From assembly GCA_023663685.1 (NCBI GenBank), contig JAMPHB010000005.1, positions 36,649-78,421 of the forward strand: a DNA stretch of 41,773 bases, written 5' to 3'. Position numbers and translations under genes: made by a program. Position 1 is the stretch's first letter. The number at the start of each line of letters is the position of its first letter. The notes under the pieces are model-generated. The model was given only the letters and a program-made list of their open reading frames with translations. It was not told the DNA's origin and made no database searches. This document shows positions 1 through 41,773 of the stretch, one piece after another. The DNA comes from Blautia sp. (GTDB taxonomy: Bacteria; Bacillota; Clostridia; Lachnospirales; Lachnospiraceae).

Positions 1-149
1 CCTATACGACCAGCAAGAAGACCGTTGCGACCGTCGATAAAAACGGCAAGGTGACGGCGAAGAAGGCGGGAACCGTGACCATCAAGGTAAAGGTTACCTT
101 GAAGAACGGCAAGAGCAAGACCGTCAAGGTAAAAGTCAAAGTGAAATAA
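1..149 (+). CDS. C-terminal end of Ig-like (Big_2-type) surface protein, partial
   Basis: The reading frame enters from the left edge and ends at the TAA at 147-149. The visible 48 or so residues contain the ATVDKNGKVTAKKAGTVTI pattern typical of bacterial Ig-like group 2 (Big_2) repeats: a 'V-A-T-V-D-x-x-G-x-V-T-A-x-x-A-G-T' strand pair followed by a Lys/Val-rich final strand. Such repeats are usually extracellular modules of cell-surface or secreted proteins in Clostridia, so the protein is inferred to be exported. The tail is very basic (alternating K and V) and has no sortase signal or membrane anchor. Nothing can be said about the N-terminal part, which lies outside the window. Confidence 0.8.
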   Translation, partial: YTTSKKTVATVDKNGKVTAKKAGTVTIKVKVTLKNGKSKTVKVKVKVK

Positions 150-175
150 AATAAGGAATACCTGAATAATGAGCG

Positions 176-210
176 AATGGCAGGGACATGAATGTCCCTG
201 CCATTTCTTA
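176..210 (+). terminator. Rho-independent terminator after the Ig-like gene
   Basis: A near-perfect inverted repeat, AATGGCAGGGACAT (176-189) against ATGTCCCTGCCATT (192-205), leads into a T-rich stretch (TTTCTTATATTAAT). It lies 27 bp after the stop of the Ig-like gene and before the promoter of the next operon, as expected for a terminator. The same hairpin could also work from the other strand. Confidence 0.8.
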
Positions 211-240
211 TATTAATAAAATATTTTTTGTGAAAAAAAG

Positions 241-268
241 TTGCATAAAAAATAAGTTGCGGTATAAT
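241..268 (+). promoter_or_regulatory. sigma-A type promoter of the RloA/RloB-like pair
   Basis: TTGCAT (241-246) and a perfect TATAAT (263-268) are separated by 16 bp. Transcription would start near 275. This rules out the ATG at 270 as the start of the downstream ATPase and supports the ATG at 309, which has its own GGAGG. Confidence 0.7.
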
Positions 269-308
269 AATGATAGATTGGAAAGAAAGTGATTTGGAGG
301 AATTAGCC

Positions 309-1586
309 ATGATTGTAGAAATTAGAGCCAAAAACTGTTATGCATTTGAGGAGCAAATTGCATTTTCAATGGAAGCAGATATGCGAAACAAGAAATTTGT
401 GACTAATGTTCATAAAGAAAATAATTTCAACGTACTTAAAACGGTTGGAATCTATGGACCCAACAATGCGGGAAAAACGTGTTTAATTAAGTGCATGAGA
501 GCGATAAAGAGAGTGCTTTTAAACAAGAAAAGTGGATTGCTGTCCAACATATTTACAGAGAGTGATATATGCGAGCTGGGTGTGACATTTATGCAAACCG
601 GAAGAAAGTTCTCTTATGATTTCAAATTCAATGTCAAGACAGAGGAGTATATATATGAATCATTTTCGGAGATATTCAAAGATCAGTATAATAATGAAAA
701 AGAAGTGTGCTGGCTGAAAAAAGATGCAATTAACGAATTATATGAGTGTATTGACGAGGGGGTGCAGAATACCGCGCCGTTTGTGTCAAATACTAATTTG
801 TTATGTTATGTAATAGATACAAGTAAATTCGGACATATAGATAGGATGAAACAGATTCTCGTCGAATTTGCAAAGAAGATTGACATTATCAATATGAACA
901 ATATACCTTTGCAGCACACGATTGAGCTTATGAAAAATAAAAACCAGTCGCAGAAAAAGGTTGTAGAATTTATTAAAAATGCAGATTTGTATATGGACAA
1001 TTTTGAGTTTGTTGATATGGATAAGATTCAGCTGCAGACGACAGAGGCTGACGAAAAACCGGAAGAGAGAGTACTTGATATTCCGGAGAATATTATGGAT
1101 CAGATCAGACTGGTTTCCACATATAAGGGGGTTCATGTACCAAGTATGCTGTTTGATTCTACGGGGACAAAGAAGATTGCAGCGATTGCCCGTTATGTAA
1201 TAGAGGCACTGGAGCAGGGGCGGATTCTTATCGTAGATGAGCTGGACAGCAGTATTCATTTTAAGCTTACCAGAGCAATTGTAGCTATGTTTAATAATGA
1301 ATTGAATGCAAATGCACAGATGATATTTACCGTACATGACATCAATCTTATGGATTGTAAGAAAATGTTTCGGAAGGAGCAGATTTGGTTTGTGCATAAA
1401 GATGAAGAAGGCGTATATGTATATTCACTTGCAGATTTTACGGCGCAGCAAGGGGTGAGAGACACTACAGATGTTATGGAGAAGTATAGGAAGGGCGCTC
1501 TTGGAGCGCTGCCGGATCCTGAATTGATTAAATCTCTGCTTAGCATTATGGGGAATGCCAGGGAGGAGGATGCCGATGAGAAATAA
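309..1586 (+). CDS. RloA-like AAA family ATPase (AbiL-type defence component)
   Basis: A 425-residue ABC/SMC-class AAA ATPase of the RloA/AAA_15-AAA_21 kind. The Walker A GPNNAGKT is at residues 50-57, Walker B with catalytic acid RILIVDELD at 305-313, and the switch-type TVHD at 341-344. The D-E-L-D-S-S-I-H stretch after Walker B is typical of 'OLD/RloA' ATPases. The start at 309 follows TTGGAGG; the in-frame ATG at 270 lies next to the -10 box and was rejected. The gene overlaps the RloB-like gene by 11 bp, so the two are translationally coupled. Pairs of this kind are known from phage-defence systems (AbiL and relatives), where the ATPase is thought to sense or regulate and the RloB partner acts on nucleic acid. 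The role here is inferred. The gene is clearly more AT-rich than hisC and the genes that follow, which suggests transfer. Confidence 0.8.
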   Translation: MIVEIRAKNCYAFEEQIAFSMEADMRNKKFVTNVHKENNFNVLKTVGIYGPNNAGKTCLIKCMRAIKRVLLNKKSGLLSNIFTESDICELGVTFMQTGRKFSYDFKFNVKTEEYIYESFSEIFKDQYNNEKEVCWLKKDAINELYECIDEGVQNTAPFVSNTNLLCYVIDTSKFGHIDRMKQILVEFAKKIDIINMNNIPLQHTIELMKNKNQSQKKVVEFIKNADLYMDNFEFVDMDKIQLQTTEADEKPEERVLDIPENIMDQIRLVSTYKGVHVPSMLFDSTGTKKIAAIARYVIEALEQGRILIVDELDSSIHFKLTRAIVAMFNNELNANAQMIFTVHDINLMDCKKMFRKEQIWFVHKDEEGVYVYSLADFTAQQGVRDTTDVMEKYRKGALGALPDPELIKSLLSIMGNAREEDADEK

Positions 1587-2207
1587 GCTCCCTAAGCTTT
1601 CGGATAAGCATAAAATCTGTATTATTTGTGAGGGCAGTGAAGAATATGAATATATCAAGCGGTTGAGGACATTGAAAGTATGGAGTGAGCAGTACGATAT
1701 CTCGCTGGTAAATGCTGGCGGTAATGGTAATATACCATCGAGATATCAGGATCGCTATCAGAATGTGCCTACGAGGTTATACTTGTATTCTGCGATACGG
1801 AAAGGAAGCCTTATGAGCAGTATGAAGATATTAAGCGGAAAATCAATGAATTTCATGGTATAGATAATGCTGCAGATGAAGTAGTAATATTTGGAAATCC
1901 ATGTACGCTGCAGATTATATTGAAGCATTGGACAGATGAAAATTTGAAATCCCCGGCAAAGCAGGTAAATGCTCCATTGATAAAGAAATATACGGACGTG
2001 GAGAATTACAAAGGAAGGGCTGATCAGATAAAAGACGTTATGGAGCATGTCACTAAAGAGAATTATAAGTCTATGTGCCAGAGACTGGCTGCTATGGAGA
2101 CGGACAATTCTGTTACTGGCAGTAGTAATTTTGACAAATTTATTAAGCTGTTTGAGAGTGAAGACAGTGGCTGGATTGATGAGCTTAACCGAAAGTTGGA
2201 GGACTAG
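1576..2207 (+). pseudogene. RloB-like protein, split by a one-base frameshift
   Basis: Translation from 1576 (ribosome site GGGAGGAGGA at 1561-1570) gives an RloB-type N-terminus, with ICIICEGSEEYEYIKRL at about residues 14-30, and runs to a premature TAG at 1861-1863. The homologous continuation (YEVILVFCDTERKPYEQY...) lies in another frame that is open from 1689 to the TAG at 2205-2207. The two parts join naturally near 1760-1770, where adding one base would restore a protein of about 210 residues, close to the usual RloB length. RloB proteins carry a TOPRIM-like fold (the EG...E and F-C-D-T-E elements fit) and pair with RloA-type ATPases. The break may be a true mutation, a sequencing error or, less likely, programmed frameshifting. 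The partner ATPase upstream is intact, so the module is probably inactive if the frameshift is real. Confidence 0.75.
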
Positions 2208-2268
2208 GTGATTTAGGCAGGAGAGGAAATGCCAAAAGTTAAAATTTGATTTCCCTATGCCAAGATTC

Positions 2269-2297
2269 TTTACAATTGCAGGAAAATGAGATACAGT
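2269..2297 (+). promoter_or_regulatory. possible promoter of hisC
   Basis: TTTACA (2269-2274) and TACAGT (2292-2297) are 17 bp apart in the 125-bp gap between the RloB remnant and hisC. The -10 is a weak match. It is listed because hisC differs strongly in base composition from the module before it and probably has its own promoter. Confidence 0.35.
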
Positions 2298-2332
2298 AGT
2301 TAGTGTTTACAGAAGCTATCAGGAGGTAAAGC

Positions 2333-3391
2333 ATGGGCTGGGAAGAAAATGTGCGGCGTGTTGTCCCCTATGTGCCGGGAGAACAGCCGAAGCGGACAGA
2401 TATTATCAAGCTGAATACAAACGAGAATCCTTATCCCCCGGCGCCGGGCGTGGCCGGCGTGCTGCGGGGGCTGGAGGCGGACAGGCTCCGTCTCTACCCG
2501 GATCCAGCCATCGGGGAGCTGGTGGGCGCGATCGCGGAATTTTATGGGGTAGAGGACTCGCAGGTGTTTGTGGGCGTGGGTTCGGACGATGTGCTGGCCA
2601 TGATTTTTATGACCTTTTTTAATGGAGATAAGCCGGTACTTTTTCCCGATATTACTTACTCCTTCTACGATGTGTGGGCGGAGCTGTTCCGTATCCATTA
2701 CGAGCAGCTTCCCCTGGACGGGGAGTTTCGGATTCGCCCCGGGGATTATATGCGGCCGAATGGCGGTGTGATTTTCCCCAATCCCAACGCCCCCACCGGG
2801 GAGGTTTTGCCGCTGGCAGAGATTGAAAAAATCGTGGCAGCAAATCCCGAAGTCATAGTTGTGGCGGACGAAGCGTATATTGATTTTGGGGGAGAGAGCG
2901 CCCTGCCGCTTGTCAACCGCTATGAGAATCTGATCGTGGTTCAGACCTTTTCCAAGTCACGCTCCATGGCGGGCTCGCGGATTGGCTACGCGATAAGCAG
3001 CCCAAAGGTGATCCGGTATCTGAATGCCGTCAAATACTCCTTTAATTCCTACACGATGGACAGCGTGACCATCGCGCTCGGCGTGGAGGCAATCCGTGAC
3101 CGCCGCTATTTTGAGGAGACGGTTGCAAAGGTCGTGGCGACGAGAGAGCGGGCGAAGGAGAGGCTTCGCGCCCTCGGCTTTGTCTGCGGGGATTCCCAGA
3201 GCAATTTCCTCTTTGTGAGACACCCGGACATTTCCGGCGAGGAGCTTTTTGAGGCGCTTAAGCAGGCGGGAATCTATGTGCGGCATTTTAAAAAGCCGGA
3301 GCGGATCCGGGAATATCTGCGCATCTCCATTGGCACGGAGGAGCAGATGGAGAGATTATATGCATTTTTAAAGGAGTATGCGACATGCTGA
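2333..3391 (+). CDS. hisC: Histidinol-phosphate aminotransferase
   Basis: A class II PLP-dependent aminotransferase of 352 residues. It moves the amino group from glutamate to imidazole-acetol phosphate in histidine synthesis and may also act on aromatic amino acids. The N-terminal KLNTNENPYPP motif is typical of HisC. NPNAPTG, VADEAYIDF and the PLP lysine (K208 in TFSKSRSMAGSRIGY) follow in the expected order, and the conserved SNFLFVRH and LRISIGT segments are near the C-terminus. AGGAGG sits 5 bases before the ATG. The gene is outside any his operon here and overlaps the next gene by 7 bp (ATGCTGA), so it is co-transcribed with a small membrane protein. HisC is very likely; the exact substrate range cannot be read from sequence. 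Confidence 0.93.
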   Translation: MGWEENVRRVVPYVPGEQPKRTDIIKLNTNENPYPPAPGVAGVLRGLEADRLRLYPDPAIGELVGAIAEFYGVEDSQVFVGVGSDDVLAMIFMTFFNGDKPVLFPDITYSFYDVWAELFRIHYEQLPLDGEFRIRPGDYMRPNGGVIFPNPNAPTGEVLPLAEIEKIVAANPEVIVVADEAYIDFGGESALPLVNRYENLIVVQTFSKSRSMAGSRIGYAISSPKVIRYLNAVKYSFNSYTMDSVTIALGVEAIRDRRYFEETVAKVVATRERAKERLRALGFVCGDSQSNFLFVRHPDISGEELFEALKQAGIYVRHFKKPERIREYLRISIGTEEQMERLYAFLKEYATC

Positions 3392-3849
3392 CCGATTTTC
3401 TGTGGATATTTTTTATCTCGATGGTGCCGTTAGTGGAGCTGCGGGGGGCGATTCCCGTGTCACAGCTGCGCCATCTGCCCATCGTCCCCTCCTATATCGT
3501 CTGCATCATCGGCAACATGCTTCCTGTGCCCGTCATCTATCTCTTTGCCAGAAAAGTGCTGGAGTGGGGGGCAGATAAGCCGGTAATCGGCGGCTTTTTC
3601 TCATGGTGCCTTGAGAAGGGGGAAAAGGGCGGCAAAAAGCTGCAGGATAAAGCGGGGCGCGGCCTGTTTGTGGCGCTGCTTCTCTTTGTCGGAATCCCGA
3701 TTCCGGGGACGGGCGCATGGACGGGGACGCTGGCGGCGAGTATGCTGGACATGGATTTTAAGTCTACCACGGCGGCAGTGATGCTCGGCGTGCTCCTGGC
3801 GGGCATCATTATGATGGTGCTGAGCTTTGCGGGAGTGAGTATTTTCTGA
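3385..3849 (+). CDS. Small multidrug-export-like membrane protein (COG2426 family)
   Basis: A 154-residue integral membrane protein with about four hydrophobic segments. It has the family hallmarks VPLVELRGAIP near residue 16 and a glycine/proline-rich VGIPIPGTGAWTG at about 100-112, as in the 'putative small multi-drug export protein' family (PF06695). The family name is historical; a transport substrate has not been firmly established as far as I know. These proteins resemble half of a DedA-like fold with re-entrant G/P-rich loops, which would suit a lipid or small-molecule transporter. It is translationally coupled to hisC through the ATGCTGA overlap. Confidence 0.8.
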   Translation: MLTDFLWIFFISMVPLVELRGAIPVSQLRHLPIVPSYIVCIIGNMLPVPVIYLFARKVLEWGADKPVIGGFFSWCLEKGEKGGKKLQDKAGRGLFVALLLFVGIPIPGTGAWTGTLAASMLDMDFKSTTAAVMLGVLLAGIIMMVLSFAGVSIF

Positions 3850-3902
3850 GAAAGCGATGAGTGAAAGTAAAATTTTCCCAAGCTTTGCATAAAGGAGCTG
3901 CG

Positions 3903-5189
3903 ATGAGTGAGAATAAAAACAGCCGTCCGGTCCGGTGGGACAAGCTGGACAATACGGCGCATCTCTTTCCCTCGATTGCGGGGGAGAGCCTGACGAATGT
4001 TTACCGGATCAGCGTGACGCTGACGGAGGAAATACAAAGAGAATATCTGCAGGAGGCGCTGGACATTCTGCTTCCCAAGATCGACGGCTTTAACGTGCGG
4101 CTGCGCACGGGCGTGTTCTGGTACTATTTTGAAGAGAACGGCAAAAAGGCTCCGAGGGTGCAGGAGGAGACCTATTTTCCCTGCCGTTTTATCCGTCCCA
4201 ACAAGAACCGGAGCTATCTGTTCCGGGTGAGCTATTACAAAAACCGGATCAATCTCGAGGTGTTCCATGTGCTGACGGACGGCATGGGCGGCATCAATTT
4301 TTTGCGGGAGCTGACCTATCAGTATCTGCGGCTGGTGCATGGGGAGCTGCGGGACGAGGCCGGAGATGATCTCTCGGAGGACACCGCGTTAAGCCGCGAG
4401 GACAGCTTTGTGCGCAATTACAAGAGCGCAAAGCCCAGCGGCTTTAACAAAGAAAAGGCGTATCTCATCAAAGGGGACAGGCTGCCTGCGGGAGAGTTCG
4501 GCGTGATGCATGTCTATATGCCGGTGTCGGAGCTAAAGGCCGTGGCGCACCGCTTCGGGGCGAGCCTCAACGAATATCTGGTGGCGGTGTTTGTCTTTTG
4601 CGTGTACCGGGAGCTTTTGCACGGCGTGCCGGGCGGGCAGCCGGTTCGGGTAGCGGTTCCGGTGAATCTGCGGCCTTATTTTGATTCGGATACTACAAAG
4701 AATTTTTTTGTCATGGTGTCGGCGGAGTTCAGACCCCAAAAGGAGTCCTATACCTTTGAGGAGGTGCTGTGCGGGCTGAAAGAAAGTCTGGCTTCCCAGC
4801 TCGGCAAGGAGCACCTCGAGGATTTATTCTCCTACAGCGTGTCCAACCAGCGCAATGTCTGGATGCGCCCGGTGCCTCTCTTTCTAAAGAAGCTGGCGAT
4901 GCGCTTCGTCTACACGAAATCGGCGAAGGCCAATACGACCACGATCACAAACATTGGCAATGTCCATGTGGACGAGCGTTACAAGCCCTACATTCAGATG
5001 TTCACCGCCTTTCTCGCCATGTCGAAGGGGCAGCTTTTGAAGGGGACGATCTGCTCCTACGACGATACGCTGTGCTTCACGTTCAGCTCCGTGTTCTCAG
5101 AGCCCACCGTGCAGCGGGCATTTGTGCGGAGGCTGGCGGAGGACGGGGTGACAGTATCGCTTGAGACGAACGGAGTGTATTATGAGTAA
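3903..5189 (+). CDS. Condensation/acyltransferase-fold protein (alcohol acetyltransferase-like)
   Basis: A 428-residue protein with the HxxxDG active-site motif (H122-V-L-T-D126-G127) of the condensation / alcohol acetyltransferase / wax-ester synthase fold. It has the typical two-lobe organisation, with a DTTKNFFVMVSAEFR stretch near the middle. Family enzymes join an acyl-thioester or acyl-CoA to an alcohol or amine. The start at 3903 follows AAAGGAG; the upstream in-frame GTG at 3861 has no such site. The stop overlaps the next start (ATGAGTAA, 5182-5189). With the following DUF6320 protein and the alpha/beta hydrolase it forms a tight three-gene cassette, which suggests synthesis and turnover of an ester or acylated compound at the membrane. 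The substrate is unknown. Confidence 0.7.
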   Translation: MSENKNSRPVRWDKLDNTAHLFPSIAGESLTNVYRISVTLTEEIQREYLQEALDILLPKIDGFNVRLRTGVFWYYFEENGKKAPRVQEETYFPCRFIRPNKNRSYLFRVSYYKNRINLEVFHVLTDGMGGINFLRELTYQYLRLVHGELRDEAGDDLSEDTALSREDSFVRNYKSAKPSGFNKEKAYLIKGDRLPAGEFGVMHVYMPVSELKAVAHRFGASLNEYLVAVFVFCVYRELLHGVPGGQPVRVAVPVNLRPYFDSDTTKNFFVMVSAEFRPQKESYTFEEVLCGLKESLASQLGKEHLEDLFSYSVSNQRNVWMRPVPLFLKKLAMRFVYTKSAKANTTTITNIGNVHVDERYKPYIQMFTAFLAMSKGQLLKGTICSYDDTLCFTFSSVFSEPTVQRAFVRRLAEDGVTVSLETNGVYYE

Positions 5190-5844
5190 ATGTACCAAAT
5201 GCAATGTAATCATTTTAGACGACACAGATAAATGTCCGCTGTGCCGCCATGTGCTAAAGAGAGACGGCGGGCAGAAAAATACCTACCCGGACGCGGTTCG
5301 GGTGATCAGGAAGTTTCGCTTTCTGGAAAACCTGATACTGTTTCTCTCGCTGGTGGCGGCGGCTGTGCTCTGCGGCATCAACTACATTTTTCACCGGGAT
5401 ATCCCGTGGAGCCTTGTAGCGATACTGATTCTGATTTATGGAAACGTCGTGCTGCGGCTTGCCATTCTCGGCAGATCCGGCTATATGCTAAAAGCCTTAA
5501 GCCTCACATTTCTCGCGGTGCTCATGCTGTTTTGCATCGATTACCTGACCGGCTACAGAGGCTGGTCGCTGGAGTTTGTCATGCCGAGCGGCATTCTGCT
5601 CATTGATGCGGCGATACTCATTCTTATGCTCATCAACCGGAGGAACTGGCAGAGCTATATGATGGCGCAGATCTTAATGATTCTGCTGTCCTTCCTTCCC
5701 CTTTTGCTGCTGGGGCTGGGAGTGACGCATATTCCCATCATGCCGCTCCTCGCCGCGGGAGGCTCCGTATTTTTGTTTCTCGGCACGCTGATACTCGGAG
5801 ATGTGAAAGCACGCACCGAGCTAAAGAGGAGATTTCACATCTAG
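5182..5844 (+). CDS. Zinc-ribbon membrane protein (DUF6320-like)
   Basis: A 220-residue protein that opens with a short zinc-ribbon, CTKC near residue 4 and CPLC near residue 19. About six hydrophobic helices then fill the rest, ending in a short basic tail (RTELKRRFHI). This layout matches what is annotated as DUF6320, as far as I recognise it. No catalytic motif is visible. It starts inside the stop of the acyltransferase-like gene and is followed 19 bp later by the hydrolase, so the three are one transcript. The membrane part could anchor the cassette's enzymes or move their substrate; this is inference. Confidence 0.7.
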   Translation: MSKCTKCNVIILDDTDKCPLCRHVLKRDGGQKNTYPDAVRVIRKFRFLENLILFLSLVAAAVLCGINYIFHRDIPWSLVAILILIYGNVVLRLAILGRSGYMLKALSLTFLAVLMLFCIDYLTGYRGWSLEFVMPSGILLIDAAILILMLINRRNWQSYMMAQILMILLSFLPLLLLGLGVTHIPIMPLLAAGGSVFLFLGTLILGDVKARTELKRRFHI

Positions 5845-5863
5845 TATGTAATAAGGAGCATTT

Positions 5864-6781
5864 ATGGAAAAAGAAAACGAGGCCAGCGTCAAGGGGCGGG
5901 TGATGGCCGAACTTTTAAGCCACCTGACGAACGATCTGGCAATTGGGAAAAAAATTAAGAGCGGCGAGCTGCGGAAGCGCTTAAAGGAGCCTCCATGGAT
6001 TGTCCCGGACTGTTTCAATATGACGGGCATCGATATGGGAGAGTTTTCCATGAAGCTTTTATCCCGCAAGGAAAACCCCAGAGAGGATCTCGCGATCCTG
6101 CAGCTGCACGGCGGCGGCTATACTGGGGCGGTGCGCAATTCCTACTATGTCTTCGCGGGGCTGTACAATGAGGTGAGCAATGGCTGCAATGTGCTGATCC
6201 CGGACTACCGGGTGGCGCCGGAAAATCCCTACCCGGCGGCTCTTAAGGATGCGCTGGCCTCCTACCAGTGGCTTTTGGAAAAAGGCTTTTACGGGGATCA
6301 GATTCTGCTGGCAGGAGACTCCGCCGGAGGGGGACTTGCCATATCGCTGTGCATGTACCTAAGGGACAATCATATGCCGATGCCCCGGGGCATTGTGGCC
6401 ATGTCGCCGTGGACGGATCTGACCGCCAGCGGGGAATCCTACGAGACAAACTTCGAGAAGGATCCGCTCTTTGGCAATACAAAGGACAGTCTGATTTATG
6501 TCAACGACTACGCCGGAGACCACGATAAGATGGATCCCTATATCTCCCCGCTGTTTGGTGATTTCAGGGAATTTCCGCCCATGCTTCTGCAGGTGGGCTC
6601 CATCGAGATGCTCCTGAGCGACTCCGTCTCGGTGGCGGCGAAAGCGCGCGCGCAGGGCGTGAAAGTGCGTCTGTCCGTGTACGAGGGCATGTTTCATGTG
6701 TTTCAGATGGCATATCTGAATATACCGGAGTCCAAGAGGGCATGGGCAGAGGTGGGCAAATTTATCGAGATCTTACCCTGA
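5864..6781 (+). CDS. Alpha/beta hydrolase, hormone-sensitive-lipase type esterase
   Basis: A 305-residue alpha/beta hydrolase of the HSL (bacterial esterase family IV) type. The oxyanion-hole motif H82-G-G-G is present, the nucleophile is S153 in GDSAGGG, and YRVAPENPYPAA is the typical family segment between them. A C-terminal region around GMFHVF supplies the likely catalytic histidine. These enzymes cleave carboxyl esters of short to medium acyl chains and lack a signal peptide here, so it should act in the cytoplasm. It follows the acyltransferase-like and DUF6320 genes; one enzyme may make and the other cleave the same ester. TAAGGAG lies 8 bases before the ATG. Confidence 0.85.
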   Translation: MEKENEASVKGRVMAELLSHLTNDLAIGKKIKSGELRKRLKEPPWIVPDCFNMTGIDMGEFSMKLLSRKENPREDLAILQLHGGGYTGAVRNSYYVFAGLYNEVSNGCNVLIPDYRVAPENPYPAALKDALASYQWLLEKGFYGDQILLAGDSAGGGLAISLCMYLRDNHMPMPRGIVAMSPWTDLTASGESYETNFEKDPLFGNTKDSLIYVNDYAGDHDKMDPYISPLFGDFREFPPMLLQVGSIEMLLSDSVSVAAKARAQGVKVRLSVYEGMFHVFQMAYLNIPESKRAWAEVGKFIEILP

Positions 6782-6816
6782 GGGGTTTAAGACAGCATAA
6801 CAAAAAGGAGAAAAAT

Positions 6817-8100
6817 ATGAGCGATTACAAAATCAATACCAAATGTGTACAGTCCGGCTACACGCCGGGAAACGGAGAGCCAAGGCAGATTCCCATTATC
6901 CAGTCCACGACTTTTAAGTACGATACCAGCGAGGACATGGGGAAGCTCTTTGACCTGGAGGCGTCGGGGTATTTTTACACCCGGCTCCAGAATCCGACCA
7001 ACGACTATGTGGCGGCAAAAATCGCGGAGCTCGAGGGCGGCACGGCGGCCATGCTCACCAGCTCCGGGCAGGCGGCGAACTTCTTTGCCCTTTTCAATAT
7101 CTGCGAGGCGGGAAGCCATATCGTCTCCTCCTCCTCCATCTACGGCGGAACCTTCAACCTGATTTCCGTCACGATGAAAAAGATGGGCATCGACGTTACC
7201 TTTGTATCCCCGGACTGTACTGCAGAGGAGCTTGACGCGGCATTTCAGGAAAACACGCGGGCGGTCTTTGGTGAGACCATCGCAAACCCTGCGCTGACAG
7301 TTCTGGATATCGAGAAATTCGCGCAGGCGGCGCATGGGCACGGAGTGCCGCTGATCGTGGACAATACATTTCCCACACCGGTAAACTGCCGTCCCATCGA
7401 GTGGGGGGCGGACATTGTGACCCACTCCACCACCAAGTACATGGACGGCCACGGAGCGGCTGTGGGAGGCGCAATCGTGGATTCCGGCAGATTTGACTGG
7501 ATGGCATACGCGGACAAATATCCGGGGCTCTGCACGCCGGACGAATCCTACCACGGCATCACCTATGCCGAGAAATTTGGAAAAGAAGGGGCGTTTATCA
7601 CCAAGGCGACCTCCCAGCTCATGCGTGACCTCGGCAGCATCCAGTCGCCGCAGAACGCATTTCTGCTGAACCTCGGTCTGGAATCCCTGCATGTGCGTAT
7701 GCCAAGACATGTGGAGAACGGGCTGGCCGTCGCGGAGTTTTTGGAGCAGCATCCAAAGACAGCAGCCGTCAGCTATCCGGGACTCAAAAGTGACAGGTAC
7801 TATGCGCTGGCAAAAAAATACATGCCGAACGGGGGCTGCGGCGTGGTATCCTTCGAGCTTGTGGGCGGAAGGGCAGCGGCCGAGGCGTTTATGAAGCGGC
7901 TGAAGCTTGCCGCCATCGAGACACATGTGGCAGACGCGAGAACCTGCTGCCTGAATCCGGCGACCTCCACGCACCGCCAGATGAGCGATGAGCAGCTTGC
8001 CGCCGCCGGCGTTCCCGCAGGTCTGGTCCGCATCTCCTGCGGCCTTGAGGACAAAGAGGATCTGATTGCGGACTTAGAGCAGGCGCTTGCCGCCATTTAA
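6817..8100 (+). CDS. metY: O-acetylhomoserine sulfhydrylase (aminocarboxypropyltransferase)
   Basis: A 427-residue PLP enzyme of the Cys/Met metabolism family. It replaces the acetyl group of O-acetyl-homoserine with sulfide (or methanethiol) to give homocysteine or methionine. Seen: KCVQSGYTPGNGEPRQIPI at the N-terminus (typical MetY), YTRLQNPT, TSSGQAANFFAL, and the PLP lysine K207 in HSTTKYMDGHG. The length fits MetY better than the shorter cystathionine synthases and lyases. The start at 6817 has AAAGGAG; a start further upstream would run into the hydrolase gene. It lies only 35 bp after the hydrolase and shows no T-box or SAM riboswitch in that gap. It ends at a strong bidirectional terminator. 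Confidence 0.92.
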   Translation: MSDYKINTKCVQSGYTPGNGEPRQIPIIQSTTFKYDTSEDMGKLFDLEASGYFYTRLQNPTNDYVAAKIAELEGGTAAMLTSSGQAANFFALFNICEAGSHIVSSSSIYGGTFNLISVTMKKMGIDVTFVSPDCTAEELDAAFQENTRAVFGETIANPALTVLDIEKFAQAAHGHGVPLIVDNTFPTPVNCRPIEWGADIVTHSTTKYMDGHGAAVGGAIVDSGRFDWMAYADKYPGLCTPDESYHGITYAEKFGKEGAFITKATSQLMRDLGSIQSPQNAFLLNLGLESLHVRMPRHVENGLAVAEFLEQHPKTAAVSYPGLKSDRYYALAKKYMPNGGCGVVSFELVGGRAAAEAFMKRLKLAAIETHVADARTCCLNPATSTHRQMSDEQLAAAGVPAGLVRISCGLEDKEDLIADLEQALAAI

Positions 8101-8110
8101 AGTTTATAGA

Positions 8111-8150
8111 ACAAAAAAAGGGCTGGCAGCTGCCAGCCCTTTCTCTTTCT
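8111..8150. terminator. Bidirectional terminator between metY and the ABC exporter
   Basis: The hairpin AGGGCTGGCA (8119-8128) / TGCCAGCCCT (8131-8140) is flanked by an A run on the left (8113-8119) and a T-rich stretch on the right (TTTCTCTTTCT). It therefore works for metY on the plus strand and for the exporter operon on the minus strand, whose last stop is at 8151. Confidence 0.88.
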
Positions 8151-10043
8151 CTACGCCGTCTTTCCGGTGTAGAGTTGGTAATATTTTCCTCTCTTTTCAA
8201 TGAGCTCGTCATGGCTGCCGCGCTCGATCACGCGGCCCTGCTCAAGGACGATGATACAGTCGCTGTTTTTCACGGTGGAGAGGCGGTGTGCGATCACGAA
8301 TGTGGTGCGCCCCGCCATCAGCTTATCCATGCCGTTTTGCACGATGCGCTCGGTTCTCGTGTCGATGGAGCTGGTCGCCTCGTCGAGAATCAGAACCGGC
8401 GGGTCCGCGATGGCTGCCCGCGCGATGGCGAGAAGCTGCCGCTGTCCCTGGCTTAGATTCGCGCCGTCCCCGGTGAGCACCGTCTGATAGCCGTCCGGGA
8501 GCTGGCGGATAAAGGTGTCGGCGTTGGCGAGACGCGCCGCCGCGTAGACCTCCTCGTCGCTTGCGTCCAGCTTGCCGTAGCGGATATTCTCCATCACCGT
8601 GGCGGTGAACAGATGCGTGTCCTGCAGCACGATGCCCAGCGAGCGGCGCAGGTCTGCTTTCTTAATCTTGTTGATATTGATGCCGTCGTAGCGGATCTTG
8701 CCGTCCTGAATATCGTAAAAGCGGTTGATCAGGTTGGTGATGGTCGTCTTGCCCGCGCCGGTAGAGCCGACAAAGGCGATCTTCTGTCCCGGCGTCGCGT
8801 ACAGATCCACATTGTGGAGCACGATCTTCTCCGGCACATAGCCGAAATCCACATCGTCAAAGACCACATCCCCGGTGAGGCGCACATAATCCACCGAGCC
8901 GTCCGCCTGGTGGGTGTGCTTCCATGCCCACATGCCGGTGCGCCCGCTGCTCTCGGTGAGCACGCCGTTTTCCTCTTTTGCGTTCACCAGGTTCACATAG
9001 CCCTCGTCCGTCTCCACTGTCTCGTCCATCAGCTTAAAGATTCTCTCGCAGCCGGCAAGCGCCATCACGATGCTGTTGAACTGCTGGCTGACCTGGGAGA
9101 TCGGCATATTGAAACTCTTGTTGAAGGTCAGAAAGCTTGCCAGCTTGCCGAGTGTCAGTCCCGCAAAGCCGCCCAGCGCCATGATGCCTCCCACCATCGC
9201 GCATAACACATAGCTTAAGTTTCCAATCTGGGCGTTCACAGGACCCAGACAGCCGGAATAGAAGTTCGCATGGTAGGCACTGTCAAAAAGTTGGTCGTTG
9301 AGCTTCTCGAAGTCCTCGATATTCTTCGCCTCATGGGTGAATACCTTGACGACCTTCTGCCCGCCGAGCATCTCCTCGATAAAGCCGTTGACCTTTCCGA
9401 TATCCCTCTGCTGGGCGAGGAAATAGCGGCCGGAGGAGCCCGTAAAGCGCTTCGTCACCACGATGGTGATGCACACCATCACGAGGGTGAGGACGGTCAG
9501 CGGAATGTTCAGTACAATCATGCAGGCCAGTACGCTCACGACGGTGATAGCGCTCTGAATCAGCTGGGGAATGCTCTGGCTGATGAGCTGCCGCAGCGTG
9601 TCTATGTCGTTGGTGTACACCGACATGATATCCCCGTGGGAGTGGGTGTCAAAATAGCGGATCGGCAGATCCTGCATGTGTGAGAACAGCGCATCCCTGA
9701 GATTCTTGATCGTTCCCTGCGAAACATAGATCATAAGCTTCTGGTAGCCGAAGGCGCTTATGATACCCAGTCCGTAAAAGCATGCCACCCGCGAGATGGC
9801 GGATAACAGCGGCCCGTAATCGGCGGACTGCTGTTTCATCATCGGCAGAATATAGTCGTCGATCAGGGTCTGTGTAAACATCGTCCCCTGAATGTTTGCG
9901 AGCACGCTGACAACGATAAAGACAACGACCGCAATACAGTGGGGCAGATAGTGCTGCAAAATAAATTTCATCAGACGGGCAAAAAGTCTGCCCGGATTCT
10001 TGATCTTGGGTCTTGGCCCCTGGGGTCCTCTTGGTCCTGGCAT
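8151..10043 (-). CDS. ABC exporter half-transporter, canonical ATP-site subunit
   Basis: A 630-residue fused permease/ATPase: six membrane helices in the first ~330 residues, then a nucleotide-binding domain. It has Walker A VGSTGAGKTT, signature LSQGQRQLLAIARA, Walker B with catalytic glutamate LILDEATSSID, and the H-loop IAHRLSTV. All are canonical. The N-terminus is unusually Gly/Pro/Arg-rich (PGPRGPQGPRPK). An insert of about 40 residues lies between the membrane and ATP domains. The start overlaps the upstream subunit's stop by one base (TAATG), so the two are made together. Such heterodimers (the LmrCD, BmrCD, TM287/288 type) export drugs, peptides or lipids; the substrate is not evident. 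Confidence 0.92.
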   Translation of the reverse strand: MPGPRGPQGPRPKIKNPGRLFARLMKFILQHYLPHCIAVVVFIVVSVLANIQGTMFTQTLIDDYILPMMKQQSADYGPLLSAISRVACFYGLGIISAFGYQKLMIYVSQGTIKNLRDALFSHMQDLPIRYFDTHSHGDIMSVYTNDIDTLRQLISQSIPQLIQSAITVVSVLACMIVLNIPLTVLTLVMVCITIVVTKRFTGSSGRYFLAQQRDIGKVNGFIEEMLGGQKVVKVFTHEAKNIEDFEKLNDQLFDSAYHANFYSGCLGPVNAQIGNLSYVLCAMVGGIMALGGFAGLTLGKLASFLTFNKSFNMPISQVSQQFNSIVMALAGCERIFKLMDETVETDEGYVNLVNAKEENGVLTESSGRTGMWAWKHTHQADGSVDYVRLTGDVVFDDVDFGYVPEKIVLHNVDLYATPGQKIAFVGSTGAGKTTITNLINRFYDIQDGKIRYDGININKIKKADLRRSLGIVLQDTHLFTATVMENIRYGKLDASDEEVYAAARLANADTFIRQLPDGYQTVLTGDGANLSQGQRQLLAIARAAIADPPVLILDEATSSIDTRTERIVQNGMDKLMAGRTTFVIAHRLSTVKNSDCIIVLEQGRVIERGSHDELIEKRGKYYQLYTGKTA

Positions 10044-11791
10044 TAGGCTGCACCTCCTTCGTCAAAGTCTCCTCCGCCCTGCGTCTGGGATTCGTAGACG
10101 TCGCGGTAGATTTCATTGCCTGCAAGCAGCTTCTCGTGGGTGTCAAAGCCGCTCACCTTTCCGTCCTCAAGGACAAGAATGCGGTCGGCGTCCTGCACCG
10201 AGGAAATCCGCTGGGCGATGATCAGCTTCGTGGTTCCGGGAATGGATTCCCGGAAAGCTTTCCGGATCTTCGCATCCGTTGCCGTATCCACGGCGCTGGT
10301 GCTGTCGTCCAGGATCAGTACCAGAGGCTTTTTCAAAAGAGCTCTGGCGATACAGAGGCGCTGCTTCTGCCCGCCGGACACGTTCGTGCCTCCCTGCTCT
10401 ATGTAGGTGTTGTAGCCGTCGGGAAAGCCGGAGATAAATTCATCCGCGCAGGCCAGCTCACACGCCCTTTGGCACTCCTCGTCGGTGGCGTCGGGGTCGC
10501 CCCAGCGCAGGTTCTCGTAGATCGTTCCCGAAAAGAGGACATTCTGCTGCAGGACGACGGACACCTGGTTGCGCAGGCTGTCCATATCGTAGTCCCGCAC
10601 GTCGCGCCCGCCCACGGACACCGAGCCGCTGTCCACGTCGTAGAGCCGGCTGATGAGATTCACCAGCGAGGACTTGCTGCTGCCCGTTGCGCCGATGATG
10701 CCGATTGTCTCGCCGGAGGCGATGGAGAGGCTCACGTCGTCCAGCACCGGGGTCTCGGAGGTGCTGGAATAGCGGAAGGTCACATGGGAAAATTCGATGC
10801 TTCCGTCGGCTGCCTTATACACGGGATTCTCAGGGTTGTGCAGCTCGCTCTGCTCGTTTAATACCTCGCTGATACGCCTTGCGCTGGCGATACTCATGGA
10901 AATCATAACAAAGATCATGGAGAGCATCATCAGATTCATAAGGATGTTCATACAGTAGGTGAGTAATGCCATGAGGTCGCCCGTTTCGAGGCTGCCTCCC
11001 ACCACCATGTGGGCGCCGAGCCAGCTGATCAGCAGAATACAGGCATAGACAGTAAACATCATCAGCGGATTGTTTAAAACCACAAGGCTCTCCGCCCTCG
11101 TGAATACCCGGTAGATGTTGGCGCTGGCCGCCCGAAAGCGCTTTTTCTCATGCTCCTCGCGGACATAGGCTTTCACCACCCGGATCGCGGACACGTTTTC
11201 CTGCACGCTCTCGTTGAGTTCATCGTACTTCTCGAAAGCCGTGGAAAAATACTTCATGGCGCGGGTCGCAATAAAGATAAGCGCAGCTCCCAAAAGCAGT
11301 ACCGCCAGAAGATAGATGACCGCGAGCCTCGGGCTTATGAAAAAGGACATCGCCATGGCGCATATAATAGAAGCGGGAGCCCGCATCGCCATGCGCAGCA
11401 TCATCTGGTAGGCGTTCTGGATATTGGTCACGTCGGTGGTGAGCCGCGTCACGAGCCCTGCGGTAGAAAAATGGTCGATATTGGAAAAGGAGTAGGTCTG
11501 GATCTGTCTAAACATGGCGGCACGGAGGTTTTTCCCCAGCCCCATGGAAGCCTTAGCTCCAAATTTTGCCCCCATGCATCCGCAGAACAGCGAAAAGAGC
11601 GCGGCGACGACCATCCATGCGCCCATCACATAGATGTGCGCAGTGTCCCCCGTGTTCACGCCGTCGTCCACGATGGAGGCCATAAGGAGCGGAATGAGCG
11701 TCTCCATGGCCACTTCAAGCAGCATAAAAATCGGTGTGGCGATAGAGGCGCGGGTATATTCCTTTACCTGTGCGCCTAAGGTTTTCAGCAT
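10043..11791 (-). CDS. ABC exporter half-transporter, degenerate ATP-site subunit
   Basis: A 582-residue fused permease/ATPase and the first gene of the minus-strand exporter operon. The ATP domain shows the asymmetry expected of heterodimeric exporters. Walker A is GATGSSKSS, the Walker B catalytic position is Asp rather than Glu (LILDDSTSAVD), and the H-loop histidine is Gln (IAQRISSV). The signature VSGGQKQRLCIARA is intact and would complete the canonical site of the partner. The subunit therefore most likely carries the non-hydrolysing half-site. It starts at 11791 behind AAAGGGGAG. A 28-bp tandem repeat with palindromes lies directly upstream and may be its operator. No regulator gene is next to it. 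Confidence 0.92.
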   Translation of the reverse strand: MLKTLGAQVKEYTRASIATPIFMLLEVAMETLIPLLMASIVDDGVNTGDTAHIYVMGAWMVVAALFSLFCGCMGAKFGAKASMGLGKNLRAAMFRQIQTYSFSNIDHFSTAGLVTRLTTDVTNIQNAYQMMLRMAMRAPASIICAMAMSFFISPRLAVIYLLAVLLLGAALIFIATRAMKYFSTAFEKYDELNESVQENVSAIRVVKAYVREEHEKKRFRAASANIYRVFTRAESLVVLNNPLMMFTVYACILLISWLGAHMVVGGSLETGDLMALLTYCMNILMNLMMLSMIFVMISMSIASARRISEVLNEQSELHNPENPVYKAADGSIEFSHVTFRYSSTSETPVLDDVSLSIASGETIGIIGATGSSKSSLVNLISRLYDVDSGSVSVGGRDVRDYDMDSLRNQVSVVLQQNVLFSGTIYENLRWGDPDATDEECQRACELACADEFISGFPDGYNTYIEQGGTNVSGGQKQRLCIARALLKKPLVLILDDSTSAVDTATDAKIRKAFRESIPGTTKLIIAQRISSVQDADRILVLEDGKVSGFDTHEKLLAGNEIYRDVYESQTQGGGDFDEGGAA

Positions 11792-11812
11792 AATGTATCT
11801 CCCCTTTCTTAT

Positions 11813-11868
11813 TTTTATAATGTTAAAGAAGCATTCTTTTTTTTATAATGTTAAAGAAGCATTCTTTT
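11813..11868. repeat. 28-bp perfect tandem duplication with internal palindrome
   Basis: Two identical 28-bp units lie head to tail at 11813-11840 and 11841-11868, 22 bp upstream of the exporter start. Each unit contains the perfect inverted repeat AAAGAA-GCA-TTCTTT (11825-11839 and 11853-11867) and an AT-rich TATAAT-like part. The position between the exporter start and its likely promoter, plus the palindrome, fit a two-site operator for a MarR- or TetR-type repressor. A role as promoter duplication is also possible. Confidence 0.8.
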
Positions 11869-11942
11869 ATGGTAAAGCAGAAAAAAAATATTGTCAAGGA
11901 AGACACAATTTGTTCACATTTTCCGGTGTGTGAGAAAAACAA

Positions 11943-11995
11943 CCACATAATATGGAAAGTTGATATTGACAAGACCACAATATATAGTGTATGCT
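11943..11995 (+). promoter_or_regulatory. nrdD promoter with NrdR boxes
   Basis: TTGACA (11966-11971) and TATGCT (11990-11995) are 18 bp apart. Between them lies CCACAATATATAGTGT (11975-11990), which matches the published NrdR-box consensus (acaCwAtATaTwGtgt) at 15 of 16 positions. A weaker half-matching site, CCACATAATATGGAAA (11943-11958), lies 32 bp upstream, about three helical turns. This is the usual spacing of paired NrdR boxes. NrdR is the ATP/dATP-sensing repressor of ribonucleotide reductase genes, so the whole nrdD operon, including the sortase and its substrate, should be under dNTP control. Confidence 0.75.
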
Positions 11996-12052
11996 TGTAT
12001 CTAACAACAGATTCCGTCGTGGAGTCTGCAAGTAGGATGAAGGAGATGTGCT

Positions 12053-14239
12053 ATGAAAATCATCAAAAGAAGCGGAAGCGAGGATACGTTTGACGGGACG
12101 AAAATTATTGCGGCGGTAAAGGCCGCGAATGATTCTGTCATTGACTATGAGAAGCTGACGGAGGAGCAGATCCGGGAGATCGCGGACAATGTGGAGGTGG
12201 CGTGTGAGCATATGAAGCGCTCCGCCAGTGTGGAGGAGATACAGGATATGGTGGAGAACCAGCTGATGAACCACCGCGCCTTCACGGTGGCGAGAAATTA
12301 CATCACCTACCGCTACAAGCGCGCGCTGGTGCGCAAGTCCAATTCCACGGACGAGCAGATTCTAAGCCTTCTCGAGTGCAACAACGAGGAGGTCAAGCAG
12401 GAGAACTCCAACAAGAATCCTACGGTGAACAGCGTACAGCGGGATTACATGGCGGGAGAGGTCAGCAAGGATATCACGAAGCGTTTTCTGCTTCCCGAGG
12501 ATGTGGTTGAGGCGCACGAGAAGGGCATGATCCACTTCCACGACGCGGATTATTTCGCCCAGCACATGCACAACTGCTGTCTGGTGAATCTGGAGGACAT
12601 GCTGCAGAACGGGACGGTTATCAGCGAGACGATGATCGACACCCCCAAGAGCTTTTCCACCGCCTGCAATATCGCGACGCAGGCGATCGCCCAGATTGCC
12701 AGCTCCCAGTACGGCGGGCAGAGCATCTCGCTGGCGCACCTTGCCCCCTTTGTGCAGGTCAGCCGTGAGAAATACAGAGAGCAGGTAAAGCGGGAGCTGG
12801 AGCGGGCAGGCCTTCCGGTGGACGAAGAGAAGGTCAATGCGATTGCGGAGATGCGCGTGAAGGAAGAGATCAACAGCGGCGTGCAGACGATACAGTATCA
12901 GGTGATCACCCTGATGACGACCAACGGGCAGGCGCCCTTTGTCACTGTGTTCATGTATCTCGACGAGGTGCCGGAGGGACAGACGAGGGACGATCTTGCG
13001 GCCATTATTGAGGAGATGCTGCACCAGCGGATACAGGGTGTGAAAAATGAGCAGGGCGTCTACATCACCCCGGCCTTCCCGAAGCTCATCTATGTGCTGG
13101 AGGAGGACAATATCCACGAGGGCTCCAGATACTGGGAGCTGACAAAGCTTGCGGCAAGATGCTCCGCGAAGCGTCTCGTGCCGGACTATATTTCCGAGAA
13201 GAAGATGCTGGAGCTCAAGGTGGACAAGAACGGCGAGGGACACTGTTATACCTGCATGGGCTGCCGGAGCTTTCTGACACCCTATGTAGACCCGGAGACG
13301 GGAAAGCCGAAATATTACGGCCGCTTCAATCAGGGTGTGGTGACCATCAATCTGGTGGATGTGGCCTGCTCCTCCGAGAAGGATATGGACAGGTTCTGGA
13401 AGCTTTTGGACGAGCGGCTCTTACTGTGCTACCGTGCGCTGATGTGCCGGCACAAGCGCCTCCTTGGCACACCCTCCGACGTCGCTCCGATTCTGTGGCA
13501 GAATGGCGCGCTGGCGCGTCTGAAAAAGGGAGAGCCCATCGACAGGCTGCTGTTTAACGGCTATTCCACCATCTCCCTGGGCTATGCGGGGCTCTGTGAG
13601 TGCACCCGCTACATGACCGGCGTATCCCACACGGAGCCGGAGAAGGGCACGCCCTTTGCCCTTAAGGTTATGCAGCGTCTCAACGACGCCTGCGCGGAGT
13701 GGAAGGCGAAGGAGCACATTGATTTCAGCCTCTACGGCACGCCCTTAGAGTCCACCACCTACAAATTCGCCAAGTGTCTGCAGAAGCGCTTTGGCATCAT
13801 TGCGGGCGTGACGGACAAGAACTACATCACGAACAGCTACCATGTGCATGTGACAGAGGAGATCAACGCCTTTGACAAGTTAAAGTTCGAGGCACAGTTC
13901 CAGCGTCTGTCGCCGGGAGGCGCCATCAGCTATGTGGAGGTGCCGAACATGCAGGACAATATCGAGGCGGTGCTGTCGGTGATGAAATATATCTACGACA
14001 ATATCATGTACGCCGAGCTCAATACCAAGAGCGATTACTGTATGTCCTGCGGCTACGACGGCGAGATTAAGATCGCAGAGGAAAAGGGCAGCGGCAAGCT
14101 GATCTGGGAATGCCCCAACTGCGGCAATCAGGATCAGAATAAGATGAGCGTCGCCCGGCGCACCTGCGGCTATATCGGCACCCAGTTCTGGAATCAGGGG
14201 CGGACGCAGGAAATCAAGGAGCGCGTTCTGCATCTGTAA
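12053..14239 (+). CDS. nrdD: Anaerobic ribonucleoside-triphosphate reductase, class III
   Basis: A 728-residue class III ribonucleotide reductase that makes dNTPs from NTPs in the absence of oxygen. The N-terminal ~95 residues form an ATP-cone (KRSGSEDTFDGTKI...), the allosteric activity domain. The glycyl-radical loop is RRTCGYIG, with the radical glycine at about 706. Four zinc-binding cysteines are visible as C663-M-S-C666 and C687-P-N-C690. The start at 12053 has GAAGGAG 7 bases upstream. The activating enzyme nrdG is not next to it as usual but 1.86 kb downstream, behind a sortase and a cohesin-like gene. The promoter carries NrdR boxes. Confidence 0.96.
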   Translation: MKIIKRSGSEDTFDGTKIIAAVKAANDSVIDYEKLTEEQIREIADNVEVACEHMKRSASVEEIQDMVENQLMNHRAFTVARNYITYRYKRALVRKSNSTDEQILSLLECNNEEVKQENSNKNPTVNSVQRDYMAGEVSKDITKRFLLPEDVVEAHEKGMIHFHDADYFAQHMHNCCLVNLEDMLQNGTVISETMIDTPKSFSTACNIATQAIAQIASSQYGGQSISLAHLAPFVQVSREKYREQVKRELERAGLPVDEEKVNAIAEMRVKEEINSGVQTIQYQVITLMTTNGQAPFVTVFMYLDEVPEGQTRDDLAAIIEEMLHQRIQGVKNEQGVYITPAFPKLIYVLEEDNIHEGSRYWELTKLAARCSAKRLVPDYISEKKMLELKVDKNGEGHCYTCMGCRSFLTPYVDPETGKPKYYGRFNQGVVTINLVDVACSSEKDMDRFWKLLDERLLLCYRALMCRHKRLLGTPSDVAPILWQNGALARLKKGEPIDRLLFNGYSTISLGYAGLCECTRYMTGVSHTEPEKGTPFALKVMQRLNDACAEWKAKEHIDFSLYGTPLESTTYKFAKCLQKRFGIIAGVTDKNYITNSYHVHVTEEINAFDKLKFEAQFQRLSPGGAISYVEVPNMQDNIEAVLSVMKYIYDNIMYAELNTKSDYCMSCGYDGEIKIAEEKGSGKLIWECPNCGNQDQNKMSVARRTCGYIGTQFWNQGRTQEIKERVLHL

Positions 14240-14254
14240 GGCTGGTAACTGGAA

Positions 14255-15340
14255 ATGGAAAAAAGTAAGCGTAAGCATTATGCCCATTTATACGAGAATG
14301 CGAAAAACACGGGAAATCCTGCCGCTGCGGACGGACGGGAGCCCGGTGCGGGGGACGGACGGGAATATGGCGCAGGGGAGGAATACCTCGGGGATCTGCG
14401 CGTGATAGAGAACCTTTGCGCACACAATGACCTGGGGGATGCGGCGGCCAATAAGCGCCTCTACCGCAGGCTAAAGCAGGAGGGCGGTTTTTCCACATGG
14501 CTCGGGGAGGCATTTTTGTCGGGACTGTTTGTCCACTCGGGAGAAAAACGCCGCAGAAAGACGATTGAGAAGGTATGTAAGCGCATCGCCGTTTCCTTTC
14601 TGGCGATGGCGGTGGTGCTTCTGGCTGTGCTTTTACGCATTCAGATTATGGATGCGAAGGAGAGCGCGGTGCTGGAATATATCCGAAAGGAAAAAGAGCA
14701 GCTCGCGCAGGCGGCGGAGGACAAAAAAGATAATATTGCCATTTCAAAAGAGGTTGAAATTTTAGACCAATATGGTATTATCTATAGTATGTACCCCGAT
14801 GTTGTGGGCTGGCTTACGGTGGAAGGCACCGGCATCGATTATCCGGTGATGCAGGATATCTCAGGGCAGGAATACTATTTAAAGCACAGCTTTGAGGGCA
14901 AGGAGGATTCGAAGGGAAGCCTCTTTATCGACGCGGAGAGCGGGGTGAGCCCGCTGGACAGGAATCTTGTGATATACGGGCACAATGTCAGCGATGGCAG
15001 CCAGTTCGGCAATCTGGATTACTATCTGGATCCGGATTTTTACAAGGCGCATTCGACCTTTACCTTTGACACGATCTATGAGACGGGTGTTTACCAGATT
15101 GTGGCGGTGGTTAAGACCCGTGTGCGGCAGGGCGGTGAGTCGGGCTTCCGGTACTACTGGATGCGGGGCTACCAGAACCGGGGAGAGTTTCAGGAGCTTT
15201 TAGATTTTATCAGTGAGGAAAGTGTCTATGACACGGGAGAGCATCTGTCCTACGGGGACAGTACGGTGATGCTGTCCACCTGCGAGTACACGGTGGACAA
15301 CGGGAGACTTGTGATTATAGCGAAGAGGATGAGTGAGTGA
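14255..15340 (+). CDS. srtB: Class B sortase
   Basis: A 361-residue transpeptidase that would cleave a sorting signal and join the protein to peptidoglycan. An unusually long cytoplasmic N-terminus of about 105 charged residues is followed by one membrane helix (about 108-130). A linker and the extracellular sortase domain come next: PDVVGWLTVEGTGIDYPVMQ is a typical class B entry, with catalytic H243 in VIYGHN, C343 in LSTCEY and R351 in GRLVIIAKR. The gene starts 15 bp after nrdD and its TGA overlaps the ATG of the cohesin-like gene by one base, so that protein is its probable substrate. The long N-terminal extension with a G/D-rich segment is unusual. Confidence 0.92.
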   Translation: MEKSKRKHYAHLYENAKNTGNPAAADGREPGAGDGREYGAGEEYLGDLRVIENLCAHNDLGDAAANKRLYRRLKQEGGFSTWLGEAFLSGLFVHSGEKRRRKTIEKVCKRIAVSFLAMAVVLLAVLLRIQIMDAKESAVLEYIRKEKEQLAQAAEDKKDNIAISKEVEILDQYGIIYSMYPDVVGWLTVEGTGIDYPVMQDISGQEYYLKHSFEGKEDSKGSLFIDAESGVSPLDRNLVIYGHNVSDGSQFGNLDYYLDPDFYKAHSTFTFDTIYETGVYQIVAVVKTRVRQGGESGFRYYWMRGYQNRGEFQELLDFISEESVYDTGEHLSYGDSTVMLSTCEYTVDNGRLVIIAKRMSE

Positions 15341-16095
15341 TGAGGAGACTGAAGAGAAGTATCGTAGCAATCTGTATGGCGTTTGTGTTGTGTTTTGCGT
15401 TTTCGCCTCTTTTGGTGCAGGCGGCCGATATCAATGTGACCCTTGGCACTACGGACAACGGCGTGGAGGGGGATACGGTCACGGCGCGCATTGTGCTGGG
15501 AGAGAATCCGGGCATCTCCACCTTTGCGGTGAAGCTGGCATACGACAATGATTACCTGACCTATACCGGGGCGACATGGGCGAATTCGGTCACGGGAGAT
15601 GCGAACAATGTGCAGCTCATTTCCGAGGTGACAGAGGACGGGGGGCCGGTGCTCAATATCTCCTCGATCTTGAATTCTACCTACTCGAACAACGAGACGA
15701 TTGTGACGCTGAACTTTACGGCGAAGCAGAATTACACCACGATGCCGGTGACACTCACGAATAGGGAGATTACAGACAGCGCCTACAGCCCGGTGACGGT
15801 GAGCCTGCTGGTGGATGCCTCGGCAGGGCAGAGCACTTCGCCAAATACGGAGAATGACAGCAGCCAGGGCAATAACAGCAGTTCAAACAACAGTCAGAAT
15901 AATAATAACAGCAGCAATAATAACAGCAGCTCCAGTAGCAGCAATAACAACAAAAACACCACGGACAAGAAGAATCTGGATAAGACGCCCAAGACAGGAG
16001 TGCTCGATGTAAAGGTTCTGCTTACAGGGGCAATCGTTGTGTTTCTCCTTGCAGCTGCCGTGTGCATACGCCTGCTCGGAAAGAAGCGGAGCTGA
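15340..16095 (+). CDS. Cohesin-like cell-wall protein with TPKTG-type sorting tail
   Basis: A 251-residue exported protein. A signal peptide (basic start, hydrophobic core, cleavage near A28/A29) is followed by a domain of about 120 residues that reads as a cohesin fold (DINVTLGTTDNGVEGDTV, FAVKLAYDNDYLTYTGAT, IVTLNFTAK). Next comes a low-complexity Asn/Ser linker (about 165-205), then the sorting-like motif T216-P-K-T-G220, a hydrophobic segment (about 226-244) and the positively charged end KKRS. The tail has the exact layout of a sortase substrate, with PKTG as in many Clostridia. The gene starts within the stop of the class B sortase. The cohesin domain may bind a dockerin protein or sugar, but no dockerin is seen in the window. 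Confidence 0.85.
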   Translation: MRRLKRSIVAICMAFVLCFAFSPLLVQAADINVTLGTTDNGVEGDTVTARIVLGENPGISTFAVKLAYDNDYLTYTGATWANSVTGDANNVQLISEVTEDGGPVLNISSILNSTYSNNETIVTLNFTAKQNYTTMPVTLTNREITDSAYSPVTVSLLVDASAGQSTSPNTENDSSQGNNSSSNNSQNNNNSSNNNSSSSSSNNNKNTTDKKNLDKTPKTGVLDVKVLLTGAIVVFLLAAAVCIRLLGKKRS

Positions 16096-16616
16096 TGAAT
16101 TACGCGGGAATCAAGTATTGCGATATCGCCAATGGCACGGGCTGCCGCACAGTGCTTTTCGTGTCCGGCTGCCGCAATGCCTGCAGGGGCTGTTTTCAAC
16201 CGCACACATGGGATTTTGGCTATGGAGAGCCCTTTGACGATAAGGTGCAGGAGGAGGTGATCGCCTCCCTGCAGCCGGAGTATGTGCAGGGGTTTACCCT
16301 GCTGGGAGGAGAGCCCTTTGAGGAGGAGAACCAGAGAGCGCTGCTTCCCTTTATGCGTCTTGTGAAGGCGCGCTGTCCCCACAAGGACGTATGGGCGTTC
16401 ACGGGCTATATCTACGACAGAGATCTCGTGGCGGGGGGCAGAAAGCACACGGAGGATACCGACGCACTTTTATCAATGATTGATATTTTGGTGGACGGCC
16501 CTTTTGTGGAGGAGGAGAAGGATATCACGCTGAAATTCCGTGGTTCGAAAAATCAGCGGATTATAGACTTGCAAAAAACGATAGAATGTGGCAAAATATG
16601 CCTTGCAATGAACTGA
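16095..16616 (+). CDS. nrdG: Anaerobic ribonucleotide reductase activating protein
   Basis: A 173-residue radical-SAM activase that installs the glycyl radical on NrdD using a [4Fe-4S] cluster and S-adenosylmethionine. The cluster motif C26-x3-C30-x2-C33 (SGCRNACRGCFQPHTWDF) and the LLGGEPF segment are clear, and the length is normal for NrdG. The ATG lies inside the TGA of the cohesin-like gene (TGATG), with GCGGAG just upstream. It therefore depends on translation of the surface-protein gene. This is an unusual arrangement, because nrdG normally follows nrdD directly. Confidence 0.95.
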   Translation: MNYAGIKYCDIANGTGCRTVLFVSGCRNACRGCFQPHTWDFGYGEPFDDKVQEEVIASLQPEYVQGFTLLGGEPFEEENQRALLPFMRLVKARCPHKDVWAFTGYIYDRDLVAGGRKHTEDTDALLSMIDILVDGPFVEEEKDITLKFRGSKNQRIIDLQKTIECGKICLAMN

Positions 16617-16639
16617 CTGGTCACAAAGGAGTGTGCTAT

Positions 16640-16948
16640 ATGAAAAAGCATATCAACATGGCTCTCGGCTTTATATGCTACGCACTTGGCGTTCTCACGG
16701 CTTTGTATGTGGGACTCTGGAAGATGGTATGCCTGCCAATACAGGCCTTGTATGTGGCTTTCATAGGGGGGGAGATTACACTGTCTCTGATCATTGCCTG
16801 CGGGGTGAAGATTCTCTTTTCCACGACGCTGATGGGGCTGATCTGGTGTATCGGCTATATTGGTTATAACCATTTCAAGGGGACGGAGGATCCGGACTGG
16901 GACGCCATAGAGAAGAAGAGGAGCTGCCGTGATTCTGAGAGTGCCTGA
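16640..16948 (+). CDS. Small membrane protein of unknown function
   Basis: A 102-residue protein with two or three hydrophobic helices (about 6-25, 30-58 and 62-80) and a charged C-terminal tail containing DPDWDAIEKKR. I do not recognise a family. AAAGGAG precedes the ATG at 16640; the frame is open further upstream, but those starts lie inside nrdG. Its end overlaps the next gene by 20 bp, so the two are co-translated. The gene sits 23 bp after nrdG and is probably read through from the same operon. Confidence 0.7.
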   Translation: MKKHINMALGFICYALGVLTALYVGLWKMVCLPIQALYVAFIGGEITLSLIIACGVKILFSTTLMGLIWCIGYIGYNHFKGTEDPDWDAIEKKRSCRDSESA

Positions 16949-18077
16949 TTATTACGAAGAATTTGCCTGCATTGCAGACCGTTGTAAGGGGAGCTGCTGC
17001 GCGGGGTGGGAGATTGACATTGACGAGCCCACGAGAGACTATTATTGCACTGTTCCCGGTGAAATCGGGGAGCGGATGCGGGAAAAATTATACAGGGGAG
17101 AGGACGGCGGTTACCGTTTCCGGCTATCGGAGGACGGGCGTTGTCCTTTTTTAAACTCCGGCAATCTCTGCGATATCATTACTGCTCTGGGGCAGGAGGC
17201 ATTGAGCGAGGTCTGCACGGATTTTCCGCGCTTCTCCCTCTCCTACGGGCATGTGATGCAGCGGGTGCTCTCGATCTCCTGCGAGGAGGTCGGGCGGATT
17301 CTGTTTTCGAAGCGGGAGCCGGTCTCTTTTGTGGAGCACCGCATGGAATGCATGGCGGACTGGGAGGAGGAGGCCGACGAGGAATACATCGCCTTTTTGG
17401 AAGGACTGCAGAGCTGTGCGATTCGCCTGCTGCAGGAGCGGACGCACGCCCTTTCGGAGCGCGTGCAGGACTTTCTCTTTCTCTGTGAGTGGGGACAGTC
17501 CGTGATCAACCGGCGCGGGGGAGAGGAAGCGTCAGATGGGGGCGGGGCTTTTCCGGATCCTTTTGCGGACTGGAGTGCGGAGTCCGGCACAGAGAAGCTC
17601 TGTCCCGGGGACAGAAAATGGGTGTTGGAGTGGTGCGCCGGGGGAGACGACGGAGAGCTGTATGAGGCCTTCGATATCCGTTTTGGCATTCTGGAGGGAC
17701 TGGAGGAGCTGGGGCTGGAGTGGGTGCAGGCCAAGAGACAGGTCAGGGAGGTGCTGACGGCGGACAGCTACGCCCGGCTGCGGAGGGAATATATGGCTTC
17801 GGACTCCTTCGATGCGACAGCCTATGAGCAGCTGCTGGTATATTTTACCTTCCGCTATTTCATGCAGGCATACTACAGCTACGATCTGCTGGCCTACGGC
17901 CGGATGGTGGTGGGATTTACACTGATGATACGGGATCTGGATATATGCCGGTGGAGCATGAATGGAAAAAGACTCGGGCCGGACGACCGGATCGACACAG
18001 CCCATGTCTTTTCCAGAGAGGTGGAACATTCCGAAGAGAATTTCGAACAGGTGCAGGAGGAATTCCTGTTCCTGTGA
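16929..18077 (+). CDS. FliB-like (flagellin lysine-N-methylase family) protein
   Basis: A 382-residue protein starting at GTG 16929 behind AGGAG. The Cys-rich N-terminus resembles the FliB family: CIADRCKGSCCAGW near residues 14-27, then CPFLNSGNLC and CTDFPRFS. The clustered cysteines suggest an iron-sulfur centre. FliB methylates lysines of flagellin in Salmonella. In Clostridia the same annotation is widespread and the target is often unknown. No flagellar gene is present in this window, so methylation of another protein is possible. The C-terminal two thirds are rich in aromatic and acidic residues and show no other motif that I recognise. It converges on the aldolase gene with a one-base gap. 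Confidence 0.65.
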   Translation: MILRVPDYYEEFACIADRCKGSCCAGWEIDIDEPTRDYYCTVPGEIGERMREKLYRGEDGGYRFRLSEDGRCPFLNSGNLCDIITALGQEALSEVCTDFPRFSLSYGHVMQRVLSISCEEVGRILFSKREPVSFVEHRMECMADWEEEADEEYIAFLEGLQSCAIRLLQERTHALSERVQDFLFLCEWGQSVINRRGGEEASDGGGAFPDPFADWSAESGTEKLCPGDRKWVLEWCAGGDDGELYEAFDIRFGILEGLEELGLEWVQAKRQVREVLTADSYARLRREYMASDSFDATAYEQLLVYFTFRYFMQAYYSYDLLAYGRMVVGFTLMIRDLDICRWSMNGKRLGPDDRIDTAHVFSREVEHSEENFEQVQEEFLFL

Positions 18078-18078
18078 A

Positions 18079-19050
18079 TTATTTATCCAGCAAATCGGTG
18101 TAGAACGCAGCGTAGTCGGTGCGGTTCTCTTTGGTGTAGTCGATGGCCGCAGAGGGGTGCTGGTTTAAGTGTCCGGTCAGAAGGTAGGGGATATCGTAGC
18201 CCCAGACCGCGCCGGAATCCCGCAGGGGAAGCATATGCTCCTCGATGAACTTGAGCACCGGGAAGATATTGTACTTCGGATTCTTTAAGAAGCTCAAGAG
18301 CAGCTCCATCGCACAGTTGCCCGCGCCGCGCCCCATGGACATCATGGTGGCGTCAAGGAGGCTTGCCCCGTGGGTCATGGCCTCGATGGTGTTCGCGAAG
18401 GCGAGCTGCTGGTTGTTGTGGGCGTGGATGCCTAAGTATTTGCCGTATTTTTCAGCGGTCTCCATATACAGGCCGGTGATGCGCTCAATCTGCTCCGGGA
18501 ACAGGGCGCCGTAGCTGTCGACGATATAAATGCCGTCTACGCTGCTCTCGCCCACCATCTGCAGAGCCTGCGCCACGTCTCCCTCCTGCGCGTTGGAGAT
18601 GGCCATAATGTTGCAGGTGACCTCGTATCCCTTCTCCTTGGCGTCCTCAATCATCGCAATCGCGCCGGGCATCTGGTGTACATAGGTCGCCACCCGCACC
18701 ATGTCGATGACGCTGTCCTTCTTGTCGATGATATCCCGCTTAAAATCGCAGCGTCCCACGTCCGCCATGACGGAAATCTTCATATCGGAATTGTTCTCGC
18801 CCACGATCTCGCGGATGGACTCCTCGTCACAGAATTTCCATTTGCCAAATTTATTCACATCAAAGAGCTCTTTGGAGGCCTTGTAGCCGAATTCCATGAC
18901 GTCAACCCCCGCCTTTACGTTCGCACGGTAGAGCGCGTTGATAAAATCGTCGGTGAACGCAAAATTGTTCACCAGTCCTCCGTCGCGTATGGTTGCGTCC
19001 AGCACACGCACGTCGGTGCGGACGGTCATTAAATTGCCCTTTTGAGCCAT
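18079..19050 (-). CDS. DRE-TIM metallolyase, HMGL-like aldolase
   Basis: A 323-residue TIM-barrel protein of the HMG-CoA lyase / 4-hydroxy-2-oxovalerate aldolase / isopropylmalate synthase superfamily. The metal-binding opening VLDATIRDGGLVNN holds the D-x-x-x-R-D-G signature, and the two metal histidines appear in LGIHAHNNQQLAFAN, followed by a G-rich MSMGRGAGN. The start at 19050 uses AAGGAGG; an ATG at 19071 overlaps that site and was rejected. Without neighbours from a known pathway the substrate is open. It resembles the 'aldolase catalytic domain-containing' proteins common in Lachnospiraceae and lacks the regulatory domain of isopropylmalate or citramalate synthases. Confidence 0.8.
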   Translation of the reverse strand: MAQKGNLMTVRTDVRVLDATIRDGGLVNNFAFTDDFINALYRANVKAGVDVMEFGYKASKELFDVNKFGKWKFCDEESIREIVGENNSDMKISVMADVGRCDFKRDIIDKKDSVIDMVRVATYVHQMPGAIAMIEDAKEKGYEVTCNIMAISNAQEGDVAQALQMVGESSVDGIYIVDSYGALFPEQIERITGLYMETAEKYGKYLGIHAHNNQQLAFANTIEAMTHGASLLDATMMSMGRGAGNCAMELLLSFLKNPKYNIFPVLKFIEEHMLPLRDSGAVWGYDIPYLLTGHLNQHPSAAIDYTKENRTDYAAFYTDLLDK

Positions 19051-19114
19051 TGTTGTATCCTCCTTCGTCATTTTCAGTCCCTGTATACTTCACCGCTTTA
19101 AAGCATGTGAGTAT

Positions 19115-19142
19115 ATGATAACATAACTCGTGAAAAATGCAA
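19115..19142 (-). promoter_or_regulatory. promoter of the aldolase gene
   Basis: On the minus strand TTGCAT (19142-19137) and TATCAT (19120-19115) are separated by 16 bp, 65 bp upstream of the aldolase start. Confidence 0.6.
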
Positions 19143-19150
19143 GCAAAATC

Positions 19151-19179
19151 TTTACTTTTTTCTGCATCCCCTATATAAT
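19151..19179 (+). promoter_or_regulatory. promoter of the MraY-like gene
   Basis: TTTACT (19151-19156) and a perfect TATAAT (19174-19179) are 17 bp apart, 34 bp upstream of the chosen start and divergent from the aldolase promoter. Confidence 0.7.
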
Positions 19180-19213
19180 TATTTATAGTGTGTCCATGGA
19201 AAAGGAGGATGAG

Positions 19214-20194
19214 ATGATTTTTTTTCTGAGTGATCTGGAATATGCCGTTGTCGCCTTTGTGGGGATTCTGTTCGCCTTCGGGGCAACCTGCATTGCGATT
19301 CACAAGCTGAACCGGTTTCTGCCGACGGACATGGGGAGGGCATACGCCCACGACGGTGCGCTCTCGGCGGGGAAGCCAAGGGGGGCGGGAATCATCTTCG
19401 TCTTTGTCTTTGTCGCGGCGACGCTGATTTTTGCCCAGATGAATGTAGAGACCGGGCTGTATCTGATCCTGATTGTGATTGAGATGTTCACCGGATATTT
19501 TGACGACGCGGCCAAAGAACCATGGAACGAGTACCTGAAAGGCTTTCTGGATCTGGCGGTGGCGGTCGTGACGGCTCTCGTGTATCTGCACTACAATGGA
19601 AGCGCGATTACCTTCGCTCTCGCAAATACGACGGTGACGCTTCATCCGGCGCTGTTTGGAGTCCTAACGGTGATCCTTGTGTGGGCGTCGATCAATGTGA
19701 CGAACTGCACGGACGGCGTGGACGGCCTCTCGGGAACGCTGACCATTATCACGATTATGACCTTTTTCGTGCTGGATAATCTGCGGGGCGTGGACGATGG
19801 CTTTAACTATTGTCTTCTGCTTTTTGTTGTGTGCCTTTTGGGGTATCTGTGGTACAACGCCACTCCCAGCAAGCTTTTGATGGGGGATGCCGGCTCGCGC
19901 GCCATGGGAATTTTTATCGCAGTCGCGGCGCTCAAATCCAAAAGCCCCCTTTTGTATCTGCTGGCGGCCGCCATGCTGATCATCGACGGAGGGCTGGGGC
20001 TGATCAAGGTGTCGCTGCTGCGCTTCCTCAAGATACATATACTGAAAAAGGTGACGACTCCGATCCACGATCATGTGAGAAAGAACCTGGGCTGGTCGAA
20101 CGCGCAGGTGGTATTCCGCTTCGCCATCATTCAGATTGTGATCAGTCTGGCGGCAGTGTATCTTGTGATGATCCAGTCTACACGCGGCGCGTAA
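19214..20194 (+). CDS. MraY-like phospho-sugar transferase (stand-alone)
   Basis: A 326-residue polytopic membrane enzyme of the polyprenyl-phosphate N-acetylhexosamine-1-phosphate transferase superfamily. It carries the aspartate pair D97-D98 (GYFDDAAKEP), N164-x-x-D167-G-V-D170-G-L-S-G, MGDAGS with D225, and a HDHVRKNLGWS loop near 281-291, the counterpart of the MraY HHHFE-type motif. These features are closer to MraY (lipid I synthesis) than to WecA/TagO. No mur or fts genes surround it, so it is either a displaced MraY, a second copy, or a paralogue for another cell-wall glycan. The start at 19214 follows AAAGGAGG; an ATG at 19196 overlaps it. The 3' end overlaps the convergent gene by 17 bp. 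Confidence 0.82.
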   Translation: MIFFLSDLEYAVVAFVGILFAFGATCIAIHKLNRFLPTDMGRAYAHDGALSAGKPRGAGIIFVFVFVAATLIFAQMNVETGLYLILIVIEMFTGYFDDAAKEPWNEYLKGFLDLAVAVVTALVYLHYNGSAITFALANTTVTLHPALFGVLTVILVWASINVTNCTDGVDGLSGTLTIITIMTFFVLDNLRGVDDGFNYCLLLFVVCLLGYLWYNATPSKLLMGDAGSRAMGIFIAVAALKSKSPLLYLLAAAMLIIDGGLGLIKVSLLRFLKIHILKKVTTPIHDHVRKNLGWSNAQVVFRFAIIQIVISLAAVYLVMIQSTRGA

Positions 20195-21221
20195 GCAGCG
20201 CGATGAGTTTCTCAATGTGAAAAGGTTTTCCCTGAACCGCCTGGACTTTCAGGCGGTTTTCCTCGTTAAAGCCGACAAGGATACGGTGGTTTGCCTCCGC
20301 GAGATAGTCCATGATACCGTCGATGTCTGACTTGGTATTCTTGGGACAGTGCACATACATATGCTTGTTCGCCGTGATGTGCATCGTGTAGGAGATGCTA
20401 AAGTGGTACCACAGGAATTTGTGCAGCGTGGAGTGCTTGTATATCCACAGAATCTCCTGAATCGGCAGGATCGCGTTGCCGTAGGGGCTCGTCATAATAA
20501 AGTAGTGCTCTGTGATAAAGAGATCCTCGGTGGCGAGCTGCGGGAGCGTGAGCAGCTCCTCCTCGGCCTCTGCAAGGATCTGCTTCGGGTGGCCGAATAC
20601 CACGAGGTTCTGGCAGGGCGGCGACACGCTGGGAAAGCGGATGTATACGAGGCAGGTCAAAAGGTAGAGAGCCGCGTAGGCCATGGTGCCGAAGTAGAAT
20701 ACGAACAGCGCCCGGGTGGTCAGAAGGTGGTAGTCCGGCTCGCTGAAATAATATCTGGGGAGCTGGCTGGTGATGCCTTTTGGCGTCCAGGCCAGATCCT
20801 CCGCCAGCCTGACAAGGAGCGTCTCATAGGAGGCTTTATCCGGCATGAGGCGGCCGGTGACGGTCAGATTTTCGATGGAGGGAAGCCCCTCCTCGCAGGT
20901 CTCGGGGGAGAGCAGTACAATGACGCACTCCGTGCCCCGCATGGTATAGTAGTAGTAGCCTCTGGTGCGTCCGTACTGTTCGCTGGTATAGCCGCAGAAG
21001 CGCAGATCGGAAAATTCAGCGGTCACATAATGGCTCTTGTCCCCATAGACCTCTGCGAAGGAGTCCTCTTCGGTGAGCCCGTAGGGGCGCAGCATGTCCG
21101 ACATTGGAAAAAGGAGCCAGATAAAGCCCAAAAGCAGCAGATAGAAAATGGGTGAGAAAAGCCTTCTGCGGTAAAAGGAGCGGATATTTCTTGTGATGTA
21201 GTGTTCGTAATTTTCAGTCAT
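20178..21221 (-). CDS. Conserved-looking membrane protein of unknown function
   Basis: A 347-residue protein with one helix near the N-terminus (about 20-42), a predicted external domain of about 130 residues rich in Tyr and Glu, and a second helix near 170-192. A cytoplasmic domain of about 150 residues follows, with a PH-like feel (alternating strands: EDLFITEHYFIMTS, AILPIQEILWIYKH). I do not recognise a confirmed family; DUF6709 is a guess. The C-terminal part resembles 'bPH'-type domains only in general pattern. It has its own promoter (21279-21251 on the minus strand) divergent from the methyltransferase gene. Confidence 0.75.
   Translation of the reverse strand: MTENYEHYITRNIRSFYRRRLFSPIFYLLLLGFIWLLFPMSDMLRPYGLTEEDSFAEVYGDKSHYVTAEFSDLRFCGYTSEQYGRTRGYYYYTMRGTECVIVLLSPETCEEGLPSIENLTVTGRLMPDKASYETLLVRLAEDLAWTPKGITSQLPRYYFSEPDYHLLTTRALFVFYFGTMAYAALYLLTCLVYIRFPSVSPPCQNLVVFGHPKQILAEAEEELLTLPQLATEDLFITEHYFIMTSPYGNAILPIQEILWIYKHSTLHKFLWYHFSISYTMHITANKHMYVHCPKNTKSDIDGIMDYLAEANHRILVGFNEENRLKVQAVQGKPFHIEKLIALLTRRV
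20235..20262 (+). terminator. Probable terminator of the MraY-like gene, inside the convergent gene
   Basis: AACCGCCTG (20235-20243) pairs with CAGGCGGTT (20250-20258) around a 6-base loop and is followed by TTTTCCTC. It lies 41 bp after the MraY-like stop and within the 3' end of the minus-strand gene. Confidence 0.5.
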
Positions 21222-21250
21222 AAGCCAAATCCCTTCAAAAGTCTAGTCTT

Positions 21251-21279
21251 AGTATAAGGGTTTCCCGCAGAATAATCAA
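21251..21279 (-). promoter_or_regulatory. promoter of the minus-strand membrane protein gene
   Basis: On the minus strand TTGATT (21279-21274) and TATACT (21256-21251) are exactly 17 bp apart, 30 bp upstream of the start. Confidence 0.65.
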
Positions 21280-21281
21280 CC

Positions 21282-21310
21282 TTGCTTTTCCAATGAAAAC
21301 TTGTTAAGAT
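21282..21310 (+). promoter_or_regulatory. promoter of the methyltransferase-hslO-nadE run
   Basis: TTGCTT (21282-21287) and TAAGAT (21305-21310) are 17 bp apart and 27 bp upstream of the methyltransferase start. Confidence 0.6.
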
Positions 21311-21336
21311 AGACAAAGAGTTGAGGAGAGTGTGAA

Positions 21337-22074
21337 ATGGAAGCGTACACATGCTTTGCGCAGGTCTATGACCTGTTTATGGATAATGTGCCCTATGAGG
21401 CATGGAGCAAAAGACTGTGCTCTCTTTTGCGCGGGGCGGGCATAGACTCCGGCACTGTGGTGGAGCTGGGCTGCGGCACGGGGAGGCTGACCCGGCTGCT
21501 GGCGGCGCGCTATGATATGATCGGGGTGGATAATTCCTTAGATATGCTGCAGATTGCGGGGCAGGAGAGCGACGGGATACTGTATCTCCTGCAGGATATG
21601 CGTAAGCTGTCCCTCTGTGAGGCGGCAGCGGCAGTCTGCAGTGCCTGCGACAGCCTGAATTATATTTTAGGGACAGAGGAGCTGGCGCATGTCTTTGCGC
21701 TGGTTTACCGGTGGCTTTTGCCCGGCGGGCTGTTTATTTTTGATATGAATACGCCGTACAAATACCGGGAGCTTTTGGCGGAGAATACCTTTGCGGAGAA
21801 CCGGGAAGATGGAAGCTTTATCTGGGAGAATGCCTACGATCCCGCGACCCGTGTGAACGAGTACGGCCTGACGCTCTTTATTAAGGAGGGGACGGGACTT
21901 TTCCGGCGGATGGAGGAGACACATTTTCAGCGGTGCTACGAGCCTGCGGAGGTGGAGGAGCTGCTTCGGCAGGCGGGATTTGCGCTGCTTGGCGTTTATG
22001 ACGATTACAGTGAGCGTCCGCTTGCGGAGGACAGTGAGCGCGCCTTGTTTGTGGCGAGGAGAGAGGACGCATAA
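21337..22074 (+). CDS. Class I SAM-dependent methyltransferase
   Basis: A 245-residue Rossmann-fold methyltransferase. The SAM-binding motif I VVELGCGTGRLTRLLA is at about residues 45-60, followed by the acidic residue at the end of strand 2 (DMIGVDNSLDML), a LYLLQDMRKLSL motif and CDSLNYIL. The C-terminal part is typical of the small-molecule or YodH/CheR-like methyltransferases of Firmicutes; no target can be deduced. It starts behind GAGGAGA and is followed 24 bp later by hslO, with which it is probably co-transcribed. Confidence 0.85.
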   Translation: MEAYTCFAQVYDLFMDNVPYEAWSKRLCSLLRGAGIDSGTVVELGCGTGRLTRLLAARYDMIGVDNSLDMLQIAGQESDGILYLLQDMRKLSLCEAAAAVCSACDSLNYILGTEELAHVFALVYRWLLPGGLFIFDMNTPYKYRELLAENTFAENREDGSFIWENAYDPATRVNEYGLTLFIKEGTGLFRRMEETHFQRCYEPAEVEELLRQAGFALLGVYDDYSERPLAEDSERALFVARREDA

Positions 22075-22098
22075 TTTTTGTGGAAAAAGGAGATGCTT

Positions 22099-22965
22099 AT
22101 GTCGGATTATATTGTGCGCGCGACGGCGGCGGATGCCGGGATTCGCGCATTTGCGATTACCTCAGGGGGTCTGGTGGAGACTGCGAGGCAGAATCATAAT
22201 ACCTCGCCGATTATGACGGCGGCGCTGGGACGGCTCTTGTCCGCCGGGGCGATGATGGGTTCGATGCTCAAGGGAGAAAAGGAGCTTGTGACCCTGCGGA
22301 TTGAGTGCAGCGGACCCGCGAAGGGGCTGACGGTGACAGCGGATGCGAGGGGACAGGTGAAGGGCTTTGCGAAAAATCCACTGGTCGATCTGCCTCCGAA
22401 CGCGCAGGGCAAGCTGAATGTCGGCGGCGCGCTGGATCTGGGAATCTTAAGCGTGATTAAGGACATGGGACTAAAGGAGCCCTATGTGGGACAGTGCCAG
22501 CTGCAGACCGGAGAGATTGCGGAGGATCTGACCTACTACTTTGCCGCTTCGGAGCAGACGCCCTCGGCGGTGGGACTGGGTGTGCTGATGAATGCGGACA
22601 ACACGGTCAGGCAGGCGGGAGGCTTTATTATCCAGCTCATGCCGGATACCGGCGACGAGGTGATTGAGAAGCTGGAGACGCGGATCCGTGAGATTGATTC
22701 CGTGACAATGATGCTGGAGCGGGGGCTTTCGCCGGAGGGGATTCTGGAAGAGATTCTGGGAGAGTTTTCTCTGGAGATCACGGATACGCTGGAGACAGCC
22801 TTTGTCTGCGACTGTTCTAAGGAAAGAGTGTCCCGCGCGCTTGCGACGTTAAGCAGAGAGGATCTGGACTCGATCATCAACGACGGCGAAGAAATTGAGG
22901 TCAGGTGTCAGTTCTGCAACCGGGCCTACACCTTTGGAATCGCGGAGCTAAAGGCGCTTAAATAA
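22099..22965 (+). CDS. hslO: Redox-regulated chaperone Hsp33
   Basis: A 288-residue cytoplasmic holdase chaperone switched on by oxidation. The N-terminal segment (DYIVRATAADAGIRAFAI) and the zinc-binding cysteines near the C-terminus, FVCDCS and RCQFCNRAY (CxC ... CxxC), are diagnostic. When oxidised these form disulfides and release zinc. The ATG at 22099 has AAAAAGGAGA at the right distance; an ATG two codons upstream is less well placed. Length is normal. In an anaerobe it would protect against oxygen or hypochlorous stress. Confidence 0.95.
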   Translation: MSDYIVRATAADAGIRAFAITSGGLVETARQNHNTSPIMTAALGRLLSAGAMMGSMLKGEKELVTLRIECSGPAKGLTVTADARGQVKGFAKNPLVDLPPNAQGKLNVGGALDLGILSVIKDMGLKEPYVGQCQLQTGEIAEDLTYYFAASEQTPSAVGLGVLMNADNTVRQAGGFIIQLMPDTGDEVIEKLETRIREIDSVTMMLERGLSPEGILEEILGEFSLEITDTLETAFVCDCSKERVSRALATLSREDLDSIINDGEEIEVRCQFCNRAYTFGIAELKALK

Positions 22966-22979
22966 AAGGAGATGAGACT

Positions 22980-24905
22980 GTGAAGGATGGATTTGTCAAG
23001 ACAGCGTCTGTCACGCCGAAGCTGCGGGTGGCCGATGTTTCTTACAATGGAGCGCGGATACGGGAGTACATGAAGGAGACGGCGGAGGCCGGCGCGAAGG
23101 TCGTGGTATTCCCGGAGCTGTGTATTACAAGCTATACCTGCGGAGATCTTTTCTGGCAGGAAAAGCTTCTGGAATCTGCGAAGTCGGAGCTTATGGGAAT
23201 CGCGGAGGCGAGCAAAGACTGGGACGCCCTCTTTTTTGTGGGGCTGCCCCTTGCGGTGAATGGAAAGCTCTACAATATGGCGGCGGCTGTTTCCATGGGG
23301 CGGGTGCTGGGTCTTGTGCCCAAGACCTTTCTGCCTAATTACAATGAATTTTACGAGGCGAGATATTTTACCTCCGGGGAGATGCTGGATACGGAGTTCG
23401 TTCTGCCGGATGGGAGCGAGGTTCCCGTGGGGACGGATTTGATTTTTCAGTGTGGGAAGCTGCCGGAGCTTACGGTTGCGGCGGAGATCTGTGAGGATCT
23501 GTGGGCGCCGGATCCCCCGAGCATCCGCCACGCGCTGGCCGGGGCGAATGTGATCGTCAATCTGTCCGCCTCGGACGAGATTACGGCAAAAGCGGTATAC
23601 CGGAGAGAGCTGGTGAGCGGACAGTCCGCCCGCCTCATCTGCGGCTACATCTACGCATCGGCCGGGGAGGGAGAGTCCACGCAGGATCTTGTGTACTCCG
23701 GGCATGATATGATTGCGGAAAATGGGCGCATACTGGGGGAGTCGAGATTTAAGGAGGGCGCGGTGTATGCGGAGCTGGACGTGAAGAGGCTTGCCGCAGA
23801 CCGCAGGAGAATGACGACTTTTCTCACGGAGGAGAGCTATCTGCGGATTCCCTTCTCTTTGGAGATTACGGAGACTAAGCTGAGCCGTCCCATCGACCCC
23901 ATGCCCTTTGTGCCGGGAGACGACAGGAAGCGGCAGGAGCGCTGTGAGGAGATTCTTATGCTGCAGGCGCTGGGGCTGAAAAAGCGTCTGGAACACACGG
24001 ACAGCCGGGCGGCAGTGCTCGGGATTTCCGGCGGGCTGGACTCGACGCTGGCGCTGCTTGTCACTGTGAAGGCCTTTGATCTGCTGGGGCGTGACCATGC
24101 CGGAATCGTGGCGGTCACGATGCCGGGCTTCGGCACCACCGACCGCACCTACGACAATGCCCTGCGGCTTGTGCGCTGTCTTGGCGCAGAGCTGGTGGAG
24201 ATTGACATTAAAAATGCAGTGAATGTGCATTTTGTGGATATCGGGCAGGATGCAAATGTCCGCGACGTGACCTACGAGAATTCGCAGGCGCGCGAGCGCA
24301 CCCAGATCCTTATGGATCTCGCCAACAAGAAGGGGGGCATGGTGATCGGAACCGGTGATCTCTCGGAGCTGGCGCTGGGCTGGGCGACCTACAATGGCGA
24401 CCATATGTCGATGTACGCGGTAAACGCCTCTGTGCCAAAGACACTGGTGCGGCATCTCGTGCGCTATTATGCGGATGCCTGCGGAGATGAGACACTGAAA
24501 AAGACGCTTTTCGATGTGCTGGACACTCCGGTGTCCCCGGAGCTGCTCCCACCCGAGGGAGGGCAGATTGCCCAGAAGACGGAGGAGCTGGTGGGTCCCT
24601 ACGAGCTGCACGACTTTTTCCTCTATCATATGCTGCGCTGCGGCTCGTCCCCGGCCAAGATTTTCAGGCTGGCGAAGCTGGCGTTTTACGGTGTGTATGA
24701 GGAGTCTGTGATCTTAAAGTGGGAGAAGAGCTTCTACCGGCGTTTTTTTGCGCAGCAGTTTAAGCGCTCCTGCCTGCCGGACGGCCCGAAGGTCGGGACG
24801 GTTGCCGTGTCGCCGCGGGGGGATCTGCGGATGCCCAGCGATGCGTGCGCCTCTCTGTGGCTTGCGGAGCTGGAGCGGCTGGGGAAAGAACTGGAAGTTG
24901 ACTGA
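22980..24905 (+). CDS. nadE: Glutamine-dependent NAD+ synthetase
   Basis: A 641-residue two-domain enzyme that makes NAD+ from deamido-NAD+, ATP and glutamine, the last step of NAD synthesis. The N-terminal nitrilase-type glutaminase domain (about 1-280) shows its glutamate in VVFPELCIT and catalytic cysteine in AAEICEDLW. The C-terminal synthetase domain has the PP-loop GISGGLDSTLAL, MPGFGTTDRTYDNA, and IGTGDLSELALGW. The start is GTG at 22980 behind AAAAGGAG. The gene follows hslO after 14 bp. The family is long in Clostridia and the length agrees. Confidence 0.95.
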   Translation: MKDGFVKTASVTPKLRVADVSYNGARIREYMKETAEAGAKVVVFPELCITSYTCGDLFWQEKLLESAKSELMGIAEASKDWDALFFVGLPLAVNGKLYNMAAAVSMGRVLGLVPKTFLPNYNEFYEARYFTSGEMLDTEFVLPDGSEVPVGTDLIFQCGKLPELTVAAEICEDLWAPDPPSIRHALAGANVIVNLSASDEITAKAVYRRELVSGQSARLICGYIYASAGEGESTQDLVYSGHDMIAENGRILGESRFKEGAVYAELDVKRLAADRRRMTTFLTEESYLRIPFSLEITETKLSRPIDPMPFVPGDDRKRQERCEEILMLQALGLKKRLEHTDSRAAVLGISGGLDSTLALLVTVKAFDLLGRDHAGIVAVTMPGFGTTDRTYDNALRLVRCLGAELVEIDIKNAVNVHFVDIGQDANVRDVTYENSQARERTQILMDLANKKGGMVIGTGDLSELALGWATYNGDHMSMYAVNASVPKTLVRHLVRYYADACGDETLKKTLFDVLDTPVSPELLPPEGGQIAQKTEELVGPYELHDFFLYHMLRCGSSPAKIFRLAKLAFYGVYEESVILKWEKSFYRRFFAQQFKRSCLPDGPKVGTVAVSPRGDLRMPSDACASLWLAELERLGKELEVD

Positions 24906-24930
24906 CAAAGCGTCTGGAAGGAAGGATACA

Positions 24931-25521
24931 ATGAAGGATATATTTTTTAAAAGTGTGGCGGCGAGTCTTTTGATTTCGCTTGGGGTGGCGGTGTTATTCT
25001 CGGTCGGCACCCCGGTCGGCCCCTTTTTGTTTGCCCTGGGTCTGCTGGGAGTATGTACGTTAAAGGCGAACCTTTTTACGGGAAAATGTGGATATTTGTT
25101 TTTGGAGCATATGAAGCTCTCAGAGCTTTTGGAGATTCTGCTTATCAATCTCCTTTCCGGCTATCTGTTCGGCTATATTTTAAGCGTGGGCAATCCCGAC
25201 TATTGCGGTCAGGCGCTGGAAAAAATCCGTACATGGAGTTTTGACCTGGCGTTTTTTATCCGGGCGCTGTTCTGCGGTGTGATTATGTTCGTGGCGGTGG
25301 AGATTTTTAAGAAGGGCTCCGCGCTTGGGATTTTGTTTGGGATTCCACTCTTTATCTTCTCCGGCTTCCAGCACTGTATCGCCAATATCATTGTGCTGGG
25401 AATGGGACGCACCATGGACGCCTCGATTCTTCTGTGCATCGCGGGCAATTTTTTGGGTTCTCTTTTGGTGGCGCACCTGCTGAATCCCCAGTGGGAGCCG
25501 AAGGGAAAATCCGGTACATAG
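24931..25521 (+). CDS. Compact formate/nitrite transporter family channel
   Basis: A 196-residue membrane protein of the FNT (FocA/NirC) family. It keeps the hallmark segments: ANLFTGK at the end of helix 2, FIRALFCGVIMFVAVE, and the SGFQHCIANI helix holding the central pore histidine. Six helices can be placed, but the protein is well below the usual 250-290 residues, with shortened N-terminus and loops. FNT channels pass formate, nitrite, hydrosulfide or short-chain acids. Formate is a plausible cargo in a fermenting anaerobe, but the substrate cannot be read. The start at 24931 is preceded by GGAAGGA. It sits 25 bp after nadE. Confidence 0.8.
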   Translation: MKDIFFKSVAASLLISLGVAVLFSVGTPVGPFLFALGLLGVCTLKANLFTGKCGYLFLEHMKLSELLEILLINLLSGYLFGYILSVGNPDYCGQALEKIRTWSFDLAFFIRALFCGVIMFVAVEIFKKGSALGILFGIPLFIFSGFQHCIANIIVLGMGRTMDASILLCIAGNFLGSLLVAHLLNPQWEPKGKSGT

Positions 25522-25557
25522 AGCAGTGGAGGGATAAAGGCAGAAGGAGGAGAAATT

Positions 25558-27276
25558 ATGGAGTACGCGGCAATCTGCCATGATATGGATAAACGGTTTT
25601 GTTATGCCCTTGCGCCGGATTGTTTTTTGTTTCGGATCCGGACGAAGAAGGGGGATATGCGGCAGGTAATTATGCACTATCAGGACAAATATCTGCCCTT
25701 AAAGTTTATGGATACCCGGAAAGAGGCGCTTATGGAGAAGGCGGCCAGCGACGATTACTGGGATTATTATGAGCTGACGCTGCATTTTCATGTGGTCTGT
25801 CTCCGGTATTTTTTTGAGCTTACGGACTGTGCCGGGGAGAGGGCCTATTACGGGAACTACGAGTTTTCCCGGGAATGCATCACGGACATAGACAAGATGT
25901 TTGACTGTCCGCAGAATCTGCGGGAGGAGGAGTGCTTTGTCGTGCCGGAGTGGGCAGCAAATCAGGTGGTCTACCAGATTTTTCCCTCCCGTTTTGCGGC
26001 GAGCCGGCCGGTGGACAGGGAACTGTGGTACAAGGCGCCCATTGCGCCGGATGATAATCTGCACGGGGATTTGCGGGGAATTATTGGGCACATGGAGCAT
26101 ATGCATGAGCTGGGAATTGATGTGCTCTACATGACGCCGCTTTTTCGCTCGAACTCCAGCCATAAGTACGATACGATTGACTACTATCAGATCGACCCTT
26201 CTTTTGGGACGAAGGAGGACTTAAGGGAGCTGGTGCAAAAAGCACACAGCCTCGGTATGCGGGTGGTTTTGGACGGCGTGTTCAACCACACGGCGCCGGA
26301 GTTTTTTGCCTTTTCGGATATTGTTGAGAAGGAGGAGAAGTCCCGGTATCTGGACTGGTATTTTGTGGAGGGATTTCCGCTTGTCCGGGAGTGGGGGAAG
26401 AAGCCGAACTTTAAGACGTTCAGCTACTATGGCGGGATGCCGAAGCTGAATCTGAGAAATCCGGAGGTGGAGGCGTACATTTTTGACGTGGCGCGCTACT
26501 GGATTAAAGAGTGCGATATCGACGGCTGGCGGCTGGACGTGGGAGATGAGATCAGCCACCGCTTCTGGAAGCGTTTCAGGGAGGCCGTGAAGCAGGAAAA
26601 GTCCGATCTGCTGATCATCGGCGAGGTCTGGCACTATGCCGGGGATTTTCTGGAGGGGGACGAGTGGGATACCGTGATGAATTACCACTTTTATCTGGCG
26701 GTGATGGATTTTGTCGCAAGGGAGAGTATCACGGCCACGGAGCTGTTAGAGAGGCTTTCTTACATGCGGGGGCGCATCCACACGCGGGTGTATCCGCTTT
26801 TGTGGAATCTGATTGACAGCCATGACACTGCCCGCTTTTTACATAGCTGTGGGAATGATAAGAAGAAACAGCGGCTTGGCGCAGCCTTTTTGCTCCTGCT
26901 TCCGGGGATGCCCATGATCTATTATGGGGATGAGTACGCGATGCATGGCGGAAAAGACCCGGACTGCCGCCGGGGAATGGCGTGGGACGAGGCGCATCAG
27001 GACGGGGCGATGTTTGCGTGGTACAAAAGGCTGATTGCCGTGCGCCATGCCAGCCCCTGCCTGACCGCGGGAACGCTGGTCTCGACGGAGGCGGAGGATC
27101 AGACGGGGCTCATTCGCATGGAGAGGCAGGATGAGAGGGAGCATTTGCTCCTGCTTTTCCATGGAAAAACAGAGCCCGTGGAGCTTAAGGAGTACGAGGG
27201 ATATGACAATCTTTTGACCGGCGCGCCCTTTACCGGGATTCTGGAAGGCTGGGATGCGGCGGTGCTCAGAGTATAA
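25558..27276 (+). CDS. GH13 alpha-glucan hydrolase, neopullulanase/cyclomaltodextrinase type
   Basis: A 572-residue glycoside hydrolase family 13 enzyme. An N-terminal beta domain of about 120 residues (CBM34-like position) precedes the TIM barrel with the usual conserved regions: GVFNHT, GWRLDVGDE (nucleophile D327), IIGEVWH (acid/base E356) and NLIDSHDT (D423). The numbering matches closely that of neopullulanases (D328, E357, D424 in the Bacillus enzyme). There is no signal peptide, so it acts in the cytoplasm on imported maltodextrins or cyclodextrins. AGGAGGAG precedes the ATG. The MATE gene follows after 9 bp. Confidence 0.92.
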   Translation: MEYAAICHDMDKRFCYALAPDCFLFRIRTKKGDMRQVIMHYQDKYLPLKFMDTRKEALMEKAASDDYWDYYELTLHFHVVCLRYFFELTDCAGERAYYGNYEFSRECITDIDKMFDCPQNLREEECFVVPEWAANQVVYQIFPSRFAASRPVDRELWYKAPIAPDDNLHGDLRGIIGHMEHMHELGIDVLYMTPLFRSNSSHKYDTIDYYQIDPSFGTKEDLRELVQKAHSLGMRVVLDGVFNHTAPEFFAFSDIVEKEEKSRYLDWYFVEGFPLVREWGKKPNFKTFSYYGGMPKLNLRNPEVEAYIFDVARYWIKECDIDGWRLDVGDEISHRFWKRFREAVKQEKSDLLIIGEVWHYAGDFLEGDEWDTVMNYHFYLAVMDFVARESITATELLERLSYMRGRIHTRVYPLLWNLIDSHDTARFLHSCGNDKKKQRLGAAFLLLLPGMPMIYYGDEYAMHGGKDPDCRRGMAWDEAHQDGAMFAWYKRLIAVRHASPCLTAGTLVSTEAEDQTGLIRMERQDEREHLLLLFHGKTEPVELKEYEGYDNLLTGAPFTGILEGWDAAVLRV

Positions 27277-27285
27277 AGGAGAGCT

Positions 27286-28605
27286 ATGGAGGCACAAAGG
27301 AAGACACTGACACAATTATTTGTTCCCATCTGTTTTGAGACGCTGTTTCTCATGCTGACGGGCATGGTGGACACGCTGATGCTCTCCTCGGTGAGCGACA
27401 ATGCGGTGGGGGCAGTGGGAACCGCGAACACTTATATCGGCGTATTTATCATTATGTTCTCCGTTATTTCCACCGGAATGATGACCGTTATGACCCAGAA
27501 TATCGGGGCAGGCCGAATCGGCGTCGCCTATCAGGCAAGACAGCTCGGCCTTGCATTTAATGCGGTGATGGGCATACTCATGTCGGTATTTTTGTCGGTC
27601 TTTGCCGGGAGCATTTTGCATCTGGTGGGCGTGGCGCCTGCGCTTATGGAGCCCGCCGCCGTCTATCTGAGAATTGTGGGAGGCGGCTGTATCCTTCCCG
27701 CGCTGATTCCGATTTTTTCCGGTTATCTGCGCGCCTTTGGCTTTACAAAACAGTCGCTGGCCGCATCGATCGTGGGGAATCTCACGAATTTTGCGCTCAA
27801 CGCCTTTTTCCTCTTTGTCGTGGGCTGGGGCGTGCGGGGCGTGGCGATTGCCACGGTAATCTCCCGGGTGGTGAACCTGCTGCTTGTGGTGTTCATGGCG
27901 CATCTTTTGGTGCACGCGAAGGAGAGCCCGGAGCGCATGGCAAACCGGAAGGTGTTTGGGCAGATCGTGAAGGTCGGCCTGCCCTCGGCCTGCGAGTCGG
28001 CGCTGTACAATATTGCCATGACGTTAGTGATACGCTTTATGAACCAGATGGACGCAGAGGGAATCAATGTGACGGCGCGCTCCTACACCATGCAGATCGC
28101 GAATTTTTCCTACTGTGTGGGCGCGGCGCTGGCGCAGGCGAACGCGATTATGACGGGCTGGCGGATCGGGGCAAAGGACTTTCCTGCCTGTGAAAAGGGG
28201 ACGAGAAAGGCGGCAATTATTGGAGTTATCACCGCCGCCTGCGTAGAGACGACATTCGCGCTGTCTGCAAATGTTCTGGTGGGATTTTTCACGGACGACC
28301 CGCAGATGATCGCGCTGGTGGGCAAGCTGCTTTTTGTGGATATTGTCCTTGAGATGGGCAGGGTGACGAATCTGGTGTACGGACAGGCGTTAAAAACCAG
28401 CGGCGATGCGATTTTTCCCGTAGTGCTGGGCGTGACTTTCATGTTTCTGTGCGCGGTGGGAGGCACCTGGCTCTTCGGCATGAAGCTGCAGCTTTATGCT
28501 GTCGGGGCATATATCGGCATGGCGGGCGATGAGTGCGTGAGAGCCATCGGTATGATGCTGCGGTGGAAGAGCGGCAGATGGAAGACAAAACGGCTGGTGG
28601 AATGA
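27286..28605 (+). CDS. MATE family efflux transporter
   Basis: A 439-residue polytopic membrane protein with about twelve helices in two similar halves, as in multidrug and toxic compound extrusion transporters. The N-terminal PICFETLFLMLTGMVDTLMLS segment and the VGAALAQANAIMTGWRIGA region are typical of the DinF/NorM-like group. It uses a sodium or proton gradient; the cargo is unknown. The start at 27286 has AAAGGAG and lies 9 bp after the GH13 gene, so the two share a transcript without a clear functional link. Confidence 0.9.
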   Translation: MEAQRKTLTQLFVPICFETLFLMLTGMVDTLMLSSVSDNAVGAVGTANTYIGVFIIMFSVISTGMMTVMTQNIGAGRIGVAYQARQLGLAFNAVMGILMSVFLSVFAGSILHLVGVAPALMEPAAVYLRIVGGGCILPALIPIFSGYLRAFGFTKQSLAASIVGNLTNFALNAFFLFVVGWGVRGVAIATVISRVVNLLLVVFMAHLLVHAKESPERMANRKVFGQIVKVGLPSACESALYNIAMTLVIRFMNQMDAEGINVTARSYTMQIANFSYCVGAALAQANAIMTGWRIGAKDFPACEKGTRKAAIIGVITAACVETTFALSANVLVGFFTDDPQMIALVGKLLFVDIVLEMGRVTNLVYGQALKTSGDAIFPVVLGVTFMFLCAVGGTWLFGMKLQLYAVGAYIGMAGDECVRAIGMMLRWKSGRWKTKRLVE

Positions 28606-28676
28606 TGCTTTGTGGAGGACAATGAAATGTCCGGTGAAGTGATGATTTGCAGATCAGGAAAACCAAGGGGTGGGAT

Positions 28677-29102
28677 ATGAAGCGTGAGGACTGGTCTGTC
28701 CCGGCGCTGTTGGCCGAGGCAGTGTGTTTGATTTTAGAGGCGGCGTATCTGGTACTTCAAATCTACTGTGGGCTGGAGTACCAGATACCGCCGCAGAAAT
28801 GGCTGCTCAATATAGTTATGTCGCTCCTGGCGTATGCGGTTTTTACACTTCTGGCAATTTATCCGGAGAAGATTAACCGCCTGCCGGTGGAGCTGTGCAG
28901 AGGGCTGGTGAGACAGCTCTCCGTGCGTATGGTGCGCATCATCAAGCTTGTGTTTGTGGCGGGGCTGATCATTCCCAGCGTGGCAGACGCTTTCTGTGTG
29001 AGGCTTTTGGACGCTTACAGCCTCCTTGTCATGGGAGCAATCCTTCTCGTGGCGGTCTACTATGAGCTGCGGATCCTAAAAATCCTTAAGGGGATGCAGT
29101 GA
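28677..29102 (+). CDS. Small membrane protein of unknown function
   Basis: A 141-residue protein with four predicted helices (about 10-30, 42-62, 85-105 and 112-132), in a layout like DUF2975-type proteins, although no diagnostic motif is visible. The start at 28677 is preceded by AAGGGGTGGG; the open frame reaches further upstream to 28647 without a better site. Its end overlaps the convergent CPBP protease gene by 27 bp. Confidence 0.65.
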   Translation: MKREDWSVPALLAEAVCLILEAAYLVLQIYCGLEYQIPPQKWLLNIVMSLLAYAVFTLLAIYPEKINRLPVELCRGLVRQLSVRMVRIIKLVFVAGLIIPSVADAFCVRLLDAYSLLVMGAILLVAVYYELRILKILKGMQ

Positions 29103-29951
29103 ATGCATGGCCGCTATTTTTTCCTTTCGGCGCCTGATGCCAAAGATGAAAAGGAAAAGACCGAGCCCTAGGGATAGAATCGTGGTAAGTATAATAATGA
29201 GTCCAAGGGCGACCATATTCTCTGCACCCGACAACAGTGGGGAGATTATGGTGCCCCAGATGTTAAAGAGCATGTGCAGAAGTATGGAGTAGTAGATGCT
29301 TCCGCCCTTCTCGCAGATGAAGCCCAGGAGGAAGCCGAGGGCAAAGGCATAGCAGCCCTGCATCCAGTTCATGTGGAAGGCTCCGAACAGAGCCGCCTGC
29401 ATGAGATTGGCGAGCCAGAAGGGAAGCGCCTGCCGCGCGAGCCGCATGGTCACGCCGCGGAAAATCAGCTCCTCCCCGATGGGGGCGAGAAGCACGGCGT
29501 ATAAGAGCATCGGCAGGGTGTTCGTGTCGCCCAGTCCCGCGTTCTCGATCAGCGATTCGTACTGTTCCATCCACGAGGGCATGACAATGGCAATGACGCC
29601 CATAAGGAGTGCGCAGGCAAACTGTGCGCCGGGGATAATGACAATGACTCCGGCCAGCTGCATACCGCTAAAGGTCTCGGAGAGTTTCGGAAGAAAATCT
29701 CCGCCGCAGCTATGGTAATACCAGAGGGAAAAAATCATGGAGCACAGGATGGAAAAGACCATCATGGTCACATAGTTAAAATTCTGATCTTCCAGCATCA
29801 TATTTGAGAGAGCCTCCATGCCAAAGCTCTGTCCCGAAAGAACGAGGGAGAGGCCTGCGACGCCCATCATAAAGAAGGTGGCGATAAACTGGAGGCCAAG
29901 AGCCAGCAGAACCGGCAGAAAGGCTGCGAAAAAATATCCGAACTTTCTCAT
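29076..29951 (-). CDS. CPBP family intramembrane metalloprotease
   Basis: A 291-residue polytopic protein of the CAAX protease / bacteriocin-processing (ABI) family. The catalytic elements are present in order: IGEELIFRG (motif 1, EExxxR), FGAFHMNW (motif 2 histidine) and LLHMLFN (motif 3 H..N). Members are membrane-embedded glutamate- or metal-dependent proteases involved in bacteriocin maturation, self-immunity or signalling. No bacteriocin precursor is next to it. The start at 29951 follows AAAGGAGAAAA. It diverges from the YerC-like gene. Confidence 0.88.
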   Translation of the reverse strand: MRKFGYFFAAFLPVLLALGLQFIATFFMMGVAGLSLVLSGQSFGMEALSNMMLEDQNFNYVTMMVFSILCSMIFSLWYYHSCGGDFLPKLSETFSGMQLAGVIVIIPGAQFACALLMGVIAIVMPSWMEQYESLIENAGLGDTNTLPMLLYAVLLAPIGEELIFRGVTMRLARQALPFWLANLMQAALFGAFHMNWMQGCYAFALGFLLGFICEKGGSIYYSILLHMLFNIWGTIISPLLSGAENMVALGLIIILTTILSLGLGLFLFIFGIRRRKEKIAAMHSLHPLKDF

Positions 29952-29969
29952 AAAAAATTTTCTCCTTTA

Positions 29970-29998
29970 TTTACTTTAAAACTTTAATATGCTAAAAT
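29970..29998 (+). promoter_or_regulatory. promoter of the YerC/TrpR-like gene
   Basis: TTTACT (29970-29975) and TAAAAT (29993-29998) are 17 bp apart, 50 bp upstream of the start, in the divergent gap with the CPBP protease. Confidence 0.6.
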
Positions 29999-30048
29999 AA
30001 TCTGTATCAGATGCACAATTACGCCTATATACAAAGAGGGGGGACAAT

Positions 30049-30345
30049 ATGAGCAAAAAGCTGAGAACCGAGGCCGTGGATCATTTGTTTGACGCCATCC
30101 TCTGCCTGCAGGACAGGGAGGAGTGCTACACCTTTTTCGAGGATGTATGTACAGTGAATGAGCTTCTCTCACTGTCACAGCGATTCGAGGTGGCCGGGAT
30201 GCTCAGAGACAAGAAAACCTATCTGGATATAGCAGACAAAACCGGAGCGAGCACCGCGACTATCAGCCGCGTAAACCGTTCCCTGAACTACGGCAACGAC
30301 GGCTATGACCTGGTGTTTTCCCGGCTTAAGGACAAGGAAGGATAA
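30049..30345 (+). CDS. YerC/YecD family TrpR-like regulator
   Basis: A 98-residue helix-turn-helix protein of the TrpR-related YerC/YecD family common in Firmicutes. The N-terminal helices contain LFDAILCLQDREECYTFFEDVCT and the helix-turn-helix is TYLDIADKTGASTATISRVNR, both nearly family-consensus. Target genes are generally unknown. AGAGGGGGG lies before the ATG. It ends exactly one base before the last base of the convergent DUF1836 gene, so the two genes abut. Confidence 0.92.
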   Translation: MSKKLRTEAVDHLFDAILCLQDREECYTFFEDVCTVNELLSLSQRFEVAGMLRDKKTYLDIADKTGASTATISRVNRSLNYGNDGYDLVFSRLKDKEG

Positions 30346-30978
30346 TCATTTGTCCGCCTGCGGCGCATCTGCGGATTCTGCGGCAGAGCTTTCCAGATTC
30401 AGCTTGTCGATCACTCTCTCAATAACCATTTTCTTAATGTACACATCGAAGCTCAAAAGGCAGATAAAGCTGAAGGACTGTAAGAAGCTGCGATCCTCTT
30501 CGGGAAAGTCGCCGAAGGTCTCGTGGGCGAGCTTGTATTTTTTCCCGAGATCCTTCAGGAGCTTCTCGGATTCTGTCTTCTCCATATCGAACACTTCGTT
30601 GTACACATCCTCCATGCAAAACCCTTCCTGCCCGTTGAAATAGTGATCCGTGAGGGGGTCGAGCATGGTGTGTATATCGCTGATGCTCAGTATGTTTTTA
30701 AAATAATAGATAAACAAAAGCGTCACAATGTGCTCCTTGGAGTATTTCTTTTTCTCCGGCGCCGGGAGCAGATTGTTCTTCGCGTAGTTGTTGATCATGG
30801 TCTTGGTCAGAATCTTGTCCTCGTCGTAACGCTTGCAGGCCTTAAGCTCTTCCTCCATGAAGGTCGTGACCTGATCCATGTATAGTCCGATATTCGGAAT
30901 GTCCTCTGTCTTCACATAGTCGATGGATTTCAGCTTGCGCTGCATATCGGCAAGGAAGCTTTTTACGTCGTCATCCAT
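30346..30978 (-). CDS. DUF1836 domain protein
   Basis: A 210-residue cytoplasmic protein of the DUF1836 family. The motif TKTMINNYAKNNLLPAPEKKKYS is typical: a MerR-like recognition region followed by a YSKEHI segment. The rest is helical with a polar Ala/Ser-rich C-terminus. Family members are probably DNA-binding regulators, judging from the MerR-like pattern. The start at 30978 uses GAGGTG; upstream in-frame starts have no ribosome site. Confidence 0.85.
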   Translation of the reverse strand: MDDDVKSFLADMQRKLKSIDYVKTEDIPNIGLYMDQVTTFMEEELKACKRYDEDKILTKTMINNYAKNNLLPAPEKKKYSKEHIVTLLFIYYFKNILSISDIHTMLDPLTDHYFNGQEGFCMEDVYNEVFDMEKTESEKLLKDLGKKYKLAHETFGDFPEEDRSFLQSFSFICLLSFDVYIKKMVIERVIDKLNLESSAAESADAPQADK

Positions 30979-31061
30979 ATTTGTCACCTCATATCCAATT
31001 ATTATATAATATAGAAAACCCAATGACAAGCTTTTTTCAGCTTTCCCTCCAAAAAAGATTG

Positions 31062-31070
31062 TGATATAAT
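31062..31070 (+). promoter_or_regulatory. extended -10 promoter of pcrA
   Basis: TGATATAAT is an extended -10 element (TGnTATAAT) 7 bp before the first 48-bp repeat unit. No good -35 is present (TTTCCC at 31042), as is usual for extended -10 promoters. Confidence 0.55.
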
Positions 31071-31076
31071 GCTTGT

Positions 31077-31182
31077 GGTAAGGAGGGACCCAGCCTGCTG
31101 GGAGGATTCCTTATCACCCGATAAGGTAAGGAGGGACCCAGCCTGCTGGGAGGATTCCTTATCACCCGATAAGGTAAGGAGG
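31077..31182 (+). repeat. 48-bp tandem duplication in the pcrA leader, carrying the Shine-Dalgarno
   Basis: Two perfect 48-bp copies (31077-31124, 31125-31172) are followed by the first 10 bp of a third (31173-31182). Each copy begins GGTAAGGAGG, so the ribosome site AAGGAGG appears three times (31080, 31128, 31176); only the last serves pcrA, 8 bases before its ATG. Each full unit also contains two hairpins: CCCAG-CCTG-CTGGG (31089-31102) and CCTTATC-ACCC-GATAAGG (31109-31126), repeated 48 bp on. The 3' arm of the second hairpin directly precedes each AAGGAGG. Confidence 0.9.
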
Positions 31183-31190
31183 AATTGAAA

Positions 31191-33416
31191 ATGAATATAC
31201 TGGAAGGATTAAATCCTGAGCAGCAGGAGGCGGTGCAGGCGACCGAAGGCCCGCTTCTGATTCTGGCGGGAGCCGGTTCCGGCAAGACGCGGGTGCTCAC
31301 CCACCGGACGGCCTATCTGATTGAAGCCTGCGGCGTGAATCCTTACCATATTATGGCGATTACTTTTACGAACAAGGCGGCCTCTGAGATGCGGGAGAGA
31401 ATTGACGCGCTGGTGGGGTACGGCTCCGAGAGCATCTGGGTGTCCACCTTCCATTCCACCTGTGTGCGGATTCTGCGCAGATATATTGACAGGCTGGGCT
31501 ATGACACGCATTTTACGATTTACGACGCCGACGACCAGAAGACGCTGATGAAGGAAATCTGCAAGAGGCTGCAGATTGACACGAAGATTCACAAGGAGAA
31601 GTCCTTTCTTGCGGCAATCTCCTCGGCGAAGGACGAGCTTATAGATCCCGTTGAATTCGAGAACCGTGCGACAGACTACAATAAAAGGCGTGTGGCGCAG
31701 GTGTACCGGGAGTATCAGACCGCTCTCCGGCAGAACAATGCGCTGGATTTTGACGATCTGATTATGAAGACGGTGGAGCTTTTTAAGCTGGATGCCGAGG
31801 TGCTGAACAGCTATCAGGAGCGTTTCCGCTATATTATGGTGGACGAGTATCAGGATACCAATACCGCGCAGTTTGAGCTGGTGCGGCTTTTGGCTATGAA
31901 GTATAAAAATCTCTGTGTGGTGGGAGACGACGACCAGTCCATCTATAAGTTCAGAGGGGCAAACATCTATAATATTCTGCACTTTGAGCAGCATTTTCCA
32001 GAGGCTAAGGTCATAAAGCTGGAGCAGAATTACCGCAGCACGCAGAATATTCTGGACGCGGCAAACCATGTGATCGCCAATAATGTGGGGCGCAAGGAAA
32101 AAAGCCTCTGGACGGAAAACGACAGAGGGGATGCGATTACCTTTAAACAGATGGAAACCGGCTACGAGGAGGCGGACTATGTTGCGAGGGATATTTCAGA
32201 CCGCGTGCCGGACTGTACCTACCGGGACTGTGCGGTTCTCTACCGCACCAACGCCCAGTCCCGCCTGTTCGAGGAGCGTTTTATTGCGGGAAATATCCCC
32301 TACAAGGTTGTGGGGGGCGTGAACTTCTATGCCAGAAGGGAGATCAAGGACATTCTGGCCTATCTAAAGACGATTGACAACGGGCAGGACGATCTGGCTG
32401 TGCGCCGGATTATCAATGTGCCAAAGCGGGGCATCGGGGCTGCCACCATTGGACGGGTGAATACCTATGCCGTGGAGCAGGGCATCAGCTTTTACCGTGC
32501 CATGGAGCTGGGGGCGGACATTCCCGGAATCGGCAGGGCGGCCGCAAAGCTTTCGGATTTTGTGCTGCTGATACGCTCCCTGCGGACGCGGGTGCAGCTT
32601 TTGTCCGTGTCGGAGCTGATTCGGGAAATTATTGAAGATACGGGCTATATGCGGGAGCTTCGGGCAGAGGGCACGGAGGAGGCTCTGGGGCGCATTGAGA
32701 ATATCGACGAGCTGATCAGCAAGGCGGTGGATTATGAGCAGGGGCAGGAGTCTCCGACGCTCGGCGGATTTCTCGAGGAGGTGGCGCTGGTGGCGGACAT
32801 TGATTCGCTGGACGCTGAGAGCGATTATGTGGTGCTGATGACGATGCACAGCGCGAAGGGGCTTGAGTTTGACAATGTGTATCTGGCGGGCATGGAGGAC
32901 GGTCTGTTTCCCAGCTATATGTCGATCACCAGCGATCACGCGGAGACGGAAATCGAGGAGGAGAGGCGGCTGGCCTATGTGGGGATTACCCGGGCGAGAA
33001 AACGGCTGACGATCACCTCTGCCAGAATGCGCATGATCCGCGGGGAGACACAGTTTGGCAAGGTGTCGCGTTTTGTGAAGGAGATTCCGCCGGAGCTTCT
33101 GACCGCCGGACCGGTGGAGATGGAGACGGAGGAGCTGCAACGTGGACGGCCGCAGGAGGATACATACCGCAGGGCGCAAAATGCCTTCCGCAGGCCTCCG
33201 GTGTATACGAAGCCCCAGAACCAGCGTGATTTCGGCACGGGCGGTTCGCTCTCCTACGCGGTGGGCGACAGGGTGCGGCACATGAAGTTTGGAGACGGGC
33301 AGGTCACAGCTGTTGTTTCCGGCGGCAGGGATTACGAGGTTACGGTGGATTTTGACCGGGTGGGAACGAAAAAAATGTTTGCTTCCTTTGCCAGGCTGAA
33401 AAAAATAGAGGCATAA
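31191..33416 (+). CDS. pcrA: ATP-dependent DNA helicase PcrA (UvrD/Rep family)
   Basis: A 741-residue superfamily 1A 3'-5' helicase for repair and for clearing replication-transcription conflicts. Motifs in order: Walker A GAGSGKTRV, VSTFHSTCVRILR, VDEYQDTN, GDDDQSIYKFRGA, EQNYRST, TMHSAKGLEFDNVYLAGMEDGLFP and YVGITRARKRL. The C-terminal ~60 residues form the Tudor-like RNA-polymerase-binding domain (VGDRVRHMKFGDGQVTAV). The start at 31191 uses the last AAGGAGG of a duplicated leader; a TTG two codons earlier is less likely. Confidence 0.97.
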   Translation: MNILEGLNPEQQEAVQATEGPLLILAGAGSGKTRVLTHRTAYLIEACGVNPYHIMAITFTNKAASEMRERIDALVGYGSESIWVSTFHSTCVRILRRYIDRLGYDTHFTIYDADDQKTLMKEICKRLQIDTKIHKEKSFLAAISSAKDELIDPVEFENRATDYNKRRVAQVYREYQTALRQNNALDFDDLIMKTVELFKLDAEVLNSYQERFRYIMVDEYQDTNTAQFELVRLLAMKYKNLCVVGDDDQSIYKFRGANIYNILHFEQHFPEAKVIKLEQNYRSTQNILDAANHVIANNVGRKEKSLWTENDRGDAITFKQMETGYEEADYVARDISDRVPDCTYRDCAVLYRTNAQSRLFEERFIAGNIPYKVVGGVNFYARREIKDILAYLKTIDNGQDDLAVRRIINVPKRGIGAATIGRVNTYAVEQGISFYRAMELGADIPGIGRAAAKLSDFVLLIRSLRTRVQLLSVSELIREIIEDTGYMRELRAEGTEEALGRIENIDELISKAVDYEQGQESPTLGGFLEEVALVADIDSLDAESDYVVLMTMHSAKGLEFDNVYLAGMEDGLFPSYMSITSDHAETEIEEERRLAYVGITRARKRLTITSARMRMIRGETQFGKVSRFVKEIPPELLTAGPVEMETEELQRGRPQEDTYRRAQNAFRRPPVYTKPQNQRDFGTGGSLSYAVGDRVRHMKFGDGQVTAVVSGGRDYEVTVDFDRVGTKKMFASFARLKKIEA

Positions 33417-33467
33417 AAATATTTTTTAAAAATTTTATAATTTTTCGTAGGAAAACGGGAAAACATA

Positions 33468-33476
33468 TGGTATAAT
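33468..33476 (+). promoter_or_regulatory. extended -10 promoter of the acidic membrane protein gene
   Basis: TGGTATAAT (33468-33476) is an extended -10 box in the AT-rich gap after pcrA, 37 bp before the start. No convincing -35 is seen. Confidence 0.55.
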
Positions 33477-33513
33477 ATGACTAATTTATAGCAAGAGAAG
33501 GAGTGTAGGTACG

Positions 33514-33834
33514 ATGAGTAAAATGGAGGATATTATGGCATCAGAAAAGGTGAACGACATGTTGAATGCGGTAAAGCTGAACGATTTGTTGAAGAGAAAG
33601 GATAAGGAGGAGGAGAAGAAGCCGAATAAGTTCGTGATCGCGTTTGCGGTGATTGGCATTGTGGTTGCTGTGGCAGCGGCGGTTTACGGCATCTACCGTT
33701 TCTTTACGCCGGATTATCTGGACGATTTTGAGGACGACTTTGACGACGATTTTGACAATGATTTTTTCGAGGACGAGGACGACGATTCCGACAAGAAAGC
33801 GGATTCCGGTCAGCAGGAGTCTGAGGAAGAGTAA
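33514..33834 (+). CDS. Single-pass membrane protein with very acidic tail
   Basis: A 106-residue protein: a charged cytoplasmic helix (about 1-40, Lys/Glu-rich), one membrane helix (about 43-66), then a tail of about 40 residues dominated by Asp, Glu and Phe with repeated DDF/DDFDN units and no basic residue until near the end. I do not recognise a family, but the gene has a good promoter and ribosome site. An internal ATG at 33535 (behind TGGAGG) is an equally good start and would shorten it by 7 residues. The orientation by the positive-inside rule puts the acidic tail outside the membrane. Confidence 0.7.
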   Translation: MSKMEDIMASEKVNDMLNAVKLNDLLKRKDKEEEKKPNKFVIAFAVIGIVVAVAAAVYGIYRFFTPDYLDDFEDDFDDDFDNDFFEDEDDDSDKKADSGQQESEEE

Positions 33835-33854
33835 TTGGGCGAGGCTTCTGGCAG

Positions 33855-33968
33855 GGAGACAGCTTTTTGCTGTGAGAGGTCATGGAGGGAAGCGGACGGT
33901 GCTTCCGGTAAGGAGACAGCTTTTTGCTGTGAGAAGTCATGGAAGGAAGCGGACGCTGTTTCCGGCGA
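33855..33968. repeat. 57-bp imperfect tandem repeat with conserved hairpins
   Basis: Two units of exactly 57 bp (33855-33911, 33912-33968) differ at few positions; a partial third copy precedes them. Each unit holds two hairpins: ACAGC-TTTTT-GCTGT (33859-33873, 33916-33930) and GGAAGC-7 nt-GCTTCC (33888-33906), which in the second unit is GGAAGC-7 nt-GTTTCC (33945-33963) and keeps pairing through G-U. It lies between the stop of the acidic protein and the terminator-like hairpin before rlmD. Confidence 0.75.
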
Positions 33969-33992
33969 AAGCGTATAAGAGATATGTGATGA

Positions 33993-34022
33993 GAGGGACT
34001 GCGCAAGTGGTCCCTCAATTTA
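33993..34022 (+). terminator. terminator-like hairpin
   Basis: GAGGGAC (33993-33999) pairs with GTCCCTC (34010-34016) and is followed by AATTTATAT. The T tract is poor, so termination would be partial. It closes the acidic-protein/57-bp-repeat transcript. Confidence 0.55.
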
Positions 34023-34062
34023 TATCATAGGAAAGACTTTGCTGTGCACAGAGGAGGGGAAT

Positions 34063-35562
34063 ATGAAAAAGGGACAGGTTGCAGAGGGAATGGTAGACAG
34101 AGTGGATTTTCCCAATAAGGGAATTGTTTTTACCGAGGATCAGGAGCGGGTGATTGTTAAGAATGTGATTCCGGGTCAGCGGGTGTCTTTTTGTGTGAAT
34201 AAGGTGAGGCATGGCAGAGCCGAGGGGAGGCTTTTGGAGACACTGGAGCGCTCCCCGCTGGAGACGGAGAGTGCCTGCGAACATTTTGGAGTCTGCGGCG
34301 GCTGTACCTATCAGAGCCTGCCCTATGAGGAGCAGCTTCACCTGAAAGAAACGCAGGTGAGGGAACTTTTAGAGCAGGCCGTCGGAGGAACCTGCGAATA
34401 TGAATTCCAGGGAATCAAGGGAAGCCCGCGTGCGCAGGCGTACCGTAACAAGATGGAGTTTTCCTTTGGGGACGCCTGTAAGGATGGGCCGCTGGCTCTC
34501 GGGATGCATAAAAGGGGAAGCTTTTATGATATTGTGACGGTGGAGGGCTGCCGGATTGTGGATGAGGATTTTCGAATGATCCTCACGGCAACGCTTACAT
34601 ATTTTGATGAGAGGAAGATTTCTTTTTTTCACCGGCTGCGGCACACCGGATATCTGCGGCATCTTTTAGTCCGCAAGGCGGCGCGTACGGGGGAGATCCT
34701 TGTCGATCTGGTGACGACGACGCAATTGCAGGGGCTGTCGCAGGAGCCGCTTTTGGGAGAAGCGGCGGAGAGAGAATCCTTTTTGGGAGAAACGGTGGAG
34801 CGCGAATCTTTTTTGGGAGATGTGGCGGAGCGCGCTCTGCTTTCCGGCTGGGTCTCATGTTTGCAGGAGCTGCCCCTGCGGGGAAAGATGAAGGGTATTC
34901 TGCACACGAAAAATGACAGTGTGGCCGACGTGGTGAAGAACGAGGGGACAGATGTCTTGTGGGGGCAGGCGTTCTTCTATGAGGAGCTGCTGGGACTCAG
35001 GTTTCAGATTACTCCTTTTTCGTTTTTCCAGACAAATTCTCTGGGGGCGGAGGTGCTGTACCAGACGGCGCGGGAATTTATTCTCGGTGATTCCCCGGAT
35101 TGTCTTAGGGACAAGACGGTCTACGACCTTTACAGCGGCACGGGAACAATCGCACAATTGCTTGCGCCGGTGTGCCGGGAGGTGGTCGGCGTGGAGCTCG
35201 TGGAGGAGGCGGTGGCCGCGGCAAAAGAGAACGCGGCTTTAAACGGTCTCACAAACTGCCGTTTCATTGCGGGGGACGTGCTTAAGATGCTCGATACCAT
35301 TGAGGCGAAGCCGGACTGTATTGTTTTAGACCCGCCGAGGGACGGTATTCATCCGCGGGCGTTGGAAAAGATCATCGCCTACGGGGTGGACAGGCTGGTC
35401 TATATCTCCTGCAAACCTACCAGTCTGGCGAGGGATTTGGAGGCGTTTATCGCGAGGGGGTATGTGGTGGAGCGGGCGTGCTGCGTGGATATGTTTCCGG
35501 GAACGGTGCATGTTGAATCTATCGTGTTGCTTTCCAAACTTGATGTCAAGCCTCACATTTGA
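34063..35562 (+). CDS. rlmD: RlmD/RlmCD-type 23S rRNA (uracil-C5) methyltransferase
   Basis: A 499-residue TrmA/RlmD-family methyltransferase. An N-terminal TRAM domain (about 1-60) precedes the [4Fe-4S] cysteines (CEHFGVCGGCTYQS, plus a cysteine in VEGCRIVD). A central RNA-binding domain and a C-terminal Rossmann methylase follow, with YDLYSGTGTIAQLL, IVLDPPRDGIHP and ISCKPTSLARD (nucleophilic cysteine). It methylates uracil-747 and/or -1939 type positions of 23S rRNA. Odd feature: residues 230-259 are a three-fold 10-residue tandem repeat (LLGEAAERES, FLGETVERES, FLGDVAERAL), encoded by a 30-bp DNA repeat, in the linker before the catalytic part. The ATG at 34063 follows GAGGAGGGG. Confidence 0.92.
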   Translation: MKKGQVAEGMVDRVDFPNKGIVFTEDQERVIVKNVIPGQRVSFCVNKVRHGRAEGRLLETLERSPLETESACEHFGVCGGCTYQSLPYEEQLHLKETQVRELLEQAVGGTCEYEFQGIKGSPRAQAYRNKMEFSFGDACKDGPLALGMHKRGSFYDIVTVEGCRIVDEDFRMILTATLTYFDERKISFFHRLRHTGYLRHLLVRKAARTGEILVDLVTTTQLQGLSQEPLLGEAAERESFLGETVERESFLGDVAERALLSGWVSCLQELPLRGKMKGILHTKNDSVADVVKNEGTDVLWGQAFFYEELLGLRFQITPFSFFQTNSLGAEVLYQTAREFILGDSPDCLRDKTVYDLYSGTGTIAQLLAPVCREVVGVELVEEAVAAAKENAALNGLTNCRFIAGDVLKMLDTIEAKPDCIVLDPPRDGIHPRALEKIIAYGVDRLVYISCKPTSLARDLEAFIARGYVVERACCVDMFPGTVHVESIVLLSKLDVKPHI

Positions 35563-35672
35563 AATGGGACGAACTTTGATGGGATGGATTTGACGGCTGT
35601 GGAGAGCAAATCTGCATGTGAGGAAATCAGGGAAATTGCTTTATCTGTATCAGATTATGTTGCAGAAAACAG

Positions 35673-36154
35673 ATGATACCCACAGAAAAAACCATGAATG
35701 AGAGCATTTACTACAACATAGATGTGATACATTCTGCAATCAATAGTGATAGGAAGATACGGTTCCAATATTTTAACTGGAGCGTGGATAAGAAGCAGGA
35801 ACTCCGGCATGGTGGGGAGTATTACAGTGTTTCTCCCTGGGGCGTATGTTGGAACGATGAGTGGTATTATCTGATTGCATTTGATGATAAGTCGCAGGAA
35901 ATCAGGCATTATCGTGTTGATAAAATGAAGAAATTGACACTGACCGGAATCATCATAGATCGTTTTGGAAGGGATATACCTTTTTCCAAGGTGGATGAGG
36001 AACATTTTAAAGTGACGGTAAATGTGGCTGTCAGTGGACTGTTTTTGGATGGATTATTGGCTTAGGTGATGGTGTACGCATATCAGGACCGCCGAAAGTA
36101 GTGGAGATGATGAAAGAAGAGATTAAACGATTGAATACTGTTTATGGTACTTAA
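35673..36154 (+). pseudogene. WYL-domain regulator remnant (N-terminus missing, C-terminus frameshifted)
   Basis: The first ATG-frame (35673-36065) starts in the middle of a typical Firmicutes WYL regulator (ESIYYNIDVIHSAI, then IRFQYFNW and YYSVSPWGVCW). The usual N-terminal winged helix-turn-helix domain is absent. The frame stops at TAG 36065, but the normal C-terminus (WIIGLGDGVRISGPPKVVEM, ending NTVYGT) continues in another frame to the TAA at 36152-36154. One extra T in the TTTTT run near 36042 would restore it. Both defects mark it as a dead gene, or a dead fragment with one assembly error. WYL regulators of this kind often control BREX and other defence loci, which fits the island that follows. 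The 110 bp before it hold only a 30-codon frame (35584-35676) of no recognised family. Confidence 0.8.
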
Positions 36155-36253
36155 TGTTTTGTCCGTTTGTTATAAATGAATAAAATCGAATCTCTGGATG
36201 AGTTTTGAAAAATGAATGAGTACAAATTATAGGACTGTATTGTGCTGGAAATG

Positions 36254-36262
36254 TGCTATAAT
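36254..36262 (+). promoter_or_regulatory. extended -10 promoter in the island
   Basis: TGCTATAAT (36254-36262) is a good extended -10, 44 bp before a GTG-started small frame with a GAGGAG site. Confidence 0.45.
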
Positions 36263-36305
36263 CGAGATAGTAGTTTTTGACTGGTTCATATGATGAGGAG
36301 TAGAT

Positions 36306-36479
36306 GTGAGCAGGCGAACGATTATAACAGCGGAGAGTGACAACTGCAATCTGTCACTGGCAACAGCTTTGAGGCTGGCTGCGTATTTTCAAGAATTGAA
36401 GTTTTTGTTGTTTTACTTTTTACTAGGGTTGATTGAATGGCTTTTGCTTATGTCTTATAATTTGTATAATTGGGCTTGA
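36306..36479 (+). CDS. possible small hydrophobic protein
   Basis: A GTG-started frame of 57 codons behind GAGGAG (36294-36299) and an extended -10 promoter. The translation starts polar (SRRTIITAESDNCNLSLATA) and ends in a hydrophobic helix (about 33-50). It has no recognised family and may be a remnant of a decayed gene. The remaining DNA to 36767 is AT-rich and holds only a 29-codon frame (36587-36676) and no convincing structure. Confidence 0.35.
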   Translation: MSRRTIITAESDNCNLSLATALRLAAYFQELKFLLFYFLLGLIEWLLLMSYNLYNWA

Positions 36480-36767
36480 AGTGGAGGTTTAGGACTTTTA
36501 ATCAATATATGATCATTCTGAAAGTCCATAAGTCATGTATTAGATCTGTATATTGCAAGGCTAATAGTACAGACGGATAGAACAAAATGAAAGGCTGCTT
36601 ATTATGTTGGATGGATGAGATACTGGAAGAAGAGAAGGAAATACCATCATATGTGTTGGCTGATTTGATTGCATAGCATACAAATGTTTTAGCCTTGACA
36701 TAAAGGTGGGACGAGGATGAAGTGGCAAAATTATAATAGAAAATCAACAAAGAAATAAGGTGGTTTT

Positions 36768-38165
36768 ATGACGATTGAAAAATTAGAGGAATTATTAGAA
36801 TCCGGCGAGGGATTTACAATCGAATACAAGGAATGTGTAAATGGATTAAGCAACAGCGTATTTGAGACAGTATGCTCATTTTCTAATCGTTATGGTGGAT
36901 ATATGTTGTTAGGAGTAAAGGAAGTTGATCATAAAGGTGTTGTGATTGGCATCAATCCGAATTGTATCGTGGATATGAAGAAAAACTTTGTGAATATGCT
37001 GAACAATCCGCAGAAGATACATCCATCACTTTACCTGAACCTTGAAGAAATCGAATACAAGGGTATGAAAGTTTTGTGGGTTTATATTCCGGTAACTTCC
37101 CAGATAGAGTTTTGCAATGGTAAGATTTATGACCGTAATGGGGATGCAGACCAGGATGTGTCTACATCGGCAGATTTGGTAACAAACATATCTGGCAGGA
37201 AATCAGCAACGTATACAGAACGGACGATTTTTCCATATGCAGAAGAGGATGACTTGTGCGTAGATTTGATTGGAAAAGCAAGGCAGATGGCTGTAAATAA
37301 ATATAAAGGACATCCGTGGAAAGATATGTCCGATATGGAACTCTTAAAAAGTGCAGGACTGTATGAGAAAGACAGAAAGACCGGTAAGGAAGGCTATAAT
37401 ATGGCCTGTATATTGCTCTTTGGTACGAAGGAAGCGATTCTTTCCTGCGTGCCGGGATACAAAACAGATGCAATTTATCGTGAAGAAAATATGGATCGTT
37501 ATGATGATCGGCTAATTGTGGAGAGCAATTTAATTGAAAGCTATGATTTGCTGATGGAATTTACAGCAAAACATACGAATGATAAATTTTTTCTGATTGA
37601 TAATGTTAATATGAGCGTAAGAAGTGCAATTGCAAGGGAGATCGTCAGTAATCTTCTTGTACACAGAGAATTTGCGAGTGCTTTTCCTGCTAAGCTGATT
37701 ATTGAGAAGGATAAAATATATACGGAAAATTGGAATCGTGCGCAGCGGGTTGGGAAAATTGAATCACAGGATTTCACTCCTTATCCCAAAAATCCTATAC
37801 TGGCGATTTTTTTTGTGAATATTGGGTATGCGGATTCACTTGGTTCAGGTGTTCGCAATTTATATAAATATACCAGGATTTATTCCGGTGGTGAGCCTGA
37901 TTTTGAAGAAGGGGATGTATTTAAGCTGACGGTTCCGTTAGTACGGCATCAGGATGTCAAAGATAATCCCGATGATATTGATGGTTTATCGGAAAGACAG
38001 GTAAAGATATTAAGTATGATTAAGCAGGACAAGTCAATTTCGATGGACTTAATTGCAGCAGAACTTGGAGTGTCGAAAAAAACGGCATCAAGAGAAGTCC
38101 AGGAGATAAAGAAGGTTTGTGCTATATCATATGATAAGAAACGAAAACAATGGATTTTTAGGTAG
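36768..38165 (+). CDS. AlbA_2 (Schlafen-type) ATP-binding/RNA-binding regulator-like protein
   Basis: A 465-residue protein. The N-terminal ~130 residues are an AlbA_2 / Schlafen AAA_4-like domain (EGFTIEYKECVNGL, VCSFSNRYGGYMLLGV, GKIYDRNGDADQ). A RecG-like HATPase-related C-terminal domain follows (REIVSNLLVHREF, GSGVRNLYKY), and a winged helix at the end (SERQVKILSMI, SKKTASREVQEIKK). Such proteins occur singly and as accessory genes in BREX and other defence loci; their activity is generally uncertain. The start follows AAGGTGG. The gene looks intact and is AT-rich like the rest of the island. A short region after its stop (38168-38275) resembles the polar Gly/Lys/Arg-rich tails of related proteins but is not a gene. 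Confidence 0.82.
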   Translation: MTIEKLEELLESGEGFTIEYKECVNGLSNSVFETVCSFSNRYGGYMLLGVKEVDHKGVVIGINPNCIVDMKKNFVNMLNNPQKIHPSLYLNLEEIEYKGMKVLWVYIPVTSQIEFCNGKIYDRNGDADQDVSTSADLVTNISGRKSATYTERTIFPYAEEDDLCVDLIGKARQMAVNKYKGHPWKDMSDMELLKSAGLYEKDRKTGKEGYNMACILLFGTKEAILSCVPGYKTDAIYREENMDRYDDRLIVESNLIESYDLLMEFTAKHTNDKFFLIDNVNMSVRSAIAREIVSNLLVHREFASAFPAKLIIEKDKIYTENWNRAQRVGKIESQDFTPYPKNPILAIFFVNIGYADSLGSGVRNLYKYTRIYSGGEPDFEEGDVFKLTVPLVRHQDVKDNPDDIDGLSERQVKILSMIKQDKSISMDLIAAELGVSKKTASREVQEIKKVCAISYDKKRKQWIFR

Positions 38166-38297
38166 TGATTTCATATAGAAGTCAGGGAAAGGATAGGGAA
38201 GAGACAAGGAAAGGACATAGGAAGAGACATTTTGACCCTTGCGATGTCCTCTCCTATGACACTTCCGTGAGAATTTATAATGTAAAGGCGGTAAAAA

Positions 38298-38585
38298 ATG
38301 GATTTACAGAATATTGAAGAACAACTGAATACGGAATTTGCCAAGTCAGATACACGCATCGTATTCTGGTTTGATGATAAAGGCGAATATGAGGAGGAAG
38401 TGGCACAGCTGCAGTTAGGCAGTGTGAAGCTGCATATATTGAATGGCTAAAACTGGCTGTATTCCAAGTGGCTTTTGAATGAGTCAGATACAGAGGGCAA
38501 GTATCTTATTTATGCACCGTTCCCAAGACCATGCGATGCAGAAAATCCGCTTGCAGATATGTTGGGACTGCTCCGTCCTATGTAA
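38298..38585 (+). pseudogene. pglZ: BREX PglZ N-terminal stub with internal stop
   Basis: Translation from ATG 38298 gives a recognisable PglZ (BREX-1 type, alkaline-phosphatase-like) N-terminus, with RIVFWFDDKGEYEEEVAQL near residues 20-38. An in-frame TAA at 38448-38450 interrupts it, after which the same frame continues with PglZ-like WLYSKWLLNES and YLIYAPFPRPCDAENPL until about 38565. The remaining ~700 residues of a normal PglZ are missing. PglZ is a core BREX protein, and none of brxA, brxB, brxC, pglX or brxL is present here. The stub joins an XRE-type C-terminal fragment in another frame, so a deletion removed everything between. Confidence 0.8.
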
Positions 38586-38695
38586 ATCGACTGATAAAAA
38601 GAAGCGAAAACATCGTCAACAAGACTTTCATTCAGATGCTAGAGTCCTTAGGGTACGACATTGAACTAACCTATGTAAAACGTGAGGAGGAGTAA
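38562..38695 (+). pseudogene. C-terminal fragment of an XRE-type helix-turn-helix protein
   Basis: Immediately after the PglZ stub, in a different frame, the DNA reads GTAPSYVNRLIKRSENIVNK and then FIQMLESLGYDIELTYVKR before TAA 38693-38695. This is the second half of an XRE helix-turn-helix domain plus the usual 'LGYDIELTYVKR' tail; the N-terminal half and any start are missing. Its GAGGAGG end serves as the ribosome site of the DUF4268 gene, so the regulator and DUF4268 were once an operon. Confidence 0.72.
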
Positions 38696-38699
38696 GACA

Positions 38700-39626
38700 A
38701 TGGTGAATTTAAGCAGACTTGAAGAAATAAGAGATTTACGGACGGTATGGCCGCATGAAGCCTTAGATTTCACACCGTGGCTCTCGCAGGATGATAACAT
38801 CGCTCTCCTCGCGGATGCAGTGGGGCTTGATATTACCGTTGATGAGACGGAATCTTCCGTGGGAGATTTTAATGTCGATATCTTTGCCTCCGAAACGGGG
38901 ACGGACCGGAAAATCATCATTGAGAATCAACTGGAGGACACAAACCACGACCACCTCGGCAAACTGATAACCTATGCGTCAGGCAAGTCGGCGGATGTGA
39001 TTATCTGGGTAGTGAAACACGCCCGTGAGGAACACAAGGCCGCTATCGAATGGCTGAACAACCACACCGATGAAAAAATCGGCTTCTTCCTCTGCGAGAT
39101 TAAACTGTATAAAATAGGTACTTCCGAGCCAGCTGTGAAGTTTGAGGTTATTGAAAAACCAAATGACTGGACGAAAGAAGTGAAGAAGAGCGAATCCGTC
39201 AATGGGACACAGCAGCAACGATATGACTATTGGGTGGCATTCCAGGACTATGCTTTCCAAAATGCACAGTTTGCAAAGAACTTCAATCGCAGGAAACCGT
39301 CTTTGGATCATTGGATGAACTTCAGCGTAGGTTCTTCTGCCTGTCACATCGACGTGTCGCAGATTCAAAAGAGAAACGAACTGGATGTGGAACTGTATAT
39401 CAGCGAAGATAAAGATCTGTTCCACTCGTTATTCCAGAGCAAAGATGCCATTGAAGCTGATGCGGGACTGACCTTTGACTGGAGGGAACTGCCGGAGCGT
39501 AAGGCAAGTCGTATCGTTATTGAAAAGAGCGTGATCTTCGGCGATAAAAGCCAATGGAACGAACAGTTTGACTGGCTGATTGATGTCATGCTCAAAATGA
39601 AGAAGGCATTTAAGAAGTATATTTGA
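38700..39626 (+). CDS. DUF4268 protein with PD-(D/E)XK-like nuclease domain
   Basis: A 308-residue protein. The N-terminal half carries the restriction-endonuclease-like core: D60 in FNVDIFA, then E75-N-Q77 in KIIIENQL, followed by TNHDHLGKLITYASG, a well-known pattern of this family. The C-terminal half is the DUF4268 domain (about 165-300). Proteins of this kind are common in defence islands and near BREX or restriction-modification loci, with DNA cleavage or phage defence as the likely role (inference). The gene is intact, starts behind GAGGAGGAG, and is all that remains of its operon next to a truncated XRE regulator. Confidence 0.85.
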   Translation: MVNLSRLEEIRDLRTVWPHEALDFTPWLSQDDNIALLADAVGLDITVDETESSVGDFNVDIFASETGTDRKIIIENQLEDTNHDHLGKLITYASGKSADVIIWVVKHAREEHKAAIEWLNNHTDEKIGFFLCEIKLYKIGTSEPAVKFEVIEKPNDWTKEVKKSESVNGTQQQRYDYWVAFQDYAFQNAQFAKNFNRRKPSLDHWMNFSVGSSACHIDVSQIQKRNELDVELYISEDKDLFHSLFQSKDAIEADAGLTFDWRELPERKASRIVIEKSVIFGDKSQWNEQFDWLIDVMLKMKKAFKKYI

Positions 39627-39649
39627 TTTTAAGGAAAAGGGTGATTCAT

Positions 39650-40423
39650 GTGAAAGGCAGTGTTAAAGTAATTAAATTCACTGTAGTGATGTCAATTGTG
39701 TTTTTGATATTGACTTATTTTACTACAGTCAATATTGAAGCGCATATACTTGAATTAAACACAATATGGCTTTCAAATAATTTGGCACTCACAGTGTTTG
39801 GAGGTGCGTTTGCAAGTATGCTTGTCGTTTTGATTTGCGAGGTGCAAAAATATGTCAGTGCGAAAGTATCTGTGGAGGAATATATCTTTTACCAAGCTCT
39901 TTATTTGTATCAAGCATTGTTTTTGATGCAGCAAAATATATCTGATTATCAAAACAATACAGAAGCAATTGTTCCAGATAATCTTTTGGATGAAACAACA
40001 AGAATGATTCAAAGCGAGATTATTGCTTTACGAAGTGTTGATTATGCGCCGTTTAGGCAAAAAAATCTCTTGCTTTCTGCACACCAAAAATTCTGTAAGG
40101 AAACGGCAATCAATATGCAACCGATTATGAAGGGATGCAATGCAGTAAGGATTACAATCAATAAAATTAAGATAGACCGTCTGCAGCAAAACACTCCAGC
40201 TGGCACGGTAACTTCTGCAAATGAACTCATGAATGCGGTATTATCAATTCAGTCTGATAGAGTTTCAACGGCTCTGAAAGAAGTGAATGAGTATCTGAAT
40301 AACATTGATAAATACTGTAAGTATCGTTATGGCTGGGAAAAACAACAAGAACAGATACATTCCAATTATGTGAATGTATTTGAAGCATGGAATTTTGAGA
40401 AAGAGTTCCAGAAAGAAACCTAA
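39650..40423 (+). CDS. Membrane-anchored protein of unknown function
   Basis: A 257-residue protein beginning with two hydrophobic helices (about 8-28 and 43-65) and a cytoplasmic, largely helical domain of about 190 residues rich in Gln, Asn and Tyr, with possible coiled-coil segments. I recognise no family. It starts at GTG 39650 behind AAGGG, 23 bp after the DUF4268 gene, and shares that gene's AT-rich composition, so it belongs to the same island. It may be a membrane-bound partner in a two-gene defence unit, but that rests only on position. Confidence 0.65.
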   Translation: MKGSVKVIKFTVVMSIVFLILTYFTTVNIEAHILELNTIWLSNNLALTVFGGAFASMLVVLICEVQKYVSAKVSVEEYIFYQALYLYQALFLMQQNISDYQNNTEAIVPDNLLDETTRMIQSEIIALRSVDYAPFRQKNLLLSAHQKFCKETAINMQPIMKGCNAVRITINKIKIDRLQQNTPAGTVTSANELMNAVLSIQSDRVSTALKEVNEYLNNIDKYCKYRYGWEKQQEQIHSNYVNVFEAWNFEKEFQKET

Positions 40424-40615
40424 TCTACAACTCGTACATTCCGTAACGGTGCATAGGCATCGTTATGAGAGGTGTGCAAAAATGCACATGTGCGGGTGCA
40501 TTGTTAAGGGATAGAAATTCCGCTCCGTTATGTTATATTAATTTAGACACGGCAACAGACGATACCTGCGGAAGTAGTGAATTTCCTACGGGGACAAAAA
40601 CAACAGCGAGGTGAT
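40424..40615. other. Gene-free leader with overlapping hairpins
   Basis: A first hairpin (40442-40467) has an 11-bp arm pair CGTAACGGTGC / GCATCGTTATG with two G-U pairs and loop ATAG. Next, TGTGCA-AAAA-TGCACA (40473-40488) competes with AATGCAC...GTGCATT (40481-40502), so only one can form. An AT-rich stretch (TTATATTAAT near 40540) follows, then the ribosome site GCGAGGTG of the MBL gene. No known riboswitch class is recognised. Confidence 0.5.
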
Positions 40616-41434
40616 ATGGAGCATAAGATGGTAATAGAATTAAAATATTCGGCTACAAACACATACCTTATCCGGGGAACAGATGGCAGCATTCTTTTTG
40701 ATACGGGATGGGCGGGCTCTTTTCCGCAGTTTTGTAAGATGCTGGGCGAGGCGGGGGCGACAGTGCAGGAAATCCGGTATCTGTTTATTTCCCATTTCCA
40801 TCCGGATCATATGGGGATTGCACAGGAGATTGCGGGCTGCGGCGTGAGGATTGTGGCGGCTGACGTGCAGCGGGCGCATATCCATGATGCGGACAGGGTG
40901 TTTGAAAAGGAGGGAAACCGCTCTTATCTTCCGATTGCGGATGGGGATGTCCGGTTTATTTCCTGTGGAGAGAGCCGTCAGTTTTTGGAGGAATGTGGGA
41001 TAGCGGGAGAAGTGGTACATACGCCGGGGCATAGCGAGGACAGTATTTCTTTATGTCTGGATAATGGTCTGTTTTTCGTGGGAGATTTGAACCCTCTGTA
41101 TGAACTGGATATGCACAAGGGAACGCAGATTGGGGACAGCTGGGACAGATTACTGGCGCGGAATCCCATCAGGGTGTATTACGGCCATGCGAAAGCAGTG
41201 GAGTTAAATGGGGAGTGGGGGATGCCGGAAAAAGAATCCGGGCATTCGAAAGATACTTTCCGATTGGTAAAAAAGATTATGAAATACATAGACAAAGGCT
41301 ATACGCTGGAGGACGTCGGGCAGGCAACGGGAATGGATAAGGCATTTGTGGAGAATGTGGCAAGAATGTACCTGACGCATCGGAATATAAGCGTACAGGG
41401 AATTTTGGACAGGATTGAGATTAAGGGGAGATAA
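40616..41434 (+). CDS. MBL-fold metallohydrolase
   Basis: A 272-residue metallo-beta-lactamase-fold hydrolase. It has the metal motif HFHPDH (HxHxDH) at about residues 56-61, H in TPGHSED near 140, D in FVGDLNPLY and a later histidine (YYGHAK). The C-terminal ~60 residues form a helical extension (YTLEDVGQATGMDKAFVENVARM) that looks like a small winged-helix-like domain. The substrate is unknown; this group covers glyoxalase II-like enzymes, phosphodiesterases and lactonases. The start at 40616 has GCGAGGTG. Composition is closer to the host average than the island before it. Confidence 0.88.
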   Translation: MEHKMVIELKYSATNTYLIRGTDGSILFDTGWAGSFPQFCKMLGEAGATVQEIRYLFISHFHPDHMGIAQEIAGCGVRIVAADVQRAHIHDADRVFEKEGNRSYLPIADGDVRFISCGESRQFLEECGIAGEVVHTPGHSEDSISLCLDNGLFFVGDLNPLYELDMHKGTQIGDSWDRLLARNPIRVYYGHAKAVELNGEWGMPEKESGHSKDTFRLVKKIMKYIDKGYTLEDVGQATGMDKAFVENVARMYLTHRNISVQGILDRIEIKGR

Positions 41435-41773
41435 TCTGTGCCGGGTGCAGGTAAGCGTCAAATGCACAGGCAGACTGTGGCGGGAAGGTCTGCACGGCGC
41501 ATACCTCCACACAGACGGCGAGACATTTTGGAAGGCTGGCGGCAACAGTATGCCGGTAGAGGAAAAAGAACAGGACGAGAGCCGGGAGCAGCAGGATATT
41601 CGATCCGTGCAGAGGAAGAAAGCCCGCAGCCGTCCAGGAAGACAGGATTGCCGTAAGGGTTAAGGCTGGTCTGTTTCAAAACCAGCGGAAAAGAAATGCC
41701 AAGCAAGCCAAAGATACCTCCAAAGCCCGTCATGTCAGCTGAGGCAGCCGCCTATCCGAAACTGTTCAAGATT
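41435..41773 (+). other. Unresolved right edge, with a partial frame from 41696
   Basis: After the MBL gene no confident gene is seen for about 260 bp. Two overlapping frames of 70-80 codons (starts near 41415 and 41438, ending near 41660) have no ribosome site or recognisable family and are Arg/Gln-rich. A frame starting at ATG 41696, after GGAAAAG, reads PSKPKIPPKPVMSAEAAAYP and is still open at the right edge, so it may be the N-terminus of a gene in the next locus. The first residues are Pro/Lys-rich and do not identify a family. Confidence 0.4.

Follow-up and report, generated by a model that had tools for sequence, protein, structure and literature searches.

The sortase gene srtB and the gene of a cohesin protein, which lie between nrdD and nrdG in the window (the whole stretch of 41,773 nucleotides of Blautia sp. 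that we analyzed), recur beside nrdG in one group of gut bacteria, and a secreted protein that combines two cohesin-like modules with a type I dockerin at its C terminus is encoded at full length in 9 of the 11 genomes that carry this pair, compared with 0 of the 49 others sampled (Fisher test 3.7e-9, uncorrected for kinship). We consider it rather probable that the two cohesin-bearing proteins are an anchoring and an adaptor scaffoldin that have a sortase of their own, lodged in the operon of the anaerobic ribonucleotide reductase. The co-occurrence of the adaptor with the pair and its link to it are new and were absent from the first-pass annotation of this DNA.

A sortase and a cohesin protein between nrdD and nrdG

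The first-pass annotation had placed a sortase and its likely substrate between nrdD and nrdG, and the profile scores and coordinates of the four genes bear this out. All of the following features are on the forward (+) strand:

11943-11958, +, site upstream of the good box that may be a degenerate NrdR-like box, below 10 of 16 matches
11966-11995, +, promoter-like TTGACA-18-TATGCT, from a promoter scan
11975-11990, +, NrdR-like box CCACAATATATAGTGT, 15 of 16 matches to the consensus
12053-14239, +, nrdD, class III ribonucleotide reductase (NF006732, 959.8 bits)
14255-15340, +, srtB, class B-type sortase (TIGR03064 as best family, Pfam Sortase)
15340-16095, +, predicted wall-anchored cohesin protein (PF00963, AlphaFold, Foldseek)
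15985-15999, +, TPKTG sorting motif, read from the sequence
16095-16616, +, nrdG, activase of NrdD (TIGR02491, 170 bits)

The intergenic distances nrdD/srtB, srtB/cohesin and cohesin/nrdG are 15, -1 and -1 bases, and both of the last two junctions read TGATG, the 1-base overlap that had been described for them. Judged by this spacing, nrdD, srtB, the cohesin gene and nrdG would form a single transcription unit. No Rfam element reached the gathering score in positions 10000-19000 of the window.

The cohesin protein matches PF00963 with 30.1 bits (cut-off 24.1) at 15430-15807 in a six-frame search, and PF00963 was not among the matches when the entire protein was scanned with hmmscan at E values up to 10. 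Its AlphaFold model (pLDDT 92.5, nine strands of at least 3 residues) resembles solved cohesins: all 50 of the 50 PDB matches listed by Foldseek are cohesins or contain one (best E 4e-7), with TM-scores on the query of 0.53-0.73 among the matches listed. A misreading is ruled out by the profile score, the model and the Foldseek matches, and the cohesin identity that had been proposed for this secreted protein is, by profile and predicted fold, real. The protein runs from a signal peptide (assigned by eye) through one cohesin module and an Asn/Ser linker to the TPKTG that had been read at its end, followed by a membrane segment and a basic tail. The hydrophobic stretch and the KKR-type tail 3' of TPKTG are those of a sortase substrate, and the protein is predicted to be attached to the wall.

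Distribution of the pair and its place in the operon

The sortase-cohesin pair was found at nrdG in 11 of 60 sampled genomes of the genus, Roseburia faecis M72 included, which rules out an order confined to one assembly. All carriers belong to a single group of gut bacteria that are relatives of Roseburia faecis, and the pair is patchy within this one clade of the genus. The annotation had proposed a comparison of relatives for the recurrence of the four-gene order, and this order, with a dockerin gene or none between nrdD and srtB, is present at 8 of 55 nrdG loci of the genus, counting the window as well as G100 and G108, although in these two nrdD is cut by the contig end. In G104 the contig ends before nrdD, in G132 the locus is split over two contigs and in G178 the pair follows nrdG (nrdD-nrdG-srtB-coh); the pair stands beside nrdG in 11 of 11 carriers, in G132 via the two separate contigs. 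G132 is tabulated as lacking the pair because its nrdG contig begins within the cohesin gene; its other contig is the reason why we count it among the carriers. The 55-locus table leaves out G173, the NrdG of which is over the cut-off, as well as G120, G123, G180 and G182, which have no NrdG over the cut-off, and the loci of G013, G030, G065 and G081, over the cut-off, are left out of the family sample. The protein search for SrtB covered 36 of the 60 genomes, and the other 24 were judged from their nrdG stretches, where available, and from further searches.

At nrdG loci of 81 other genera (90 loci, 81 Lachnospiraceae genomes) neither the cohesin profile nor a sortase profile built from the 11 orthologs, which a sortase of another class could escape, found a match, with about 1.5 kb per side at 30 of the 90 loci (five later extended) and with some others cut by contig ends. 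Within the stretches and profiles so covered, this absence rules out the pair as a general habit of Lachnospiraceae. Within the genus, the sortase upstream of nrdG in G116 was rejected as unrelated (27% identity, accompanied by an SPKTN protein), and we estimate that it is there by chance. The locus of G138 was examined because of its sortase, about 2 kb after nrdG and behind a long ORF, and BLAST gave no match of the cohesin in this stretch. The NrdG tree is unsuitable as a species proxy, the nrdG of G178 and G161 being a divergent lineage. We suggest that one clade of the genus acquired the pair, probably in a single event, and that repeated losses or transfer between members of the clade followed. 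Compared with G160, srtB and the cohesin gene of the window are under strong purifying selection (dN/dS = 0.063 and 0.027, respectively), and the low values rule out a decaying insertion.

In line with the annotation, an NrdR-box-like promoter lies ahead of nrdD: scored against the NrdR consensus, the box at 11975-11990 is the sole site of 15/16 quality within the window. The two NrdR-like sites are 32 bases apart from start to start, with a 16-base spacer, and in G109 the site 32 bases upstream of the good box scores 12/16. Paired NrdR boxes with a spacer of 15-16 bases are the usual type, matching the spacing at 11943/11975, and as in NrdR-controlled nrdDG operons nrdD comes first, here behind a promoter with an NrdR-like box, whereas here two surface genes stand between nrdD and nrdG and the upstream box is degenerate (PMC12051234). 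The promoter scan of the region, weak alone, gave 7 promoter-like sites compared with 4.4 +/- 2.5 expected by shuffles. Another promoter-like site, inside srtB (14754-14781), occurs in 4 of the 9 relatives compared, counting the window, and separate promoters may exist within the set; a search for internal promoters across relatives led nowhere. An NrdR gene was found in 10 of 10 other carrier genomes, whereas the assembly of the window, 82% complete, gave none.

We propose that the pair took over the nrdD promoter and would therefore be expressed with anaerobic dNTP synthesis, co-transcribed and possibly under the control of NrdR. The earlier claim that surface display is under dNTP control holds for the NrdR-type promoter, the spacing and the recurring order, whereas the functional tie to DNA synthesis was overclaimed, because relatives that lack the pair also have NrdR-like boxes upstream of nrdD, and in G132 the pair has neither nrdD upstream of it nor an NrdR-like box within 400 bases. 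These same observations favor an explanation to which we give even chances, namely that the pair is a neutral passenger, inserted between nrdD and nrdG, whose place in the operon has no regulatory meaning and which is retained because its excision would harm nrdG expression. The patchy distribution and the position after nrdG in G178 point the same way, as does the loose linkage of nrdD and nrdG: these genes had been called normally adjacent, and nrdD lies within 300 bases upstream of nrdG at just 24 of 55 loci of the genus (23 without the pair, and G178). The strong purifying selection and the position beside nrdG in every carrier speak against a neutral passenger, which is a rival on regulation and not on surface function and is compatible with a pair of scaffoldins. 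The proposed dependence of nrdG translation on that of the surface protein went too far, as nrdG has a GGAG-like ribosome site of its own just 5' of its start and the overlap with the cohesin gene, present in 8 of 10 carriers, is absent in 2.

A candidate partner of the anchored cohesin

The dockerin of the two-cohesin adaptor (Dockerin_1, PF00404) scores 57.6 bits in the six-frame search and 56.2 bits in hmmscan, with a cut-off of 22.9, and all 12 of the proteins aligned show its two Ca-binding repeats. The adaptor gene is directly upstream of srtB in G109, G168, G132 and G104; in the window's genome it lies beside ilvN, unlinked to the pair, and it was not found in the carriers G100 (73% complete) and G124 (75% complete). 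Only full-length matches were counted: before this filter 26 of 60 genomes had matches, many of which were confined to the dockerin. A family profile built from the proteins of the same nine carriers scored their copies at 377-439 bits along almost the full length, and no other protein in the loci scanned (L230-L278) exceeded 62 bits. The protein with 62 bits belongs to G182, a genome without the pair; it contains two or more cohesin-like modules, and a cohesin-dockerin protein of a different build comes next to it downstream. A dockerin frame of 280 residues in G106 was rejected as an exception, being by eye a cut-off protein of the cadherin-like/dockerin type. The AlphaFold model of the adaptor is weaker (pLDDT 77, pTM 0.55), and its best Foldseek rows are the ScaA cohesin dyad 3l8q with a TM-score on the query of only 0.22-0.24. 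Integrins are also among its Foldseek matches.

From the co-occurrence we infer that the two-cohesin protein would dock by its C-terminal dockerin on the anchored cohesin. A dockerin match is present in 48 of 60 genomes of the genus, and two dockerin ORFs of the window's 82% complete genome exceed the cut-off, the second of which, C25, combines a cadherin-like domain with a dockerin (it was scanned for Pfam without its first residues). Cohesin matches over the cut-off are found in 14 of the 49 genomes that lack the pair, and G182 has multi-cohesin and cohesin-dockerin proteins; therefore, other pairings are possible, and the anchored cohesin might bind the C25 protein or dockerin proteins of neighboring species. 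We regard this as unlikely, since dockerin matches in longer frames (domains scanned in G000 only, and in G106 by eye) occur with and without the pair, whereas the two-cohesin protein tracks the pair and adjoins it in four genomes. In addition, G134, G176, G119 and G120 have a cohesin match within 0.5 kb of such a longer-frame dockerin, and that cohesin seems to be the dockerin's own counterpart.

No glycoside hydrolase domain (Pfam, E 0.001) was found in either dockerin ORF of the window's 82% complete genome, and the dockerin-bearing carbohydrate-active enzymes by which a cellulosome or amylosome is recognized were not found in it. The sca cluster of Ruminococcus flavefaciens includes a sortase gene. 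The ScaE of this organism is a single cohesin that is fixed to the wall by sortase and receives dockerin-bearing scaffoldins (PMC5301203, PMC3573020). The anchoring scaffoldin proposed here likewise has a single cohesin predicted to be wall-fixed by sortase; unlike ScaE, its gene overlaps the sortase gene inside nrdD-nrdG, its favored partner is a two-cohesin adaptor, and in the window's 82% complete genome no glycoside hydrolase domain was found on a dockerin protein. In the Limousia mucinolysome, cSca5 has LPxTG and cSca1 and cSca2 consist of cohesins and a C-terminal dockerin, resembling our predicted wall-anchored cohesin and adaptor, whereas Limousia has dockerin-bearing glycoside hydrolases, of which none were found here (PMC12997984).

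If the scaffoldin pair is real, a cohesin-dockerin surface assembly that lacks enzyme cargo would be encoded inside an operon controlled by dNTP levels, in a clade that includes the gut species Roseburia faecis. Strain M72 makes it testable what purpose such non-cellulosomal cohesins serve and whether the promoter of an operon for DNA precursors can set the amount of a wall protein. A bolder and quite improbable extension is an enzyme-free cohesin-dockerin fiber, made in step with growth, in which the adaptor dockerin would bind not only the wall cohesin but also cohesins on other copies of the adaptor, and chains would in this way extend from sortase-anchored stubs. Free cohesins at the tips would keep cells attached to one another or capture dockerin-bearing enzymes from neighboring bacteria, and NrdR would set the dose, since translation of the stub falls between that of NrdD and that of NrdG.

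The sortase and its probable substrate

We use the label class B-type because the TIGR03064 (class B) score of the sortase, 145.5 bits, falls slightly below the family cut-off of 153.75; the class B call of the annotation stands in that TIGR03064 is still the best NCBIfam family. The Pfam Sortase profile gives 38.9 bits (cut-off 26.6), and H243, C343 and R351, which we take to be the catalytic His, Cys and Arg of sortases, are unchanged in the alignment of 11 of 11 carriers. In 10 of 11 carriers some 100 N-terminal residues precede one membrane segment at about residues 112-131 (by eye); in G168 this region is shortened at its start.

We propose that TPKTG is where SrtB would cut the cohesin protein encoded with it, which it would then join to peptidoglycan, a linkage by which one cohesin module would be displayed via the flexible Asn/Ser linker. 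It is quite improbable that SrtB acts chiefly on other proteins and that a different sortase anchors the cohesin protein: there are four sortase matches in the window's genome, and its C11 sortase adjoins a protein that ends in an SPKTG signal, but srtB and the cohesin gene are neighbors in all 11 carriers, overlapping or with at most 24 bases between them, and 10 of 11 carriers, the window among them, keep TPKTG, with TFKTG in its place in G168. SrtB may be specific for TPKTG. The class B SrtB of Clostridioides difficile cleaves (S/P)PXTG peptides, SPKTG and PPKTG among them, and these motifs are close to TPKTG; unlike it, the sortase described here has one co-encoded substrate and the long N-terminal region (PMC4155245).

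The gene set between nrdD and nrdG

In the window a sortase gene (srtB) and a gene for a secreted cohesin protein (coh), here called the pair, lie between nrdD and nrdG downstream of a predicted NrdR-box promoter.

Features of the nrdD-nrdG gene set in the window
11943-11958, +, possible second NrdR-like box, degenerate (fewer than 10 of 16 matches), 16-base spacer to the good box
11975-11990, +, NrdR-like box, 15 of 16 matches, inside a TTGACA-18-TATGCT promoter-like site
12053-14239, +, nrdD (NF006732, 959.8 bits, family search)
14255-15340, +, sortase gene srtB (nearest TIGR03064, class B; Pfam Sortase)
15340-16095, +, coh, secreted cohesin protein (PF00963, six-frame search)
16095-16616, +, nrdG (TIGR02491, 170 bits, family search)

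A 15-base gap separates nrdD from srtB, and the 1-base TGATG overlaps that the first-pass annotation had placed at srtB/coh and coh/nrdG are both present in the sequence. Retention of the coh/nrdG overlap in eight of the ten carriers (genomes having the pair) in which coh precedes nrdG fits translational coupling, yet a separate GGAG-like ribosome site serves nrdG, so that dependence of its translation on coh is no more than a possibility.

The NrdR-box promoter claimed before nrdD holds as a prediction, the 15-of-16 box lying within the promoter-like site; a 16-base spacer is described as common for NrdR box pairs (PMC12051234). Sites matching at least 12 of 16 positions occur seven times across the 41.8 kb window, and such a box was present within 350 bases in all 27 loci scanned, namely those whose nrdD start shares 75% or more identity with that of the window. 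As these boxes precede nrdD with or without the pair, we conclude that the operator belongs to nrdD and that the pair came under it. All ten other carriers have an NrdR gene, which was not found in the window's own incomplete (82%) assembly, and in carrier G132 a search reaching 400 bases from the leading gene of the surface-protein set found no box. The second open reading frame after nrdG (16932-18074) is the flagellin lysine-N-methylase FliB by NCBIfam (230.5 bits), and FliB-like frames, judged by eye, lie downstream of nrdG at many loci of the genus.

The sortase, the predicted anchored cohesin and its probable partner

Class B is the closest family of the sortase, as had been claimed, but its score against TIGR03064 (145.5 bits) misses the family cut-off of 153.75; against Pfam Sortase it scores 38.9 bits (cut-off 26.6), and H243, C343 and R351 are invariant in all 11 carriers. 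An N-terminal region of ~100 residues (window 14255-14570) precedes the membrane segment and is kept in 10 of 11 carriers, being shortened in G168 and mostly absent from Roseburia faecis M72.

The coh product ends in TPKTG, then a hydrophobic stretch and a tail of basic residues. Ten of 11 carriers, the window counted, have TPKTG here, and one has TFKTG. The C. difficile class B sortase cleaves (S/P)PXTG motifs (PMC4155245), a class to which TPKTG conforms. An ordinary Pfam scan of the protein showed no cohesin; the six-frame genome search placed PF00963 at window 15430-15807 with 30.1 bits (cut-off 24.1). The AlphaFold model of this module, built from 11 orthologs, has a pLDDT of 92.5, and the 50 rows listed by Foldseek are all cohesins or cohesin-containing entries, with Clostridium acetobutylicum and C. 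cellulolyticum structures at the top among the matches listed. Profile, predicted fold and motif together bear out the earlier description of a cohesin-like secreted protein ending in TPKTG.

Immediately upstream of srtB, carriers G109, G168, G132 and G104 encode a secreted protein of 389-530 residues with two dockerin repeats at its end. The window's genome has a 402-residue relative on its contig C11, adjoining ilvN, and the ilvN-adjoining copy is kept in six carriers. The C11 protein matches Dockerin_1 (57.6 bits in the six-frame search, 56.2 bits in the Pfam scan) and also PF00963 (28.3 bits). Its model is moderate (pLDDT 77, pTM 0.55); the first Foldseek rows are the ScaA adaptor scaffoldin cohesin dyad 3l8q, whose TM-score over the whole chain is low (0.22-0.24 on the query), single cohesins align with target TM-scores as high as 0.76, and integrins are among the matches too. 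We read the protein as two cohesin-like modules together with a dockerin. Any match to this partner occurs in 26 of the 60 genomes of the genus sample, frequently as dockerin alone, and the full-length protein in nine of the 11 carriers and, as far as found, none of the other 49 (Fisher p 3.7e-9, with relatedness among the genomes left out of account); the two carriers that lack it have assemblies with a completeness of 73% and 75%. Contig C91 of G168 (L235/L264) holds two more two-cohesin dockerin proteins in tandem, making three in that genome.

We propose, as the most likely reading, that pair and partner form a predicted anchoring scaffoldin with its own sortase, plus a two-cohesin adaptor. 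It would operate like ScaE of Ruminococcus flavefaciens, described as a wall-anchored single cohesin that receives dockerin-bearing scaffoldins (PMC5301203, PMC3573020), and it resembles the Limousia mucinolysome, with its cSca5 alongside cSca1 and cSca2 (PMC12997984). By an enzyme test on the incomplete (82%) genome of the window, where none of the dockerin proteins found matched a glycoside hydrolase, the system is not a cellulosome. By titles and abstract openings, the literature on sortase, cohesin and nrdG, and on nrdD, nrdG and sortase, gave no account of the arrangement, nor did that on cohesins and dockerins in Roseburia, Agathobacter, Eubacterium rectale and Lachnospiraceae, or, among the matches listed, that on noncellulosomal cohesins and dockerins. 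The parts are known, the address is unusual, and no enzyme cargo was found in the window's genome.

Distribution and history of the pair

The pair is present in 11 of 60 genus genomes: the window's own (G000, assembled to 82% completeness in 31 contigs totalling 2.3 Mb), G100, G104, G108, G109, G124, G126, G132, G160, G168 and G178. Eight of them have the order nrdD-(dockerin gene or none)-srtB-coh-nrdG, nrdD being truncated at the contig end in G100 and G108, and the four-gene order thus recurs beyond one assembly. The G104 contig begins shortly ahead of the dockerin gene; G132 has the stretch divided between two contigs, with no nrdD found in more than 5 kb upstream of the dockerin gene; G178 shows nrdD-nrdG-srtB-coh. 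A wider scan with two peptide patterns against one genome per species (84,980 species) yielded 443 stretches, of which 368 are sortase relatives; among the best 80 of the 443 only the top 10 matched the cohesin profile, and these are genomes already counted as carriers, with Roseburia faecis M72 among them. Profiles of this sortase (from the 11 orthologs) and of the cohesin matched nothing at the nrdG loci examined from 81 other genera of the family, some of those stretches being short or cut by contig ends.

The premise that nrdD and nrdG are normally adjacent did not survive: in 24 of 55 genus loci (G178 among them) nrdD lies no more than 300 bases upstream of nrdG, so their linkage is loose in the genus, and at the remaining loci nrdD is more distant, on the opposite strand or outside the stretch examined. 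Upstream of nrdG in G116 (L216) stand a distant sortase (27% identity), a protein ending in SPKTN and a large secreted protein.

Compared with G160, the window gives dN/dS values of 0.019 for nrdD, 0.063 for srtB, 0.027 for the first 160 codons of coh and 0.166 for nrdG, the low values of srtB and coh indicating that both are under selection. In the NrdD tree (23 rows) the eight carriers examined and six non-carriers form one well-supported clade of 14 rows, a mixture that points to a single gain followed by losses, or to some transfer. On the NrdG tree (55 rows) the pattern of the pair requires seven changes, partly because G178 and G161 share a divergent nrdG lineage. In G178 (L217, 505-5164) the nrdG preceding srtB-coh is 51% identical to the window's, and nrdD 89%; it seems that the old nrdG was lost behind the pair and that another now adjoins nrdD, the pair being left in place.

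Other cohesin-dockerin proteins in the genus

Longer frames with a dockerin match are found in both carriers and non-carriers. Cohesin matches above the cut-off are present in 14 of the 49 non-carriers, at most 0.5 kb from a dockerin in four of these (G134, G176, G119 and G120), and G182, which has no pair, encodes cohesin-dockerin proteins of different make. These cohesin findings count against a neat picture of pair and partner, and the genus therefore has more than one kind of cohesin-dockerin pair. A second dockerin protein of the window's genome, with a cadherin-like domain, lies on contig C25; its neighbourhood and the four non-carrier cases perhaps represent a second cohesin-dockerin pair of the genus. 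On C25 (L226) the dockerin/cadherin-like protein (1-1701, +) is followed by a secreted protein (1729-3165, +) with a cadherin-like domain and an N-terminus that is cohesin-like by eye. In G182 (L276) a protein carrying two or more cohesin-like modules (1-1923, +) is followed by one that combines a cohesin-like module with a dockerin (1985-3303, +).
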